DNA from: Fusobacterium sp. DD2 | GTDB taxonomy: Bacteria > Fusobacteriota > Fusobacteriia > Fusobacteriales > Fusobacteriaceae | Direction: 5' to 3' | Length of the DNA: 46,524 nucleotides | Assembly: GCF_018205345.1 (NCBI RefSeq) | Contig: NZ_JADRHM010000010.1 | Span: forward strand, 1-46,524 | Shown here: piece by piece, positions 1 through 46,524 of the stretch | Layout of the letters: every line of letters starts with the position of its first letter | How positions within the stretch are numbered: position 1 is the stretch's first letter | Notes under the pieces: generated by a model | Told to the model about the DNA's origin: nothing | The model's database searches: none | The model's input: only the letters and a program-made list of their open reading frames with translations | Position numbers and translations under genes: made by a program

Positions 1-11
1 TACAAAAAAGA

Positions 12-56
12 GAGCTGAGTAAAACATTTTTTTAAAAATGTTACTCAGCTTTTTTT
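12..56. terminator. Bidirectional intrinsic terminator
   Basis: A long inverted repeat pairs AGCTGAGTAA plus ACATTTTT with AAAAATGTTACTCAGCT. The plus strand continues into a T-run, and the minus strand continues into CTCTTTTTTG. It overlaps the stop codon of the minus-strand transporter gene and would end its transcript. It probably also ends a transcript entering from the left. Confidence 0.85.
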
Positions 57-1326
57 ATAGTAAAATATTTATTAAAAGTGATGTAAGAAGAAGCATAAAT
101 GCTCCACCTATTCTCGATGATATTTGAGAAAATGGCATAAGTTCCATTCTATGTGCAGCAGAAAGTACTGCAACGTCTCCTGTACCACCCATATTAGCCA
201 TACATAGTCCAGCTGTGATAGAACCTTCAATCATGTAGAATTCTACCATTCTTCCCACTATAGCAGTACCAATTACAGCACCAAATACAGTAGTAGCAAC
301 TAGGACAAGATATATAGGACTGAATGACTCAATCACTGTATGAAGGTCTGTGTAAGCTATACCGATACCAACTAACAGTGCAGAGGTAAAGTTTTTCATA
401 ATAAATGTAAACCATTTAGCACAGCAAGTTTCGTAGTATTCACTCATAAGTCCACCAATTTTTACAATTGCAACAGTGATAATCATAAGTGCATAAGGAT
501 GTATTGGTATAAATTTACTCAATAGACTTCCAAATATAAAGAATGATGTTGAGATAATTACTCCAATACCAAGCTCTTCGTAAGTTATATCTGATTCATA
601 ACTGTGAGCTATCATGGAATCATCCTGAACTTTTAGAAGCTTTCCATTTCCAGTAAGTGATGGATATTTTTTTCCAAGTTTGTCTAAAAGTCCTGCTGCA
701 ACTATTGCAAGAGCATTACCAAGTGCAACTGCAGGAACCATTACTGCGAGAAGCTCTGTAGGTTCTTTATGCATAGCTTGACCAAATATCTGTGATAGAG
801 GTACAGCACCAGCACCCATTCCTCCACCCATTATAGGAATTGCAATGTAGAAGATAGAATTTATAAATCCATAATTTAATAGAAATCCAACAATACCAGT
901 AAGTATAGTTGCAACAACAACTCCTCCAATTATTACTGGAAGATAACCTAATGCTGCTCTTATAAGCAGTTTTCTGTTCATACCTAAAATACTTCCTACT
1001 ACCAGTGCAGCGATATAGAAGTCCAGAAATGATTGAGTTGTCATAAAATCTTTTATAATTTTGATATCTTCTTTAGGAAGGATATTAAAATATGCAAGAG
1101 CTGCTGAAGCAAATATTATAACAATAGGTCCACCACCTAAATAATCTTTGATGATAGGGGTCTTATTACCTATATAATTTAGAATTGCTCCAAATACCAT
1201 CATTATTGGAAAAGCACCTAGCATTCCCTTTGGAATCTTTCCCAGATACATTCCAACACAAAGTACAATAAAAATAGGAATGAAATACTTCATCTCTATA
1301 CCAGCTAGTTTAAAACGTTCTTTCAT
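55..1326 (-). CDS. 2-hydroxycarboxylate (citrate/malate-type) sodium symporter
   Basis: Inner-membrane secondary transporter of the 2-hydroxycarboxylate transporter (2HCT) family (CitS/CitP/MaeN relatives), which imports citrate, malate or lactate with sodium or protons. About a dozen hydrophobic segments are visible. Both glycine-rich reentrant-loop motifs typical of the family are present: GGGMGAGAVPLSQIF near the middle and NMGGTGDVAVLSAA near the C-terminus. The start was set at the ATG at 1326 (423 aa) because AAGGAGAG lies 7 nt upstream; an ATG 36 nt further upstream lacks a ribosome-binding site. A promoter lies at 1381-1409, so the gene can be transcribed apart from the adenine deaminase upstream. 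No citrate lyase or malolactic genes are beside it, so the exact substrate is open. Confidence 0.88.
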   Translation of the reverse strand: MKERFKLAGIEMKYFIPIFIVLCVGMYLGKIPKGMLGAFPIMMVFGAILNYIGNKTPIIKDYLGGGPIVIIFASAALAYFNILPKEDIKIIKDFMTTQSFLDFYIAALVVGSILGMNRKLLIRAALGYLPVIIGGVVVATILTGIVGFLLNYGFINSIFYIAIPIMGGGMGAGAVPLSQIFGQAMHKEPTELLAVMVPAVALGNALAIVAAGLLDKLGKKYPSLTGNGKLLKVQDDSMIAHSYESDITYEELGIGVIISTSFFIFGSLLSKFIPIHPYALMIITVAIVKIGGLMSEYYETCCAKWFTFIMKNFTSALLVGIGIAYTDLHTVIESFSPIYLVLVATTVFGAVIGTAIVGRMVEFYMIEGSITAGLCMANMGGTGDVAVLSAAHRMELMPFSQISSRIGGAFMLLLTSLLINILL

Positions 1327-1380
1327 AAGTATACTCTCCTTTGTATAAACTATCTGCAACATTTATTGCGTTGTCTATAA

Positions 1381-1409
1381 ATACTAACACCAGGAGTAGT
1401 ATATGTCAA
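1381..1409 (-). promoter_or_regulatory. Sigma-70-type promoter of the 2HCT transporter gene
   Basis: On the minus strand, TTGACA (1404-1409) is separated by 17 bp from TAGTAT (1381-1386). It lies 55-83 nt upstream of the chosen transporter start. The -35 is perfect and the -10 matches 4 of 6. Confidence 0.6.
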
Positions 1410-1492
1410 TAGAAAAGTGGATATATATTGTATATTATATGAAGAACTAAATTATATAGTTGCTGGTATATATTTAAAAAAATGCGTATATA

Positions 1493-3226
1493 TCAATTAA
1501 CTTCAAGTTGGATAAAATCAAATTTCATCACATCAAAAAGCCCTTTATCAGTAATTTTTATCTCTGGAATCACTACCAATGACATAAAACAAAGAGTCAT
1601 AACAGGGTCAACATCACTATTTACTTTTAAAATATCATAAGCTGATTTATGAATTGCTTTCAGTTTTTTATCCACCCATTCACCATCTTTATCACTCATA
1701 AGCCCAGCTATTGGCATTGGCATAGATTCAAGTACTTTTTCATTTTTTGTTAGAACAATACCACCTTCCTGTTCAATAAGTAATTTTACTGCAAAGGAGA
1801 TCTCTTTATCATTTACTCCTACTGCAATAATATTGTGTGAATCATGTGCAATAGATAGAGCTACAGCTCCATGTTTTAAACCATATCCTCGTATAAATCC
1901 CACTGCTACGTTACCTGTATTTTTATGCCTTTCAATAACAGCTATCTTTAATATATCTTTTTCAGGATTAAATATAAATTCTCCGTTTTTATCTATATCA
2001 ATATAATCCTGAGATTTTTTTGTAACAACTCCACCAGGTATAATATCTATTATATTTACTCTATTGGATTCAAGATGTGTTTTTAGCTTTTCTTCTGAAA
2101 AATCTTTTACATGCATACTTCCTCTTACCCTAGTAATAGGAGTTTTAGATATAGTATTGAGATATTTACCATCTCTGGCTATCTCTTTTCCATCTATAAA
2201 TACATTTCGAACATTAAAGTTTTTCAAATCATCTAACAATACAATATTAGCTATAAGTCCAGGAGCTATTCCCCCTCTATCTTTTAAATTATAGCATTGT
2301 GCAGCATTTAGAGTTGCCATTCTAACAGCTTCAATTGGGTCAATTCCCTCTTCTACACATATTCTTAAGTGATTGTCCACATGTCCCAGTTCAATCATTG
2401 TTTTAGGCTGTCTATCGTCTGAGCATAAAAGACATCTTCTGCTGTTTTGAGTAGTGACACCTTTTAAAAGAGGTCTCAAATTATGACATGCAGATCCTTC
2501 ACGTAGCAGAATATACATTCCTCTTGATATTCTCTCTTCCATCTCTTCAACAGTAGAACATTCATGGTCAGTTGTAATTCCAGCTGATATATAGGCATTT
2601 AAATTGGTAGTAGAAATACCTGGACAGTGCCCATCAATTATTTTATTTCTATTCTGAGCAACAATAAGCTTATCTATAACTTCATTATCACAGCTTACTA
2701 CTCCAGGGAAGTTCATAAATTCTCCAAGACCAAGGACATTTTCTCTATCTATGACTTTAGATATATCTTCAGAATCGATAATAGCTCCAGAGTTTTCAAA
2801 TGGAGTGCATGGAACACATGAAGGTATCATAAATTTAACCTTCAGTTCTGTATTTTTAGAAGCCTCCATCATATACTCAAGGCCTTTTATCCCACATACA
2901 TTTACTATTTCATGAGGATCAGCAATAATAGTCGTACCACCATGTGGAATTATCATTTTTCCAAGTTCTTCAGGCGATACATATGATGATTCTATATGAA
3001 TATGGCTGTCTATAAAACCTGGAGCAGCATATTTACCATCTGCGTCAATTACGTTATCCCCTTCATAGTTTCCAATTCCAGCTATATATTTATCAGAGAT
3101 AGCAATATCTCCGTGAATAATTTTTCCTGAATAAACATCTACAATTTTGCAATTTTTGATGACTAAATCTGGGGTTCTGATTTTTTTAGCTGTCTCAATT
3201 AACTTGATAAGTGTTTTTTTGTCCAT
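1493..3226 (-). CDS. ade: Adenine deaminase
   Basis: Metal-dependent amidohydrolase that converts adenine to hypoxanthine and ammonia in purine salvage; cytoplasmic. The 577-aa length is that of bacterial Ade proteins. The metal-binding HIHIES lies at residues 75-80 after the (beta)GFIDSH lead-in, followed by ADPHEIVNVCG at about 102-112. Further in are DGHCPG, HECST and the CSDDR motif with the catalytic Asp, then the Ade-specific C-terminal domain (IAHDSHNIIAVG). The start ATG has AGGAGG 5-6 nt upstream. One copy of the roughly 200-bp repeat lies upstream, leaving only about 60 bp for a promoter; no convincing -35/-10 pair was found there. Read-through from the exonuclease gene or a promoter inside the repeat is possible. 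Confidence 0.95.
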   Translation of the reverse strand: MDKKTLIKLIETAKKIRTPDLVIKNCKIVDVYSGKIIHGDIAISDKYIAGIGNYEGDNVIDADGKYAAPGFIDSHIHIESSYVSPEELGKMIIPHGGTTIIADPHEIVNVCGIKGLEYMMEASKNTELKVKFMIPSCVPCTPFENSGAIIDSEDISKVIDRENVLGLGEFMNFPGVVSCDNEVIDKLIVAQNRNKIIDGHCPGISTTNLNAYISAGITTDHECSTVEEMEERISRGMYILLREGSACHNLRPLLKGVTTQNSRRCLLCSDDRQPKTMIELGHVDNHLRICVEEGIDPIEAVRMATLNAAQCYNLKDRGGIAPGLIANIVLLDDLKNFNVRNVFIDGKEIARDGKYLNTISKTPITRVRGSMHVKDFSEEKLKTHLESNRVNIIDIIPGGVVTKKSQDYIDIDKNGEFIFNPEKDILKIAVIERHKNTGNVAVGFIRGYGLKHGAVALSIAHDSHNIIAVGVNDKEISFAVKLLIEQEGGIVLTKNEKVLESMPMPIAGLMSDKDGEWVDKKLKAIHKSAYDILKVNSDVDPVMTLCFMSLVVIPEIKITDKGLFDVMKFDFIQLEVN

Positions 3227-3287
3227 CTTTCCTCCTCAATCTATCCTCTATAAAAAAATTACATACTGCAATCTTGTTATATAAAAA

Positions 3288-3483
3288 GGGCTGTTGCATT
3301 TCTAAAATTATAAAAATAAAATTCTCGGCATTAGAGATTGTTTCGTAATTTATGTAGCGAAACAGAATACTGAAAATTTGACTGTTTGAACGTAGTGAGT
3401 TTCAAATTTTCTTTCTGTAAGCAAAATAAATAGAAAGAATTGATAGCCAAGAGAATTATATTTTTAAAGATTTGCAATAGCCC
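3288..3483 (+). repeat. Palindromic ~200-bp intergenic repeat, copy 1
   Basis: The ends are GGGCTGTTGCA and TGCAATAGCCC. The core carries GAAAATTTGA, then TTTGAACGTAGTGAG, then TCAAATTTTC, with flanking ACAGAA/TTCTGT arms, so the whole element is an imperfect long palindrome. It lies 9 nt beyond the stop codon of the minus-strand exonuclease. Minus-strand RNA would end its stem in AGCCC followed by a T-run, giving a likely terminator. Same orientation as copies 3 and 4. Confidence 0.9.
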
Positions 3484-3492
3484 TTTAGTTTG

Positions 3493-4062
3493 CTATTTAA
3501 CAAGTTTTGTAGTCTGTAAAATAAGTTTTTTTGTAGCAATAATATCATTTAAGCTGTCATGTGCATCAAGCTCAATTCCAAAATGTTTGCACCATGTTTC
3601 AAGTTTATTGTTTTCAAGTATCGGCAGTTTTCCACACATTTGGAAAAAAGGTATATAGGTAAATGGATCAAGTACCATTTTAGATATATAACTATAAAAG
3701 AAATTATTGTTATTTCTTTTGAAAAATTCCTGTAAGAAACGAATATCGAAATTAACATTATATCCAGCTACAACGAATTTATCATTCCTGTCATATTTAT
3801 CAATATACTTATCTAATAAATTAACAAAGTCATTGTAAACTTCCTCTTCACTTCTAAACTTTGGATCTTTTAAATCCTCCATTGTTCTCTTTTGAACATC
3901 AAGTGCCTGTTGATCAACCTGTGCTCCAGGAAAAGGTTTTATAAAGTAATTAAAAGTTTCAACATCTTTTTTATTTACTCTAATTATTCCAGATAGTTGT
4001 ATAAGTGCTGATTCTTTAGGATTTAGTCCTCCTGTTTCAGTATCTACAAATAAGATTTTCAT
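3493..4062 (-). CDS. DnaQ-like DEDDh 3'-5' exonuclease
   Basis: Stand-alone exonuclease-fold protein (189 aa) like the proofreading epsilon subunit or RNase T; the substrate cannot be told. Motif Exo I is DTE at residues 7-9 (FVDTETGG). Exo II is in AGYNVNFDIRFL, and Exo III is HDSLND near the C-terminus, where His and Asp complete the DEDDh set. The start is at 4062 because AAAGGAG lies 5 nt upstream; an in-frame ATG 15 nt upstream overlaps that ribosome-binding site. It has no polymerase or helicase fusion. It follows an unknown lipoprotein gene in the opposite sense of reading order (its own gene lies downstream of it on the minus strand) with about 90 bp between them. The repeat copy just past its stop probably terminates its transcript. 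Confidence 0.88.
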   Translation of the reverse strand: MKILFVDTETGGLNPKESALIQLSGIIRVNKKDVETFNYFIKPFPGAQVDQQALDVQKRTMEDLKDPKFRSEEEVYNDFVNLLDKYIDKYDRNDKFVVAGYNVNFDIRFLQEFFKRNNNNFFYSYISKMVLDPFTYIPFFQMCGKLPILENNKLETWCKHFGIELDAHDSLNDIIATKKLILQTTKLVK

Positions 4063-4151
4063 ATTTACTCCTTTCAAATAAGGTTTGCATAATCTATGCT
4101 TAATTAAAATATACTATATTACCACTTAAAATGTAAAGCCAATAATGTAAT

Positions 4152-5324
4152 CTACAGTTGAGGTTCTGTATTTGAATATAGAGAATCAATCATTTTATTA
4201 ATCTCACTATTACTCAATTTAATTGACATATCTATCAGCTCATTTTCTGAAATGGTATTTTTTTCAGCTTCACTTCTTGGAAATTTGAAAGAATCAATTG
4301 ATGCATATGGTCTGTATGGGAAGTACTTAGTCCATTTGACCTCATCTTTAGCAACAATATTCTTAGTGTTTGTAGATATGATATTTCCATTTTTTTCCTC
4401 TATTGTGTAAGTTAACTGATATCCTAAAGTAGTTGTCTTAGTATATTTTTCAAATCTGTAATATACGTCATAGTCTTCATATACTGTTGTAGGTACCCAT
4501 CTAACTACCTCAACCTCTTTACCATTTACTATTTTTGTATCAGTAACTTTTTTCATAACAGTACGTTCTCTAGTTTCTGTATAGCTATCTGTACCTGTTT
4601 TAACATCTGTAGTAGGTGGATAGTAATACATATTTGAGATAGCAATTTTAAGATTCAGGTTATAACTGTTGTCATTTCCAATTGAAAATATAGGATATTT
4701 CTGTATATCCTGCTGTGCAAAAAACTTTATCTGTGAAGGAATATATTCGTTACCTATTGAACTGTTCATTGTAATAATAAACTTACCACTGGCTTTATCC
4801 TTCGCATTTAGATATTTATTAGTTATCTTTTTATCTCCAAGAACATTATACTTTTGAGCAGTTTCAAAATATCCATAAGCTTTAAGCTTAGATAGATATG
4901 AATCTGTTGGCATATTTTCTCCTAAAGAGTAAAAGTTCAATGCTATCTGTTTTTTCAGCTCATTTCTCTCTGCAAGTGGTGGCTCAATAATAGCCATAGA
5001 TTTTTTACTAGTCTCAGGAAGATTAAAATAGATATCCTGAATTTTCAAAAGGTTGAGCATAGCCTTAGTATAAGCTCTCATATTGTATGCCTTATTAGCA
5101 TCAATTTCATCATAGTATCTTTTCTCAGCATCTGGAAATATGATTTCAAATGCATCAAGAGTTCTTCTATCATCATTATGCTCTCTTAAAATCCCTGAAA
5201 GATTTTCAATTGAACGAACATAATTACCTTTATTTGCTTCTTTTATTGCATCTTTTACTTCAAAATAAGTACATCCATAGAGTACAGATGTAAGTAGCAT
5301 TGTAAGTAAAATCTTCCCTTTCAT
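4152..5324 (-). CDS. Unknown lipoprotein with helical-repeat-like N-terminal half
   Basis: Function not recognised. The N-terminus is a lipoprotein signal with the lipobox LYGC (Cys18), so the mature protein should be lipid-anchored in the envelope. Residues about 20-175 are helical and resemble tetratricopeptide-type repeats (GNYVRSIENLSGILREHND, then NKAYNMRAYTKAMLNLLKIQ). Residues about 185-350 are rich in beta-strand and Tyr/Thr (YTETRERTV, YRFEKYTKTTTLGYQLTYTI). The ATG has GGGGAGGAAAG upstream. It sits 62 bp downstream of the short-chain dehydrogenase and upstream of the exonuclease, possibly in one transcript. A role in surface-layer or envelope assembly would be a guess. Confidence 0.75.
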   Translation of the reverse strand: MKGKILLTMLLTSVLYGCTYFEVKDAIKEANKGNYVRSIENLSGILREHNDDRRTLDAFEIIFPDAEKRYYDEIDANKAYNMRAYTKAMLNLLKIQDIYFNLPETSKKSMAIIEPPLAERNELKKQIALNFYSLGENMPTDSYLSKLKAYGYFETAQKYNVLGDKKITNKYLNAKDKASGKFIITMNSSIGNEYIPSQIKFFAQQDIQKYPIFSIGNDNSYNLNLKIAISNMYYYPPTTDVKTGTDSYTETRERTVMKKVTDTKIVNGKEVEVVRWVPTTVYEDYDVYYRFEKYTKTTTLGYQLTYTIEEKNGNIISTNTKNIVAKDEVKWTKYFPYRPYASIDSFKFPRSEAEKNTISENELIDMSIKLSNSEINKMIDSLYSNTEPQL

Positions 5325-5386
5325 CTTTCCTCCCCTTTATCTCTCATCTTTTTTATTTAAAAGTTTATTTTTCTGTATCTTTTCAA

Positions 5387-6115
5387 CTAGTGAATAGATA
5401 TTTTACCTGGTAGTATTTTATCAATATAGTATAAAAGTTTATTAATCTTTCCTGGAATAATAAGAAATCTATCTTTAACAACTCCTTTATAAAGCTCATT
5501 TGCAACTTCTTCAGGTGTTGTAATATATAGTTTTTCCATAAAAGATAGTTTTTTAGGTATTCCTACAAAAGTTGTTTTAGTAGGTCCAGGAGCAAGAAGT
5601 ATAATTTTAACTTTTTTTTCCTTGGCTTCTCTCCTTAAAGAGTAAGTAAGAGAGTTTACATAGCTTTTAGTAGCATAGTAAACAGCCATAAGTGGTCCTC
5701 CACATTGAAATCCTGCAGTGGAAGATATATTTATTATAGTTCCTCCTCTTTTACACATCTCTTTATAAAAATAAGAAGTGAATCTTGTAAGTGCCGTAAT
5801 GTTTATATCCATCATTTTTTTTAGTTTTAGGTATGGAGTTTTTTCAAAGTAATTTAGTTCTCCAATCCCTGCTCCATTGACTAATAGATGTATTCTAATT
5901 TTACGTTCCTTTAAGAAATTGAGAAATACCTCAATCTCATATTCTACAGACAGGTCAATAGAGTAACAAAGTATCATATGGCCATATCTATTTTGTAAAT
6001 TTTTTAGCTCTTTTCTGTTTCTTCCTAATGCTATTACGTGGTAGTTATTCTTTATAAAAACATCAATTAAAGCCTTACCTATTCCACCAGTAGCCCCTGT
6101 TATCAACACATTCAT
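5387..6115 (-). CDS. Short-chain dehydrogenase/reductase (SDR), classical type
   Basis: NAD(P)-dependent oxidoreductase of 242 aa with an N-terminal Rossmann fold. The cofactor motif TGATGGIG is at the extreme N-terminus, and NGAGIGE follows at about residue 85. The catalytic Ser is in ISSTAGF and the catalytic YATKS (YxxxK) follows, with PGPTKT after it. The substrate is unknown; the sequence resembles the DltE/YqjQ-like group of fatty-acid or sugar reductases. The start is the ATG at 6115. The in-frame GTG 12 nt upstream lies inside the GTGAGG that serves as ribosome-binding site. A good -10 (TATAAT) lies about 20 nt upstream of that, but the -35 is weak. Confidence 0.88.
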   Translation of the reverse strand: MNVLITGATGGIGKALIDVFIKNNYHVIALGRNRKELKNLQNRYGHMILCYSIDLSVEYEIEVFLNFLKERKIRIHLLVNGAGIGELNYFEKTPYLKLKKMMDINITALTRFTSYFYKEMCKRGGTIINISSTAGFQCGGPLMAVYYATKSYVNSLTYSLRREAKEKKVKIILLAPGPTKTTFVGIPKKLSFMEKLYITTPEEVANELYKGVVKDRFLIIPGKINKLLYYIDKILPGKISIH

Positions 6116-6184
6116 AATAGACCTCACATTACAACATTATTATACCCAATTTTACCACATATATTCTTTTATTCAAATAAAAAA

Positions 6185-6383
6185 GAGACTGTTGCAAATT
6201 TATAAAAGATAAAATTCTTTAAGCTATCAATTCTTTCTATTTATTTTGCTTACAGAATGAAAATTTGAAACTCACTGCGTTCAGACAGTCAAATTTTCTG
6301 TATTCTGTTTCGCATCATAAATTACGAAAGAATTTCAAATGCCAAGAATTTTATTTTTATAGTCTAAGAAATGCAACAGACTC
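6185..6383 (-). repeat. Palindromic ~200-bp intergenic repeat, copy 2
   Basis: The ends are GAGACTGTTGCA and TGCAACAGACTC. It is inverted relative to copy 1: the core reads GAAAATTTGAAACTCAC, then GTTCAGACAG, then TCAAATTTTC. It sits 18 nt beyond the stop codon of the minus-strand DUF4250 gene, the last gene of the Bat operon, where it is the only candidate terminator. Confidence 0.9.
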
Positions 6384-6401
6384 TTTGTTAATCGTTATTT
6401 T

Positions 6402-6590
6402 TTATTTTGAAGTAAATTGGTTTCTAGCAGTATCGTAGAAATATCCATGTCTTTTAAAATATTCTTTTAGGTTGTCAATATCGATATTTTCAACCTGGCA
6501 TAGTTCCTCAAGATCAGGGTATTTATCCCTAAGTCTCATATTTATAATACTATATGCCATATTGACATCCATTTTAAAGTAGTTACTCAA
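6402..6590 (-). CDS. DUF4250 small protein, last gene of the Bat operon
   Basis: A 62-aa protein matching the DUF4250 family by eye: N-terminal MDVNM, then INMRLRDKYPDLEELC, then IDNLKEYFKRHGYFYD and a conserved NQF near the end. Its function is unknown. The start appears to be TTG at 6590, overlapping the BatD stop codon by 8 nt, with AAGGAG 10 nt upstream inside the end of batD. Translation is therefore probably coupled to BatD. An ATG at codon 7 lacks a ribosome-binding site and would remove the conserved N-terminus. Confidence 0.8.
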   Translation of the reverse strand: MSNYFKMDVNMAYSIINMRLRDKYPDLEELCQVENIDIDNLKEYFKRHGYFYDTARNQFTSK

Positions 6591-8217
6591 GATTTTTCAA
6601 CTCCTTTTTAATTTTCTTAACTGTATCTTTAATATCTATTGGTGTATCACTGAAATATGCATTTTCAATCTCATTATTAAGTCTTATAAACTCATCACTG
6701 AATCCCAGTCTTACAAGTCTATCATCAAGATGTACCTTTGGACTGAATTTAAATTTATCCTTCATAAAGCTACAATAAGCCTCGTAAAAATCCTTGTTAT
6801 TTTTTGTATTAGCAAGATCAGACAGGTCAAATTTATCATGTTTTTTATTCTTTGTAAATAAAAGATAGATAATAATTCCACCTTCAACTATAACCAATAC
6901 AATTAGTCCGATAATCATTTTATTATTAAATAATTGATTATGGTTTTCACCTACAGAAGTGATTTTGATCTCTTCCTGTGGTGCAGTGTTACTATTATTT
7001 ACTGGAGCTACAGTAGAACTGCTATTTCCTCCAGGTATATTTTGCTGAATAGTTCCTGAAGTTTGACTACCTTCTACTGTTATTGTCTTAGAAGGAATAG
7101 TTAACTCCTCAAATTTCTTTGTTTGTGTATTGAAATATGGAATTTTAACTTCTGGTGTCTTTAAAGTTCCTGTCTTTTTAGGTATAAAAGCAACTTCAAA
7201 GTTTTTTACTGCATAGTATTTTCCATTTGAAATTCCTTCGTTAAATCCCTTTACATTTTCAAATATATTGAAATCAGGAAGTTCTCCTGTAAATATCTTA
7301 TCAAGAGTATCCAGGTTTACACTTCCACTTATATTTATACTCAGTACTACTGAATCTCCGTAGTTTATCTTATCTTTATTCCAAGAGAAATCTATTTTTG
7401 GTGTACCAACTACATTTTGAAATCCAACTGGTCTTTCCTGTGGTAGTGGTAGTATGTTTATATTGATTGTTCCACCACCTGCATATTTTGTATTAGAGCT
7501 TCTTGAAAAAAAGAAGTCATCTTGCAGTGCTTCAGTATACCCTATTCTACCTGGATTAATAGTTTTTTCTCCAGATGAATCAGGCATCAGAACACCTTGA
7601 TATGTGATTATCTCAATACCTCTATTTCCATTTTTATCAGTAAAATACTTCTGCTGATACTGTCCGTTACTGTCTACAGGTGTCATATCCTTTGATGAAA
7701 AATCATTAAAAGCAGGTGGATTTACGTAACCTAATGAATTGATCTGTACAGTAGTTAAAAATCTTTCATAAAATGGGATCTTTTCTCCAAAGTAGTAACT
7801 GCTTTTATTCTTTAGATTTGTTTGAAAAGTTACATTTTTACTTACAGATTGCACTGCCTGTGTAGATCCTTCTCCTACATTTAGAGTAAGTGTATTTGAA
7901 GCAGTTTTTCCATCAGTAGTTTTAACCTGCATCTCTACTTTTCCCTTTTTTAATGGAATTATCTGATATACATCAGCTATTGATGATGATTTTTTACCAT
8001 TTACTATTGAATAACTTGATTGAGAACTTCTGGAAATAATCTGAAAATTTTCCATACCTGTTAAGTTATAATCTTTTTTTGATTCGTTACTGAATGTTAC
8101 CTGAAGTATAAATGGTGTATTTACACTTGGGTTTTCAGTACTTGTCTGCAGTATAACATCTCCAAATATCATTGGGGAGATTATACAGAATAAGAGTAAT
8201 ACAATGATTTTTTTCAT
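6583..8217 (-). CDS. batD: BatD-family membrane-anchored beta-domain protein
   Basis: Envelope protein of 544 aa from the Bat (Bacteroides aerotolerance-type) operon. It has a Sec signal peptide (residues 1-19) and several Ig-like beta domains of BatD type: SVNTPFILQVTFSN, then FGEKIPFYERF, then NYGDSVVLSINISGSVNLD. A Ser/Asn/Gln-rich linker follows at about 395-425. One transmembrane helix (about 437-457) leads to a helical cytoplasmic tail containing LSDLANTKNNKDFYEAY. BatD is thought to work with the VWA proteins BatA and BatB at the membrane. The ATG has GAGGTGA upstream. It follows the BatC-like gene by 12 bp and overlaps the DUF4250 gene. Confidence 0.9.
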   Translation of the reverse strand: MKKIIVLLLFCIISPMIFGDVILQTSTENPSVNTPFILQVTFSNESKKDYNLTGMENFQIISRSSQSSYSIVNGKKSSSIADVYQIIPLKKGKVEMQVKTTDGKTASNTLTLNVGEGSTQAVQSVSKNVTFQTNLKNKSSYYFGEKIPFYERFLTTVQINSLGYVNPPAFNDFSSKDMTPVDSNGQYQQKYFTDKNGNRGIEIITYQGVLMPDSSGEKTINPGRIGYTEALQDDFFFSRSSNTKYAGGGTININILPLPQERPVGFQNVVGTPKIDFSWNKDKINYGDSVVLSINISGSVNLDTLDKIFTGELPDFNIFENVKGFNEGISNGKYYAVKNFEVAFIPKKTGTLKTPEVKIPYFNTQTKKFEELTIPSKTITVEGSQTSGTIQQNIPGGNSSSTVAPVNNSNTAPQEEIKITSVGENHNQLFNNKMIIGLIVLVIVEGGIIIYLLFTKNKKHDKFDLSDLANTKNNKDFYEAYCSFMKDKFKFSPKVHLDDRLVRLGFSDEFIRLNNEIENAYFSDTPIDIKDTVKKIKKELKNLE

Positions 8218-8229
8218 TACTTCACCTCA

Positions 8230-9453
8230 TTACCATCTGTTTGTGTTGCTGTCATCGCTTATATCAATAAAACGTTCGTTGTTTTTAAATGATTGTTTCT
8301 CATTTCCTTCCAGTCTCTTAAGGATAGCTCTGATTTCAGCTTTCTTCATATCCTCTTTGGATAACTTTTGAGTTTCCATCTCCTGTGGGACTCCTGACAT
8401 GGATTTTTCTTTTGATTTATCACTATTCATATCCTTATCAGGTTGTTGTTTTTCATTATTTTGTTGTTGATTTTGTTTATCTTGTTGCTGATTGTTCTTT
8501 TGATCCTGTTTATTGTTCTTTTGATTATCTTTATTATCCTTATTTTGTTGTTGATTTTGTTTATCTTGTTGCTGATTGTTCTTTTGATCCTGTTTATTGT
8601 TCTTTTGATTATCTTTATTATCCTTATTTTGCTGTTGATTTTGTTTATCCTGTTGTTGATTGTTATTTTGGCCTTGTTTATTGTCTTTTTGATTATCTTT
8701 ATTATCCTTATTTTGCTGTTGATTTTGTTTATCTTGTTGTTGGTTATTCTTTTGGTCCTGTTTATTTTCCTTCTGATTATCTTTGTTATCTTTATTTTGG
8801 TTTTGATCTTGTTTATCCTGTTGTTGGTTATTCTTTTGATCCTGTTTATTGTCTTTCTGATTTTCTTTGTTATCCTTATTTTGTTGTTGATCTTGTTTAT
8901 CTTGTTGTTGATTATTCTTTTGGTCTTGTTTGTTATCCTTCTGATTGTCTTTGTTATCTTTATTTTGCTGCTGATTTTGTTTATTCTGTTGTTGGTTATT
9001 CTTTTGGTCCTGTTTATTATCTTTGTTTTGCTCTTCATTAAGCATCTTAAGGACAATTTCGTAGTTTTTCTTAATATTTATATCTTCAGACTCCTTCATA
9101 CTCTCTTTATACTCTTCCAAAGCCTTAGTAAGAATTTCTTTCTTATCCTGACTCTTAGCAGAGGTATATACATAGGAATTTCCTTTTAGAAAACCATCTT
9201 TATATTTTGATTTTAAAAGTTCATCATACTTTTTTTCCTCGTAAAAAGACCTTAAAATATTCTTTTTCAATATATCAATATCTTTATCTTTTAAAATATG
9301 CTCATAAACTTTTCTGCTTTCATCAAATTTTTTATCTCTGAATTTTGAGTTTCCAGAGGAAATATTAAAATACAGTTTTGCATCTGGAATATTATTTAAA
9401 AAGAATGCTGAAGATACGATAAGTGCACCAATAGCTATAATCTTATTTCTCAT
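8230..9453 (-). CDS. BatC-like TPR protein with Gln/Asn/Lys/Asp repeat tract
   Basis: A 407-aa operon member in the position of batC/batE. It has one N-terminal transmembrane or signal segment (residues 5-20), then a short TPR-like helical region (about 28-138: SGNSKFRDKKFDESRKVYEH, ALEEYKESMKESEDINIKKN). Residues about 141-335 are a tandem 28-residue repeat made almost only of Q, N, K and D. The C-terminal tail (KAEIRAILKRLEGNEKQ) resembles the conserved end of BatC proteins. The ATG has AGAGGTGA upstream, and the gene overlaps batB by 11 nt. The low-complexity tract is probably disordered and periplasmic. No catalytic residues are visible. Confidence 0.85.
   Translation of the reverse strand: MRNKIIAIGALIVSSAFFLNNIPDAKLYFNISSGNSKFRDKKFDESRKVYEHILKDKDIDILKKNILRSFYEEKKYDELLKSKYKDGFLKGNSYVYTSAKSQDKKEILTKALEEYKESMKESEDINIKKNYEIVLKMLNEEQNKDNKQDQKNNQQQNKQNQQQNKDNKDNQKDNKQDQKNNQQQDKQDQQQNKDNKENQKDNKQDQKNNQQQDKQDQNQNKDNKDNQKENKQDQKNNQQQDKQNQQQNKDNKDNQKDNKQGQNNNQQQDKQNQQQNKDNKDNQKNNKQDQKNNQQQDKQNQQQNKDNKDNQKNNKQDQKNNQQQDKQNQQQNNEKQQPDKDMNSDKSKEKSMSGVPQEMETQKLSKEDMKKAEIRAILKRLEGNEKQSFKNNERFIDISDDSNTNRW
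8455..9030 (-). repeat. 84-bp in-frame tandem repeat inside the BatC-like gene
   Basis: The sequence recurs every 84 bp, encoding about six 28-residue units of the type QQDKQNQQQNKDNKD. The units from 8461-8544 and 8545-8628 are identical base for base, which indicates a recent duplication. The others differ by scattered substitutions. The unit is a multiple of three, so copy-number change would lengthen or shorten the tract without a frameshift. Confidence 0.92.
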
Positions 9454-10411
9454 CTCTCTTCACCTCTTTCAATAGATATCCAAGTACTATTAAAACTATT
9501 CCTATTCCTAAAGGAATCTGATAGTATTTTTTATAGTTCTTAATATTTTCGCTTCTGTTATTCTTTCTTTCAAGATTAGCTATATCATTTGAAAAATGAG
9601 AGGTTGTATCCTGAAGGTTATTAACCTCATAATATTTTCCTCCACCTTTTTCAGATATCTCTTTTAGGAAAGATGAGTTAAGTTTACTTATAACAGCAGA
9701 ACCAGAGTTGTCTTTGATAAATCCAACTTTCTGTCCATTTTTATATTCTGGAATAATAGTTCCACCATTAGTTCCAACTCCAACAGCATATACATTTATC
9801 TTGTGCTCTTTTATAAAATCCAGGGATTTTTTATCAAAATCTCCACCATCTGAGAGTATAAGCACTGTTTTATTACTACTTTGAATCTCTTCAAATGATT
9901 TTTCAGCAAGCTCTAAAGCCTGGTAAAGCTGTGTACCTCCACCAGATATAAGGTTACTGTCAAGAGCATTTATATAGTTTTTAGTAATACCATAGTCATC
10001 TGTAAGTGGCATCTGAATATATGCACTGTCAGAAAATGGTATAAATCCTATTCTATCTCCTTTTAATTGAGAGATAATATTTCCAAGAACCTTCTTTGTC
10101 ATTTCCAATCTGTTAGGATATACATCTTCAGTCATCATAGATCTTGATGTATCAATTAATGCATAGATATTCAATCCCTTAACTTTTATCTCCTCATCAT
10201 CTAACTGTTTTTGTGGAGAAAGAAGGGCAACTACCACTAGAAGTGCTCCAAGTACCAGAAAGACTCCTTTAATTATAGCAATAAATCTATTATCCCGCAT
10301 TTCAAGATAGTGTAAAATCTTTCTTCTTTTCTTCATACCAAAAATATATATAAAGAGGAGAAGAATCGGGAAAATTATAAATATCATATTATTTAAACTT
10401 CCAAGTTCCAT
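9443..10411 (-). CDS. batB: BatB, von Willebrand factor A membrane protein
   Basis: A 322-aa membrane protein of the MoxR/Bat system. It has two N-terminal helices (about 8-25 and 45-65), a VWA domain with an intact MIDAS motif DTSRS (87-91), and a C-terminal helix (about 297-313). The conserved PNRLEMTKKVLGNII and ILSDGGD segments fit BatA/BatB. The domain should bind a divalent metal and protein partners outside the inner membrane. GAGGTG precedes its ATG. It lies 13 bp after batA and overlaps the BatC-like gene. Confidence 0.92.
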   Translation of the reverse strand: MELGSLNNMIFIIFPILLLFIYIFGMKKRRKILHYLEMRDNRFIAIIKGVFLVLGALLVVVALLSPQKQLDDEEIKVKGLNIYALIDTSRSMMTEDVYPNRLEMTKKVLGNIISQLKGDRIGFIPFSDSAYIQMPLTDDYGITKNYINALDSNLISGGGTQLYQALELAEKSFEEIQSSNKTVLILSDGGDFDKKSLDFIKEHKINVYAVGVGTNGGTIIPEYKNGQKVGFIKDNSGSAVISKLNSSFLKEISEKGGGKYYEVNNLQDTTSHFSNDIANLERKNNRSENIKNYKKYYQIPLGIGIVLIVLGYLLKEVKRDEK

Positions 10412-10424
10412 TTTTCACCTCTTT

Positions 10425-11384
10425 TTATGGAATTCTAATATATCTTAAATATTCTAAAAAAGCTCCAATTATAAGTAGTAAAAGAGATAGGATAAGTATA
10501 TTTTCGTATATCTCTATATGCTCATAATAGGTTCTTCCATCAATTTTTGATTTTTCCAACTGGTCTATTTTATTAAAAATAGTTTCAAATTCTTTTTCAT
10601 TACTTGCTCTGAAATATGCACCATTAGTTGTAGAAGCAATCTCTCTTAAGAGATTTTCATCAAGCTCTGTATTTTTTACAGTTCCAAATCCATAAGAAAA
10701 TTCCTTTGCTCCAATACCAATAGTATAGACTTTTATTCCCAATTCCTTAGCAATATTTGCTGCTCCCATTGGGCTCATCTCTCCTGAGTTATTCTCACCA
10801 TCTGTCATAAGAATTACTACTTTAGATTTTGCATCAGAGTTCTTAAGTCTGTTAAGAGAAATTCCAAGTCCCATTCCAATAGCAGTTCTGTTGTTACTTG
10901 TAATATCTTCAGTTGTAATTTTAGATGTTATATCTTTTACTACATTGTGGTCAAATGTCAATGGAACCTTTGTATAGGCATCTCCACCAAATACCACAAG
11001 TGATATTCTGTCATTTGGTCTCTTATCAATAAATTTACCTAGAAGTTCCTTTGCAACTTCAAGTCTGTTTGGGGTAAAATCCTGCTGCATCATTGAATTT
11101 GAAAGGTCTAATGCTACTACTATATCAATACCGTTTTTCTTGATTATCTTGTTTTCAGATGTCATCTGAGGTCTTGCAAGGGCAATAATCATCAAAATGA
11201 TAGATGTTAGTATCATAAGTTTTCCAAGTAAGTATTTTTTACTTTTAACTTTAAATTTTCTAACTGGCTTTATTCCTGGTATCTTAATTCCACCTGTATT
11301 TCTTAATTTATAAAATAAAAAAATAACTAAAGGAATAAGTAGTAGAAAATAAGGTGAGGCAAATCTAAATGTCATGTTTTTCAC
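10425..11384 (-). CDS. batA: BatA, von Willebrand factor A membrane protein
   Basis: Paralogue of the following BatB, 319 aa. It has helices at about 10-26 and 53-70, a VWA domain with MIDAS DLSNS (93-97), PNRLEVAKELLGKFI, and VILMTDGENNSGEM carrying a further metal-site Asp. A C-terminal helix lies at about 288-308. In the family BatA and BatB are thought to form membrane complexes used with MoxR ATPases. The start overlaps the end of the upstream partner gene by 20 nt, a sign of tight operon packing. Confidence 0.92.
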   Translation of the reverse strand: MKNMTFRFASPYFLLLIPLVIFLFYKLRNTGGIKIPGIKPVRKFKVKSKKYLLGKLMILTSIILMIIALARPQMTSENKIIKKNGIDIVVALDLSNSMMQQDFTPNRLEVAKELLGKFIDKRPNDRISLVVFGGDAYTKVPLTFDHNVVKDITSKITTEDITSNNRTAIGMGLGISLNRLKNSDAKSKVVILMTDGENNSGEMSPMGAANIAKELGIKVYTIGIGAKEFSYGFGTVKNTELDENLLREIASTTNGAYFRASNEKEFETIFNKIDQLEKSKIDGRTYYEHIEIYENILILSLLLLIIGAFLEYLRYIRIP

Positions 11385-12084
11385 CTCTTAATCTTTCGTA
11401 AATGGCTTTTACTTTAGTTATACTTTCATCTTTAATATTTTCTTTTTCATCTGAAAATTTATAGTTATCTAAGAAAAGTAAAAAGTCAATGTCCTCTTTA
11501 GTTATAGGATCAGACACTACATAGATTCCATTTGTAAAGTGTGTTCCAAGTTTGCTATCAATATACTCTCTTATTGCAAGGCTTATTTCAAATGGCCAAT
11601 TATCATCATCAATATTTGCCATTCTATCTGAGTATTTTTCATCAGGAGAGAGTATCTTCTCATTTCTTTTAAATTTAACAAGTGATAACAGATATCCGAT
11701 AGATAATATTGCTACCGCACCTGAGATAACCATTGTATATGGAAATCTAATATTTGAAGGCTTGGTATTGCTGTTATCAGAAAGATTTGGATAAATCTCC
11801 TTATCTTTATCTGTAATTACACTTTTAGTATCAATTATAAGTTTTTTATTTCCTATATTTAAAATTGTTTCTCCAGGAGTAAAGCTTCTGAATTTTACAA
11901 CATACTTATCATTATCTTTCTCTATTGAATCAAGGTCTAATTTGCTTTTTTCAAAGGCTTTTGATATCTCCTCTCTACTGCTTCCATCTATCTCAATAGT
12001 GATAGGTGTTCCTACATTTATATCTTTTCCAAAAATTGAAATAGACAGTACAAATAGAGCAGCCAGATTTATTATTTTTCTCAT
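11365..12084 (-). CDS. Bat-operon membrane partner (DUF4381-like arrangement)
   Basis: A 239-aa protein with a Sec signal (residues 1-19), a small beta-rich extracytoplasmic domain (about 20-90), one transmembrane helix (about 118-138) and a cytoplasmic helical tail (about 150-239, ISLAIREYIDSKLGTHFTNG). The layout matches the small anchored proteins found between DUF58 and batA in other Bat operons. I assign it by architecture and position rather than by a diagnostic motif. It overlaps the DUF58 gene by 4 nt and batA by 20 nt. Confidence 0.7.
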   Translation of the reverse strand: MRKIINLAALFVLSISIFGKDINVGTPITIEIDGSSREEISKAFEKSKLDLDSIEKDNDKYVVKFRSFTPGETILNIGNKKLIIDTKSVITDKDKEIYPNLSDNSNTKPSNIRFPYTMVISGAVAILSIGYLLSLVKFKRNEKILSPDEKYSDRMANIDDDNWPFEISLAIREYIDSKLGTHFTNGIYVVSDPITKEDIDFLLFLDNYKFSDEKENIKDESITKVKAIYERLRGEKHDI

Positions 12085-12893
12085 AAACGCCTCCTTCTTT
12101 TGAAGTAGTTGGCAAGTTTTACAACATAGTTTTCATCAGTATATATTGTCAATATTGTTTTAGGGTAATCTTCACTGATATCGTAGTTCTTATTGAAATT
12201 TTCAATTACAATCTGTTCATCTGTTTCAGAGTCTTCCAATGTAAAAATTGCACCTTTTGGAAGTGTTTCAAATTTCCTGTCAGCAATTCTTATTGGTATA
12301 ATATCATGCCTAATCTTTGTTAAATTGATTGGTTTTTCATAATCTTTATCAATGAAGTCTGAGATTAGAAACACAATAGAACGCTGTTTTGACATCTTAT
12401 TAAATGCATATAATACATTTGCAATATCAGTTCCATTGCTTTTTGGTTCAATACTTAAAAGGGTATCAAGGATTATAAGCCCCTGTTTCTTTCCTTTTTT
12501 TACAGGTATTATTTTTTCAATCTTATCTGTAAAAAATATTGCTCCAACCTTATCGTTGTTTTTAATGGCACTGAATGCAAGAGTTCCTACAATCTGAGTA
12601 ATCAAATCTCTTTTTGCTATAAAGTCATTTGATTTGGATACGTCTATTAAAAGGTATATAGACATCTCTCTTTCCTCTGTAAACTGCTTGATATATGTCT
12701 TTCTTTGTCTTGCACTTACTTTCCAGTCAATTTTCTTTACATCATCACCTGGTGCGTATCTTCTTATATCTGAAAACTCCATCCCATTCCCTTTAAAATA
12801 TGAACGGTAGTTACCACTGAATATCTCATTAGCAAGTAGTGTTGAAGATATCTCTATTTTTTTTATTTTCTTTAATATCTCTTCTTTCTTCAT
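12081..12893 (-). CDS. DUF58 protein (VWA-like, MoxR-associated)
   Basis: A 270-aa cytoplasmic protein of the DUF58 family, nearly always encoded beside MoxR ATPases. The hallmark DVKKIDWKVSARQR lies at about residues 51-64. A VWA-like domain follows with DVSKS (84-88) as a degenerate MIDAS. FSDIRRYAPGDD precedes it, as is typical. It sits 11 bp downstream of the moxR gene and overlaps the next gene by 4 nt. It is presumed to be an adaptor or client of the ATPase. Confidence 0.92.
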   Translation of the reverse strand: MKKEEILKKIKKIEISSTLLANEIFSGNYRSYFKGNGMEFSDIRRYAPGDDVKKIDWKVSARQRKTYIKQFTEEREMSIYLLIDVSKSNDFIAKRDLITQIVGTLAFSAIKNNDKVGAIFFTDKIEKIIPVKKGKKQGLIILDTLLSIEPKSNGTDIANVLYAFNKMSKQRSIVFLISDFIDKDYEKPINLTKIRHDIIPIRIADRKFETLPKGAIFTLEDSETDEQIVIENFNKNYDISEDYPKTILTIYTDENYVVKLANYFKRRRRL

Positions 12894-12904
12894 AACTGCC
12901 CTCC

Positions 12905-13867
12905 TTATGGAAGTTCAACAGTTTCCATTATATTAGTAATTACATTTTCAACATCTAATCCCTCAGCTTCAGCTTCATATGTAAGGATTATTCTATGACG
13001 TAATATATCGAAAATTACCTTTTTAATATCCTGTGGTATTACATATGATCTTCCTTCTAAAAATGCATTTGCTTTACTTGCTATAACCAGTGCAATAGAG
13101 GCTCTTGGTGAAGCTCCACAAGTGATATATTGATTTTTTTCTCTTGTTTTAAATATTATATTAAGTATATAGTCAACAAGTTTTTCATCTATTGTTATCT
13201 TTTTAATAAGTTCTTTTATCTCGTTTATCTTTTCTTTATTTAATACCTCATTTATCTCGATTCCATCATAATCTTTTTCTGTAGTCAGTAAATCAAGTAT
13301 TTGCTTTTCTTCTTCAATTGTAGGATACTCTATTTTTACCTTCATCAAAAATCTGTCCTGTTGAGCTTCAGGTAATGGATATGTACCATCCTGTTCAATT
13401 GGGTTTTGTGTAGCAAGTACTATAAATGGTCTATCAAGTTTGAATGTGTTATTTGCAATTGTTATCTGCTTTTCCTGCATAGCTTCCAAAAGCGCTGATT
13501 GAACTTTTGCAGGGGCTCTGTTTATCTCATCTGCAAGGACAATATTTGCAAATATTGGTCCCTTTTTAGTATAGAACTCTCCAGTCTTTTCATTGTATAT
13601 CTCAGTACCTATAATGTCACTTGGTAAAAGGTCCGGTGTAAATTGAATTCTTGAAAATGAAAGTCCTAAAGTTTGTGCTAAAGTGTTAACAGTTAAAGAC
13701 TTAGCAAGTCCTGGTAGACCTTCCAGTAAAATATGATTACCTGTGAATATTCCTATAAGAATCTTTCTTATCATATCTTTTTGTCCAACTATCTTTTTTT
13801 GAATCTCTTGTTCCAATTTCATTATTGTCTGTTGTTCAGCTTCAATTGATGTTTTTAACTCTTCCAT
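12905..13867 (-). CDS. MoxR-family AAA+ ATPase
   Basis: AAA+ chaperone-like ATPase (320 aa), proposed to remodel or insert metal into VWA-domain partners such as BatA and BatB. Walker A is GLPGLAKS (residues 50-57), Walker B is LADEINRAP (111-119), and the sensor-1 region is FIVLATQNPIEQDGTYPLPEAQ. The MoxR lid follows (CGASPRASIAL). AAGGAGG lies upstream of the ATG. It is the first gene of the run ending at DUF4250. It is separated by 78 bp from the aminotransferase gene upstream, with no clear terminator between them, so the two may be cotranscribed. Confidence 0.95.
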   Translation of the reverse strand: MEELKTSIEAEQQTIMKLEQEIQKKIVGQKDMIRKILIGIFTGNHILLEGLPGLAKSLTVNTLAQTLGLSFSRIQFTPDLLPSDIIGTEIYNEKTGEFYTKKGPIFANIVLADEINRAPAKVQSALLEAMQEKQITIANNTFKLDRPFIVLATQNPIEQDGTYPLPEAQQDRFLMKVKIEYPTIEEEKQILDLLTTEKDYDGIEINEVLNKEKINEIKELIKKITIDEKLVDYILNIIFKTREKNQYITCGASPRASIALVIASKANAFLEGRSYVIPQDIKKVIFDILRHRIILTYEAEAEGLDVENVITNIMETVELP

Positions 13868-13945
13868 ATATTCCTCCTTAATAAATTTAATTTACATAAA
13901 ACTTAGACGATATAAAAAGTGTTTTAGTTTTAATAAGATTTTCTT

Positions 13946-15082
13946 TTATAAAGCAGATATATTTTTTATTGCAGAAATTGCATAGTCAACTTCTTTAAAT
14001 GTATTAAAAAAAGAAAAACTAAATCTTACAGCTCCCTGTTTTGTTGTCCCTAAGGCATTATGCATTAAAGGTGCACAGTGCCCACCTGCTCTACAGGCAA
14101 TCCCGTAGCTTTCTATAAGCTCCTGTTCGACCTCACCTGAGTCATATTCTCCAATATTGAAGGTAACAATAGGTGAACGGTTAAAATCACTGAAATCACC
14201 ATAAATAACGACTCCTGGAATATCTTTAATACCATTATAGAAACGTTTCATAAGATTTATCTCATGATTTCTTATATTATCAAGACCTGTTTTCTTAATA
14301 AAATCCACTCCAGCTGATAGCCCTACTATTCCATGTCCATTTAATGTTCCAGCTTCAAGGTGTGTAGGCATGATCTCAGGCTGAGTTCTACTATAAGTCT
14401 GTATTCCTGTTCCACCTGATTTTAGTGGACGGATAACTATTCCTTCTTTTACATATATTCCTCCAGTACCTTGTGGACCATATAGGCTTTTATGTCCTGT
14501 AAAGCAAAGTACATCTATTCCAATATCCTCTACATCTATTGGGAATATTCCAGCAGATTGAGAAGCATCTACTACTAGTATAAGGTTATATTTTTTACAT
14601 ATTTTAGATATTTTTTTTAGATCTACCAGGTTACCTGTAAGGTTTGAACTGTGAGTACAGATAATCCCTTTAGTTTTAGGATTAATATTTTTTTCTATAG
14701 TCTCATAAAGTAAGACACCATTTTTATCAGTATTAATCATAGTTGCAGTTACACCTTTATTTTGGATCTCATATAAAGGCCTCAGGACAGAGTTGTGCTC
14801 CATCACTGTAGAGATAACATGATCTCCAGGGTTAAATAATCCTTTGATAGCTGTATTTAGAGCTTCAGTAGAATTTGATGTAAATGCAAGTCTACTTGAA
14901 TCTTTTATTCGAAAAAAAGAAGCTATATTTTCTCTCGCATTGTATATTGCTCTGCTAGATGAAAGAGAAACACTATTTCCTCCACGTCCAGCATTTCCAA
15001 GATGAGTCATAGCATTTATAACTGCATCTATTACCTCTTTAGGCTTGTGCATTGTAGTTGCAGCATTATCAAAATATATCAT
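13946..15082 (-). CDS. Class V aminotransferase / cysteine desulfurase-family protein
   Basis: PLP-dependent enzyme of 378 aa, of the single-gene cysteine desulfurase-like subgroup (NifS/SufS relatives). YFDNAATT opens the protein. THSSNLTGN and VVDASQSAG (PLP Asp) follow, and GHKSLYGPQGTGG holds the Schiff-base Lys. The C-terminal loop RAGGHCAPLMH carries the active-site Cys. No IscU/SufU scaffold is nearby, so a role in Fe-S assembly, tRNA thiolation or selenium metabolism cannot be chosen. The start is the ATG at 15082 with GGAGG 8 nt upstream; an in-frame TTG 15 nt upstream is part of that ribosome-binding site. Confidence 0.88.
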   Translation of the reverse strand: MIYFDNAATTMHKPKEVIDAVINAMTHLGNAGRGGNSVSLSSSRAIYNARENIASFFRIKDSSRLAFTSNSTEALNTAIKGLFNPGDHVISTVMEHNSVLRPLYEIQNKGVTATMINTDKNGVLLYETIEKNINPKTKGIICTHSSNLTGNLVDLKKISKICKKYNLILVVDASQSAGIFPIDVEDIGIDVLCFTGHKSLYGPQGTGGIYVKEGIVIRPLKSGGTGIQTYSRTQPEIMPTHLEAGTLNGHGIVGLSAGVDFIKKTGLDNIRNHEINLMKRFYNGIKDIPGVVIYGDFSDFNRSPIVTFNIGEYDSGEVEQELIESYGIACRAGGHCAPLMHNALGTTKQGAVRFSFSFFNTFKEVDYAISAIKNISAL

Positions 15083-15214
15083 ATAAAAGACCTCCAATAA
15101 TAAAGTATGTTCATATTTAGTTTAACACAGTACAGAACAGTAGTAAAGTTTTAATAGATTTGCTACATTATATATAGTCCGATAATCATATAGAATAAAA
15201 AAGATTTATATATT

Positions 15215-15243
15215 TTGAAAAAAACTTAAAAATAAACTATAAT
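15215..15243 (+). promoter_or_regulatory. Sigma-70-type promoter of the exported-protein gene
   Basis: TTGAAA (15215-15220), 17 bp, TATAAT (15238-15243). It lies 31 bp upstream of the ATG at 15274. The intervening leader holds AGGAGGTGG as ribosome-binding site. Confidence 0.8.
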
Positions 15244-15273
15244 GATATTATAGAGTATAGGAGGTGGAAACTA

Positions 15274-16050
15274 ATGTATAAATACTTACTTATATTTCTC
15301 ATTACCTTTGCATCCAGCTATAGTTATCAGATGATTTTTCCAATTACTGAAACTGAGAACTATTTTATAGATGATAAAGAGATTACATTGGAAGACCCAT
15401 CTTTTAGAAATAAAGAGCTTATAACTGAGGACAGATTAAAAGAGATTATAGAAGCAGCTAAAAGTGCACCTCTACCAGAGGAAAATGTGGATACTCATAA
15501 AAAGCAATTTTTAACTGTTCATGACTCTTTTGCAGATAAAACAGATATTAAACTTTTACATGATCTTGAGAGTACTTTTGATAAATACAACTTTTCTACT
15601 AAAAGCCAGGATATACATGTAGGAAGAATAAATGCTAATGAGTTCACCTCAGATAGAATAATAGATAATGGGGAAATAGGAGTTGGAATCTCATATAAAG
15701 AGAATGAGAATAATAAACATCTGGAGAGAAAAAAGGATGATTCAGAGGATTGGAATTATACCCCTGTATATGCAACTGGAAAATATAAGATAAGTGAAGG
15801 GGAAGATAATGTAAAATACCTTAAAGTTAATTTAGGTTACTCTTTTAAAGAGTTGAAAAAGGATGAAAGAAAAGACACAGATGACAGAATCCAAGGTGGT
15901 ATATATTATGGAGTCGGTGGTGGAGTTGACTATCGTGATATGTCTGTTGGTCTTATGTATCAGGTAAATAAAGATGGAATCGAAAATAATAAGATGCATA
16001 AGGATGATTCGAGAGTTACCTTTTCTGTAGATTATAAGTTAGGGGAATAA
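15274..16050 (+). CDS. Exported protein of unknown function
   Basis: A 258-aa protein not recognised as a known family. It has a Sec signal peptide (about residues 1-18, ending SSYSYQ) and no lipobox. The middle (about 30-120) is charged and probably helical. The C-terminal 130 residues alternate like beta-strands: GEIGVGISYKE, YLKVNLGYSFKEL, GGIYYGVGGGVDYRDMSVGL, RVTFSVDYKL. This suggests a small outer-membrane or periplasmic beta structure. Its own strong promoter lies just upstream, and a repeat copy begins 9 nt after its stop codon. Confidence 0.75.
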   Translation: MYKYLLIFLITFASSYSYQMIFPITETENYFIDDKEITLEDPSFRNKELITEDRLKEIIEAAKSAPLPEENVDTHKKQFLTVHDSFADKTDIKLLHDLESTFDKYNFSTKSQDIHVGRINANEFTSDRIIDNGEIGVGISYKENENNKHLERKKDDSEDWNYTPVYATGKYKISEGEDNVKYLKVNLGYSFKELKKDERKDTDDRIQGGIYYGVGGGVDYRDMSVGLMYQVNKDGIENNKMHKDDSRVTFSVDYKLGE

Positions 16051-16059
16051 AATAAAAAA

Positions 16060-16254
16060 GGCTGTTGTATTTTTAAAACTGTAAAAATAAAATTCTTGGC
16101 ATTAGAAATTGTTTCGTTATTTATGCAGCGAAACAGAATACAGAAAATTTGACTGCTTGAACGCAGTGAGTTTCAAATTTTCTTTCCGTAAGCAAAATAA
16201 ATAGAAAGAATTTATAGCTTAGAGAATTTTATCTTTTACAAATTAGCAACAGCC
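16060..16254 (+). repeat. Palindromic ~200-bp intergenic repeat, copy 3
   Basis: The ends are GGCTGTTGTA and AGCAACAGCC. Same orientation as copy 1. It fills the gap between two convergent genes: 9 nt from the stop of the plus-strand exported protein and 10 nt from the stop of the minus-strand reductase. T-runs flank the stem on both strands. Confidence 0.9.
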
Positions 16255-16264
16255 TCTTTTTATA

Positions 16265-17887
16265 TTATAGGTCTAGGAGTTCTTCTATTGTTTTTACTCC
16301 AAAATAGATTTTTTCATCTTCTGTTATAAGGGCAGGAACACTCATTATATTATATCTTTCTTTAAACTCTTTAAAGGCAAATACATCTATTATCTCAACA
16401 TCAATACTGCTATTTTCAATTGAGATTCTTTGTGCTCCCTGAACAAGCTCAGGACATTTATTACAACTTAAAGAGATACCAATTTTCCATCTCTTCTTTC
16501 CTGTAATATTTTTTATCTTCTCAGATGTTTCTGGTGATAGCTTTTGTCCAGGACCTGCTATATTATACATTGCAAGAATAAAGGAATTTAACTCATGACC
16601 ACTTGGAAGTGTTGAGTATTTTATTCCTCTATATCTATTTTCACTATCCAAAATTGTAATAGTAGGAACTTTATTAAGAGCTATATATTTTTCAAATTCT
16701 GGATTTTCTCCTCTGTTTAATACTTTGTATCTGATTTTATCAGAAGTAGAAGCAATCTCTAAAACCATCTCTTCCATATCTTTGGACAGGGAACTTTCTT
16801 TTTCTTTAATTACAACGATGTTAATAGAGGATTCAAACTTTTCGGCAATTTGTGAAAGTTGATTTTTAAGATTGCTATCTAAAAACTCTTCTGACTTATC
16901 TATAGTTTTAGAAGTAAGTGACTGATCCTCTTCTGGAGCAATATTATACTTCTCTCTTATAGCCTCAACATATTTTTCAATATTAGATGCAGCTTCAGCA
17001 CCATCAGAAACAGCTGTCACAAGTTGTCTTAATTTCTTAGGTCTTATATCTCCAGCAGCATATACACCTTGAATGTTTGTTTGAAGATTTTCATCAGTTA
17101 GAATAAATCCACCATTATCAAGTTTGACAATATCTTTAAACATATCACTTTGTGGCTTATAACCTATGAAGACAAAAATTCCAAAGAATTCACCATCTTT
17201 GACATTGTATTCAGTTATCTCTTTTGTCTTGTTATTGATAAATTTGGCACTTCTAAGCTGGATATCACCTTTTGCCTCTAATATCTCTGTATTAAATTTT
17301 ACCTCAATTTTTGGATGAGCAAGTACCTTATCAGCAATTGATTTGGCACAGGTAAACTCTGGCTCTCTTGCAATTACAGTAACCTTCTTTGCATATTTAG
17401 TTAAAAATATCGCTTCTTCTGCAGCAGCAAATCCAGCTCCAATTACAAATACATCCATTCCAGTGAAAAATTCACCATCACAAGTTGCACAGTATGCTAT
17501 CCCTCTTCCTTCAAATTCTTTTTCACCGGGGAATCCAAGTTTTCTAGGTGACGCACCAGTTGCAATAACAACTGAAAAGCTTTTATATGTACCTTTATTT
17601 GTAGTAACCTCTTTTATCTCTTTTGAGAAATCTACACGTTTTACATCTTCAGATATTATTTCGGTTCCAAAACTTAAGGCCTGTTTTTTTAATATCTCTC
17701 CATATGCACTACCTGTTGTTTGATAGATTCCTGGGTAGTTTACCACTTCATTGGTTACTGTAATCTGTCCACCTGGAATATTCTTTTCAATGATTAGAGT
17801 TTTAAGTTTTGCTCTTCCACCATATATACCAGCAGTTAGACCAGAAGGTCCCCCACCAATGACAATCATATCGTAAATTTTTTCCAT
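16265..17887 (-). CDS. Thioredoxin-reductase-like flavoprotein with C-terminal thioredoxin-fold module
   Basis: A 540-aa FAD/NAD(P)H disulfide reductase, the likely electron donor of the adjacent peroxiredoxin. Residues 1-310 form a thioredoxin reductase: FAD motif GGGPSG (11-16), redox pair CATC (133, 136), nucleotide site GAGFAAAEE and AAGDIRPKKL. Residues about 335-540 look like two thioredoxin folds, the second with CNKC (Cys475, Cys478). AhpF carries the same parts in reverse order (thioredoxin folds first). The start at 17887 has TTGGAGC upstream; an in-frame TTG within it is rejected. It lies 21 bp after the peroxiredoxin gene in the same operon. Confidence 0.92.
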   Translation of the reverse strand: MEKIYDMIVIGGGPSGLTAGIYGGRAKLKTLIIEKNIPGGQITVTNEVVNYPGIYQTTGSAYGEILKKQALSFGTEIISEDVKRVDFSKEIKEVTTNKGTYKSFSVVIATGASPRKLGFPGEKEFEGRGIAYCATCDGEFFTGMDVFVIGAGFAAAEEAIFLTKYAKKVTVIAREPEFTCAKSIADKVLAHPKIEVKFNTEILEAKGDIQLRSAKFINNKTKEITEYNVKDGEFFGIFVFIGYKPQSDMFKDIVKLDNGGFILTDENLQTNIQGVYAAGDIRPKKLRQLVTAVSDGAEAASNIEKYVEAIREKYNIAPEEDQSLTSKTIDKSEEFLDSNLKNQLSQIAEKFESSINIVVIKEKESSLSKDMEEMVLEIASTSDKIRYKVLNRGENPEFEKYIALNKVPTITILDSENRYRGIKYSTLPSGHELNSFILAMYNIAGPGQKLSPETSEKIKNITGKKRWKIGISLSCNKCPELVQGAQRISIENSSIDVEIIDVFAFKEFKERYNIMSVPALITEDEKIYFGVKTIEELLDL

Positions 17888-17908
17888 ATTATGCTCCAAT
17901 TCTTTTTC

Positions 17909-18469
17909 TTATAGTTTTCCTACTAAATCAATTGTAGGTTTGATAGTATCTGAACCTGGATGCCATTTAGCTGGACAAACCTCTCCATGTTCTGCAACAA
18001 ATTTTGCTGCCTGTAATTTTCTTAGAAGTTCACTTGCTTCTCTTCCAATAGAAGTGTCATGTACTTCATATGCAACAATAACTCCTTCAGGATTGATAAT
18101 GAAGCTTCCTCTTAATGCAAGTCCTTCCTCTTCTATTAATACTTCAAATTCTCTAGAAAGTTTTCCAGTTGGATCTCCTACCATAGGGAATTTAATTTTT
18201 TTAATTCTATCTGAGGTATCATGCCATGCTTTGTGTACAAAGTGAGTATCTGTTGAAACTGAGTATACTTCGCATCCTTCAGCTTTAAATTTTTCATAGT
18301 GTTCTGCTAAATCTTCCAGCTCAGTAGGACATACAAATGTAAAGTCTGCTGGATAGAAAACTACTGCTGACCATTTACCTAAAAGGTCCTTATCTGTAAT
18401 TTCGATAAAATTTTCATTTTGATAAGCTGTTGCTTTAAACTCTCCGATTTTCTTTCCTATTAATGCCAT
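17909..18469 (-). CDS. ahpC: AhpC-type 2-Cys peroxiredoxin
   Basis: Cytoplasmic peroxidase (186 aa) reducing hydrogen peroxide and organic peroxides. The peroxidatic Cys47 sits in DFTFVCPTE, and the resolving Cys165 is in GEVCPAKWHPG near the C-terminus, typical of AhpC. Length fits the family. The ATG has CGGAGGTAAC upstream, and a strong promoter lies at 18511-18539. The flavoprotein partner follows directly. This pair is the main visible peroxide defence in the window. Confidence 0.96.
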   Translation of the reverse strand: MALIGKKIGEFKATAYQNENFIEITDKDLLGKWSAVVFYPADFTFVCPTELEDLAEHYEKFKAEGCEVYSVSTDTHFVHKAWHDTSDRIKKIKFPMVGDPTGKLSREFEVLIEEEGLALRGSFIINPEGVIVAYEVHDTSIGREASELLRKLQAAKFVAEHGEVCPAKWHPGSDTIKPTIDLVGKL

Positions 18470-18510
18470 AATGTTACCTCCGTTTTTTGATTTGTTTTTA
18501 ATATATTTTG

Positions 18511-18539
18511 ATTATAAAACAATAAGAGGATAAAGTCAA
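18511..18539 (-). promoter_or_regulatory. Sigma-70-type promoter of the ahpC operon
   Basis: On the minus strand, TTGACT (18534-18539), 17 bp, TATAAT (18511-18516). It lies 42 nt upstream of the ahpC start and faces away from the promoter at 18573-18601. The spacer/-10 region TTATTGTTTTATAA is loosely palindromic. A PerR-like operator is possible but the match is weak. Confidence 0.8.
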
Positions 18540-18572
18540 TATAATTAATCAACATTAAATAAATTTTATTTA

Positions 18573-18601
18573 CTGACATAATTTCTAAAATATTGTATAA
18601 T
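18573..18601 (+). promoter_or_regulatory. Sigma-70-type promoter of the unknown 312-aa protein gene
   Basis: CTGACA (18573-18578), 17 bp, TATAAT (18596-18601). The -10 overlaps an in-frame upstream ATG at 18600. That rules the upstream ATG out as the start codon and supports the ATG at 18633. Confidence 0.75.
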
Positions 18602-18632
18602 GATAAATAAAGACTTTGTTGAGGGTAAATGG

Positions 18633-19571
18633 ATGAAAGATAGGAAAGTTATATTACTTACAAATGAAAATTTTGAAAAAGAGATACTTACTGTACTTAA
18701 AGATGTAGATACCTATTTTCTTATAGTTTTATATTTTGGAAATGACAGCAGTAAGAATTGGGAGCTTCTTGAAAAAACGAGAAAATATTTTTGGAAAAAG
18801 GAAAAGAATTTCTATTTAGAAAATGTAGTTATAATATCTGGTAGAGAATATATAGCAAATGATCTATTTGTAGAAGCTGTTATTACTCCAAATGATATTA
18901 TGACATTTGATTTTTTCTCTTTTGCTGAGGAATATGAGAATTTTGAAGGTAAAAGAATTGCTGAATTTGTAGAAAGAAATTTCCTAAGATTTAAGTATAG
19001 TTTTGATCTATATAATATGGAGAATCCCTGGATATATCAAAATAACGGGACAAATATTTTGAAGATAACAAATGGTTTTAGAAAGAAAATACTTAACAAT
19101 TTCCATAAGATAAAAAATATAATTCCAGAGATGATAATATCCTTTTTTGAGAAGGGGAACAATGAGAATCTGATTAGGATAATTAAACTAATTGGAGCAG
19201 ATGCTCAGCTAATAATTGCTTTTGTAAATAACTCTGAAGTAACATATAATAAAAGAGCAGATCTTTTTATTCATATTGACTCAGACGAATATGAAAAAAT
19301 TGGAACAGAGTTTATAAATGAATTTATAGATTGTAATGATAAGGAAAAAGGGTTAGAAGTTCTTAAGAACTTTTTTGAGATTCCTGATAAAAACTTTGAT
19401 GCAGATCTTTTTTATGATGAAGAGAAAGAGATAGATAGCAAAGAGGAAAAACATTATATGATGGAAGTAGAAGAGGGTTCATCGCTTAAGAGCTTTTATG
19501 AAATCAATGATAATACACTGCTATTTAATTATGGATTGAAGAAAAAATATATAATTAAAAAGACACTTTAG
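18633..19571 (+). CDS. Unknown cytoplasmic protein
   Basis: A 312-aa acidic protein with no signal peptide, no membrane segment and no motif I recognise. It opens with KDRKVILLTNENF, a strand-loop pattern like a Rossmann-type fold. The middle (IAEFVERNFLRFKYSFDLYN) and later parts look mixed alpha/beta, and the tail is rich in Glu and Asp. The start at 18633 has GAGGG 7 nt upstream. It is divergent from ahpC, with the two -35 boxes about 34 bp apart, so shared control by a redox regulator is conceivable. The stop codon lies inside the downstream terminator. Confidence 0.75.
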   Translation: MKDRKVILLTNENFEKEILTVLKDVDTYFLIVLYFGNDSSKNWELLEKTRKYFWKKEKNFYLENVVIISGREYIANDLFVEAVITPNDIMTFDFFSFAEEYENFEGKRIAEFVERNFLRFKYSFDLYNMENPWIYQNNGTNILKITNGFRKKILNNFHKIKNIIPEMIISFFEKGNNENLIRIIKLIGADAQLIIAFVNNSEVTYNKRADLFIHIDSDEYEKIGTEFINEFIDCNDKEKGLEVLKNFFEIPDKNFDADLFYDEEKEIDSKEEKHYMMEVEEGSSLKSFYEINDNTLLFNYGLKKKYIIKKTL

Positions 19572-19596
19572 ATTTTTATTCTAAGTGTCTTTTTCT
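19561..19596. terminator. Bidirectional intrinsic terminator
   Basis: AGACACTTTAGA (19561-19572) pairs with TCTAAGTGTCT (19580-19590), followed by a T-rich tract on the plus strand. The minus strand also continues into an A/T-rich stretch with TTTTT. It separates convergent genes and contains the last codons of the plus-strand gene. Confidence 0.85.
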
Positions 19597-19597
19597 T

Positions 19598-20551
19598 TTA
19601 TTTTACAAAGAATTTACCTTTAAATATAAGTTTTAATGTAATAAGTAAAAGCAATGCAATTAATATAGATGCTACAATAAACATTATAAGACCAATAGTT
19701 GAAACAATATCTCCTTTATACTGTACAAACATATGCATTCCAGTATTTGCCATAGATTCAAGACCGAATGAAAATGCCCAGAAACCTGTTGTAAAACCAT
19801 CTTCAATTACCCAGTAAAATAGTCTTACAAGAAAGAAAAAGTTAAGTAGTCCATATCCTATAAGCATTTGAGCAAATACATCAACTTTTCCACCATTTAT
19901 ACTCAGATAAGCTGCACATGCAACAAATGCTGGTGCAAGTTGAATTCCTATTACTGGTCTTATTTTAGATGCCAATTCTTCTGTTCTCAATCTTTGAAGT
20001 GTTACTGCTTCAAAACTAATCCATGAGAACATTCCAGCTCCAAAAAATAACATACCAAGTTTATCATATCCAAGTGCTCCTGCACCAATTGCACTTGCAA
20101 AACCTGCAGCAATAGTTGGCAGATAAATAACAGGAGTTGTGGCAGTTATAGAGTGAATTCCTCTCCACATTTCACCTGTATGATAAGAAGAAAAGATAAG
20201 TTGCCCTATTATTCCGCTAAAAATTAATATTTCTGCAAAAATTCTTGATAGTGGAATAACAGCTACTCCTAAAAGAATAGTTGTAATAGGGATAAGGCTT
20301 ATAAAGCAACCTTGAATTGGATTTTTTAACTCTGCATAAGCTGTATCTCCTCTATAAAATAATCTATAGATATATATTCCAATAAAGACAATCCAAATTG
20401 ATGCTGCCAATATCAGAAGTACCTCAGAAAATAAAAAAGGGACTCCAGCAGCTTTAGCTGCATATCTGTAGGCAAGTCCCAGACTAAATAATCCCAATGA
20501 AATACCAAAATAACTTGTTGGCATCATAAATGATCCTGATTTGTTTTCCAT
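19598..20551 (-). CDS. TehA/SLAC1-type anion channel (tellurite-resistance/dicarboxylate transporter family)
   Basis: Inner-membrane protein (317 aa) of the TDT family, with about ten hydrophobic helices in five pairs. Family-like features are the N-terminal PTSYFGISLGLFSLGLAYRY, the central YLPTIAAGFASAIGAGALGY and the late FWAFSFGLESMANTGMHM. Members carry small anions, dicarboxylates or sulfite, or act as channels; the substrate here is unknown. A clear promoter lies at 20594-20622, and AGGTGG precedes the ATG. It appears monocistronic. Confidence 0.88.
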   Translation of the reverse strand: MENKSGSFMMPTSYFGISLGLFSLGLAYRYAAKAAGVPFLFSEVLLILAASIWIVFIGIYIYRLFYRGDTAYAELKNPIQGCFISLIPITTILLGVAVIPLSRIFAEILIFSGIIGQLIFSSYHTGEMWRGIHSITATTPVIYLPTIAAGFASAIGAGALGYDKLGMLFFGAGMFSWISFEAVTLQRLRTEELASKIRPVIGIQLAPAFVACAAYLSINGGKVDVFAQMLIGYGLLNFFFLVRLFYWVIEDGFTTGFWAFSFGLESMANTGMHMFVQYKGDIVSTIGLIMFIVASILIALLLLITLKLIFKGKFFVK

Positions 20552-20593
20552 AATACCACCTATTTTTCATAATTTTATATAAATAACAGAGTG

Positions 20594-20622
20594 ATTTTAC
20601 TGCTACATCTAAAGTAAGTCAA
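20594..20622 (-). promoter_or_regulatory. Sigma-70-type promoter of the tehA-like gene
   Basis: On the minus strand, TTGACT (20617-20622), 17 bp, TAAAAT (20594-20599), 43 nt upstream of the start codon at 20551. Confidence 0.75.
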
Positions 20623-20711
20623 GAATTATTTGAATTTTATCGTGTCTTTTTTTTCACGATATAGTATACTTAATTCAAGAAGAGGTATTTGATTTTATAA
20701 GGAGGTTATCT

Positions 20712-20969
20712 ATGGACAATCAATTACTTGAATTTGCTAAAGAGCATTTTTATTATATCTTAATGGCATGTGGACTTTTAATTATCATTGGTTCAATATT
20801 TGATTGGAAGTGGATAACTAGGATATCATCACCTGTAAAATTTGGTGCAATTCGTACCTGGATTGAAGAAGTCTATGGAATTGAGGCAAGATATAGATTT
20901 GAAAGAGTCATTATCTTTATTTGTGGAGTGGTTATTTTTGTTGCAGGAATAATATATTGGCATTATTAA
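20712..20969 (+). CDS. Small two-helix membrane protein, Imm17-like
   Basis: An 85-aa protein with two hydrophobic helices (about 12-28 and 66-83) around a basic loop. The GSIFDWKWI after helix 1 and the short length resemble the Imm17 group of predicted immunity proteins, though no toxin gene is nearby. AAGGAGG lies 7 nt upstream of the ATG. It sits directly before the restriction-type endonuclease gene, about 120 bp away. The Imm17 link is a resemblance by eye, not a firm family call. Confidence 0.6.
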   Translation: MDNQLLEFAKEHFYYILMACGLLIIIGSIFDWKWITRISSPVKFGAIRTWIEEVYGIEARYRFERVIIFICGVVIFVAGIIYWHY

Positions 20970-21025
20970 CATCTCTTTCATTCTTTAGCACCTAAAAGAT
21001 TTTAAAAAATTTTGCTGAAAAATCA

Positions 21026-21045
21026 ATCCTCAAACGTTTAAGGAT
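21026..21045. promoter_or_regulatory. 20-bp near-perfect palindrome upstream of the endonuclease gene
   Basis: ATCCT-C-AAACGTTT-A-AGGAT: two half-sites with a single mismatched pair and no loop. It lies 43 nt before the endonuclease ATG. The symmetric, loopless form suits a dimeric repressor operator better than an RNA hairpin. No regulator gene is next to it. Confidence 0.45.
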
Positions 21046-21087
21046 ACAAAGGAGATATAAACAAAAAAATAATAGGAGGTTTTTATT

Positions 21088-22092
21088 ATGAGTATATTTG
21101 CTTTAAAAGTTTCAGAAGATATGAGAAATACTGTCTTCACATCATTAAAAGATGAAGGTATAGCACGTTTTACCTGGTCTTATGTAGAGGAAGGAAATCT
21201 TTTAACTATTAGGGAACAAATAAATAATAGTGGATGGAATAGTTTGAATAATCATCAAAAAGATTGTTGGAAAGCTAACTTTATGTTAAATATTCAACCT
21301 AATGACTATATTGTATATATTAATGTTCCTAGTTATGGAGAGTGTACTATTGCTCATGTTACTAGTGAGTATTTCTGGGGTTGGGATAAATATAAAATGG
21401 ACGGAAGCCATTGTTTACACATAGATAAAGATTCTATTCAAGTATTCAATAGAAATGATGAAGGGATACCTTCTAATTTATCTAGAAGATTCAAACTTCA
21501 AGGAAAATATTGGAAAATTTATTTAGAAAAGGAATTTGCCAAACTGGTTGATGATTTAAAAAAAGGAAATTTGAGTGGAAAAAATGCTACTCCTGAAAGT
21601 AGACTAACTAGTTGTATTAATTCTAACGTTAAACCATATTTAGCTAAAATTTGTGAAGAGCTACAAAAATTCCATACTGGAAAACATTTAGAAGAATTAA
21701 TTGCAAGTATATTAAGGAATATTCCCAATGTTGAAAATGTACAAATTAAATCAGGAACTTCAGATAAGGGTGGAGACATCATATTTGAATATAAAAACGA
21801 ACTAGGAGATATTTTAGGTTTTCAAAAAATTGAAAAAGTAGCTATTCAGGTAAAATCATATGAAGGTACTATTTCTAATACACAAGCTATAGAGGATTTG
21901 AGAAACGTATTTAATTATGATGATAAGATTACTACTGGCATTATCATGACTACAGCAACTCTAGTAGATGAAAACTTTGATAAAAAATTATCAGATTTAC
22001 AAGAGGAATTTCCTGAAAAAAATGTTTCCATTATCCATGGAAGTGATTTTGCTAATTGGATTCTAAAATATGGATATAGTAAAGAAAATTAA
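21088..22092 (+). CDS. Stand-alone restriction endonuclease-like protein (Mrr-type PD-(D/E)xK)
   Basis: A 334-aa predicted DNA nuclease. The C-terminal half has the Mrr-type fold: an N-cap Glu in GKHLEELIASIL (about 198-209), GGD (Asp230) in SDKGGDIIFEY, and QVK (Gln254, Lys256) in VAIQVKSYEG. GIIMTTATL and the end of the fold follow. Residues about 1-145 form a separate domain (NDYIVYINVPSYGECTIAHV, then a Trp-rich stretch) that resembles PUA/EVE-like readers of modified bases. With no methyltransferase nearby, a type IV enzyme cutting modified foreign DNA is the best inference. AGGAGG precedes the ATG. The accessory setting suggests lateral acquisition. Confidence 0.8.
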   Translation: MSIFALKVSEDMRNTVFTSLKDEGIARFTWSYVEEGNLLTIREQINNSGWNSLNNHQKDCWKANFMLNIQPNDYIVYINVPSYGECTIAHVTSEYFWGWDKYKMDGSHCLHIDKDSIQVFNRNDEGIPSNLSRRFKLQGKYWKIYLEKEFAKLVDDLKKGNLSGKNATPESRLTSCINSNVKPYLAKICEELQKFHTGKHLEELIASILRNIPNVENVQIKSGTSDKGGDIIFEYKNELGDILGFQKIEKVAIQVKSYEGTISNTQAIEDLRNVFNYDDKITTGIIMTTATLVDENFDKKLSDLQEEFPEKNVSIIHGSDFANWILKYGYSKEN

Positions 22093-22274
22093 ATAAAACT
22101 AATGGAGATCCAAATGATAGCAATTCTTATGAATCATTGGGAATTGTTGATTATTCAAAGTTTATTGAAAATCTGCCACTTGATAAATACTCCTTTATAG
22201 ATGGAGAATACATTGTAGTAGAATCATTGGAAAAAGATGAAATGAAAAGACTATACAATTTATTGACAAAATAA
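22083..22274 (+). pseudogene. C-terminal remnant of an unidentified gene
   Basis: Immediately after the endonuclease, another frame stays open for 63 codons and ends at TAA (22272-22274). The sequence is protein-like (SLGIVDYSKFIENLPLDKY, then EYIVVESLEKDEMKRLYNLL) but has no start codon with a ribosome-binding site; the only ATG is 10 codons before the end. It looks like the 3' end of a gene whose front was replaced when the endonuclease gene arrived. The family is not recognised. A frameshifted extension of the endonuclease is the alternative. Confidence 0.5.
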
Positions 22275-22298
22275 CAGAATAATGGAAGGGAAAGAATT

Positions 22299-22820
22299 AT
22301 GAAAATTGAACTAAAAAGATTAACAGAAGAATACAAAGATGAGTTAATATACATTTGTAATAATATAGACAGGAAATATTTATCAAACAGAATGCCAAAA
22401 CCTTATAAAGATTCAGATGCAGACTGGTGGCTGGATTATGTTGGGAAAAATGAGGGAAAAGATGGACTGTTTAGAATCATTGCTGTAGATGGGAAACTTT
22501 GTGGGATGATAAGTATTGAAAGAAGAGAAGATATCTATACCAAAGAGGGCTCTTTAGGTTATTGTCTTTTGACTGATTATTGGGGAAAAGGTATAATGAC
22601 TAAAGCAACAGAAGAGATTTGTAAATTAGCATTTAACCAACTGGATATTATTAAAATAATGGCAACTACCTTTAAAGATAATATTGGTTCAAGAAAAGTA
22701 ATTGAAAAAAATGGGTTTAAGTTAGAGGGTATAAGAGAAAAATCCATATACAAAGATGATATAGTCTATGATGAATACCTTTATGGAAAATTAAAAGATA
22801 ATAATAAAGCCTATTTATAA
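22299..22820 (+). CDS. GNAT-family N-acetyltransferase (RimJ/RimL-like)
   Basis: A 173-aa acetyl-CoA-dependent acetyltransferase. The acetyl-CoA core is seen as SLGYCLLTDYWGKGIMTKAT (the Q/RxxGxG/A-like loop is GKGIMT), followed by NIGSRKVIEKNGFKLEGIRE, the hallmark end of RimJ/RimL-type members. The acceptor is unknown (ribosomal protein N-termini, polyamines or antibiotics are known in the group). The ATG at 22299 has GGAAGGGAAAG upstream. A repeat copy begins 34 nt after the stop codon. Confidence 0.88.
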   Translation: MKIELKRLTEEYKDELIYICNNIDRKYLSNRMPKPYKDSDADWWLDYVGKNEGKDGLFRIIAVDGKLCGMISIERREDIYTKEGSLGYCLLTDYWGKGIMTKATEEICKLAFNQLDIIKIMATTFKDNIGSRKVIEKNGFKLEGIREKSIYKDDIVYDEYLYGKLKDNNKAYL

Positions 22821-22854
22821 TTTTAAGGCCAATTAGTAATCTGTCATAAAAGAA

Positions 22855-23050
22855 GAGGCTATTGCAAATTTGTAAAAGATAAAATTCTTAGCATTAGAAA
22901 TTCTTTCGTAATTTATGAAGCGAAACAGAATACTGAAAATTTGACTGTTTGAACGAAGTGAGTTTCAAATTTTCTTTCTGTAAGCAAAATAAATAGAAAG
23001 AATTGATAGCTTAGAGAATTTTATTTTTACCGTTTTATAAAAATAGCCTC
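22855..23050 (+). repeat. Palindromic ~200-bp intergenic repeat, copy 4
   Basis: The ends are GAGGCTATTGCA and AATAGCCTC. Same orientation as copies 1 and 3. It separates the convergent acetyltransferase and livF genes, 34 nt and 20 nt from their stop codons. CTCTTTT on the plus strand and CCTCTTCTTTT on the minus strand follow the stem. Confidence 0.9.
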
Positions 23051-23070
23051 TTTTGATATTATAGCTTATA

Positions 23071-23793
23071 TTATGCCCCTAAATAGGCTTTTTTAACATC
23101 TGGATTATGTAAAAGTTCTTTTGCTTTTCCTTCCATAGTGATTTTACCAGTTTCAATAACATAGGCATAGTCTGCAACTGAAAGTGCCATTTTAGCATTT
23201 TGTTCAACTAGTAAAATTGTAACTCCAGCCTCTTTAAGTCTTTTTATAACTCCAAATATCTCCTTTACAAAAAGAGGAGAAAGACCCATAGATGGTTCAT
23301 CTAAAATTAAAAGCTTAGGTCTGCTCATAAGAGCCCTTCCCATTGCAAGCATCTGTTGTTCCCCACCAGATAGTGTACCAGCCATCTGATTTTTTCTCTC
23401 TGACATTCTTGGGAAAACTTCGTAAAATTTAGCTCTATCTTTTTCCAGATTTTCAGGTGTATCATCTACTGTAAATGCTCCAAGTTTAAGATTATCTTTA
23501 ACTAATAGTTTTGCAAAAATTCTTCTTCCCTCTGGTACCTGAGCAATTCCTTTTTTGCAGATAAGATGTGATGGTGATTTAGTAATATCTTCTCCCTGAA
23601 ATCTTATCTTTCCTTTTTTAGATTGAATAAGTCCAGATATAGTCTGTAGAGTTGTAGTTTTCCCAGCACCATTTGCTCCTATTAAAGATACTACCTCTCC
23701 CTGTTTAACCTTTAATGAGATTCCTTTTAGAGCGTGAATATTATCATAATATACGTGTAAATCATCAATTTCTAACATATAATCTTTTTCCAT
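23071..23793 (-). CDS. livF: Branched-chain amino-acid ABC transporter, ATP-binding protein LivF
   Basis: One of two ATPase subunits of the Leu/Ile/Val importer, on the cytoplasmic face (240 aa). Walker A is GANGAGKTT (about 39-47), the signature is LSGGEQQML, and Walker B is LLILDEPSMGLSP. The short 240-aa form with VPEGRRIFAKLLVKDNL is typical of LivF as against LivG. It overlaps livG by one nucleotide (TAATG). It is the last gene of the operon, closed by a repeat copy. Confidence 0.95.
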   Translation of the reverse strand: MEKDYMLEIDDLHVYYDNIHALKGISLKVKQGEVVSLIGANGAGKTTTLQTISGLIQSKKGKIRFQGEDITKSPSHLICKKGIAQVPEGRRIFAKLLVKDNLKLGAFTVDDTPENLEKDRAKFYEVFPRMSERKNQMAGTLSGGEQQMLAMGRALMSRPKLLILDEPSMGLSPLFVKEIFGVIKRLKEAGVTILLVEQNAKMALSVADYAYVIETGKITMEGKAKELLHNPDVKKAYLGA

Positions 23794-24584
23794 TATTTAC
23801 TTTCCACCTCATCTTCATCATCTTTTCCCAGATAAGCAGTTACAACTGTTGGATTATTTACTACTTCCTGTGGGTCTCCCTGGGCAATTAAAGTCCCATG
23901 GTCTAAAACAAGTAATCTTTCGCAGATACCAAGTACAAGCTTCATATCATGCTCAATTAATAAAATTGCTATTCCAAATTTATCCCTTATAAGCTTTATA
24001 GTTTTCATAAGTTCATCAGTTTCTGTTGGGTTCATACCAGCTGCAGGTTCATCTAAAAGTAAAAGCTTTGGATTTGTTGCCATAGCTCTGGCTATTTCAA
24101 GTTTACGTTGTTGTCCATATGGAAGATTTCCAGCTGCGGTATTGGCAAATTTATCAAGGCCAAATATTTTAAGAAGCTCCATTGCTTTATCCTTTGCTAT
24201 TTTCTCCTCTTTCCAAAAACCAGGTAGTCTAAATGTCCCAGTAAAAATACCATATTTCATATTGAAGTTATTAGCTACCAATACATTTTCAAGTACAGTC
24301 ATATATTTAAATAGACGGATATTTTGGAAAGTTCTTGCAAGACCACTTTTAACCAGTTTATATGTAGGAGTCTTTTTTATCTCTTTTCCATTAAATATAT
24401 ATGTTCCAGATGTTGCAGAATAAACTCCAGTTAAAATATTAAATACAGTGGTCTTTCCTGCTCCATTTGGACCAATCAGTCCAACAAGCTCATTTTCTTT
24501 TATCTCAAGGTTAAAATCAGTTACAGCTTTTAAGGCTCCAAATGTAATTGAAATATCTTTAGCACTAAGTATTGTCTTACTCAT
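23793..24584 (-). CDS. livG: Branched-chain amino-acid ABC transporter, ATP-binding protein LivG
   Basis: Second ATPase subunit (263 aa). Walker A is GPNGAGKTT (38-46), LARTFQNIRLF follows, the atypical signature region LPYGQQRKLEIARA is that of LivG, and Walker B is LLLLDEPAAGMNP, also a LivG mark. It overlaps livM by 8 nt and livF by 1 nt, so translation is likely coupled. Confidence 0.95.
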   Translation of the reverse strand: MSKTILSAKDISITFGALKAVTDFNLEIKENELVGLIGPNGAGKTTVFNILTGVYSATSGTYIFNGKEIKKTPTYKLVKSGLARTFQNIRLFKYMTVLENVLVANNFNMKYGIFTGTFRLPGFWKEEKIAKDKAMELLKIFGLDKFANTAAGNLPYGQQRKLEIARAMATNPKLLLLDEPAAGMNPTETDELMKTIKLIRDKFGIAILLIEHDMKLVLGICERLLVLDHGTLIAQGDPQEVVNNPTVVTAYLGKDDEDEVESK

Positions 24585-25548
24585 CTGAAACCTCCTTTTT
24601 CTTTAAAAATCTGTTAACTATTTTAGAAATCTGAAATTCTTTACGACCAAGTAATCCTGTTGGTCTAAATATCATTGTAAGAATTAGAAGCAGTGAATAT
24701 ACAATCATACGATAGTCTGCAAAGCCTCTTAACACTTCAGGAAGTATTGTAAGAACAATTGCAGAAATGATTGAACCTGTAAAACTTCCCATTCCTCCAA
24801 GTACTACCATAACCAGAATATTGATTGAATAGTTATAGTCAAACTGTTTTGCACCTAAAATACCTAAGTTATGTGCATATATTCCACCAGCTACCCCAGC
24901 AAATATTGCAGACACTGTAAAGGCAAATGTTTTATAATAAGTTGTATTGATTCCTGAAGCTCCACTTGCAATTTCATCATCTCTAATAGCAAGAATAGCT
25001 CTACCATGTCTGCTGGTCATAAGTGAAAACATCATAATTACGCATACAACCATGATAATATAGATAATTCCAAAATTATTAAATCTAGGGATTTTTCTAA
25101 GTCCCTGTGCTCCACCTGTAAAGTGAAAATACTCAATTAAAACTCTTATAATCTCACCAAATGCCAAAGTTATAATAGCAAGATAGTCTCCGTAAAGTCT
25201 CAAAGCAGGGATACCGATAATGATACCAATTATTCCTGCAACTATACCACCAATTATAAGAGCTACAATATATCCAGGTAGCCCAGACATAAGACCAGAT
25301 TTTGCAAATAGTGCAGCTGCATAAGCTCCTACTGACATAAATCCAGCATGTCCAATTGTAATCTGTCCCAGACACCCTACTGTGATATTTAAGCTCACAG
25401 CTAAAATTATATTAATACAGATAAAAATCATAACAGTAGTTTGATATCTTGAAATAACCTTTGTACTGATTAAGGTTGTAAGAATAAAGTAACCAGCAAC
25501 TATAAATAAAAGAGTTAGGAAATAACTCCATTTCTTTGTCCTATCCAT
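24577..25548 (-). CDS. livM: Branched-chain amino-acid ABC transporter, permease LivM
   Basis: Membrane permease subunit (323 aa) with about nine hydrophobic helices. The motif GQITIGHAGFMSVGAYAAAL and the EAA-like loop (SRHGRAILAIRDDEIAS) that contacts the ATPase mark LivM. The ATG has GGGGGAG upstream. It follows livH by 9 bp. Confidence 0.94.
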   Translation of the reverse strand: MDRTKKWSYFLTLLFIVAGYFILTTLISTKVISRYQTTVMIFICINIILAVSLNITVGCLGQITIGHAGFMSVGAYAAALFAKSGLMSGLPGYIVALIIGGIVAGIIGIIIGIPALRLYGDYLAIITLAFGEIIRVLIEYFHFTGGAQGLRKIPRFNNFGIIYIIMVVCVIMMFSLMTSRHGRAILAIRDDEIASGASGINTTYYKTFAFTVSAIFAGVAGGIYAHNLGILGAKQFDYNYSINILVMVVLGGMGSFTGSIISAIVLTILPEVLRGFADYRMIVYSLLLILTMIFRPTGLLGRKEFQISKIVNRFLKKKEVSDE

Positions 25549-25557
25549 TTTCTCCCC

Positions 25558-26442
25558 CTATACTTTCTCTCTGATATTTTTTCCAAGTATTCCTGTTGGT
25601 TTTACAAGAAGCACGATTATAAGTATTGCAAATACAAATGCGTCAGCCAGTTGTGATGAGAGATAAGCTCTAGTTAAGCTCTCAACTATTCCAAGGATAA
25701 ATCCTCCTATAACTGCTCCTGGAAGTAATCCAATTCCTCCAAGTACTGCTGCAATAAAAGCTTTTATTCCAAGCATTGCACCCATTAAAGGTTCTACCTG
25801 AGGATATGCAGATACATATAGAACTGAAGCTATTGCTGCAAGTCCACTACCTATTGCAAATGTAAGCTGGATAGTATTGTTTACATTTATTCCAACCAGC
25901 ATTGCTGCTCCGTAATCTTCACTTGTTGCAAGCATTGCCTTACCATATTTAGTCTTCTTCATAAAGTACTGCAATCCAAATGAAAGAATAAGAGTCACTG
26001 CAATAGTAATAACAGTACCAAAGTTAAGATGAAGCTCTCCTATTTCTATAGGTGCCTGAGTAAATACCTTTGGAAAAGCTCTTGTATTTGGTGTAAAGAG
26101 TTTCATAAAGACATTTTCTAATAATAAACTTACTCCTATGGCTGTGATAAGATTAGATATTCTAGGTGAATTTCTAAGTGGTCTATAAGCCACTCTTTCT
26201 GTCAACATCCCTAATACAACACAGACTACTATTGAGGGAATAACTGTCAGCCATACGGGCAATCCCATTTTTGTAAATGTAGGTATGCAAAAGAGAGATA
26301 CATATGCTCCTACCATAATAATGTCCCCATGAGCAAAGTTAATAAGTTGAGCAATTCCATAAACCATCGTGTATCCCAAGGATACCAATGCATAAATACT
26401 TCCAATCTGTAAACCATTAATTATCTGTAATAAAAATTCCAT
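25558..26442 (-). CDS. livH: Branched-chain amino-acid ABC transporter, permease LivH
   Basis: Second permease (294 aa), hydrophobic throughout, with the family pattern QIGSIYALVSLGYTMVYGI, LINFAHGDIIM at the N-terminus and GMLGIKAFIAAVLGGIG near the end. The ribosome-binding site is AAAGGGG. It lies 56 bp after livJ, and a stable hairpin occupies that gap. Confidence 0.94.
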   Translation of the reverse strand: MEFLLQIINGLQIGSIYALVSLGYTMVYGIAQLINFAHGDIIMVGAYVSLFCIPTFTKMGLPVWLTVIPSIVVCVVLGMLTERVAYRPLRNSPRISNLITAIGVSLLLENVFMKLFTPNTRAFPKVFTQAPIEIGELHLNFGTVITIAVTLILSFGLQYFMKKTKYGKAMLATSEDYGAAMLVGINVNNTIQLTFAIGSGLAAIASVLYVSAYPQVEPLMGAMLGIKAFIAAVLGGIGLLPGAVIGGFILGIVESLTRAYLSSQLADAFVFAILIIVLLVKPTGILGKNIREKV

Positions 26443-26465
26443 TTTTTTCCCCTTTCGATATTTTT

Positions 26466-26491
26466 CCAGAGGAAGCAGAAGCTTCCTCTGG
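26466..26491 (-). promoter_or_regulatory. Stem-loop between livJ and livH
   Basis: A perfect 11-bp stem, CCAGAGGAAGC / GCTTCCTCTGG, with a 4-nt loop. On the transcribed (minus) strand it is followed by AAAAATATCG, not a T-run, so it is not a standard terminator for the operon. It more likely protects the 3' end of a livJ segment of the mRNA or lowers expression of the membrane genes relative to the binding protein. The other strand does have TTTTT after it. Confidence 0.7.
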
Positions 26492-26498
26492 TTTTTAT

Positions 26499-27620
26499 TT
26501 ATTTAATTACAGTATCATATGTATATTTACCATTAACAATTTTCAATACAGTAACTGCTTTAATTGGGTTATTTTTATCGTCAAATTTTAGTTCTCCTGT
26601 TACTCCATTAAAGTCACTATTCTTAATTGCATCAATAACAGCTTGCTTATCAGTAGTGCCAGCTTTTTCAATTGCATTTTTAACTAGATATGCAGCATCG
26701 TATGAAAGAGCAGAGAAAGCTGATGGGTCTTCACCATATTTTGCTCTATAGGCTTTTAAGAAGTTTTGTACCTTTTCACTTTTATCATCTAATGAATAAT
26801 GGTTAGTAAAATAACTTCCTTCAATTGCTCCATATGCTGAACTGTCAAGTGCTTTTGCTACTCCGTCCCATCCATCAGGACCAATAAATTGAGATTTGAT
26901 TCCAACTTCTCTTGCCTGTGTTGTAATTAGAGCTGCCTGTTCATAGTAGTCTGGAATTAGTAAAACATCAGGATTTGTACTTGCTATTTTGGTTAGCTGA
27001 GCTCTGAAGTCTTTATCTCCCTCTCCATATCCCTCTTTAGCAACAACTTTAAGTCCTAACTTTCCAGCCTCTTCGATAAATGATTTAGCAACTCCATCAG
27101 AATAGTCACTAGAGTTATTAACAATAACAGCTACTGTTTTAGCATTAAGTTTTTCTTTAGCAAGTTTTGCTAGAATTACTCCTTGATATGGGTCAGTAAA
27201 ACATACACGGAATACATTTGGTCCAGCCTCAGTAATATTAAACTGTGTCCCTGTAGGAGTTACCATTGGCATATTGTCATCAGCAGCAATTTCAGCAACT
27301 GCAAGAGATGGTTTTGATGTAATATCTCCAACTAATGCAACAATATCATCATCTACAAGTTTATTATATGCAGTTACAGCTTCTGTAGAATCTCCCTTTT
27401 CATCAAGAAGAATAAATTCAACAGGTTTTCCTAAAATTCCACCATTTTTATTAATCTCTTCAAAAGCAAGTTTAGAACCATTTGTAGCAGATACCCCATA
27501 TATAGCTACAGGTCCAGTTAAAGGTCCCAATCCACCAATTTTGATTACATCTTCTTTCCCATATACAAGAGACGATAATAAAAATGTTGTTCCTAAAAGT
27601 GTTAAATTAAATCTGTTCAT
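26499..27620 (-). CDS. livJ: Branched-chain amino-acid-binding periplasmic protein (LivJ/LivK family)
   Basis: Substrate-binding protein (373 aa). A Sec signal peptide (about 1-22, ending VYG) without a lipobox predicts a soluble periplasmic protein. KIGGLGPLTGPVAIYG opens the mature domain, as in LivJ/LivK. AVIVNNSSDYSDGVAKSF and ALSYDAAYLVKNAIEKAG are typical type I binding-protein segments. The ribosome-binding site is AAAGGGGG. It is the first gene of livJHMGF and lies behind a leader ORF and terminator. I saw no separate promoter between that terminator and the gene. Confidence 0.95.
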   Translation of the reverse strand: MNRFNLTLLGTTFLLSSLVYGKEDVIKIGGLGPLTGPVAIYGVSATNGSKLAFEEINKNGGILGKPVEFILLDEKGDSTEAVTAYNKLVDDDIVALVGDITSKPSLAVAEIAADDNMPMVTPTGTQFNITEAGPNVFRVCFTDPYQGVILAKLAKEKLNAKTVAVIVNNSSDYSDGVAKSFIEEAGKLGLKVVAKEGYGEGDKDFRAQLTKIASTNPDVLLIPDYYEQAALITTQAREVGIKSQFIGPDGWDGVAKALDSSAYGAIEGSYFTNHYSLDDKSEKVQNFLKAYRAKYGEDPSAFSALSYDAAYLVKNAIEKAGTTDKQAVIDAIKNSDFNGVTGELKFDDKNNPIKAVTVLKIVNGKYTYDTVIK

Positions 27621-27702
27621 ACTAAATTTCCCCCTTTAAAATAAATTTATATTGTTTTTTAAGTATTACAATCCACCTACAGTGTACTTTTGATTTGGGT
27701 AT

Positions 27703-27727
27703 AAAAAAACAGCCTAGTCAGGCTGTT
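27703..27727 (-). terminator. Intrinsic terminator in the liv leader (attenuator)
   Basis: On the minus strand, AACAGCCT-GACT-AGGCTGTT is followed by five more T residues: an 8-bp GC-containing stem with a 4-nt loop. It lies 76-83 nt upstream of livJ and points into it. Nothing between it and livJ needs ending. It ends the transcript that carries the leader ORF, which fits a conditional terminator. Confidence 0.85.
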
Positions 27728-27801
27728 ATTTTCTATACTTATACTCTATCTATACACTCTTTTATATATAGTTATACAAGGATATATTTACACTACCTAA
27801 C
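27703..27801 (-). promoter_or_regulatory. Predicted antiterminator/terminator switch of the liv leader
   Basis: GUUAGGUAGU (27792-27801), covering the last sense codons and stop of the leader ORF, can pair with ACAGCCUGAC (27717-27726), the 5' arm plus loop of the terminator. Seven consecutive pairs (two G-U) are followed by one mismatch and two more pairs. A ribosome at the stop codon would cover this segment and leave the terminator free to form. A ribosome stalled at the Ile/Leu/Val codons would leave it exposed. This is inferred from base pairing only. Confidence 0.7.
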
Positions 27802-27891
27802 ATAATTTTTGGCATATGAAATTGTGCTCATAATTATATGTATGAGTATAATAAAGCATATGACAAGTATTATGTAGTTATGTGCTAACAT
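27793..27891 (-). CDS. Leader peptide rich in Ile/Leu/Val, upstream of livJHMGF
   Basis: A 32-residue ORF with nine Ile, three Leu and two Val (14 of 32). The densest part, residues 7-20, reads IILVICFIILIHII. Six of the nine Ile codons are ATA, and CTC and GTC also occur. The ATG has AGGGGG 8 nt upstream, the same type of site used by livJ itself. A promoter lies about 45 nt upstream and an intrinsic terminator 66 nt downstream. This is the layout of attenuator leader peptides such as that of ilvGMEDA. A small hydrophobic membrane peptide (for example a type I toxin) is the main alternative; I saw no convincing antisense promoter. Confidence 0.75.
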   Translation of the reverse strand: MLAHNYIILVICFIILIHIIMSTISYAKNYVR

Positions 27892-27936
27892 ATCTTTTTC
27901 CCCCTATATTTTATTAGTTTTATATTTGTTAAAGAG

Positions 27937-27965
27937 AGTATAACTCTATCTTTTTTAAATTGCAA
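27937..27965 (-). promoter_or_regulatory. Sigma-70-type promoter of the liv leader and operon
   Basis: On the minus strand, TTGCAA (27960-27965), 17 bp, TATACT (27937-27942). Transcription should start near 27930, about 40 nt before the leader ORF, giving a leader of about 230 nt up to the terminator. Confidence 0.75.
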
Positions 27966-28045
27966 GAAAATTTTTATATTTTTTCAAATATTCTTTTAAT
28001 ATAGTATCAATAAAAGCACATGTCCATTTTTTTAGTATATTAAAA

Positions 28046-28540
28046 CTAATTAAAAAGGCTTTCTATTTTAGATTTTAATCCATCTACATCAACTACGTGT
28101 TGTTCTATATTAACAAGCTCACCATTTTGATATTTTTTAGTAATTAAAAGCTCGTTCTTATCATTATATATATTCCAATCTCCATCTTTAACTCCATTTA
28201 CATAGCTTCCTTTATATGCAACAGTTCCGTTAGAATAGTATTTTACATATTCACCAACAGGTACTCCCATATCATATGTTGCTTTCTCTTTTATCTGTCC
28301 ATTGGAATAATAACTTGCCTGTTCTCCATTAAATTTTCCATCTTTATATATTTCAGAAACTTCTATTTGACCATTTTCATATTTTCCAATCATTTTACCA
28401 GAAAATGGTTTTTCTCCATTAACTACATAGACAATTCCATTTCTATCTTGTTTTTGAGATATATCTACCTCTTTATCAAATGGCGAATTACAAGCTGTAA
28501 TTATAGATGTAATTAAAACTGCTAATAGTATTTTTTTCAT
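28046..28540 (-). CDS. YwqK-repeat lipoprotein
   Basis: A 164-aa lipoprotein (lipobox ITAC, about Cys17) followed by about five MORN-like/YwqK repeats: KPFSGKMIGKYENGQIE, FNGEQASYYSNGQIKEKA, VGEYVKYYSNGTVAYKG, KDGDWNIYNDKNELL. Proteins with such repeats are often labelled YwqK-family antitoxins, but no toxin gene is visible here. The anchored form suggests an envelope role. The start was set at 28540, where GGAGGGAG lies upstream; an upstream in-frame ATG has none. A larger paralogue without a signal peptide lies at about 32.1 kb. Confidence 0.82.
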   Translation of the reverse strand: MKKILLAVLITSIITACNSPFDKEVDISQKQDRNGIVYVVNGEKPFSGKMIGKYENGQIEVSEIYKDGKFNGEQASYYSNGQIKEKATYDMGVPVGEYVKYYSNGTVAYKGSYVNGVKDGDWNIYNDKNELLITKKYQNGELVNIEQHVVDVDGLKSKIESLFN

Positions 28541-28653
28541 TTTCTCCCTCCAATTTATTTTGTATTTCACTTATATTATATTACATATTTTTCCTTAAAA
28601 GTAAAATTTTTAATAAATAATACCAATTAAGTCAGAAAAAAACAATATAAAAG

Positions 28654-28682
28654 TTGAGTTTGAATTCAATTTTAGGTATAAT
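28654..28682 (+). promoter_or_regulatory. Sigma-70-type promoter of the TSCPD gene
   Basis: TTGAGT (28654-28659), 17 bp, TATAAT (28677-28682), 33 nt upstream of the ATG at 28715. It may also serve the binding-protein gene that follows. Confidence 0.75.
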
Positions 28683-28714
28683 GTTTCTGTATAAAAAATT
28701 TTAAGGAGGATATC

Positions 28715-28954
28715 ATGACTTATTACGAAACAACAGGAATATGTGCAAAAAAAATAGGAGTAGAAGTGGATTCTAATGGAACAATTACAGAGGTTGAATT
28801 TTGTGGAGGATGTCACGGTAATACTCAGGGACTAACAAAATTACTTATTGGAATGAATAAAGATGTTGTTATAAATCTATTATCAGGAATACAATGTGGA
28901 ACAAGAGGTACATCTTGTCCAGATCAACTGGCACAAATTTTAAAAAAAATATAG
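28715..28954 (+). CDS. TSCPD-domain small protein
   Basis: A 79-aa protein of the stand-alone TSCPD type, named after the motif TSCPDQLA near its C-terminus; the domain also occurs at the end of some ribonucleotide reductases. Cysteines in CGGCHG (about 29-34), QCGTRG and TSCPD suggest metal or Fe-S binding. The function is not established. AAGGAGG lies 6 nt upstream of the ATG. It is followed after 43 nt by the peptide-binding protein gene. Confidence 0.88.
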   Translation: MTYYETTGICAKKIGVEVDSNGTITEVEFCGGCHGNTQGLTKLLIGMNKDVVINLLSGIQCGTRGTSCPDQLAQILKKI

Positions 28955-28997
28955 TATAGAAATATAGCTATATAAAAATAAAACGGGGGGAATTTTT

Positions 28998-30525
28998 ATG
29001 AAAAAACTTTTTTTAGCATTTTTTGTAGTAGCCTGTGGGCTAATAGCAGGCTGTGGTAAAGACAATGAAGCAGCAAAGGACACTTCAGTGAAAAAGGAGA
29101 AAGTAGTTGTAGTTTCACAAGGTTCAAAACCTAAAAGTTTGGATCCTGCAATGTACAATGAAATACCTGCTCTTACTATTACAAGACAGATTTTTAATAC
29201 ATTGCTTAGAATTGATGACAATGGAAATATAGTTCCAGAACTTGCTGAATCATATGAGTATTGTAACACCAACTGAACTTGTAATCAAACTTCGAAAAGG
29301 TGTTAAATTCCATAATGGAGATATACTTACAGCAAAAGATGTGGCTTTCAGCATTAACAGAATGTTAAACAAACAGGCAAGTAAAATAATGATCAATGTT
29401 GTTAAAGATGTAGTTATTGTAGATGATAATACTGTTAAGTTAATCTTATCACAACCATCTTCACAACTTTTATTTGCTCTTGCACATCCATTGACATCAA
29501 TCTTAAATGAGAGAGATACTGTTGCAAATAAAGATGATGTTGCTTCTCATCCAATTGGAACAGGACCTTATAAATTTGTAGATTGGGGAAGTGGAGAGAA
29601 GATTGTACTTGTAGCATTTGATGACTATTTTGAAGGAAAGCCTAAAATTGATAAACTTATATATAGAGCTATAAGTGAAAACACAAGTAGATTGGCTGCC
29701 CTAGAAACAGGTGAAATAGACATAGCTTATAATGTGGCACCAATTGATGCTGATACTATAAAAAATAATAAAAATTTAGTATTAATTTCAAAACCATCAA
29801 CATCAACAGAGTATATTACATTTAATAATACAAAAGCACCTTTTAATAATAAAGATTTCAGACTTGCTGTAAACTATGCAATAGACAAACAGGGAATAGC
29901 TGATTCTATATTCATGGGAAAAGCTCATACAGCAAATTCTATTGTAAATCCAAATGTTTTCGGCTATAATAAAGATGTTGCAGGTTATCCATATAATGTT
30001 TCTCTAGCAAAGGAATATCTAGAAAAATCTGGAATTAAAAATCCTAAATTTACCTTATTTGTAAATGACAGTCCAATAAGACTTCAAATTGCTCAAATTA
30101 TTCAAGCAAATTTAAAAGACATAGGAATAGATATGAATATTGAAACTCTTGAATGGGGAACATACCTTCAAAAAACAGCTCAAGGAGAGCATCAAGCACT
30201 TTTAGGAGGATGGGTATCTGGAACTTCAGATGCAGATATAGTTTTATATCCATTATTACACAGTAGTTCTCATGGTGGAGCAGGAAATAGAGCCTTTTAT
30301 ACAAATAAAGAGCTAGATAAAATAATTGAAGCAGCTCGTGAAACATCAAATGTTGAAGATAGAAAACAACTATTTATGAAAGCACAGGAAATTCTTCAAG
30401 ATGATGCACCTTTAGGAATTTTACTTTATAAAAATGAAAATATAGGGTACAATAAAAATATAAAAGGATTTGAATTCAGTCCAACAATGATGCATGTACT
30501 GAAAAACTTAGATAAGCAACAATAG
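28998..30525 (+). pseudogene. Peptide-binding lipoprotein (ABC solute-binding family 5) with one-base frameshift
   Basis: Two overlapping frames make one DppA/OppA-type binding protein of about 508 aa. The first frame (28998-29276) has a lipoprotein signal (lipobox IAGC) and KPKSLDPAMYNE, and reaches ELAESYEY. The second frame carries TPTELVIKLRKGVKFHNGD and the rest of the domain to 30525. One extra T at 29261/29262 breaks the frame: removing it gives ESYEYVTPTEL, which restores the family sequence. The site is only TT, so homopolymer slippage is not obvious. It is either a recent inactivating mutation or a sequencing error. It lies beside an M42 aminopeptidase, which suits peptide use. Confidence 0.85.
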
Positions 30526-30543
30526 TTACAACATAAATATATA

Positions 30544-30581
30544 AAGGAGGCCGTATACTGTAAAGTATATGGGGGGATGTT
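30544..30581 (+). promoter_or_regulatory. Hairpin between two Shine-Dalgarno sequences before the M42 gene
   Basis: AAGGAGG (30544-30550) is followed at once by a 9-bp hairpin, CCGTATACT-GTAA-AGTATATGG (30551-30572), with a GNRA-type loop and one G-U pair. GGGGATGTT and the ATG at 30582 follow. Folded, the hairpin brings AAGGAGG to about 9 nt from the start codon; it also uses two G residues of the GGGGGG tract (30571-30576) that could act as a second site. Confidence 0.6.
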
Positions 30582-31619
30582 ATGGATTTTAATATTGATA
30601 TGAACTACGTCTTGGATATGGCAGTTGAACTAATAAATATTCCAAGTCCAGTAGGGTACACTCATGAAGCAATTGAAAGAATTGGTGAAGAATTTTGCCA
30701 GCTAGGAGTAAAAAATTGTACATTAACACGTAAAGGAGCATTAATTGCTTATATCGAAGGTGAAAATAACGATTATAAGAAAATGATTTCTGCTCACGTT
30801 GATACAATTGGTGCAATGGTAAAAAGAATAAAACCAAATGGTAGACTTGAAATGGTAAACTTAGGTGGAGTAAACTGGGCTGGAGTAGAACATGAAAATG
30901 TACTAGTTCATACTATGGATGGCCAAGATATAGAAGGGACAATTGTTCCAATAAAAAGCTCTGTTCATATTTATGGAGATGAAGCTAGAGATTTACCAAG
31001 AAATCTTAAAACAATGGAAATTAGACTTGATGAAGATGTTAAGTCAAAAGAAGATGTTGAAAAGCTTGGCGTTAGAGTTGGTGACTTTGTTTCTTTTGAA
31101 CCACGTACTGTTATTACCGAAACTGGATATATAAAATCTCGTTTTATTGATGATAAAATGTGTATTGCTCAAGTATTAGGATATTTAAAATATCTCAAAG
31201 ATAATAATCTGAAACCAAAAAATGGTTTATATGTTTATATATCTAACTATGAAGAAATAGGACATGGAATATCAGTTATGCCAGAAGATATGGATGAATT
31301 TATAGCACTTGATATTGGTTTAGTTGGAGATGAAGCTTTAGGTGATGAAAGAAAAGTAAGCATCACAGCTAAAGATAATAAAACTCCTTATGATGTAGAA
31401 GTTAGAATGGGACTTATTGAAGCAGCTGAAATGAATGATATTCAATATACAGTTGATGTATATAATAGATATGGTTCAGATTCAAGTGCAGCAGTAGTTC
31501 AAGGATTTGATTTTAAATGTGGATGTATTGGTCCTAGTGTAGAAGCTTCTCACTCTTATGAAAGAACTCATATTGATGGAGTAAGAGAGACTATAAAACT
31601 TCTAATAGCTTATCTATAA
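30582..31619 (+). CDS. M42-family metallo-aminopeptidase
   Basis: Cytoplasmic zinc or cobalt aminopeptidase of the M42 family (345 aa), which forms large tetrahedral particles that trim peptides. Metal ligands and catalytic residues are seen in SAHVDTIGAM (His72, Asp74), FIDDKM (bridging Asp), NYEEIGHG (catalytic and metal Glu), IALDIG and the C-terminal ASHSYERTH (metal His). The bacterial glutamyl-aminopeptidase/endoglucanase label is common for this family. It lies 56 nt after the peptide-binding protein gene and is followed by a strong terminator. Confidence 0.93.
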   Translation: MDFNIDMNYVLDMAVELINIPSPVGYTHEAIERIGEEFCQLGVKNCTLTRKGALIAYIEGENNDYKKMISAHVDTIGAMVKRIKPNGRLEMVNLGGVNWAGVEHENVLVHTMDGQDIEGTIVPIKSSVHIYGDEARDLPRNLKTMEIRLDEDVKSKEDVEKLGVRVGDFVSFEPRTVITETGYIKSRFIDDKMCIAQVLGYLKYLKDNNLKPKNGLYVYISNYEEIGHGISVMPEDMDEFIALDIGLVGDEALGDERKVSITAKDNKTPYDVEVRMGLIEAAEMNDIQYTVDVYNRYGSDSSAAVVQGFDFKCGCIGPSVEASHSYERTHIDGVRETIKLLIAYL

Positions 31620-31650
31620 TAGCAATAAAAACCAGTAAAATATTACCTTA

Positions 31651-31684
31651 GTGCAGTTATATATTTTAACTGCACTTTTTTTTA
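31651..31684 (+). terminator. Intrinsic terminator
   Basis: GTGCAGTTA (31651-31659) pairs with TAACTGCAC (31667-31675), followed by a run of T residues. It ends the M42 transcript. Confidence 0.9.
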
Positions 31685-31728
31685 CGGATAAATTTGTGAA
31701 ATAAAATATTTATTTTGTACATAAATTT

Positions 31729-31757
31729 TTGTATCTAGAACTAATATATGATATAAT
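31729..31757 (+). promoter_or_regulatory. Sigma-70-type promoter
   Basis: TTGTAT (31729-31734), 17 bp, TATAAT (31752-31757), 28 nt upstream of the small membrane protein start at 31785. It probably also serves the YwqK-repeat gene behind it. Confidence 0.65.
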
Positions 31758-31784
31758 ATTCCTAAAAAGATTGGAGTATTGGAA

Positions 31785-32027
31785 ATGAAAGACAAATTTT
31801 GGAACGAATGGTTTAAATTTGTATTAATGCTTTTAGGAATTGTTTTTTTATGGGTTTTTATTATATTTATATGTGACAAAGTATTTCATAAGTCTTTTGA
31901 ACAACTAAAATATATACACTATTTCATATTTTTTGCAATGTTAATGAAAGCTAAAAACTTATTCTTAAAAAGGATAAATAAAGAGGAAAAAACAGATGAA
32001 AAAATTGAAAACAACGAGAAAAATTAG
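31785..32027 (+). CDS. Small membrane protein of unknown function
   Basis: An 80-aa protein with a strong transmembrane helix at about residues 12-31 (FVLMLLGIVFLWVFIIFIC) and a second, weaker one at about 42-56. The C-terminal tail is charged (Lys, Glu, Asn). No family is recognised. The ATG at 31785 has TTGGAG 8 nt upstream; a TTG 6 nt earlier is in frame but lies too close to that site. It precedes the YwqK-repeat gene by 30 bp. Confidence 0.7.
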   Translation: MKDKFWNEWFKFVLMLLGIVFLWVFIIFICDKVFHKSFEQLKYIHYFIFFAMLMKAKNLFLKRINKEEKTDEKIENNEKN

Positions 32028-32057
32028 AAGTAATAAATATGGAGGAGAAAGGGATTT

Positions 32058-32798
32058 ATGAGTAGAAGAGAAGAGTTTTACAAAAATCAAATGATCAATG
32101 GACTGATCTATATAAGTGGAGAAGACAAGCCTTTCTCTGGAGTTCTTATTTATAGATATCCAAATGGAGATATAAGGGAAACTGAAACTTATGTTGATGG
32201 AATAAAAGAGGGAACAGATGAAAAGTTCTATGAAAATGGACAGCTTAAAGAAACTACAGAGTTTATAGATGGAAGACTTTGTGGTGACTGTATCCAGTTT
32301 TACGAAAATGGAATGATGAAAGAGTCGATGGTATTTAAAGATGATCGTCTTAATGGTGAATGGATAAAATACTATGAAGATGGAGCAATTAAAACCAGGG
32401 GATACTTCTTTGAAGGAAAACTAAATGGAAAGAAAATCAACTACTTTCCAGATGGTAGCATAAAAGAGATTGTTTCATTTAAAGATAACATTCTACATGG
32501 GGAGTACATTTCTTACTATGAAAATGGCGAAGTCAAAGTAAATGAAACCTTTGTAAATGGTCTTCTTGAAGGAGAAGCAGTTTATTACTATGAAAATGGT
32601 GAGGTAAAAATCCGTGAGGAATACAGAAACCAAACTAAGAATGGTAAATTTGTAAGATACTATGAAAATGGAATTGTAAATGCAATTGGAAACTTCAAAG
32701 AGGGAAAAATGAATGGAGACTGGAGCATGTTCTATGAGAATGGAAAACTCCTTGGTACTGTGTCATTTAAAAATGGTAAGGTAAAAAAAGAAGATTAA
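32058..32798 (+). CDS. YwqK/MORN-repeat protein, cytoplasmic form
   Basis: A 246-aa protein made of about nine repeats of roughly 24 residues, each with a YYENG-type turn: KFYENGQLKETTEFIDG, QFYENGMMKESMVFKD, KYYEDGAIKTRGYFFEG, YYENGEVKVNETFVNG. It lacks a signal peptide, unlike the 164-aa paralogue at 28.0-28.5 kb. YwqK-type proteins are often called antitoxins, but no toxin candidate is adjacent. The repeats probably form an open beta-sheet that binds a partner protein. GGAGGAGAAAGGG precedes the ATG. Confidence 0.85.
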   Translation: MSRREEFYKNQMINGLIYISGEDKPFSGVLIYRYPNGDIRETETYVDGIKEGTDEKFYENGQLKETTEFIDGRLCGDCIQFYENGMMKESMVFKDDRLNGEWIKYYEDGAIKTRGYFFEGKLNGKKINYFPDGSIKEIVSFKDNILHGEYISYYENGEVKVNETFVNGLLEGEAVYYYENGEVKIREEYRNQTKNGKFVRYYENGIVNAIGNFKEGKMNGDWSMFYENGKLLGTVSFKNGKVKKED

Positions 32799-32808
32799 AA
32801 TATATACA

Positions 32809-32834
32809 AGGGATGGCACTGTCATCCTTTTGTT
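32809..32834 (+). terminator. Probable weak intrinsic terminator
   Basis: AAGGGATG (32810-32817) pairs imperfectly with CATCCTTTT across a 7-nt loop, followed by TTTTG. The short stem ends between the YwqK-repeat gene and the efflux operon, so partial read-through into the operon is likely. Confidence 0.5.
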
Positions 32835-32852
32835 ATTTGATTAGGAGGATAG

Positions 32853-34322
32853 ATGAAGAAAATTTTGTTTTTAATAACAGCAGTGTTATTAATAGGATGC
32901 TCTTCTAATGATATCAAAAAAGAACGAGAAGAGATTCTTAGTGATAAGGAAAAAGTTACTGCTAACATTTTAAAACCTGACAAAGTTTTAACTCTTGATG
33001 AAGCTATCAAAATTGGAGTAGACAGAAATCTGGATTTAAAAACTAAAGAGATTGAAAGAGAGATTGCAAAATATGATAAGAGAATTGCCTTTGGTAATTT
33101 CTTACCAAAATTATCTGTAACTTACTCAAGAACTCTTTTCAATGAACAATTAAGAGCTAAGGCGTTGGATACAGGATTGGAAGATATTCCAAAACAGATT
33201 GCTAAAAACCCTGCATTGGCAAGAAATCCCTATATCGCAGGAATGGCAGGAATGTTCCCAACATCTTTAGAAGCAAGACTTTTAGATAAAGATTTTGCTA
33301 TGTTTGGAGTAAATGCTCAATTGCCTATATTTGTTCCATCTACGTGGTTCTTATATAGTGCAAAGTCTAAAGGAGAAAATATCTCTGTACTTACAAGAGA
33401 TCTTACAGAAAAGATGATTAAGCTGCAGACAATTGGAAAATACTACCATGTCCTTGCACTTGAAAGTGAAAATGATTTCTTGAAAAGAGAGGTTGAAGCA
33501 ACAGAACAGTTAAAACACAATGCTGACCTTGGACTCAAGACGGGAAGTATTCTACCTTGGGAAAATAAACGTGTAGAAGTTTTCAATGAAGTAAAAAAAC
33601 ACGCATTGAAAGAAAATGAAAGAGACTTACAATTAGCTAAGATATCTCTTTTAAATACATTGGATCTATATCCATTTGCTGATATAAAACTTCAAATGCC
33701 AAAATTTGATGAAAAAGAAGATATCACATTAGATGCTGCTATATATGAAGCACTTGAAAATAGCGATATGTTAAAAATAAGAGAAGAGGGACAAAAGATA
33801 AGTAAGGATGTCAAAAAGATAGCTATTACTAATTTTCTCCCTAAAATAATGATTACAGGAGGATATGTAAATACAAATGCAGAAGCACTTGTAAATCAGA
33901 ACTTCTTTATGGGAACTATAGGTGGAATATTCAGTATATTCAACGGTTTCCAAAATGTCAATGAGTATAAGATAGCAAGAGAGAAAGAGAAGATAGCTTA
34001 TATTAAAAAAGAGCAGGAAATGGTTAAGATTATATATGAAACTGTCAATGCATATAACCAGATGGGTTCTGCAAAAGAGGAAAAAAATATAGCTGATCAC
34101 AACTTTGAAGCTATGGAAGGTATGATCAATCAGAAAAAACTTGAAAGAGAAACAGGAACAATTGATGATTGGGAATATATCCAGACACTTGCTGACTTTG
34201 AAAAAGCACTTAGCTTAAAAGAAAAAGCAGACTTGAAATATAGAATGGCTTGTGCAACACTTGATATGTTAATGGGAAAATCAATATTTACTAAAGGAGA
34301 CAACGGTAATGAGAAAAAATAG
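32853..34322 (+). CDS. TolC-family outer-membrane efflux lipoprotein
   Basis: Outer-membrane channel of a tripartite efflux pump (489 aa). The N-terminus has a lipobox (LIGC, about Cys16), so it is acylated like OprM/NodT. TLDEAIKIGVDRNLDLKTKE and AIYEALENSDMLKIREE are the two internally repeated TolC halves, with long helices and coiled-coil-like stretches. AGGAGG lies close to the ATG. It overlaps the adaptor gene by 14 nt. Confidence 0.92.
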   Translation: MKKILFLITAVLLIGCSSNDIKKEREEILSDKEKVTANILKPDKVLTLDEAIKIGVDRNLDLKTKEIEREIAKYDKRIAFGNFLPKLSVTYSRTLFNEQLRAKALDTGLEDIPKQIAKNPALARNPYIAGMAGMFPTSLEARLLDKDFAMFGVNAQLPIFVPSTWFLYSAKSKGENISVLTRDLTEKMIKLQTIGKYYHVLALESENDFLKREVEATEQLKHNADLGLKTGSILPWENKRVEVFNEVKKHALKENERDLQLAKISLLNTLDLYPFADIKLQMPKFDEKEDITLDAAIYEALENSDMLKIREEGQKISKDVKKIAITNFLPKIMITGGYVNTNAEALVNQNFFMGTIGGIFSIFNGFQNVNEYKIAREKEKIAYIKKEQEMVKIIYETVNAYNQMGSAKEEKNIADHNFEAMEGMINQKKLERETGTIDDWEYIQTLADFEKALSLKEKADLKYRMACATLDMLMGKSIFTKGDNGNEKK

Positions 34323-35406
34323 ATTAAAAGTTATGACAATAATTGTACTTGGAATGCTTCTTTTAGGATGTAAGCAAAAAGAATTTAAAGAAGAGATTAT
34401 AAGACCAGTTGTGGTATTGGATCTAGCTAAAGAACAACAGATGCATGATATCAACTTCCCTGGAATAGTTGTAGCTGATAATGATACAACCCTTGCATTT
34501 AAAATTCCTGGAAGTATTTCTAAAATCAACGTATTACCAGGTGACTTTGTTAAAAAGGGAGATATAATTGCTACTTTAGATACTAGTGATTATAATGTAA
34601 ATCTGGAAGCTAATAGAAAACAATATGATGCAGCAAAAGCTGGCTATGAAAATATGGCAGCACAATATAAAAGAGCTGTAATTCTTCATGATGGAAAAGC
34701 TATGTCAGATAAAAACTTTGATATAGTTACTGCTCAATATAAAGCATCTAAAGCTACTTTAAAAGCTGCAGAACAAGGTGTTAAAAACGCAATGAACAGA
34801 GTAGAAGATACAAAACTTAGAGCACCTTATGATGGATATATTGGTAAAAAGATTATGGATGAGGGAAGCGTTGTAACAGCTGCTGGACCAGTTGTAACAA
34901 TTGTTTCTCAGGAGATGCCTAGAGTTGATATAAATATAGCTGGTAAAGATATTGATACAATTCAAAAAGCAGAATCATTTACATTTAGAACAGCTAATAA
35001 GACTTATATATTAAAACTTGCAAAAGTTGGTAAAAATACAGATCTTTTAAAACTAACATATCCAGTTACATTTGATTTTATAGACAGTGCTGCAAAGGAT
35101 CTTATAATCGGAACTACTGGAACTGTAGTAGCTAACATTGCAAATGAAAATCATAAAGAGATTACAGTACCTTTAACTGCTCTATTTGAAAAAGATGGAA
35201 GTAATGTTTACCTTTACAATGATGGTGTAGTAAAAGCTCAAAAGGTTGAGTTAGGAGCACTAAAATCAAATGGAAATATAACAATTACAAAAGGATTAAA
35301 TAGAACAGATAAAGTTATAATAGCAGGAGTTCATACAGTGACTGAAGGAGAAAAGGTTAAAGTTATCCAACAGCCTTCAGAAACTAATGTTGGTGGAGTA
35401 CTTTAG
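34309..35406 (+). CDS. RND efflux periplasmic adaptor (HlyD/AcrA family) lipoprotein
   Basis: Membrane-fusion protein (365 aa) joining the inner-membrane pump to the outer-membrane channel. It is lipid-anchored (lipobox LLGC). The lipoyl halves are GSISKINVLPGDFVKKGDIIATLD and TKLRAPYDGYIGKKIMDEGS (each is only part of the domain), joined by a helical hairpin. A beta-barrel domain and the membrane-proximal domain (GLNRTDKVIIAGVHTVTEG) follow. It overlaps the channel gene and precedes the pump gene by 10 bp. Confidence 0.94.
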   Translation: MRKNRLKVMTIIVLGMLLLGCKQKEFKEEIIRPVVVLDLAKEQQMHDINFPGIVVADNDTTLAFKIPGSISKINVLPGDFVKKGDIIATLDTSDYNVNLEANRKQYDAAKAGYENMAAQYKRAVILHDGKAMSDKNFDIVTAQYKASKATLKAAEQGVKNAMNRVEDTKLRAPYDGYIGKKIMDEGSVVTAAGPVVTIVSQEMPRVDINIAGKDIDTIQKAESFTFRTANKTYILKLAKVGKNTDLLKLTYPVTFDFIDSAAKDLIIGTTGTVVANIANENHKEITVPLTALFEKDGSNVYLYNDGVVKAQKVELGALKSNGNITITKGLNRTDKVIIAGVHTVTEGEKVKVIQQPSETNVGGVL

Positions 35407-35416
35407 GAGGTTATAA

Positions 35417-38400
35417 ATGAGCATAATTGATTATTCAATAAAGAATCGTGTTGTAACTCTATTCTTCACTGTTATTATACTTGTTGGAGGAATAATATCT
35501 TACTTCAAAGTTGGAAAACTTGAAGACCCAGAATTTAAAGTTAAAGAGGCAATTGTCCTTACTGTTTACCCTGGGGCAACTCCTCATGAGGTAGAGTTAG
35601 AAGTTACTGATGCTGTTGAAAATGCTTTACAAAAGATTCCAAATGTAGAATATATTGAAAGCGTTTCAAAGGCAAATTTTTCAGAGGTTAAAATTAAACT
35701 TAGTGAATCATTGAAAAATGAAGAGATAGATCAATATTGGGATAATGTAAGAAAGAAGATAAACGATATTAAAGGATCACTACCTAGTGGTACTATGGCT
35801 CCAATGGTCTTAGATGACTATGGGGATGTATATGGAATGTTTTTGGCAGTTACAAGTGATGGATACTCTAAAAAAGAGCTGGATAAATATGTTTCATATA
35901 TTCGTAGAGAACTGCAATCTATCCACGGTGTATCAAAAACTACAGTAGTTGGGAAAAACGAATCAGCAATAGAAGTAGTTATTGATAGAAATAAGATGGC
36001 AACTTATGGTTTAAATGACAAGATGATAATGGCATCATTTATTGGTCAGGCATTACCTGCTTATACACCATCTCTTAATCAGGGTAGCCAGTATATAAGA
36101 GTTAACATTGAAAATAAATTTAAATCAATAGAGGATTTAGAGAACTTTGTTATTTTCTCCAAACCTGGAAAAAATGGACAAATTGTTGTAAGAGTAAAAG
36201 ATATTGCAAAAGTTCAGGAGACATATGTTACTCCAGTAAGAACTATGATGAGATATAATACAAGAGACGCAATAGGACTTATGCTTTCACCTGAAAAAGG
36301 GACTAACGTAATTCATACTGGTAAAGCAATAGATGCTAAATTAGAGGAGTTAAAAGCTCATCTTCCTGCTGGTATAGAAGTTGAAAAAGTATACTATCAG
36401 CCAGACCTTGTATCAACAGCTATAGGAGTCTTTGTACAAAACTTAATTGCATCAGTAGTAGTTGTTGTTGGAATACTTCTATTTACAATGGGAATGAGAA
36501 CAGGTCTTATTATAGGAAGTGGACTTATATTTTCAATCTTAGGAACTATAATATTTATGCTTGCAGTAAATATAGATATGCAAAGAGTTTCATTGGGATC
36601 TTTTATTGTTGCAATGGGAATGCTAGTTGATAACTCCATAGTTATAGCAGATGGTATTCTGGTTGGTTTTGAGAATAATGAAGATAGGTTCACGGCACTT
36701 ACTAAAACAGCTAAGAAAACGGCAATACCATTACTTGGAGCTACATCAATTGCAATTATTGCCTTCTTACCAATGTATCTAATGCCAACAGATGCTGGAT
36801 CATATGTATCAAGTCTATTCTGGATAATGGCTATATCATTGGGATTAAGTTGGGTTCTTGCACTTACTCAGACACCAGTATTCTGTGATATGTATCTGAA
36901 AGTAGATACATCTAAAAAGCCAAGTGGTAGAAAAGAGAAATTTTATAAGAAATGTCGTGCTTTTCTAGTTAAAGTACTTGCACATAGAACTTTCTCACTG
37001 GGAGTAATAATAGGAGCATTTGTTATTTCAATGTTACTATTCTTTAGATTACCTTTGACATTCTTCCCAGATTCAGATAAAAAGGGATTCCTTTTAAATG
37101 TATGGACTCCTGTGGGAACTACACTTGAAGGTACATCAAATGTAAGTAAAATTCTTGAAAAAGAGATATTAAAAGATAAAGATGTTATAAATGTTACTGC
37201 ATCAGTTGGGGCATCACCAGCTCGTTACTATGTAGCAACTATACCAGAGCTTCCAAATGAATCATTATCTCAGCTTATAATAACAGTTAAAGAGCTGGAT
37301 AGTATAGATAGAATTGGAGATCACATTAAAAAATATACAGCAGAAAATATACCAGATGTAAAAGTGGAACTTAGAAAATATGTAAATGGTATTCCTACTA
37401 AGTATCCAATTGAGCTTAGAATATTAGGACCTGACCCAGCAGTGCTAAGAGATCTTTCTGAAAAAGTAATGGATCTTGTAAAAACAGTAGATGGTACTAC
37501 AGATATTCAAACTGACTGGAAAAATAAAGTTCTTACTTGGACACCTGAGATTTCACAACAAAATCAAAAGAAAAATCTCATTACACCATTTGACGTAGCT
37601 AACTCATTTAGTAGAGCTACTTCAGGATTTACAATTGGTAAATTTATGGATGGAACAAATCAGTTACCAATACTTTTAAAAGAGAATGTTGGAGAACAGG
37701 ATCTTGATATGAACAGTGTTGGACAACTTCCTGTATGGGGTATGGGACCTCATAGCATACCTCTAAATCAATTTGTATCAAATAATAAACTTCAATGGGA
37801 AAACCCAGAGATATGGAGAAGAAATGGAGTTAGAGCTATTAAGGTTCAGTGTGATACAGATGGACAAAGAACACCAGAAAGTATAAGAAGAGATATAGAT
37901 AAACAGCTTAAAAATATAGAATTCCCTGACAAATACACTTATGAGTGGAGTGGAGAATACTATGAGCAACATAAAAACATTGCAGCAGTACTACAATCAG
38001 TACCACTACAAAGTATCCTTATGTTTGCTATATGTGTACTTCTTTTTGCAAGTTTAAAAGATCCAATTATCATATTTGCAATACTTCCACTATCATTTAT
38101 AGGTATTGTTCCAGGATTATTTATAACTGGTAGATCATTTGGTTTCATGTCAATTATAGGAGCAATAAGCTTATCAGGAATGATGATTAAAAACTCCATA
38201 GTATTGATTGATGAGATAAAATATGAGATAAATGTAGAGAAGAAGGACCCATATATAGCAGTTCTGGATTCTGCAGTAAGTAGAATAAGACCAGTAAGTA
38301 TGACATCTGCAACAACAATATTTGGAATGCTTCCTCTTATATTTGACCCATTGTATGGAGATATGGCTATTACAATAATATTTGGTCTTACATCATCAAC

Positions 38401-38503
38401 TATATTGACACTATTTGTTGTACCGCTTCTATATGCAATGTTCTATAAGATTCATCCAAAAGATAATAGTGATGAACAGGTAACAGTTGAACAGATTCAA
38501 TAA
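35417..38503 (+). CDS. RND-family efflux pump, inner-membrane permease
   Basis: A 1028-aa proton-driven resistance-nodulation-division pump with twelve transmembrane helices and two large periplasmic loops. TM1 is KNRVVTLFFTVIILVGGIIS. The TM4 motif GMLVDNSIVIADG has a single Asp in the position where AcrB has an Asp pair. The second half repeats the pattern (SLSGMMIKNSIVLIDEI). TSATTIFGMLPLIF near the end is typical of the family. The sequence is of the AcrB/MdtB/VexF-like branch, exporting drugs or hydrophobic compounds. AGGAGG precedes the ATG, and an intrinsic terminator follows. Confidence 0.95.
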   Translation: MSIIDYSIKNRVVTLFFTVIILVGGIISYFKVGKLEDPEFKVKEAIVLTVYPGATPHEVELEVTDAVENALQKIPNVEYIESVSKANFSEVKIKLSESLKNEEIDQYWDNVRKKINDIKGSLPSGTMAPMVLDDYGDVYGMFLAVTSDGYSKKELDKYVSYIRRELQSIHGVSKTTVVGKNESAIEVVIDRNKMATYGLNDKMIMASFIGQALPAYTPSLNQGSQYIRVNIENKFKSIEDLENFVIFSKPGKNGQIVVRVKDIAKVQETYVTPVRTMMRYNTRDAIGLMLSPEKGTNVIHTGKAIDAKLEELKAHLPAGIEVEKVYYQPDLVSTAIGVFVQNLIASVVVVVGILLFTMGMRTGLIIGSGLIFSILGTIIFMLAVNIDMQRVSLGSFIVAMGMLVDNSIVIADGILVGFENNEDRFTALTKTAKKTAIPLLGATSIAIIAFLPMYLMPTDAGSYVSSLFWIMAISLGLSWVLALTQTPVFCDMYLKVDTSKKPSGRKEKFYKKCRAFLVKVLAHRTFSLGVIIGAFVISMLLFFRLPLTFFPDSDKKGFLLNVWTPVGTTLEGTSNVSKILEKEILKDKDVINVTASVGASPARYYVATIPELPNESLSQLIITVKELDSIDRIGDHIKKYTAENIPDVKVELRKYVNGIPTKYPIELRILGPDPAVLRDLSEKVMDLVKTVDGTTDIQTDWKNKVLTWTPEISQQNQKKNLITPFDVANSFSRATSGFTIGKFMDGTNQLPILLKENVGEQDLDMNSVGQLPVWGMGPHSIPLNQFVSNNKLQWENPEIWRRNGVRAIKVQCDTDGQRTPESIRRDIDKQLKNIEFPDKYTYEWSGEYYEQHKNIAAVLQSVPLQSILMFAICVLLFASLKDPIIIFAILPLSFIGIVPGLFITGRSFGFMSIIGAISLSGMMIKNSIVLIDEIKYEINVEKKDPYIAVLDSAVSRIRPVSMTSATTIFGMLPLIFDPLYGDMAITIIFGLTSSTILTLFVVPLLYAMFYKIHPKDNSDEQVTVEQIQ

Positions 38504-38511
38504 AAATAATT

Positions 38512-38540
38512 AAGGTAGTCTTTAAGGCTACCTTTTTTAT
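38512..38540 (+). terminator. Intrinsic terminator of the efflux operon
   Basis: AAGGTAG (38512-38518) pairs with CTACCTT (38528-38534), followed by TTTTTAT. It lies 9 nt after the stop codon of the pump gene. Confidence 0.85.
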
Positions 38541-38618
38541 ATTGTATAAAGAATAATCAATATATGAGAAGTAAATTAGCAAAATTGTTTAATTTATGAA
38601 ATGAATGTTAAATATTCA

Positions 38619-38647
38619 TTGACATTCCTCCCATATTGTGATAATAT
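38619..38647 (+). promoter_or_regulatory. Sigma-70-type promoter of a candidate small RNA
   Basis: TTGACA (38619-38624), 17 bp, TAATAT (38642-38647), with an alternative extended -10 TGTGATAAT. Transcription would start near 38654. The closest downstream gene begins more than 260 nt later. Confidence 0.6.
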
Positions 38648-38653
38648 ATTCTC

Positions 38654-38756
38654 GTAGAACAATGACAGTTTGTTTCTAATACCCATAGTTCACGGAGAGT
38701 GAACAAAACCCATATGACCCTAACTTACCCAGGTTAGGGTTTCCCTATTTTTTGGA
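38654..38756 (+). ncRNA. Candidate structured small RNA or long leader
   Basis: After the promoter at 38619-38647 comes a stretch with two stable hairpins. GTTCAC-GGAGA-GTGAAC (38688-38704) has a GGAGA loop. ACCCTAAC pairs with GTTAGGGT (38717-38740) around a 8-nt loop. CCCATA occurs before each hairpin. TTTCCCTATTTTTT then follows, and a small AGGG/CCCT stem next to the T-run could end the RNA. No start codon with a ribosome-binding site lies inside. I do not recognise an Rfam family. It could also be the leader of the kinase gene, but 160 nt and a T-run separate them. Confidence 0.45.
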
Positions 38757-38916
38757 GAAAATAACAATTTTTTGGATAAGAAATGATCATAAAAATAGCA
38801 AAAAAGAAAGTGTTTAATTATACTTAACGACTTTTTTTGTTTTTATATTAGTAAAAAAAATCAAATCATGTTAGAATGATGTAATCATAATGTAAAAATT
38901 TTAATGGAGGATTTCA

Positions 38917-39834
38917 ATGGCCGTTTATACAGATTTAAATGCTAAAGATATAGAGCTGATACTTAATAACTATAATCTTGAGCTTATAGAATATCATAAG
39001 ATAAAGAATGGTATATTAAATACCAATTACTTTATAAAAACGGACAGGGGAAAGTTTGTTCTTCGTGTATTTGAAGGGGGTAGAAAATTTGAAGAGGAAA
39101 ATCTTGAACTTGATTTTCTACTTGATTTAAACAGTGTTTTACCATGTTGTCTACCTCTAAAAACTGTCACTGGAGAAAATTATGTAGTATGTAATGACAA
39201 GATGGTAGCACTTTTTCATTTTATACATGGGGATCCAATTAAAAGAGTTGATGAAGAGGTTATTAAAGAGATTGCTAAATATATAGGAATGTTACATAAC
39301 TATTCAATCAATAAAAAGCTCAATAGAAAATCAAGAATAGATATGGATTTTTACTATAACAATATATATTTTGAAAATAACAACATACCTGAAGAAGATA
39401 AAAAGAAAATATTATCAGCTTATGAAAAGGTTAAACATATTGATTTTTCAAGACTTCCAAGTGGAATAATCCACAATGATATTTTTCCTGATAATGTTTT
39501 TATTGATAATAATAAAATAGTTGGAATATTGGACTTTAACGAATCTCAAACTGGACCTTTTATAATGGATCTGGCAATTATAATAAATTATTGGATTAGA
39601 ATTAACAGATTTCCAAAGGAAAAGGAAGATAGGTTTATAAACCTTCTATTAGATGAATATCAAAAAGAAAGACCTCTTACCAAGGAAGAGATGGAACTTT
39701 TAAAATATGCAAATTTAAAGATGGCAGTTACATTTATTCTTTTAAGATTATATAAATTTAACTATGAAAATCTCAATGATATTTTGATTGAAGAAAAGAA
39801 CTATACTCAACTTATGCCACTTTTAGAAAAATAA
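38917..39834 (+). CDS. APH-family phosphotransferase (ThrB-like/homoserine-kinase type II)
   Basis: Small-molecule kinase of 305 aa with the protein-kinase-like fold. The Gly-rich loop region is KIKNGILNTNYFI, and the ATP-binding Lys is in KFVLRVFEGG. Brenner's motif is HND (186-188) with Asn193, and the metal Asp206 is in GILDFNE. The arrangement fits the ThrB-like or HSK2 group, which phosphorylates homoserine or other amino alcohols; choline or sugar kinases are alternatives. No threonine-pathway gene is adjacent. TGGAGGA precedes the ATG. A repeat copy starts 20 nt after the stop codon. Confidence 0.82.
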   Translation: MAVYTDLNAKDIELILNNYNLELIEYHKIKNGILNTNYFIKTDRGKFVLRVFEGGRKFEEENLELDFLLDLNSVLPCCLPLKTVTGENYVVCNDKMVALFHFIHGDPIKRVDEEVIKEIAKYIGMLHNYSINKKLNRKSRIDMDFYYNNIYFENNNIPEEDKKKILSAYEKVKHIDFSRLPSGIIHNDIFPDNVFIDNNKIVGILDFNESQTGPFIMDLAIIINYWIRINRFPKEKEDRFINLLLDEYQKERPLTKEEMELLKYANLKMAVTFILLRLYKFNYENLNDILIEEKNYTQLMPLLEK

Positions 39835-39854
39835 TTATTGAATATAATAAGATA

Positions 39855-40053
39855 GGGGTTGTTGCAAATTTGTAAAAGATAAAATCCTCTAAGCTATCAA
39901 TAGTTTCTATTTATTTTGCTCACAGAAAGAAAATTTGAAACTCACTTCGTTCAAACAGTCAAATTTTCAGTATTCTGTTTCACTGCATAAATAACAAAAC
40001 TATTTCTAATGCCGAGAATTTTACTTTTACAGTTTTATAAATGCAACAGCCCC
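39855..40053 (-). repeat. Palindromic ~200-bp intergenic repeat, copy 5
   Basis: The ends are GGGGTTGTTGCA and TGCAACAGCCCC. Inverted like copy 2. It fills the gap between the convergent kinase and amidohydrolase genes, 20 nt and 14 nt from their stop codons. CCCCTTTTA follows the stem on the plus strand. Confidence 0.9.
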
Positions 40054-40067
40054 TTTTATATTCTAAA

Positions 40068-41225
40068 TTATTTTTTATAAACTATCTCTCCGTTAATCAG
40101 AGTATATTCAACAGAGGACATAATATCAAGTGGTTCACCTGACCAGATAACTATATCTGCATCTTTTCCAACTTCTATAGAACCTACTTTATCATCTATT
40201 CCTAGGATTTCAGCAGGATTAATAGTAATTGCCTTATATGCTTCAAACTTATCCATTCCCTCTTTAACAGCTAGTGCTGCACATATTGGAAGGTGTTGCA
40301 ATGGGATTACAGGACTATCAGTAGTAATAGAGATTTTAATTCCTGCCCTGTTCAACTCACCAGCAGTTTTAAAAGATTTATTTACAAGTTCCACTTTTGT
40401 TCTGTGGCCTAAGCTAGGTCCTACAATCATATCAAATTTTTCCTTAGCTAACTCATCTATAACTGCTCTTGCATCTGTTGAGTGATCAAGTGTCATTTTA
40501 ACATTAAACTCTTTAGCAATACGAATTGCAGTAAAAATATCACTTGCTTTATGAGCATGTGCCTTTAATGGTATTTCTCTTTTTAATACTGGTATAAGAG
40601 CCTCATAGCTCAAATTAAATGGTGGAAGCTTATAAATATTATCTCCAGCTGCTTCCTTTTTCATCATATATTCTTTAGCTTTGTAAAGAGTATCTCTAAG
40701 TGAGCTTGCTATTGCCATTCTTGTAGTAGGTTTTTCTCCTCTCTCTCCGTAAAAACGTTTTGGATTTTCTCCAAATGCGCATTTCATAGCAATAGGTTCT
40801 TTAATTATCATATTATCAATTCTTTTACCATAAGTTTTAATTGCTGCAAACTGTCCACCTAAAATATTTCCACTTCCTGGTCCTGTTGCAACAGATGTTA
40901 CTCCACCTTGATAAGCTTCTTCAAATACTTTATCCATAGGATCTATTGCATCAATAGCACGTAGTTCGGGACAGATAGCTCCTGATCTTTCATTTAAATC
41001 ATCATTTTCTTTTCCAACACTATCTCCAAGTAGTCCTAAATGACAGTGTGCCTCTACTAATCCAGGAGTAACTATCTTTCCAGAAGCATCGATTACAAGA
41101 TCTCCATTTTCTCCTTTGATATTTTCACCAATCTCCTTAATTTTGCCCTTTTCAATGGCAATATCTCCTAATAAAAACTTAGAGTTTTTTACATCAAGGT
41201 ATCTTCCACCTTTAATAATAATCAT
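40068..41225 (-). CDS. Amidohydrolase (imidazolonepropionase-like, COG1228 type)
   Basis: Metal-dependent hydrolase of 385 aa. The metal motif is HCH at residues 60-62 (LVEAHCHLGLLGD). AHAHKASD and LDHSTDA supply further His ligands, and the catalytic Asp is probably in ITTDSPVIP. KAITINPAEILGIDDKVGSI, followed by GKDADIVIWSGEPLD, is the standard C-terminal end. The substrate is unknown; a cyclic amide, peptide or hydantoin-like compound is likely. The start is at 41225, with AAGGGGGGAG 5 nt upstream; an in-frame ATG 45 nt further upstream lacks a site. It is probably monocistronic. Confidence 0.88.
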   Translation of the reverse strand: MIIIKGGRYLDVKNSKFLLGDIAIEKGKIKEIGENIKGENGDLVIDASGKIVTPGLVEAHCHLGLLGDSVGKENDDLNERSGAICPELRAIDAIDPMDKVFEEAYQGGVTSVATGPGSGNILGGQFAAIKTYGKRIDNMIIKEPIAMKCAFGENPKRFYGERGEKPTTRMAIASSLRDTLYKAKEYMMKKEAAGDNIYKLPPFNLSYEALIPVLKREIPLKAHAHKASDIFTAIRIAKEFNVKMTLDHSTDARAVIDELAKEKFDMIVGPSLGHRTKVELVNKSFKTAGELNRAGIKISITTDSPVIPLQHLPICAALAVKEGMDKFEAYKAITINPAEILGIDDKVGSIEVGKDADIVIWSGEPLDIMSSVEYTLINGEIVYKK

Positions 41226-41369
41226 AATTTCTCCCCCCCTTGTGACGTTCTTATCACTATTGTATAACAAAATTCAAAAAAAATCTATAATAGTTGTTCA
41301 AATTCCCAATAAATGTGATATAATATAAATGTGGAGTGAAGGGCTAATATAAATTTTTTAGAAAAGCTA

Positions 41370-41398
41370 TTTACAAAACTTGAATTAGATAGTATATT
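41370..41398 (+). promoter_or_regulatory. Probable promoter of the HU gene
   Basis: TTTACA (41370-41375), 17 bp, TATATT (41393-41398), 50 nt upstream of the ATG at 41448. A second TATAAT-type -10 lies near 41320, so tandem promoters are possible. Confidence 0.55.
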
Positions 41399-41447
41399 AA
41401 GTTAAAGGAAAAGGTTATCTTAATATAATTAAGGAGGATAGATAAGT

Positions 41448-41720
41448 ATGACAAAAAAAGAATTTGTTGAGTTGTTTGCAAAGAATGGGGAAATGTCTAA
41501 AAAAGATGCTGAAAAACACATCAATTTATTTTTAGATTCTGTTCAAGAGGCATTAATAACTGACGGAGAAGTTGGATTTGTAGGTTGGGGAAAATGGGAA
41601 GTACAAGATAAAGCCGCAAGAAAAGTAAGAAACCCTCAAACTAAAAAAATGATGACTATTGAAGCTAGAAAAGTTGTTAAATTCAAACCTGGTAAATTAT
41701 TATCAGAAAAAATTAAATAG
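41448..41720 (+). CDS. hup: HU-family histone-like DNA-binding protein
   Basis: A 90-aa nucleoid protein that binds and bends DNA as a dimer. The N-terminal helices are MTKKEFVELFAKNGEMSKKD, then DSVQEALITDGEVGFVGWGKW. The arm motif RNPQTKKMMTIEARKVVKF is the HU/IHF signature, ending FKPGKLLSEKI. The KDAEKHINLF helix is slightly divergent. AAGGAGG lies upstream of the ATG, and an intrinsic terminator follows. It appears monocistronic. Confidence 0.95.
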   Translation: MTKKEFVELFAKNGEMSKKDAEKHINLFLDSVQEALITDGEVGFVGWGKWEVQDKAARKVRNPQTKKMMTIEARKVVKFKPGKLLSEKIK

Positions 41721-41737
41721 TTTTCAGTAGCTAAGGG

Positions 41738-41766
41738 GAGACTTGATTATTCAAGTCTCTTTTTAA
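41738..41766 (+). terminator. Intrinsic terminator of the HU gene
   Basis: GAGACTTGA (41738-41746) pairs with TCAAGTCTC (41751-41759), followed by TTTTTT. Confidence 0.92.
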
Positions 41767-41813
41767 CTTTCTGAAATAAAAAAATTATGGTATAATCCAC
41801 TTAGAGGTGTTAT

Positions 41814-43394
41814 ATGAAAATCAATGTAAATAATCTTATTGTCTCTTTAAGTAAAAATCAGGATAAAGAGATTATGAGACAATTAAAAGAGAAGAAAATC
41901 GAAGCAAATAATATTAAATCTATTAAGTGGAATAAAAGATCCATTGATAGTAGAAAGAAAAATGATATAAAGTTTATCTATAACCTGGAAGTTGAGTTAA
42001 AAACTCCAATAGATGTAGATAAAATAAAAGACGTAACAAAGGTTAAGGAAAAAGAGAAAATAGAAAGAGTTCCCCTTCTAAAGAATAAAGAGGTAGCAGT
42101 AATTGGTGCTGGCCCAGCAGGGTTATTTGCAGCTCTAAGACTTGCAGAATATGGTTATATCCCATATGTATTTGAAAGAGGAGAAGATGTAGAGCATAGA
42201 GATGCTACTACTGATACTTTTATTAAGAAGAGTATTTTAAATCCAGATTCAAATATACAATTTGGTGAAGGTGGAGCTGGAACATATTCTGATGGAAAAC
42301 TTAATACAAGAATTAAAAGTGAATATATAGAGAAGGTCTTTAATGAATTTGTAGAGTGTGGAGCACAGGAACAAATTCTATGGGATTATAAACCTCATAT
42401 TGGAACTGATATTCTAAAGGTTGTAGTTAAAAACCTTCGTGAAAAGATTAAAACTCTGGGAGGTAAATTCTTCTTTAACCACAGACTGGAAAATATAGTT
42501 ATAAAAGATGGCAAAATATCTCAAATTGAGGTTATTAGTGATAAAGGTATTAAAAACTTATACTCTTTTGATAGCGTTATCTTAGCTATTGGACATTCAG
42601 CAAGAGATACATATAGAATGCTGCATAAAAATGGAGTGCATATGGACAGTAAGCCTTTTGCTGTTGGAGCCAGAATTGAGCATCTAAGAGAAGATATAGA
42701 TAAGATGCAATATGGTAAAAGTGCTAACAATCCTCTATTAGGGGCAGCTACATACAGTGTTACATATAACAATAGAGAGGAAAATCGTGGAGTATTTTCA
42801 TTTTGTATGTGTCCAGGTGGGGTAATAGTAAATGCTGCATCTGAAGAGAAAACAAGTCTTGTAAATGGAATGAGTTATTCAACTCGTGATGGAAAGTTCT
42901 CTAACTCTGCTATAGTAGTTGGTATTAAGGAAAATGACTTTGGAAATGATCTTTTCTCTGGGATGGATTTCCAGGAAGAGCTTGAACATAAAACATATGA
43001 ACTAGTTGGTAACTACGGAGCTCTATATCAAAATGTAATGGACTTTATGGGAAATAGAGTTACATCTCATGAGATAGAAAGCAGTTATGAAATGAAAAAG
43101 ACTCCATATAATTTGAGAAACTTTTTCCCAGAAAAGATAACAGCTAATATGAATGCTGCATTTGAATACTGGTCAAGAAATTCTCTATTTATCTCAGATA
43201 GAGTAAACCTTATTGCCCCAGAAACAAGAACCTCTTCTCCTGTTAAGATAACAAGAGATATAAAAGGAATGTCTGTAAATATAGATGGCCTTTACCCAAT
43301 AGGAGAGGGAGCAGGTTATGCAGGTGGAATTGTCAGTGCAGCTGTAGATGGATTAAAAGTAGTTGATTTATCTTTTACAGCTTTAAAATATTAA
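41814..43394 (+). CDS. NAD(P)/FAD-dependent oxidoreductase (COG2509 type)
   Basis: A 526-aa flavoprotein. An N-terminal domain of about 90 residues precedes a Rossmann fold with GAGPAGLFAALRLAE (about 98-112). FGEGGAGTYSDGKLNTRI follows, characteristic of this FAD-dependent dehydrogenase group. APETRTSSPVKI, then YPIGEGAGYAGGIVSAAVDG, closes the FAD site. The physiological substrate is unknown. An extended -10 (TGGTATAAT, 41791-41796) lies just upstream, and GAGGTG precedes the ATG. The Bax-inhibitor gene follows 22 bp after its stop codon. Confidence 0.88.
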   Translation: MKINVNNLIVSLSKNQDKEIMRQLKEKKIEANNIKSIKWNKRSIDSRKKNDIKFIYNLEVELKTPIDVDKIKDVTKVKEKEKIERVPLLKNKEVAVIGAGPAGLFAALRLAEYGYIPYVFERGEDVEHRDATTDTFIKKSILNPDSNIQFGEGGAGTYSDGKLNTRIKSEYIEKVFNEFVECGAQEQILWDYKPHIGTDILKVVVKNLREKIKTLGGKFFFNHRLENIVIKDGKISQIEVISDKGIKNLYSFDSVILAIGHSARDTYRMLHKNGVHMDSKPFAVGARIEHLREDIDKMQYGKSANNPLLGAATYSVTYNNREENRGVFSFCMCPGGVIVNAASEEKTSLVNGMSYSTRDGKFSNSAIVVGIKENDFGNDLFSGMDFQEELEHKTYELVGNYGALYQNVMDFMGNRVTSHEIESSYEMKKTPYNLRNFFPEKITANMNAAFEYWSRNSLFISDRVNLIAPETRTSSPVKITRDIKGMSVNIDGLYPIGEGAGYAGGIVSAAVDGLKVVDLSFTALKY

Positions 43395-43416
43395 ATATCT
43401 TATAGGAGGTTTTATT

Positions 43417-44121
43417 ATGAATGAATTCAATGAAAATGGTTTTTTTACTTCTGATTTTAGCGTGGAAAGAACAAATAATTTTGTAAGAAAAGTTTTGTTA
43501 AACATGGTATTGGGGCTAATTATTACTGCAGTTGTACCTTTATATCTTGTATTTATTGATCCTGAGATGTTATATAGAACACAAATGTATTTTAAGCCAA
43601 TTATAATTGGTCAGTTTGTTCTTGTTGCAGTTTTAAGTTTTGCTATTAACAAGATATCTTCAACAGTTGCAAGATTGCTTTTCTGTATATATGCAATAAG
43701 CAATGGAGTGGTTCTTTCAAGTATTACATTTATATTTTCTCCAATCAGTATCTTATATGCTCTTGCAATAACAATTATTATGTTTATAGTAACTGCAATA
43801 TATGGATATACAACTAAAGAGGATTTGACTAAATATAGTGGATATCTAATGGCTGGACTTATTACAATTATAATTATATCTCTTATCAACTTTTTCTTTA
43901 AGGTATCTATGATTTACTGGGTAGTTACAATACTAGGAACTGTAATATTCTCAGCTCTTATAGCTTATGATATCAACCGTATTAAAAATCTTGCAATAAA
44001 TGCTGGAAATATAGATGGTGAAACATTAGAAAAACTTGGAATATTTGGTGCTTTAAGCCTTTACTTAGATTTTATAAATCTATTTCTTTATATCTTAAGA
44101 CTGACTTCAAGAAAAAAATAG
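43417..44121 (+). CDS. Bax inhibitor-1 (BI-1/YccA) family membrane protein
   Basis: A 234-aa inner-membrane protein with about seven transmembrane helices. The family core is SNGVVLSSITFIFSPISILYA (about 90-110), the helix pair after TKEDLTKYSGYLMAG, and the late ALIAYDINRIKNL with the Asp that acts in the pH-sensing calcium leak of BI-1 proteins. Function in bacteria is uncertain. AGGAGG lies upstream. The operon continues into the beta-barrel gene 13 nt later. Confidence 0.9.
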   Translation: MNEFNENGFFTSDFSVERTNNFVRKVLLNMVLGLIITAVVPLYLVFIDPEMLYRTQMYFKPIIIGQFVLVAVLSFAINKISSTVARLLFCIYAISNGVVLSSITFIFSPISILYALAITIIMFIVTAIYGYTTKEDLTKYSGYLMAGLITIIIISLINFFFKVSMIYWVVTILGTVIFSALIAYDINRIKNLAINAGNIDGETLEKLGIFGALSLYLDFINLFLYILRLTSRKK

Positions 44122-44134
44122 GAGAATAGTGCTG

Positions 44135-45022
44135 ATGAAATTAAAAACATTTATATGCTTTTTAATGTTAAGTTCTATTCTCACTGCTCATGAATATCAG
44201 AACAACCTGGGAGATATTCACAGTAGATTTATCCTATACAGAGGAGAAGAGCAGTTCAGAACAAATATAGTTGCACAGGAGTTAGAACTGGCAGGACAAA
44301 GCAATTCAAATCAATATATTGAATATGTAGGTAAAGCCTATGGAGAAAATGGTGATGATGCAGATTACACTAAGACTAAAAGTTTTTTACTAGGGACTAA
44401 TAGTAATCTTGTAAAGCATCCAAATGTATTTGCTGGAATATCACTGGGACATATGAAATCAACTTTAAAAATTGATGATACTCATAATCTTATTAGATCC
44501 TATGGTTTTGATTATTTAATAGGATATAAGAAAGAGAATACAGTGTTTATTGGTAAACTTGGATATACTGAAACTAAAAATAATCTATTTAACCACAAAT
44601 ACAGAACTAAAAATTATGGTGTAGGTGGAGAGATAGGATATAACTATTTTGTTGATACTACAACTGTTCTATACCCATTTGCAGGAATTAATTATACTCA
44701 ATATACTCTAAAAGGGCATAAAGGTATTAGTACTAATAATCAGGATATTTTTAGTGGATTAGTTGGTTTAAATATGATAAAAATATTTAATGATAAATTT
44801 ATGATAACTGCAGGTATAGATTGGAATATGAATTTCAAAGATAGAAAATATCCAGTTACAGATTCAATAATGAAAACTATTGAAAAAAACTATGGACAGT
44901 TCCATATAAATGCAGGATACTTTATAGACCCTGATTTTCTATTTACTGTAGGTTATAGAAATCTTTTCAATAAGGATTACAACTATAAAGTTATATCTAT
45001 TGGATTATCACATTACTTTTAA
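44135..45022 (+). CDS. Outer-membrane beta-barrel protein (autotransporter-domain-like, no passenger)
   Basis: A 295-aa exported protein with a Sec signal peptide (about residues 1-18) and no long passenger. From residue 75 on, amphipathic strands alternate: FAGISLGHMKSTLKID, YLIGYKKENTVFIGKLGYTE, GGEIGYNYFVDTTTVLYPFA, ITAGIDWNMNF, FHINAGYFIDPDFLFTVGY. The protein ends SHYF, with the C-terminal aromatic needed for BAM assembly. The fold resembles the autotransporter translocator domain; whether it exports anything is unknown. The start is the ATG at 44135, with GGAG 10 nt upstream. A GTG at 44129 is a possible alternative. Confidence 0.82.
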   Translation: MKLKTFICFLMLSSILTAHEYQNNLGDIHSRFILYRGEEQFRTNIVAQELELAGQSNSNQYIEYVGKAYGENGDDADYTKTKSFLLGTNSNLVKHPNVFAGISLGHMKSTLKIDDTHNLIRSYGFDYLIGYKKENTVFIGKLGYTETKNNLFNHKYRTKNYGVGGEIGYNYFVDTTTVLYPFAGINYTQYTLKGHKGISTNNQDIFSGLVGLNMIKIFNDKFMITAGIDWNMNFKDRKYPVTDSIMKTIEKNYGQFHINAGYFIDPDFLFTVGYRNLFNKDYNYKVISIGLSHYF

Positions 45023-45048
45023 GAGCTTGGTTTCAAGCTCTTTTTTTA
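45022..45048 (+). terminator. Intrinsic terminator
   Basis: AGAGCTTG (45022-45029) pairs with CAAGCTCT (45034-45041), followed by a T-run. It begins at the end of the beta-barrel stop codon. Confidence 0.92.
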
Positions 45049-45106
45049 TACTATTCTTTTTGAATCAACTTTATGGTATAATTACAGGGAAGGGGGATAA
45101 TATAAG

Positions 45107-45967
45107 ATGAGTGATAAAAAAATAAATAAATATATAGGTGCACATGTAAGTGTGCAGGGTGGACTTATAAATGCATTTAAAAATGCTGAAGAGATAGGAG
45201 CAAAGGCAATTGCTCTATTTACTAAAAATCAAAGAAGATGGGATGCAAAACCTCTTGAGGAGAAAGAGATAGAGGAGTTTAAAAAGGCAATGGGGGAATC
45301 AGGAATAACACCTGAATTTATACTTCCTCATAATAGTTATTTGCAAAATCTAGGAAATCCAGATCCAGAAAAAAGAGAGAAATCATATAACGCTTTTGTA
45401 GATGAAATGGAAAGATGCAACCAGTTAGGACTTAAATACTTAAATATGCACCCAGGAAGTCATTTAAGAGAGATAAGTGTTGATGAGTGTATAGATTTAA
45501 TAGCTGATGCAATAAATAAGGCTATGAAAAAAGTTCCTAATGTAGTTGTAGTACTTGAAACAACAGCAGGACAGGGAAGCAATGTAGGAAGTAAATTTGA
45601 AGAGATTGCTAAAATTATAGATAAGATAGAGGATAAATCAAGAGTTGGTGTATGTATTGATACATGTCATATACTTGCTGCAGGATATGAGCTAAAAGAT
45701 GAAGCTGGATATAATAAAACAATGGATGATTTTGAAAAGATAATTGGATTTAAATATCTAAGAGGAGTTCATCTAAATGACAGTAAATTTGATACAAATT
45801 CTAAAAAAGATAGACATGACAGTATTGGAAAAGGTGTCTTAGGTGAGGAGTTCTTTATTAGATTTATGAATGATCCAAGATTTGATAATATTCCAATTGT
45901 ATTGGAAACAATTGACAGTAATATATGGAAAGAGGAAATAAACTATTTATATAGCCTAATTAGATAA
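45107..45967 (+). CDS. nfo: Endonuclease IV (AP endonuclease)
   Basis: Base-excision-repair enzyme (286 aa) that cuts the backbone 5' of abasic sites, using three zinc ions in a TIM barrel. Family signatures in order: GAHVSVQGGLINAFKNAEE at the N-terminus, NMHPGSHL, VVLETTAGQGSNVGSKF, GVCIDTCHILAAGYEL and GVHLNDSKFDTNSKKDRHDS, containing the zinc ligands. An extended -10 (TGGTATAAT) lies upstream, and GGGGG precedes the ATG by 10 nt. It is followed closely by the nitroreductase gene. Confidence 0.96.
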   Translation: MSDKKINKYIGAHVSVQGGLINAFKNAEEIGAKAIALFTKNQRRWDAKPLEEKEIEEFKKAMGESGITPEFILPHNSYLQNLGNPDPEKREKSYNAFVDEMERCNQLGLKYLNMHPGSHLREISVDECIDLIADAINKAMKKVPNVVVVLETTAGQGSNVGSKFEEIAKIIDKIEDKSRVGVCIDTCHILAAGYELKDEAGYNKTMDDFEKIIGFKYLRGVHLNDSKFDTNSKKDRHDSIGKGVLGEEFFIRFMNDPRFDNIPIVLETIDSNIWKEEINYLYSLIR

Positions 45968-45987
45968 TCATATAAGGGGGAATTCAA

Positions 45988-46509
45988 ATGGATTACATGA
46001 CAAGAAGAAGTATCAGAAAGTACAAAGAGAAAGAAGTAGAAAAGGAGAAAATAGATGATCTTATAAAGTCTGGTTTAGTTGCTCCTACAGGAAGAAATAA
46101 CCACTGCACAGAATTTGTTGTAGTTGATAACAAAGAGATTATTGAATATCTTTCAAATGTAAGAGCTGTTGGATCACAATTTTTAAAAGGTGCACCTTTA
46201 GTTATTGCTGTTTTAGGTAAAAAAGAAAAATCTACAACTTTAATTCCAGATTGCTCAATTGCAGCTTTTGCTATTCAAATGAGAGCTCATGAAATAGGTC
46301 TTGGAAGTTGCTGGGTACATATGCAAGATAGAAAATCAGCAGATGGACAGGATTCAGAAGAACTTGTAAAAGCAAAACTTAACATACCTGATGGATATAT
46401 TGTTATGTGTCTATTAGGAATTGGATATCCAAATGAAGAAAAACCAGCTCACACTTTAAGTGAAATTGATTTTAATCGTGTATCTTATAATAACTTTAAT
46501 AATAAATAA
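45988..46509 (+). CDS. Nitroreductase-family FMN oxidoreductase
   Basis: A 173-aa protein of the small nitroreductase group, which uses FMN and NAD(P)H to reduce nitro compounds, flavins or quinones. TRRSIRKYKEKEVEKEKI at the N-terminus holds the phosphate-binding Arg residues. SGLVAPTGRNNHCTEFVVVD is the conserved FMN loop. IGLGSCWVHM and GIGYPNEEKP fit the C-terminal half. AAGGGGG lies 7 nt upstream of the ATG. It starts 20 nt after nfo and is probably cotranscribed with it. Confidence 0.9.
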   Translation: MDYMTRRSIRKYKEKEVEKEKIDDLIKSGLVAPTGRNNHCTEFVVVDNKEIIEYLSNVRAVGSQFLKGAPLVIAVLGKKEKSTTLIPDCSIAAFAIQMRAHEIGLGSCWVHMQDRKSADGQDSEELVKAKLNIPDGYIVMCLLGIGYPNEEKPAHTLSEIDFNRVSYNNFNNK

Positions 46510-46524
46510 AAATATCAATTTTGG

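What the first reader, a model, noticed from the sequence alone, without database searches (positions are those of the whole stretch)
27703..27965. Leader-peptide attenuator predicted to control branched-chain amino-acid import (livJHMGF)
Seen in the sequence, minus strand: promoter TTGCAA-17-TATACT; ribosome-binding site AGGGGG; a 32-codon ORF (27793-27891) with 14 Ile/Leu/Val residues, packed at residues 7-20 (IILVICFIILIHII), with six ATA Ile codons; and an intrinsic terminator (27703-27727) pointing at livJ with no gene in between. The ORF's final codons GUUAGGUAGU can pair with ACAGCCUGAC, the terminator's 5' arm and loop, so the two folds exclude each other, and the antiterminator strand spans the leader stop codon. 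Known: ilvGMEDA-type attenuators use ribosome stalling at scarce-amino-acid codons. Inference: in Ile/Leu/Val shortage the ribosome stalls, the antiterminator forms, and the importer is made. A transport operon with its own amino-acid-counting leader in this phylum would be new to me.
Basis: partly seen in the sequence, partly recalled or inferred. Interest (0 to 1): 0.9.

Follow-up and report, generated by a model that had tools for sequence, protein, structure and literature searches.

The report
Codon-counting switch controlling amino-acid importers
A short leader gene in front of this bacterium's isoleucine/leucine/valine importer looks like a switch that lets the importer be made only when those amino acids run short, and related switches, re-coded for other amino acids, sit in front of at least nine kinds of nutrient operons across the Fusobacterium family.

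Summary
The leader lies upstream of livJ in 12 of 12 genomes of the genus. About 65 related leaders occur in 25 of 61 Fusobacteriaceae genomes (5 of 14 genera), in front of livJ, ilvE, ilvD, leuA, liv-SBP+trpS, peptide-binding protein+M20 amidohydrolase, BASS transporter+Fe-ADH, a LctP-like permease and others. The codon run fits the target where the target is known: Ile/Val/Leu for liv, ilvE and ilvD; Leu for leuA and a second livJ; a conserved Trp codon before trpS; a Phe/Tyr run (YFYYFYYFF) before one peptide-uptake operon. Three mutually exclusive helices (1:2, antiterminator 2:3, terminator 3:4) each covary. One strand-2 base changes together with both of its alternative partners in three unrelated elements. 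Diverged leaders keep 2:3 pairing with wholly different sequence (CUUUAGAUUG/CAAUCUAAAG). In folding calculations a ribosome over the first ~13 codons frees the antiterminator. No Rfam family and no published description was found in the papers searched. Translation, stalling and read-through are inferred, not shown. New variant of a known kind: a shared, re-coded attenuator scaffold in lineages with almost no T-boxes.

The parts
27937..27965 (-). promoter of the leader transcript, TTGCAA-17-TATACT
   Evidence: same layout upstream of 37 of 47 related leaders against 0.5 expected in shuffles
27900..27905 (-). ribosome-binding site AGGGGG of the leader ORF
27793..27891 (-). leader ORF, 32 codons, with control run IILVICFIILIHII (codons 7-20)
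   Evidence: homologues
27857..27883 (-). strand 1 (5' part of the ORF); pairs with strand 2 and is covered by a ribosome stalled at the control codons
27791..27818 (-). strand 2 (3' end of the ORF, core GUUAGG at 27796-27801); pairs with strand 1 or strand 3
27717..27723 (-). strand 3, GCCUGAC in the terminator 5' arm and loop; antiterminator partner of strand 2
27703..27727 (-). intrinsic terminator (strands 3:4, AACAGCC UGACUA GGCUGUU plus T-run)
26499..27620 (-). livJ-like substrate-binding protein, first controlled gene
   Evidence: Peripla_BP_6; PRK15404 similarity below its cut-off
25558..26442 (-). livH, permease
   Evidence: by position and sequence, not searched separately
24577..25548 (-). 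livM, permease
   Evidence: by position and sequence, not searched separately
23793..24584 (-). livG, ATPase
   Evidence: by position and sequence, not searched separately
23071..23793 (-). livF, ATPase
   Evidence: by position and sequence, not searched separately

Best explanation
A ribosome-mediated transcription attenuator. RNA polymerase starts at 27937-27965 and transcribes the leader. A ribosome translates the 32-codon ORF. With ample charged tRNA-Ile/Val/Leu it passes the run, strand 1 pairs with strand 2 (or the ribosome covers strand 2), the terminator 3:4 forms, and transcription stops near 27703. When these tRNAs are uncharged the ribosome stalls in the run over strand 1, strand 2 is free and pairs with strand 3 before strand 4 is made, the terminator is pre-empted, and livJHMGF is transcribed. 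The same scaffold, re-coded for other amino acids, controls other amino-acid uptake and metabolism operons in the family. Shown by sequence and comparison: the parts, their conservation, the exclusive covarying helices and the match of codons to targets. Inferred: translation, stalling, kinetic competition and the physiological response.
For: Leader upstream of livJ in 12 of 12 genus genomes and in second-genus genomes. Control run re-coded to fit the target: ILV for liv/ilvE/ilvD, Leu run for leuA and a second livJ, one Trp codon for trpS, Phe/Tyr run for an Opp+M20 operon. Covariation: 1:2 has 6 pairs and 12 cells changed on both sides, 2:3 has 2 pairs and 5 cells, 3:4 has 3 pairs and 19 cells. 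Strand-2 G>A together with strand-1 C>U and strand-3 C>U in L032, L088 and L106. Own strands pair better than swapped: 0 of 5000 permutations reach it for 1:2 and 2:3, for all 65, and for 13 diverged elements alone. Folding with a ribosome footprint: 2:3 averages 0.4 pairs with no ribosome, 3.4-6.4 with a ribosome at codons 1-11, under 0.6 at codons 28-44. One-base indels shift the frame after the run while strand 2 is kept (L049 vs L050; L077 vs L092). The stop codon is never closer than 31 nt to the terminator.
Against: At equilibrium the finished terminator beats 2:3 in most elements, including this one, so the model needs kinetic trapping. No consensus structure came from an unguided alignment; strand 1 had to be anchored by sequence. 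Codon-position bias is weak (1074:969:1310). The Trp leaders have one Trp codon each, which is not significant by composition. Permutation tests ignore phylogeny. No expression data.
Confidence: 0.92

Rival explanations
1. Small hydrophobic membrane peptide of a type I toxin-antitoxin pair, with a structured mRNA and its own terminator.
For: Hydrophobic 32-aa peptide with long mRNA hairpin; several copies per genome.
Against: Copies sit at the heads of amino-acid operons, facing them. The peptide changes to Leu, Trp-containing or Phe/Tyr forms. The C-terminus is frame-shifted between relatives. Ordinary toxin models do not predict strand 2 to terminator covariation. No phage or Pfam match. Promoter-like sites on the other strand are no more than chance.
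Confidence: 0.02
2. The terminator responds to another factor (a metabolite bound by the hairpin, a protein, or an arrest peptide) and the codon run is incidental.
For: Strand 1 and 2 sequences are more conserved than attenuation strictly needs, e.g. FVIC-type words in the liv, opp1 and ilvE leaders.
Against: The run changes amino acid to suit the downstream operon while the scaffold stays. The conserved words are explained by 1:2 pairing. No Rfam riboswitch or T-box.
Confidence: 0.05
3. Constitutive read-through terminator with a non-functional or transcript-stabilising short ORF.
For: At equilibrium the terminator dominates; no expression data.
Against: Conservation over two genera, triple covariation and codon matching would have no cause.
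Confidence: 0.02

Closest known systems
ilvGMEDA / leuABCD leader-peptide attenuators of enterobacteria (from general knowledge)
   Same: Leader ORF with I/L/V run, three exclusive helices, intrinsic terminator, ribosome as sensor.
   Different: Here first an importer operon, in Fusobacteriaceae, with a 6-8 bp antiterminator drawn from the end of the ORF and the terminator loop, and a scaffold shared with other operons.
S. aureus ilv leucine-rich attenuator peptide (PMC5794164) and C. glutamicum ilvBNC attenuator (PMC11857589)
   Same: BCAA leader peptides outside Proteobacteria (from titles and abstracts).
   Different: Single biosynthetic operons; no reuse with other codons in front of transporters known to me.
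T-box riboswitches (RF00230; PMC2494555)
   Same: One scaffold reused across operons, including transporters, with a swapped amino-acid specifier.
   Different: Senses the ribosome on a leader ORF, not tRNA directly; no T-box match at these loci; T-boxes nearly absent in the genera that carry the leader.
uORFC motifs such as the cysS leader (PMC8632094) and Firmicutes His leaders (PMC2965389)
   Same: Leader-peptide attenuators found by bioinformatics.
   Different: Each is tied to one gene or amino acid; none of the passages read describes one in Fusobacteria.

Membership tests
Ribosome-mediated (trp/ilv-type) transcription attenuator | Short ORF with ribosome-binding site between promoter and first gene | tested here: met
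Ribosome-mediated (trp/ilv-type) transcription attenuator | Run of codons for an amino acid related to the controlled genes | tested here: met
   for Trp only a single conserved codon
Ribosome-mediated (trp/ilv-type) transcription attenuator | Intrinsic terminator before the first gene | tested here: met
Ribosome-mediated (trp/ilv-type) transcription attenuator | Mutually exclusive 1:2, 2:3 and 3:4 helices supported by covariation | tested here: met
Ribosome-mediated (trp/ilv-type) transcription attenuator | Ribosome at the control codons frees the antiterminator strand | tested here: met
   in silico only, before the terminator 3' arm is made
Ribosome-mediated (trp/ilv-type) transcription attenuator | Leader ORF is translated | tested here: inconclusive
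   weak third-position excess; codon-sized indel before the run, frame-breaking indels after it
Ribosome-mediated (trp/ilv-type) transcription attenuator | Read-through rises when the amino acid is scarce | not testable with these tools
   needs RNA data
T-box riboswitch | Match to the T-box covariance model | tested here: not met
   no match in the window nor in the window's genome
Type I toxin-antitoxin | Conserved toxic peptide sequence | tested here: not met
   run re-coded, C-terminus frame-shifted
Type I toxin-antitoxin | Antisense RNA over the gene | tested here: inconclusive
   promoter-like sites on the other strand no more than chance; transcripts not testable

The most novel reading that the evidence does not exclude
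Fusobacteriaceae use one duplicated attenuator scaffold as a general amino-acid-shortage sensor, a ribosome-based counterpart of the T-box: the same strand-2/terminator cassette has spread to nine or more operon kinds and been re-coded for Ile/Val, Leu, Trp and Phe/Tyr, mainly to control import and peptide scavenging, in lineages that have almost no T-boxes.
Probability: 0.7. Interest if true: 0.78.

Novelty: new variant of a known kind. Interest (0 to 1): 0.7.

Why it matters
No leader-peptide attenuation in Fusobacteria was found in the papers searched, and the F. nucleatum transcript map paper checked does not mention it. The family gives a direct, codon-readable prediction of which amino acid each transporter or peptide-uptake operon serves, in gut and oral bacteria that live on amino acids. 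It also gives a natural series of one scaffold re-coded for several amino acids, with triple covariation, which makes the rules of attenuator evolution testable.

Tried and rejected
Rfam scan: nothing. Phage collection and Pfam for the peptide: nothing. RNAalifold on a plain MAFFT alignment gave no pairs because strand 1 is misaligned; replaced by sequence-anchored blocks. The resulting sequence-only model was still useful and led to 17 further candidate loci. First regex attempt failed through a pattern error. Pattern hits that are not leaders: tRNA-cluster terminators (L073/L098), coding sequence or ordinary gene ends (L074, L100, L104), terminators of cold-shock-like genes (L117, L121). Order-wide scan outside the family: hits about as frequent as the reversed-pattern control. 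Type I toxin, riboswitch and T-box readings rejected as above.

Full report
What is there. On the minus strand, between a MORN-repeat lipoprotein gene and livJ, the window carries a promoter, a ribosome-binding site, a 32-codon ORF with 14 Ile/Leu/Val residues and an intrinsic terminator facing livJ, exactly as described. The leader is much more structured than shuffled sequence (z = -4.9). Rfam has no match.

Conservation at livJ. A DNA search of the 12 genomes of the genus found matches in all, and in each the main livJ gene carries the leader. In a second genus (g5) the four genomes with a close livJ homologue carry it too; livJ homologues of genera g4, g6, g8 and others do not. Peptides vary (MLMFNVIIFVICIILLIQIDMSLISYTKNYVR, MFILNIISFVICIIIINVIQSSAKISYVNDCVR) but keep the I/L/V run.

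A family of leaders. The same search hit other loci, and the terminator word found more: a pattern scan gave 48 sites in the genus against 8 for the reversed pattern. With the family and order scans and a sequence model, 65 leaders were collected, in genera g1 (12 of 12 genomes), g5 (7 of 7), g12 (3 of 3), g4 (2 of 3) and g3 (1 of 12). Downstream genes: livJ; ilvE (over the NCBIfam cut-off); ilvD (over); leuA (over); a liv-type binding protein followed by trpS (over); a family-5 peptide-binding protein with M20 amidohydrolase (over); a BASS-family transporter with an iron-ADH-like protein; a LctP-family permease; an unassigned membrane protein with the same ADH-like protein; and, more weakly, a YheO-like regulator with a 2-oxoacid oxidoreductase subunit. 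The window's own genome has a second copy, G000:C74, before the BASS transporter (L002).

Codons fit the targets. Codons 3-22 hold more target residues than stop-free shuffles in most leaders: ilvD leader MFISTNLVIINILLILVIIILVIISSFLV has 16 ILV against 8.1; leuA leaders such as NHLLLNLLILALLLLS have 10 and 9 Leu against 4.1 and 3.4; a second livJ has MLLLLNLLLLLSLLLFML (12 Leu against 5.3); a peptide-uptake operon has FVYFYYFYYFFY (12 Phe/Tyr in the window of codons, against 6.6). The trpS leaders MYSANICWTTVYG and MFSSNICWTTAYV have one Trp at the same place in four genomes, where Trp is 0.4% of window codons; by composition alone one Trp is not significant. It lies directly after strand 1, so a ribosome waiting there covers strand 1. 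For the transporter and peptide operons the substrate is not independently known, so for them the codons are a prediction.

Three exclusive helices. Strand 1 (early ORF), strand 2 (ORF end, typically AUUAUGUUAGG), strand 3 (terminator 5' arm and loop, GCCUAAC) and strand 4. On 38 distinct elements, sequence-anchored, 1:2 is 84% paired with 12 cells changed on both sides, 2:3 is 88% with 5, and 3:4 is 98% with 19; sliding the partner by one to three columns drops pairing to 5-57%. In L032 (liv), L088 (BASS) and L106 (Opp, another genus) the strand-2 G is A and both of its alternative partners changed C to U. Diverged leaders keep 2:3 with new sequence: GUUAAG/CUUAAC, GCUAAG/CUUGGC, UUCUAAG/CUUAGAA, CUUUAGAUUG/CAAUCUAAAG. 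Own strands pair better than swapped ones in 5000 of 5000 permutations. These permutations ignore relatedness, so the independent compensated changes are the stronger argument.

Reading frame. Before the run an indel is codon-sized (L032 lacks one Ile codon relative to L036). After it, single-base indels shift the frame (L049 against L050; L077 against L092), while the strand-2 word stays. The ilvE leaders read strand 2 in another frame. The peptide end is therefore not what is conserved; the RNA is. Third-position excess is weak.

Mechanism by computation. Folding each transcript up to the terminator loop, 2:3 is nearly absent without a ribosome (0.43 pairs on average) because 1:2 forms. A ribosome footprint at codons 1-11 gives on average 3.4-6.4 pairs, and at codons 28-44 fewer than 0.6. 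Once the terminator 3' arm is present the terminator wins at equilibrium in most elements, so antitermination must be kinetic. The stop codon lies 31-131 nt before the terminator, so a ribosome at the stop does not cover it.

Compared with what is known. It works like the ilv/leu/trp attenuators. The features testable by sequence are met; translation and response are untested. Leader-peptide attenuators for BCAA are known in Proteobacteria (general knowledge), S. aureus (PMC5794164) and Corynebacterium (PMC11857589). A 2010 survey (PMC2965389) knew leader peptides only in Proteobacteria and Actinobacteria and added Firmicutes. The F. nucleatum transcript map paper (PMC11005410) has no mention of attenuation or leader peptides. 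Eight literature searches found no description for Fusobacteria, within an open-access library only. T-boxes are almost absent from the genera carrying the leader (g1 1 of 12, g5 1 of 7, g3, g4 and g12 none) and occur in g7-g10, g13 and g14.

Limits. Common descent of the BCAA leaders is clear from sequence; for the Trp, Phe/Tyr and Leu leaders, shared strand and terminator words suggest it but do not prove it. No expression data were available.

Noticed in passing
28998-30525 (+): Family-5 peptide-binding protein gene split by a frameshift near 29250: ORF 28998-29276 with a lipoprotein signal, then 29242-30525 in another frame. Pseudogene or assembly error.
   Followed up: partly
28046-28570 (-): MORN-repeat lipoprotein gene directly upstream of the leader; a relative sits at the same place in most other genomes of the genus looked at, so the leader-livJ neighbourhood is old.
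   Followed up: partly
8230-9453 (-): Protein with tandem Q/N/D/K-rich repeats whose alternative frames are open for over 200 codons on both strands.
   Followed up: no
27728-27792: Spacer between strand 2 and the terminator folds into its own AU-rich hairpin, which may bring strands 2 and 3 together.
   Followed up: no
L204, L205: Ile/Leu leader before a lactate-permease-family gene; its 2:3 pairing is weaker with its own terminator than with most others, so possibly decayed or differently built.
   Followed up: partly
L207, L209 (G031, G029): Leader with many Met and Leu codons (MLLNLMMILMLLMLLL) before an unassigned membrane protein with no Pfam or NCBIfam match and an Fe-ADH-like gene; possible Met/Leu sensing.
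   Followed up: partly
L199 (G035:C60): Liv-type leader no longer followed by livJ but by a MATE-like gene some 400 nt away: an orphaned leader.
   Followed up: no
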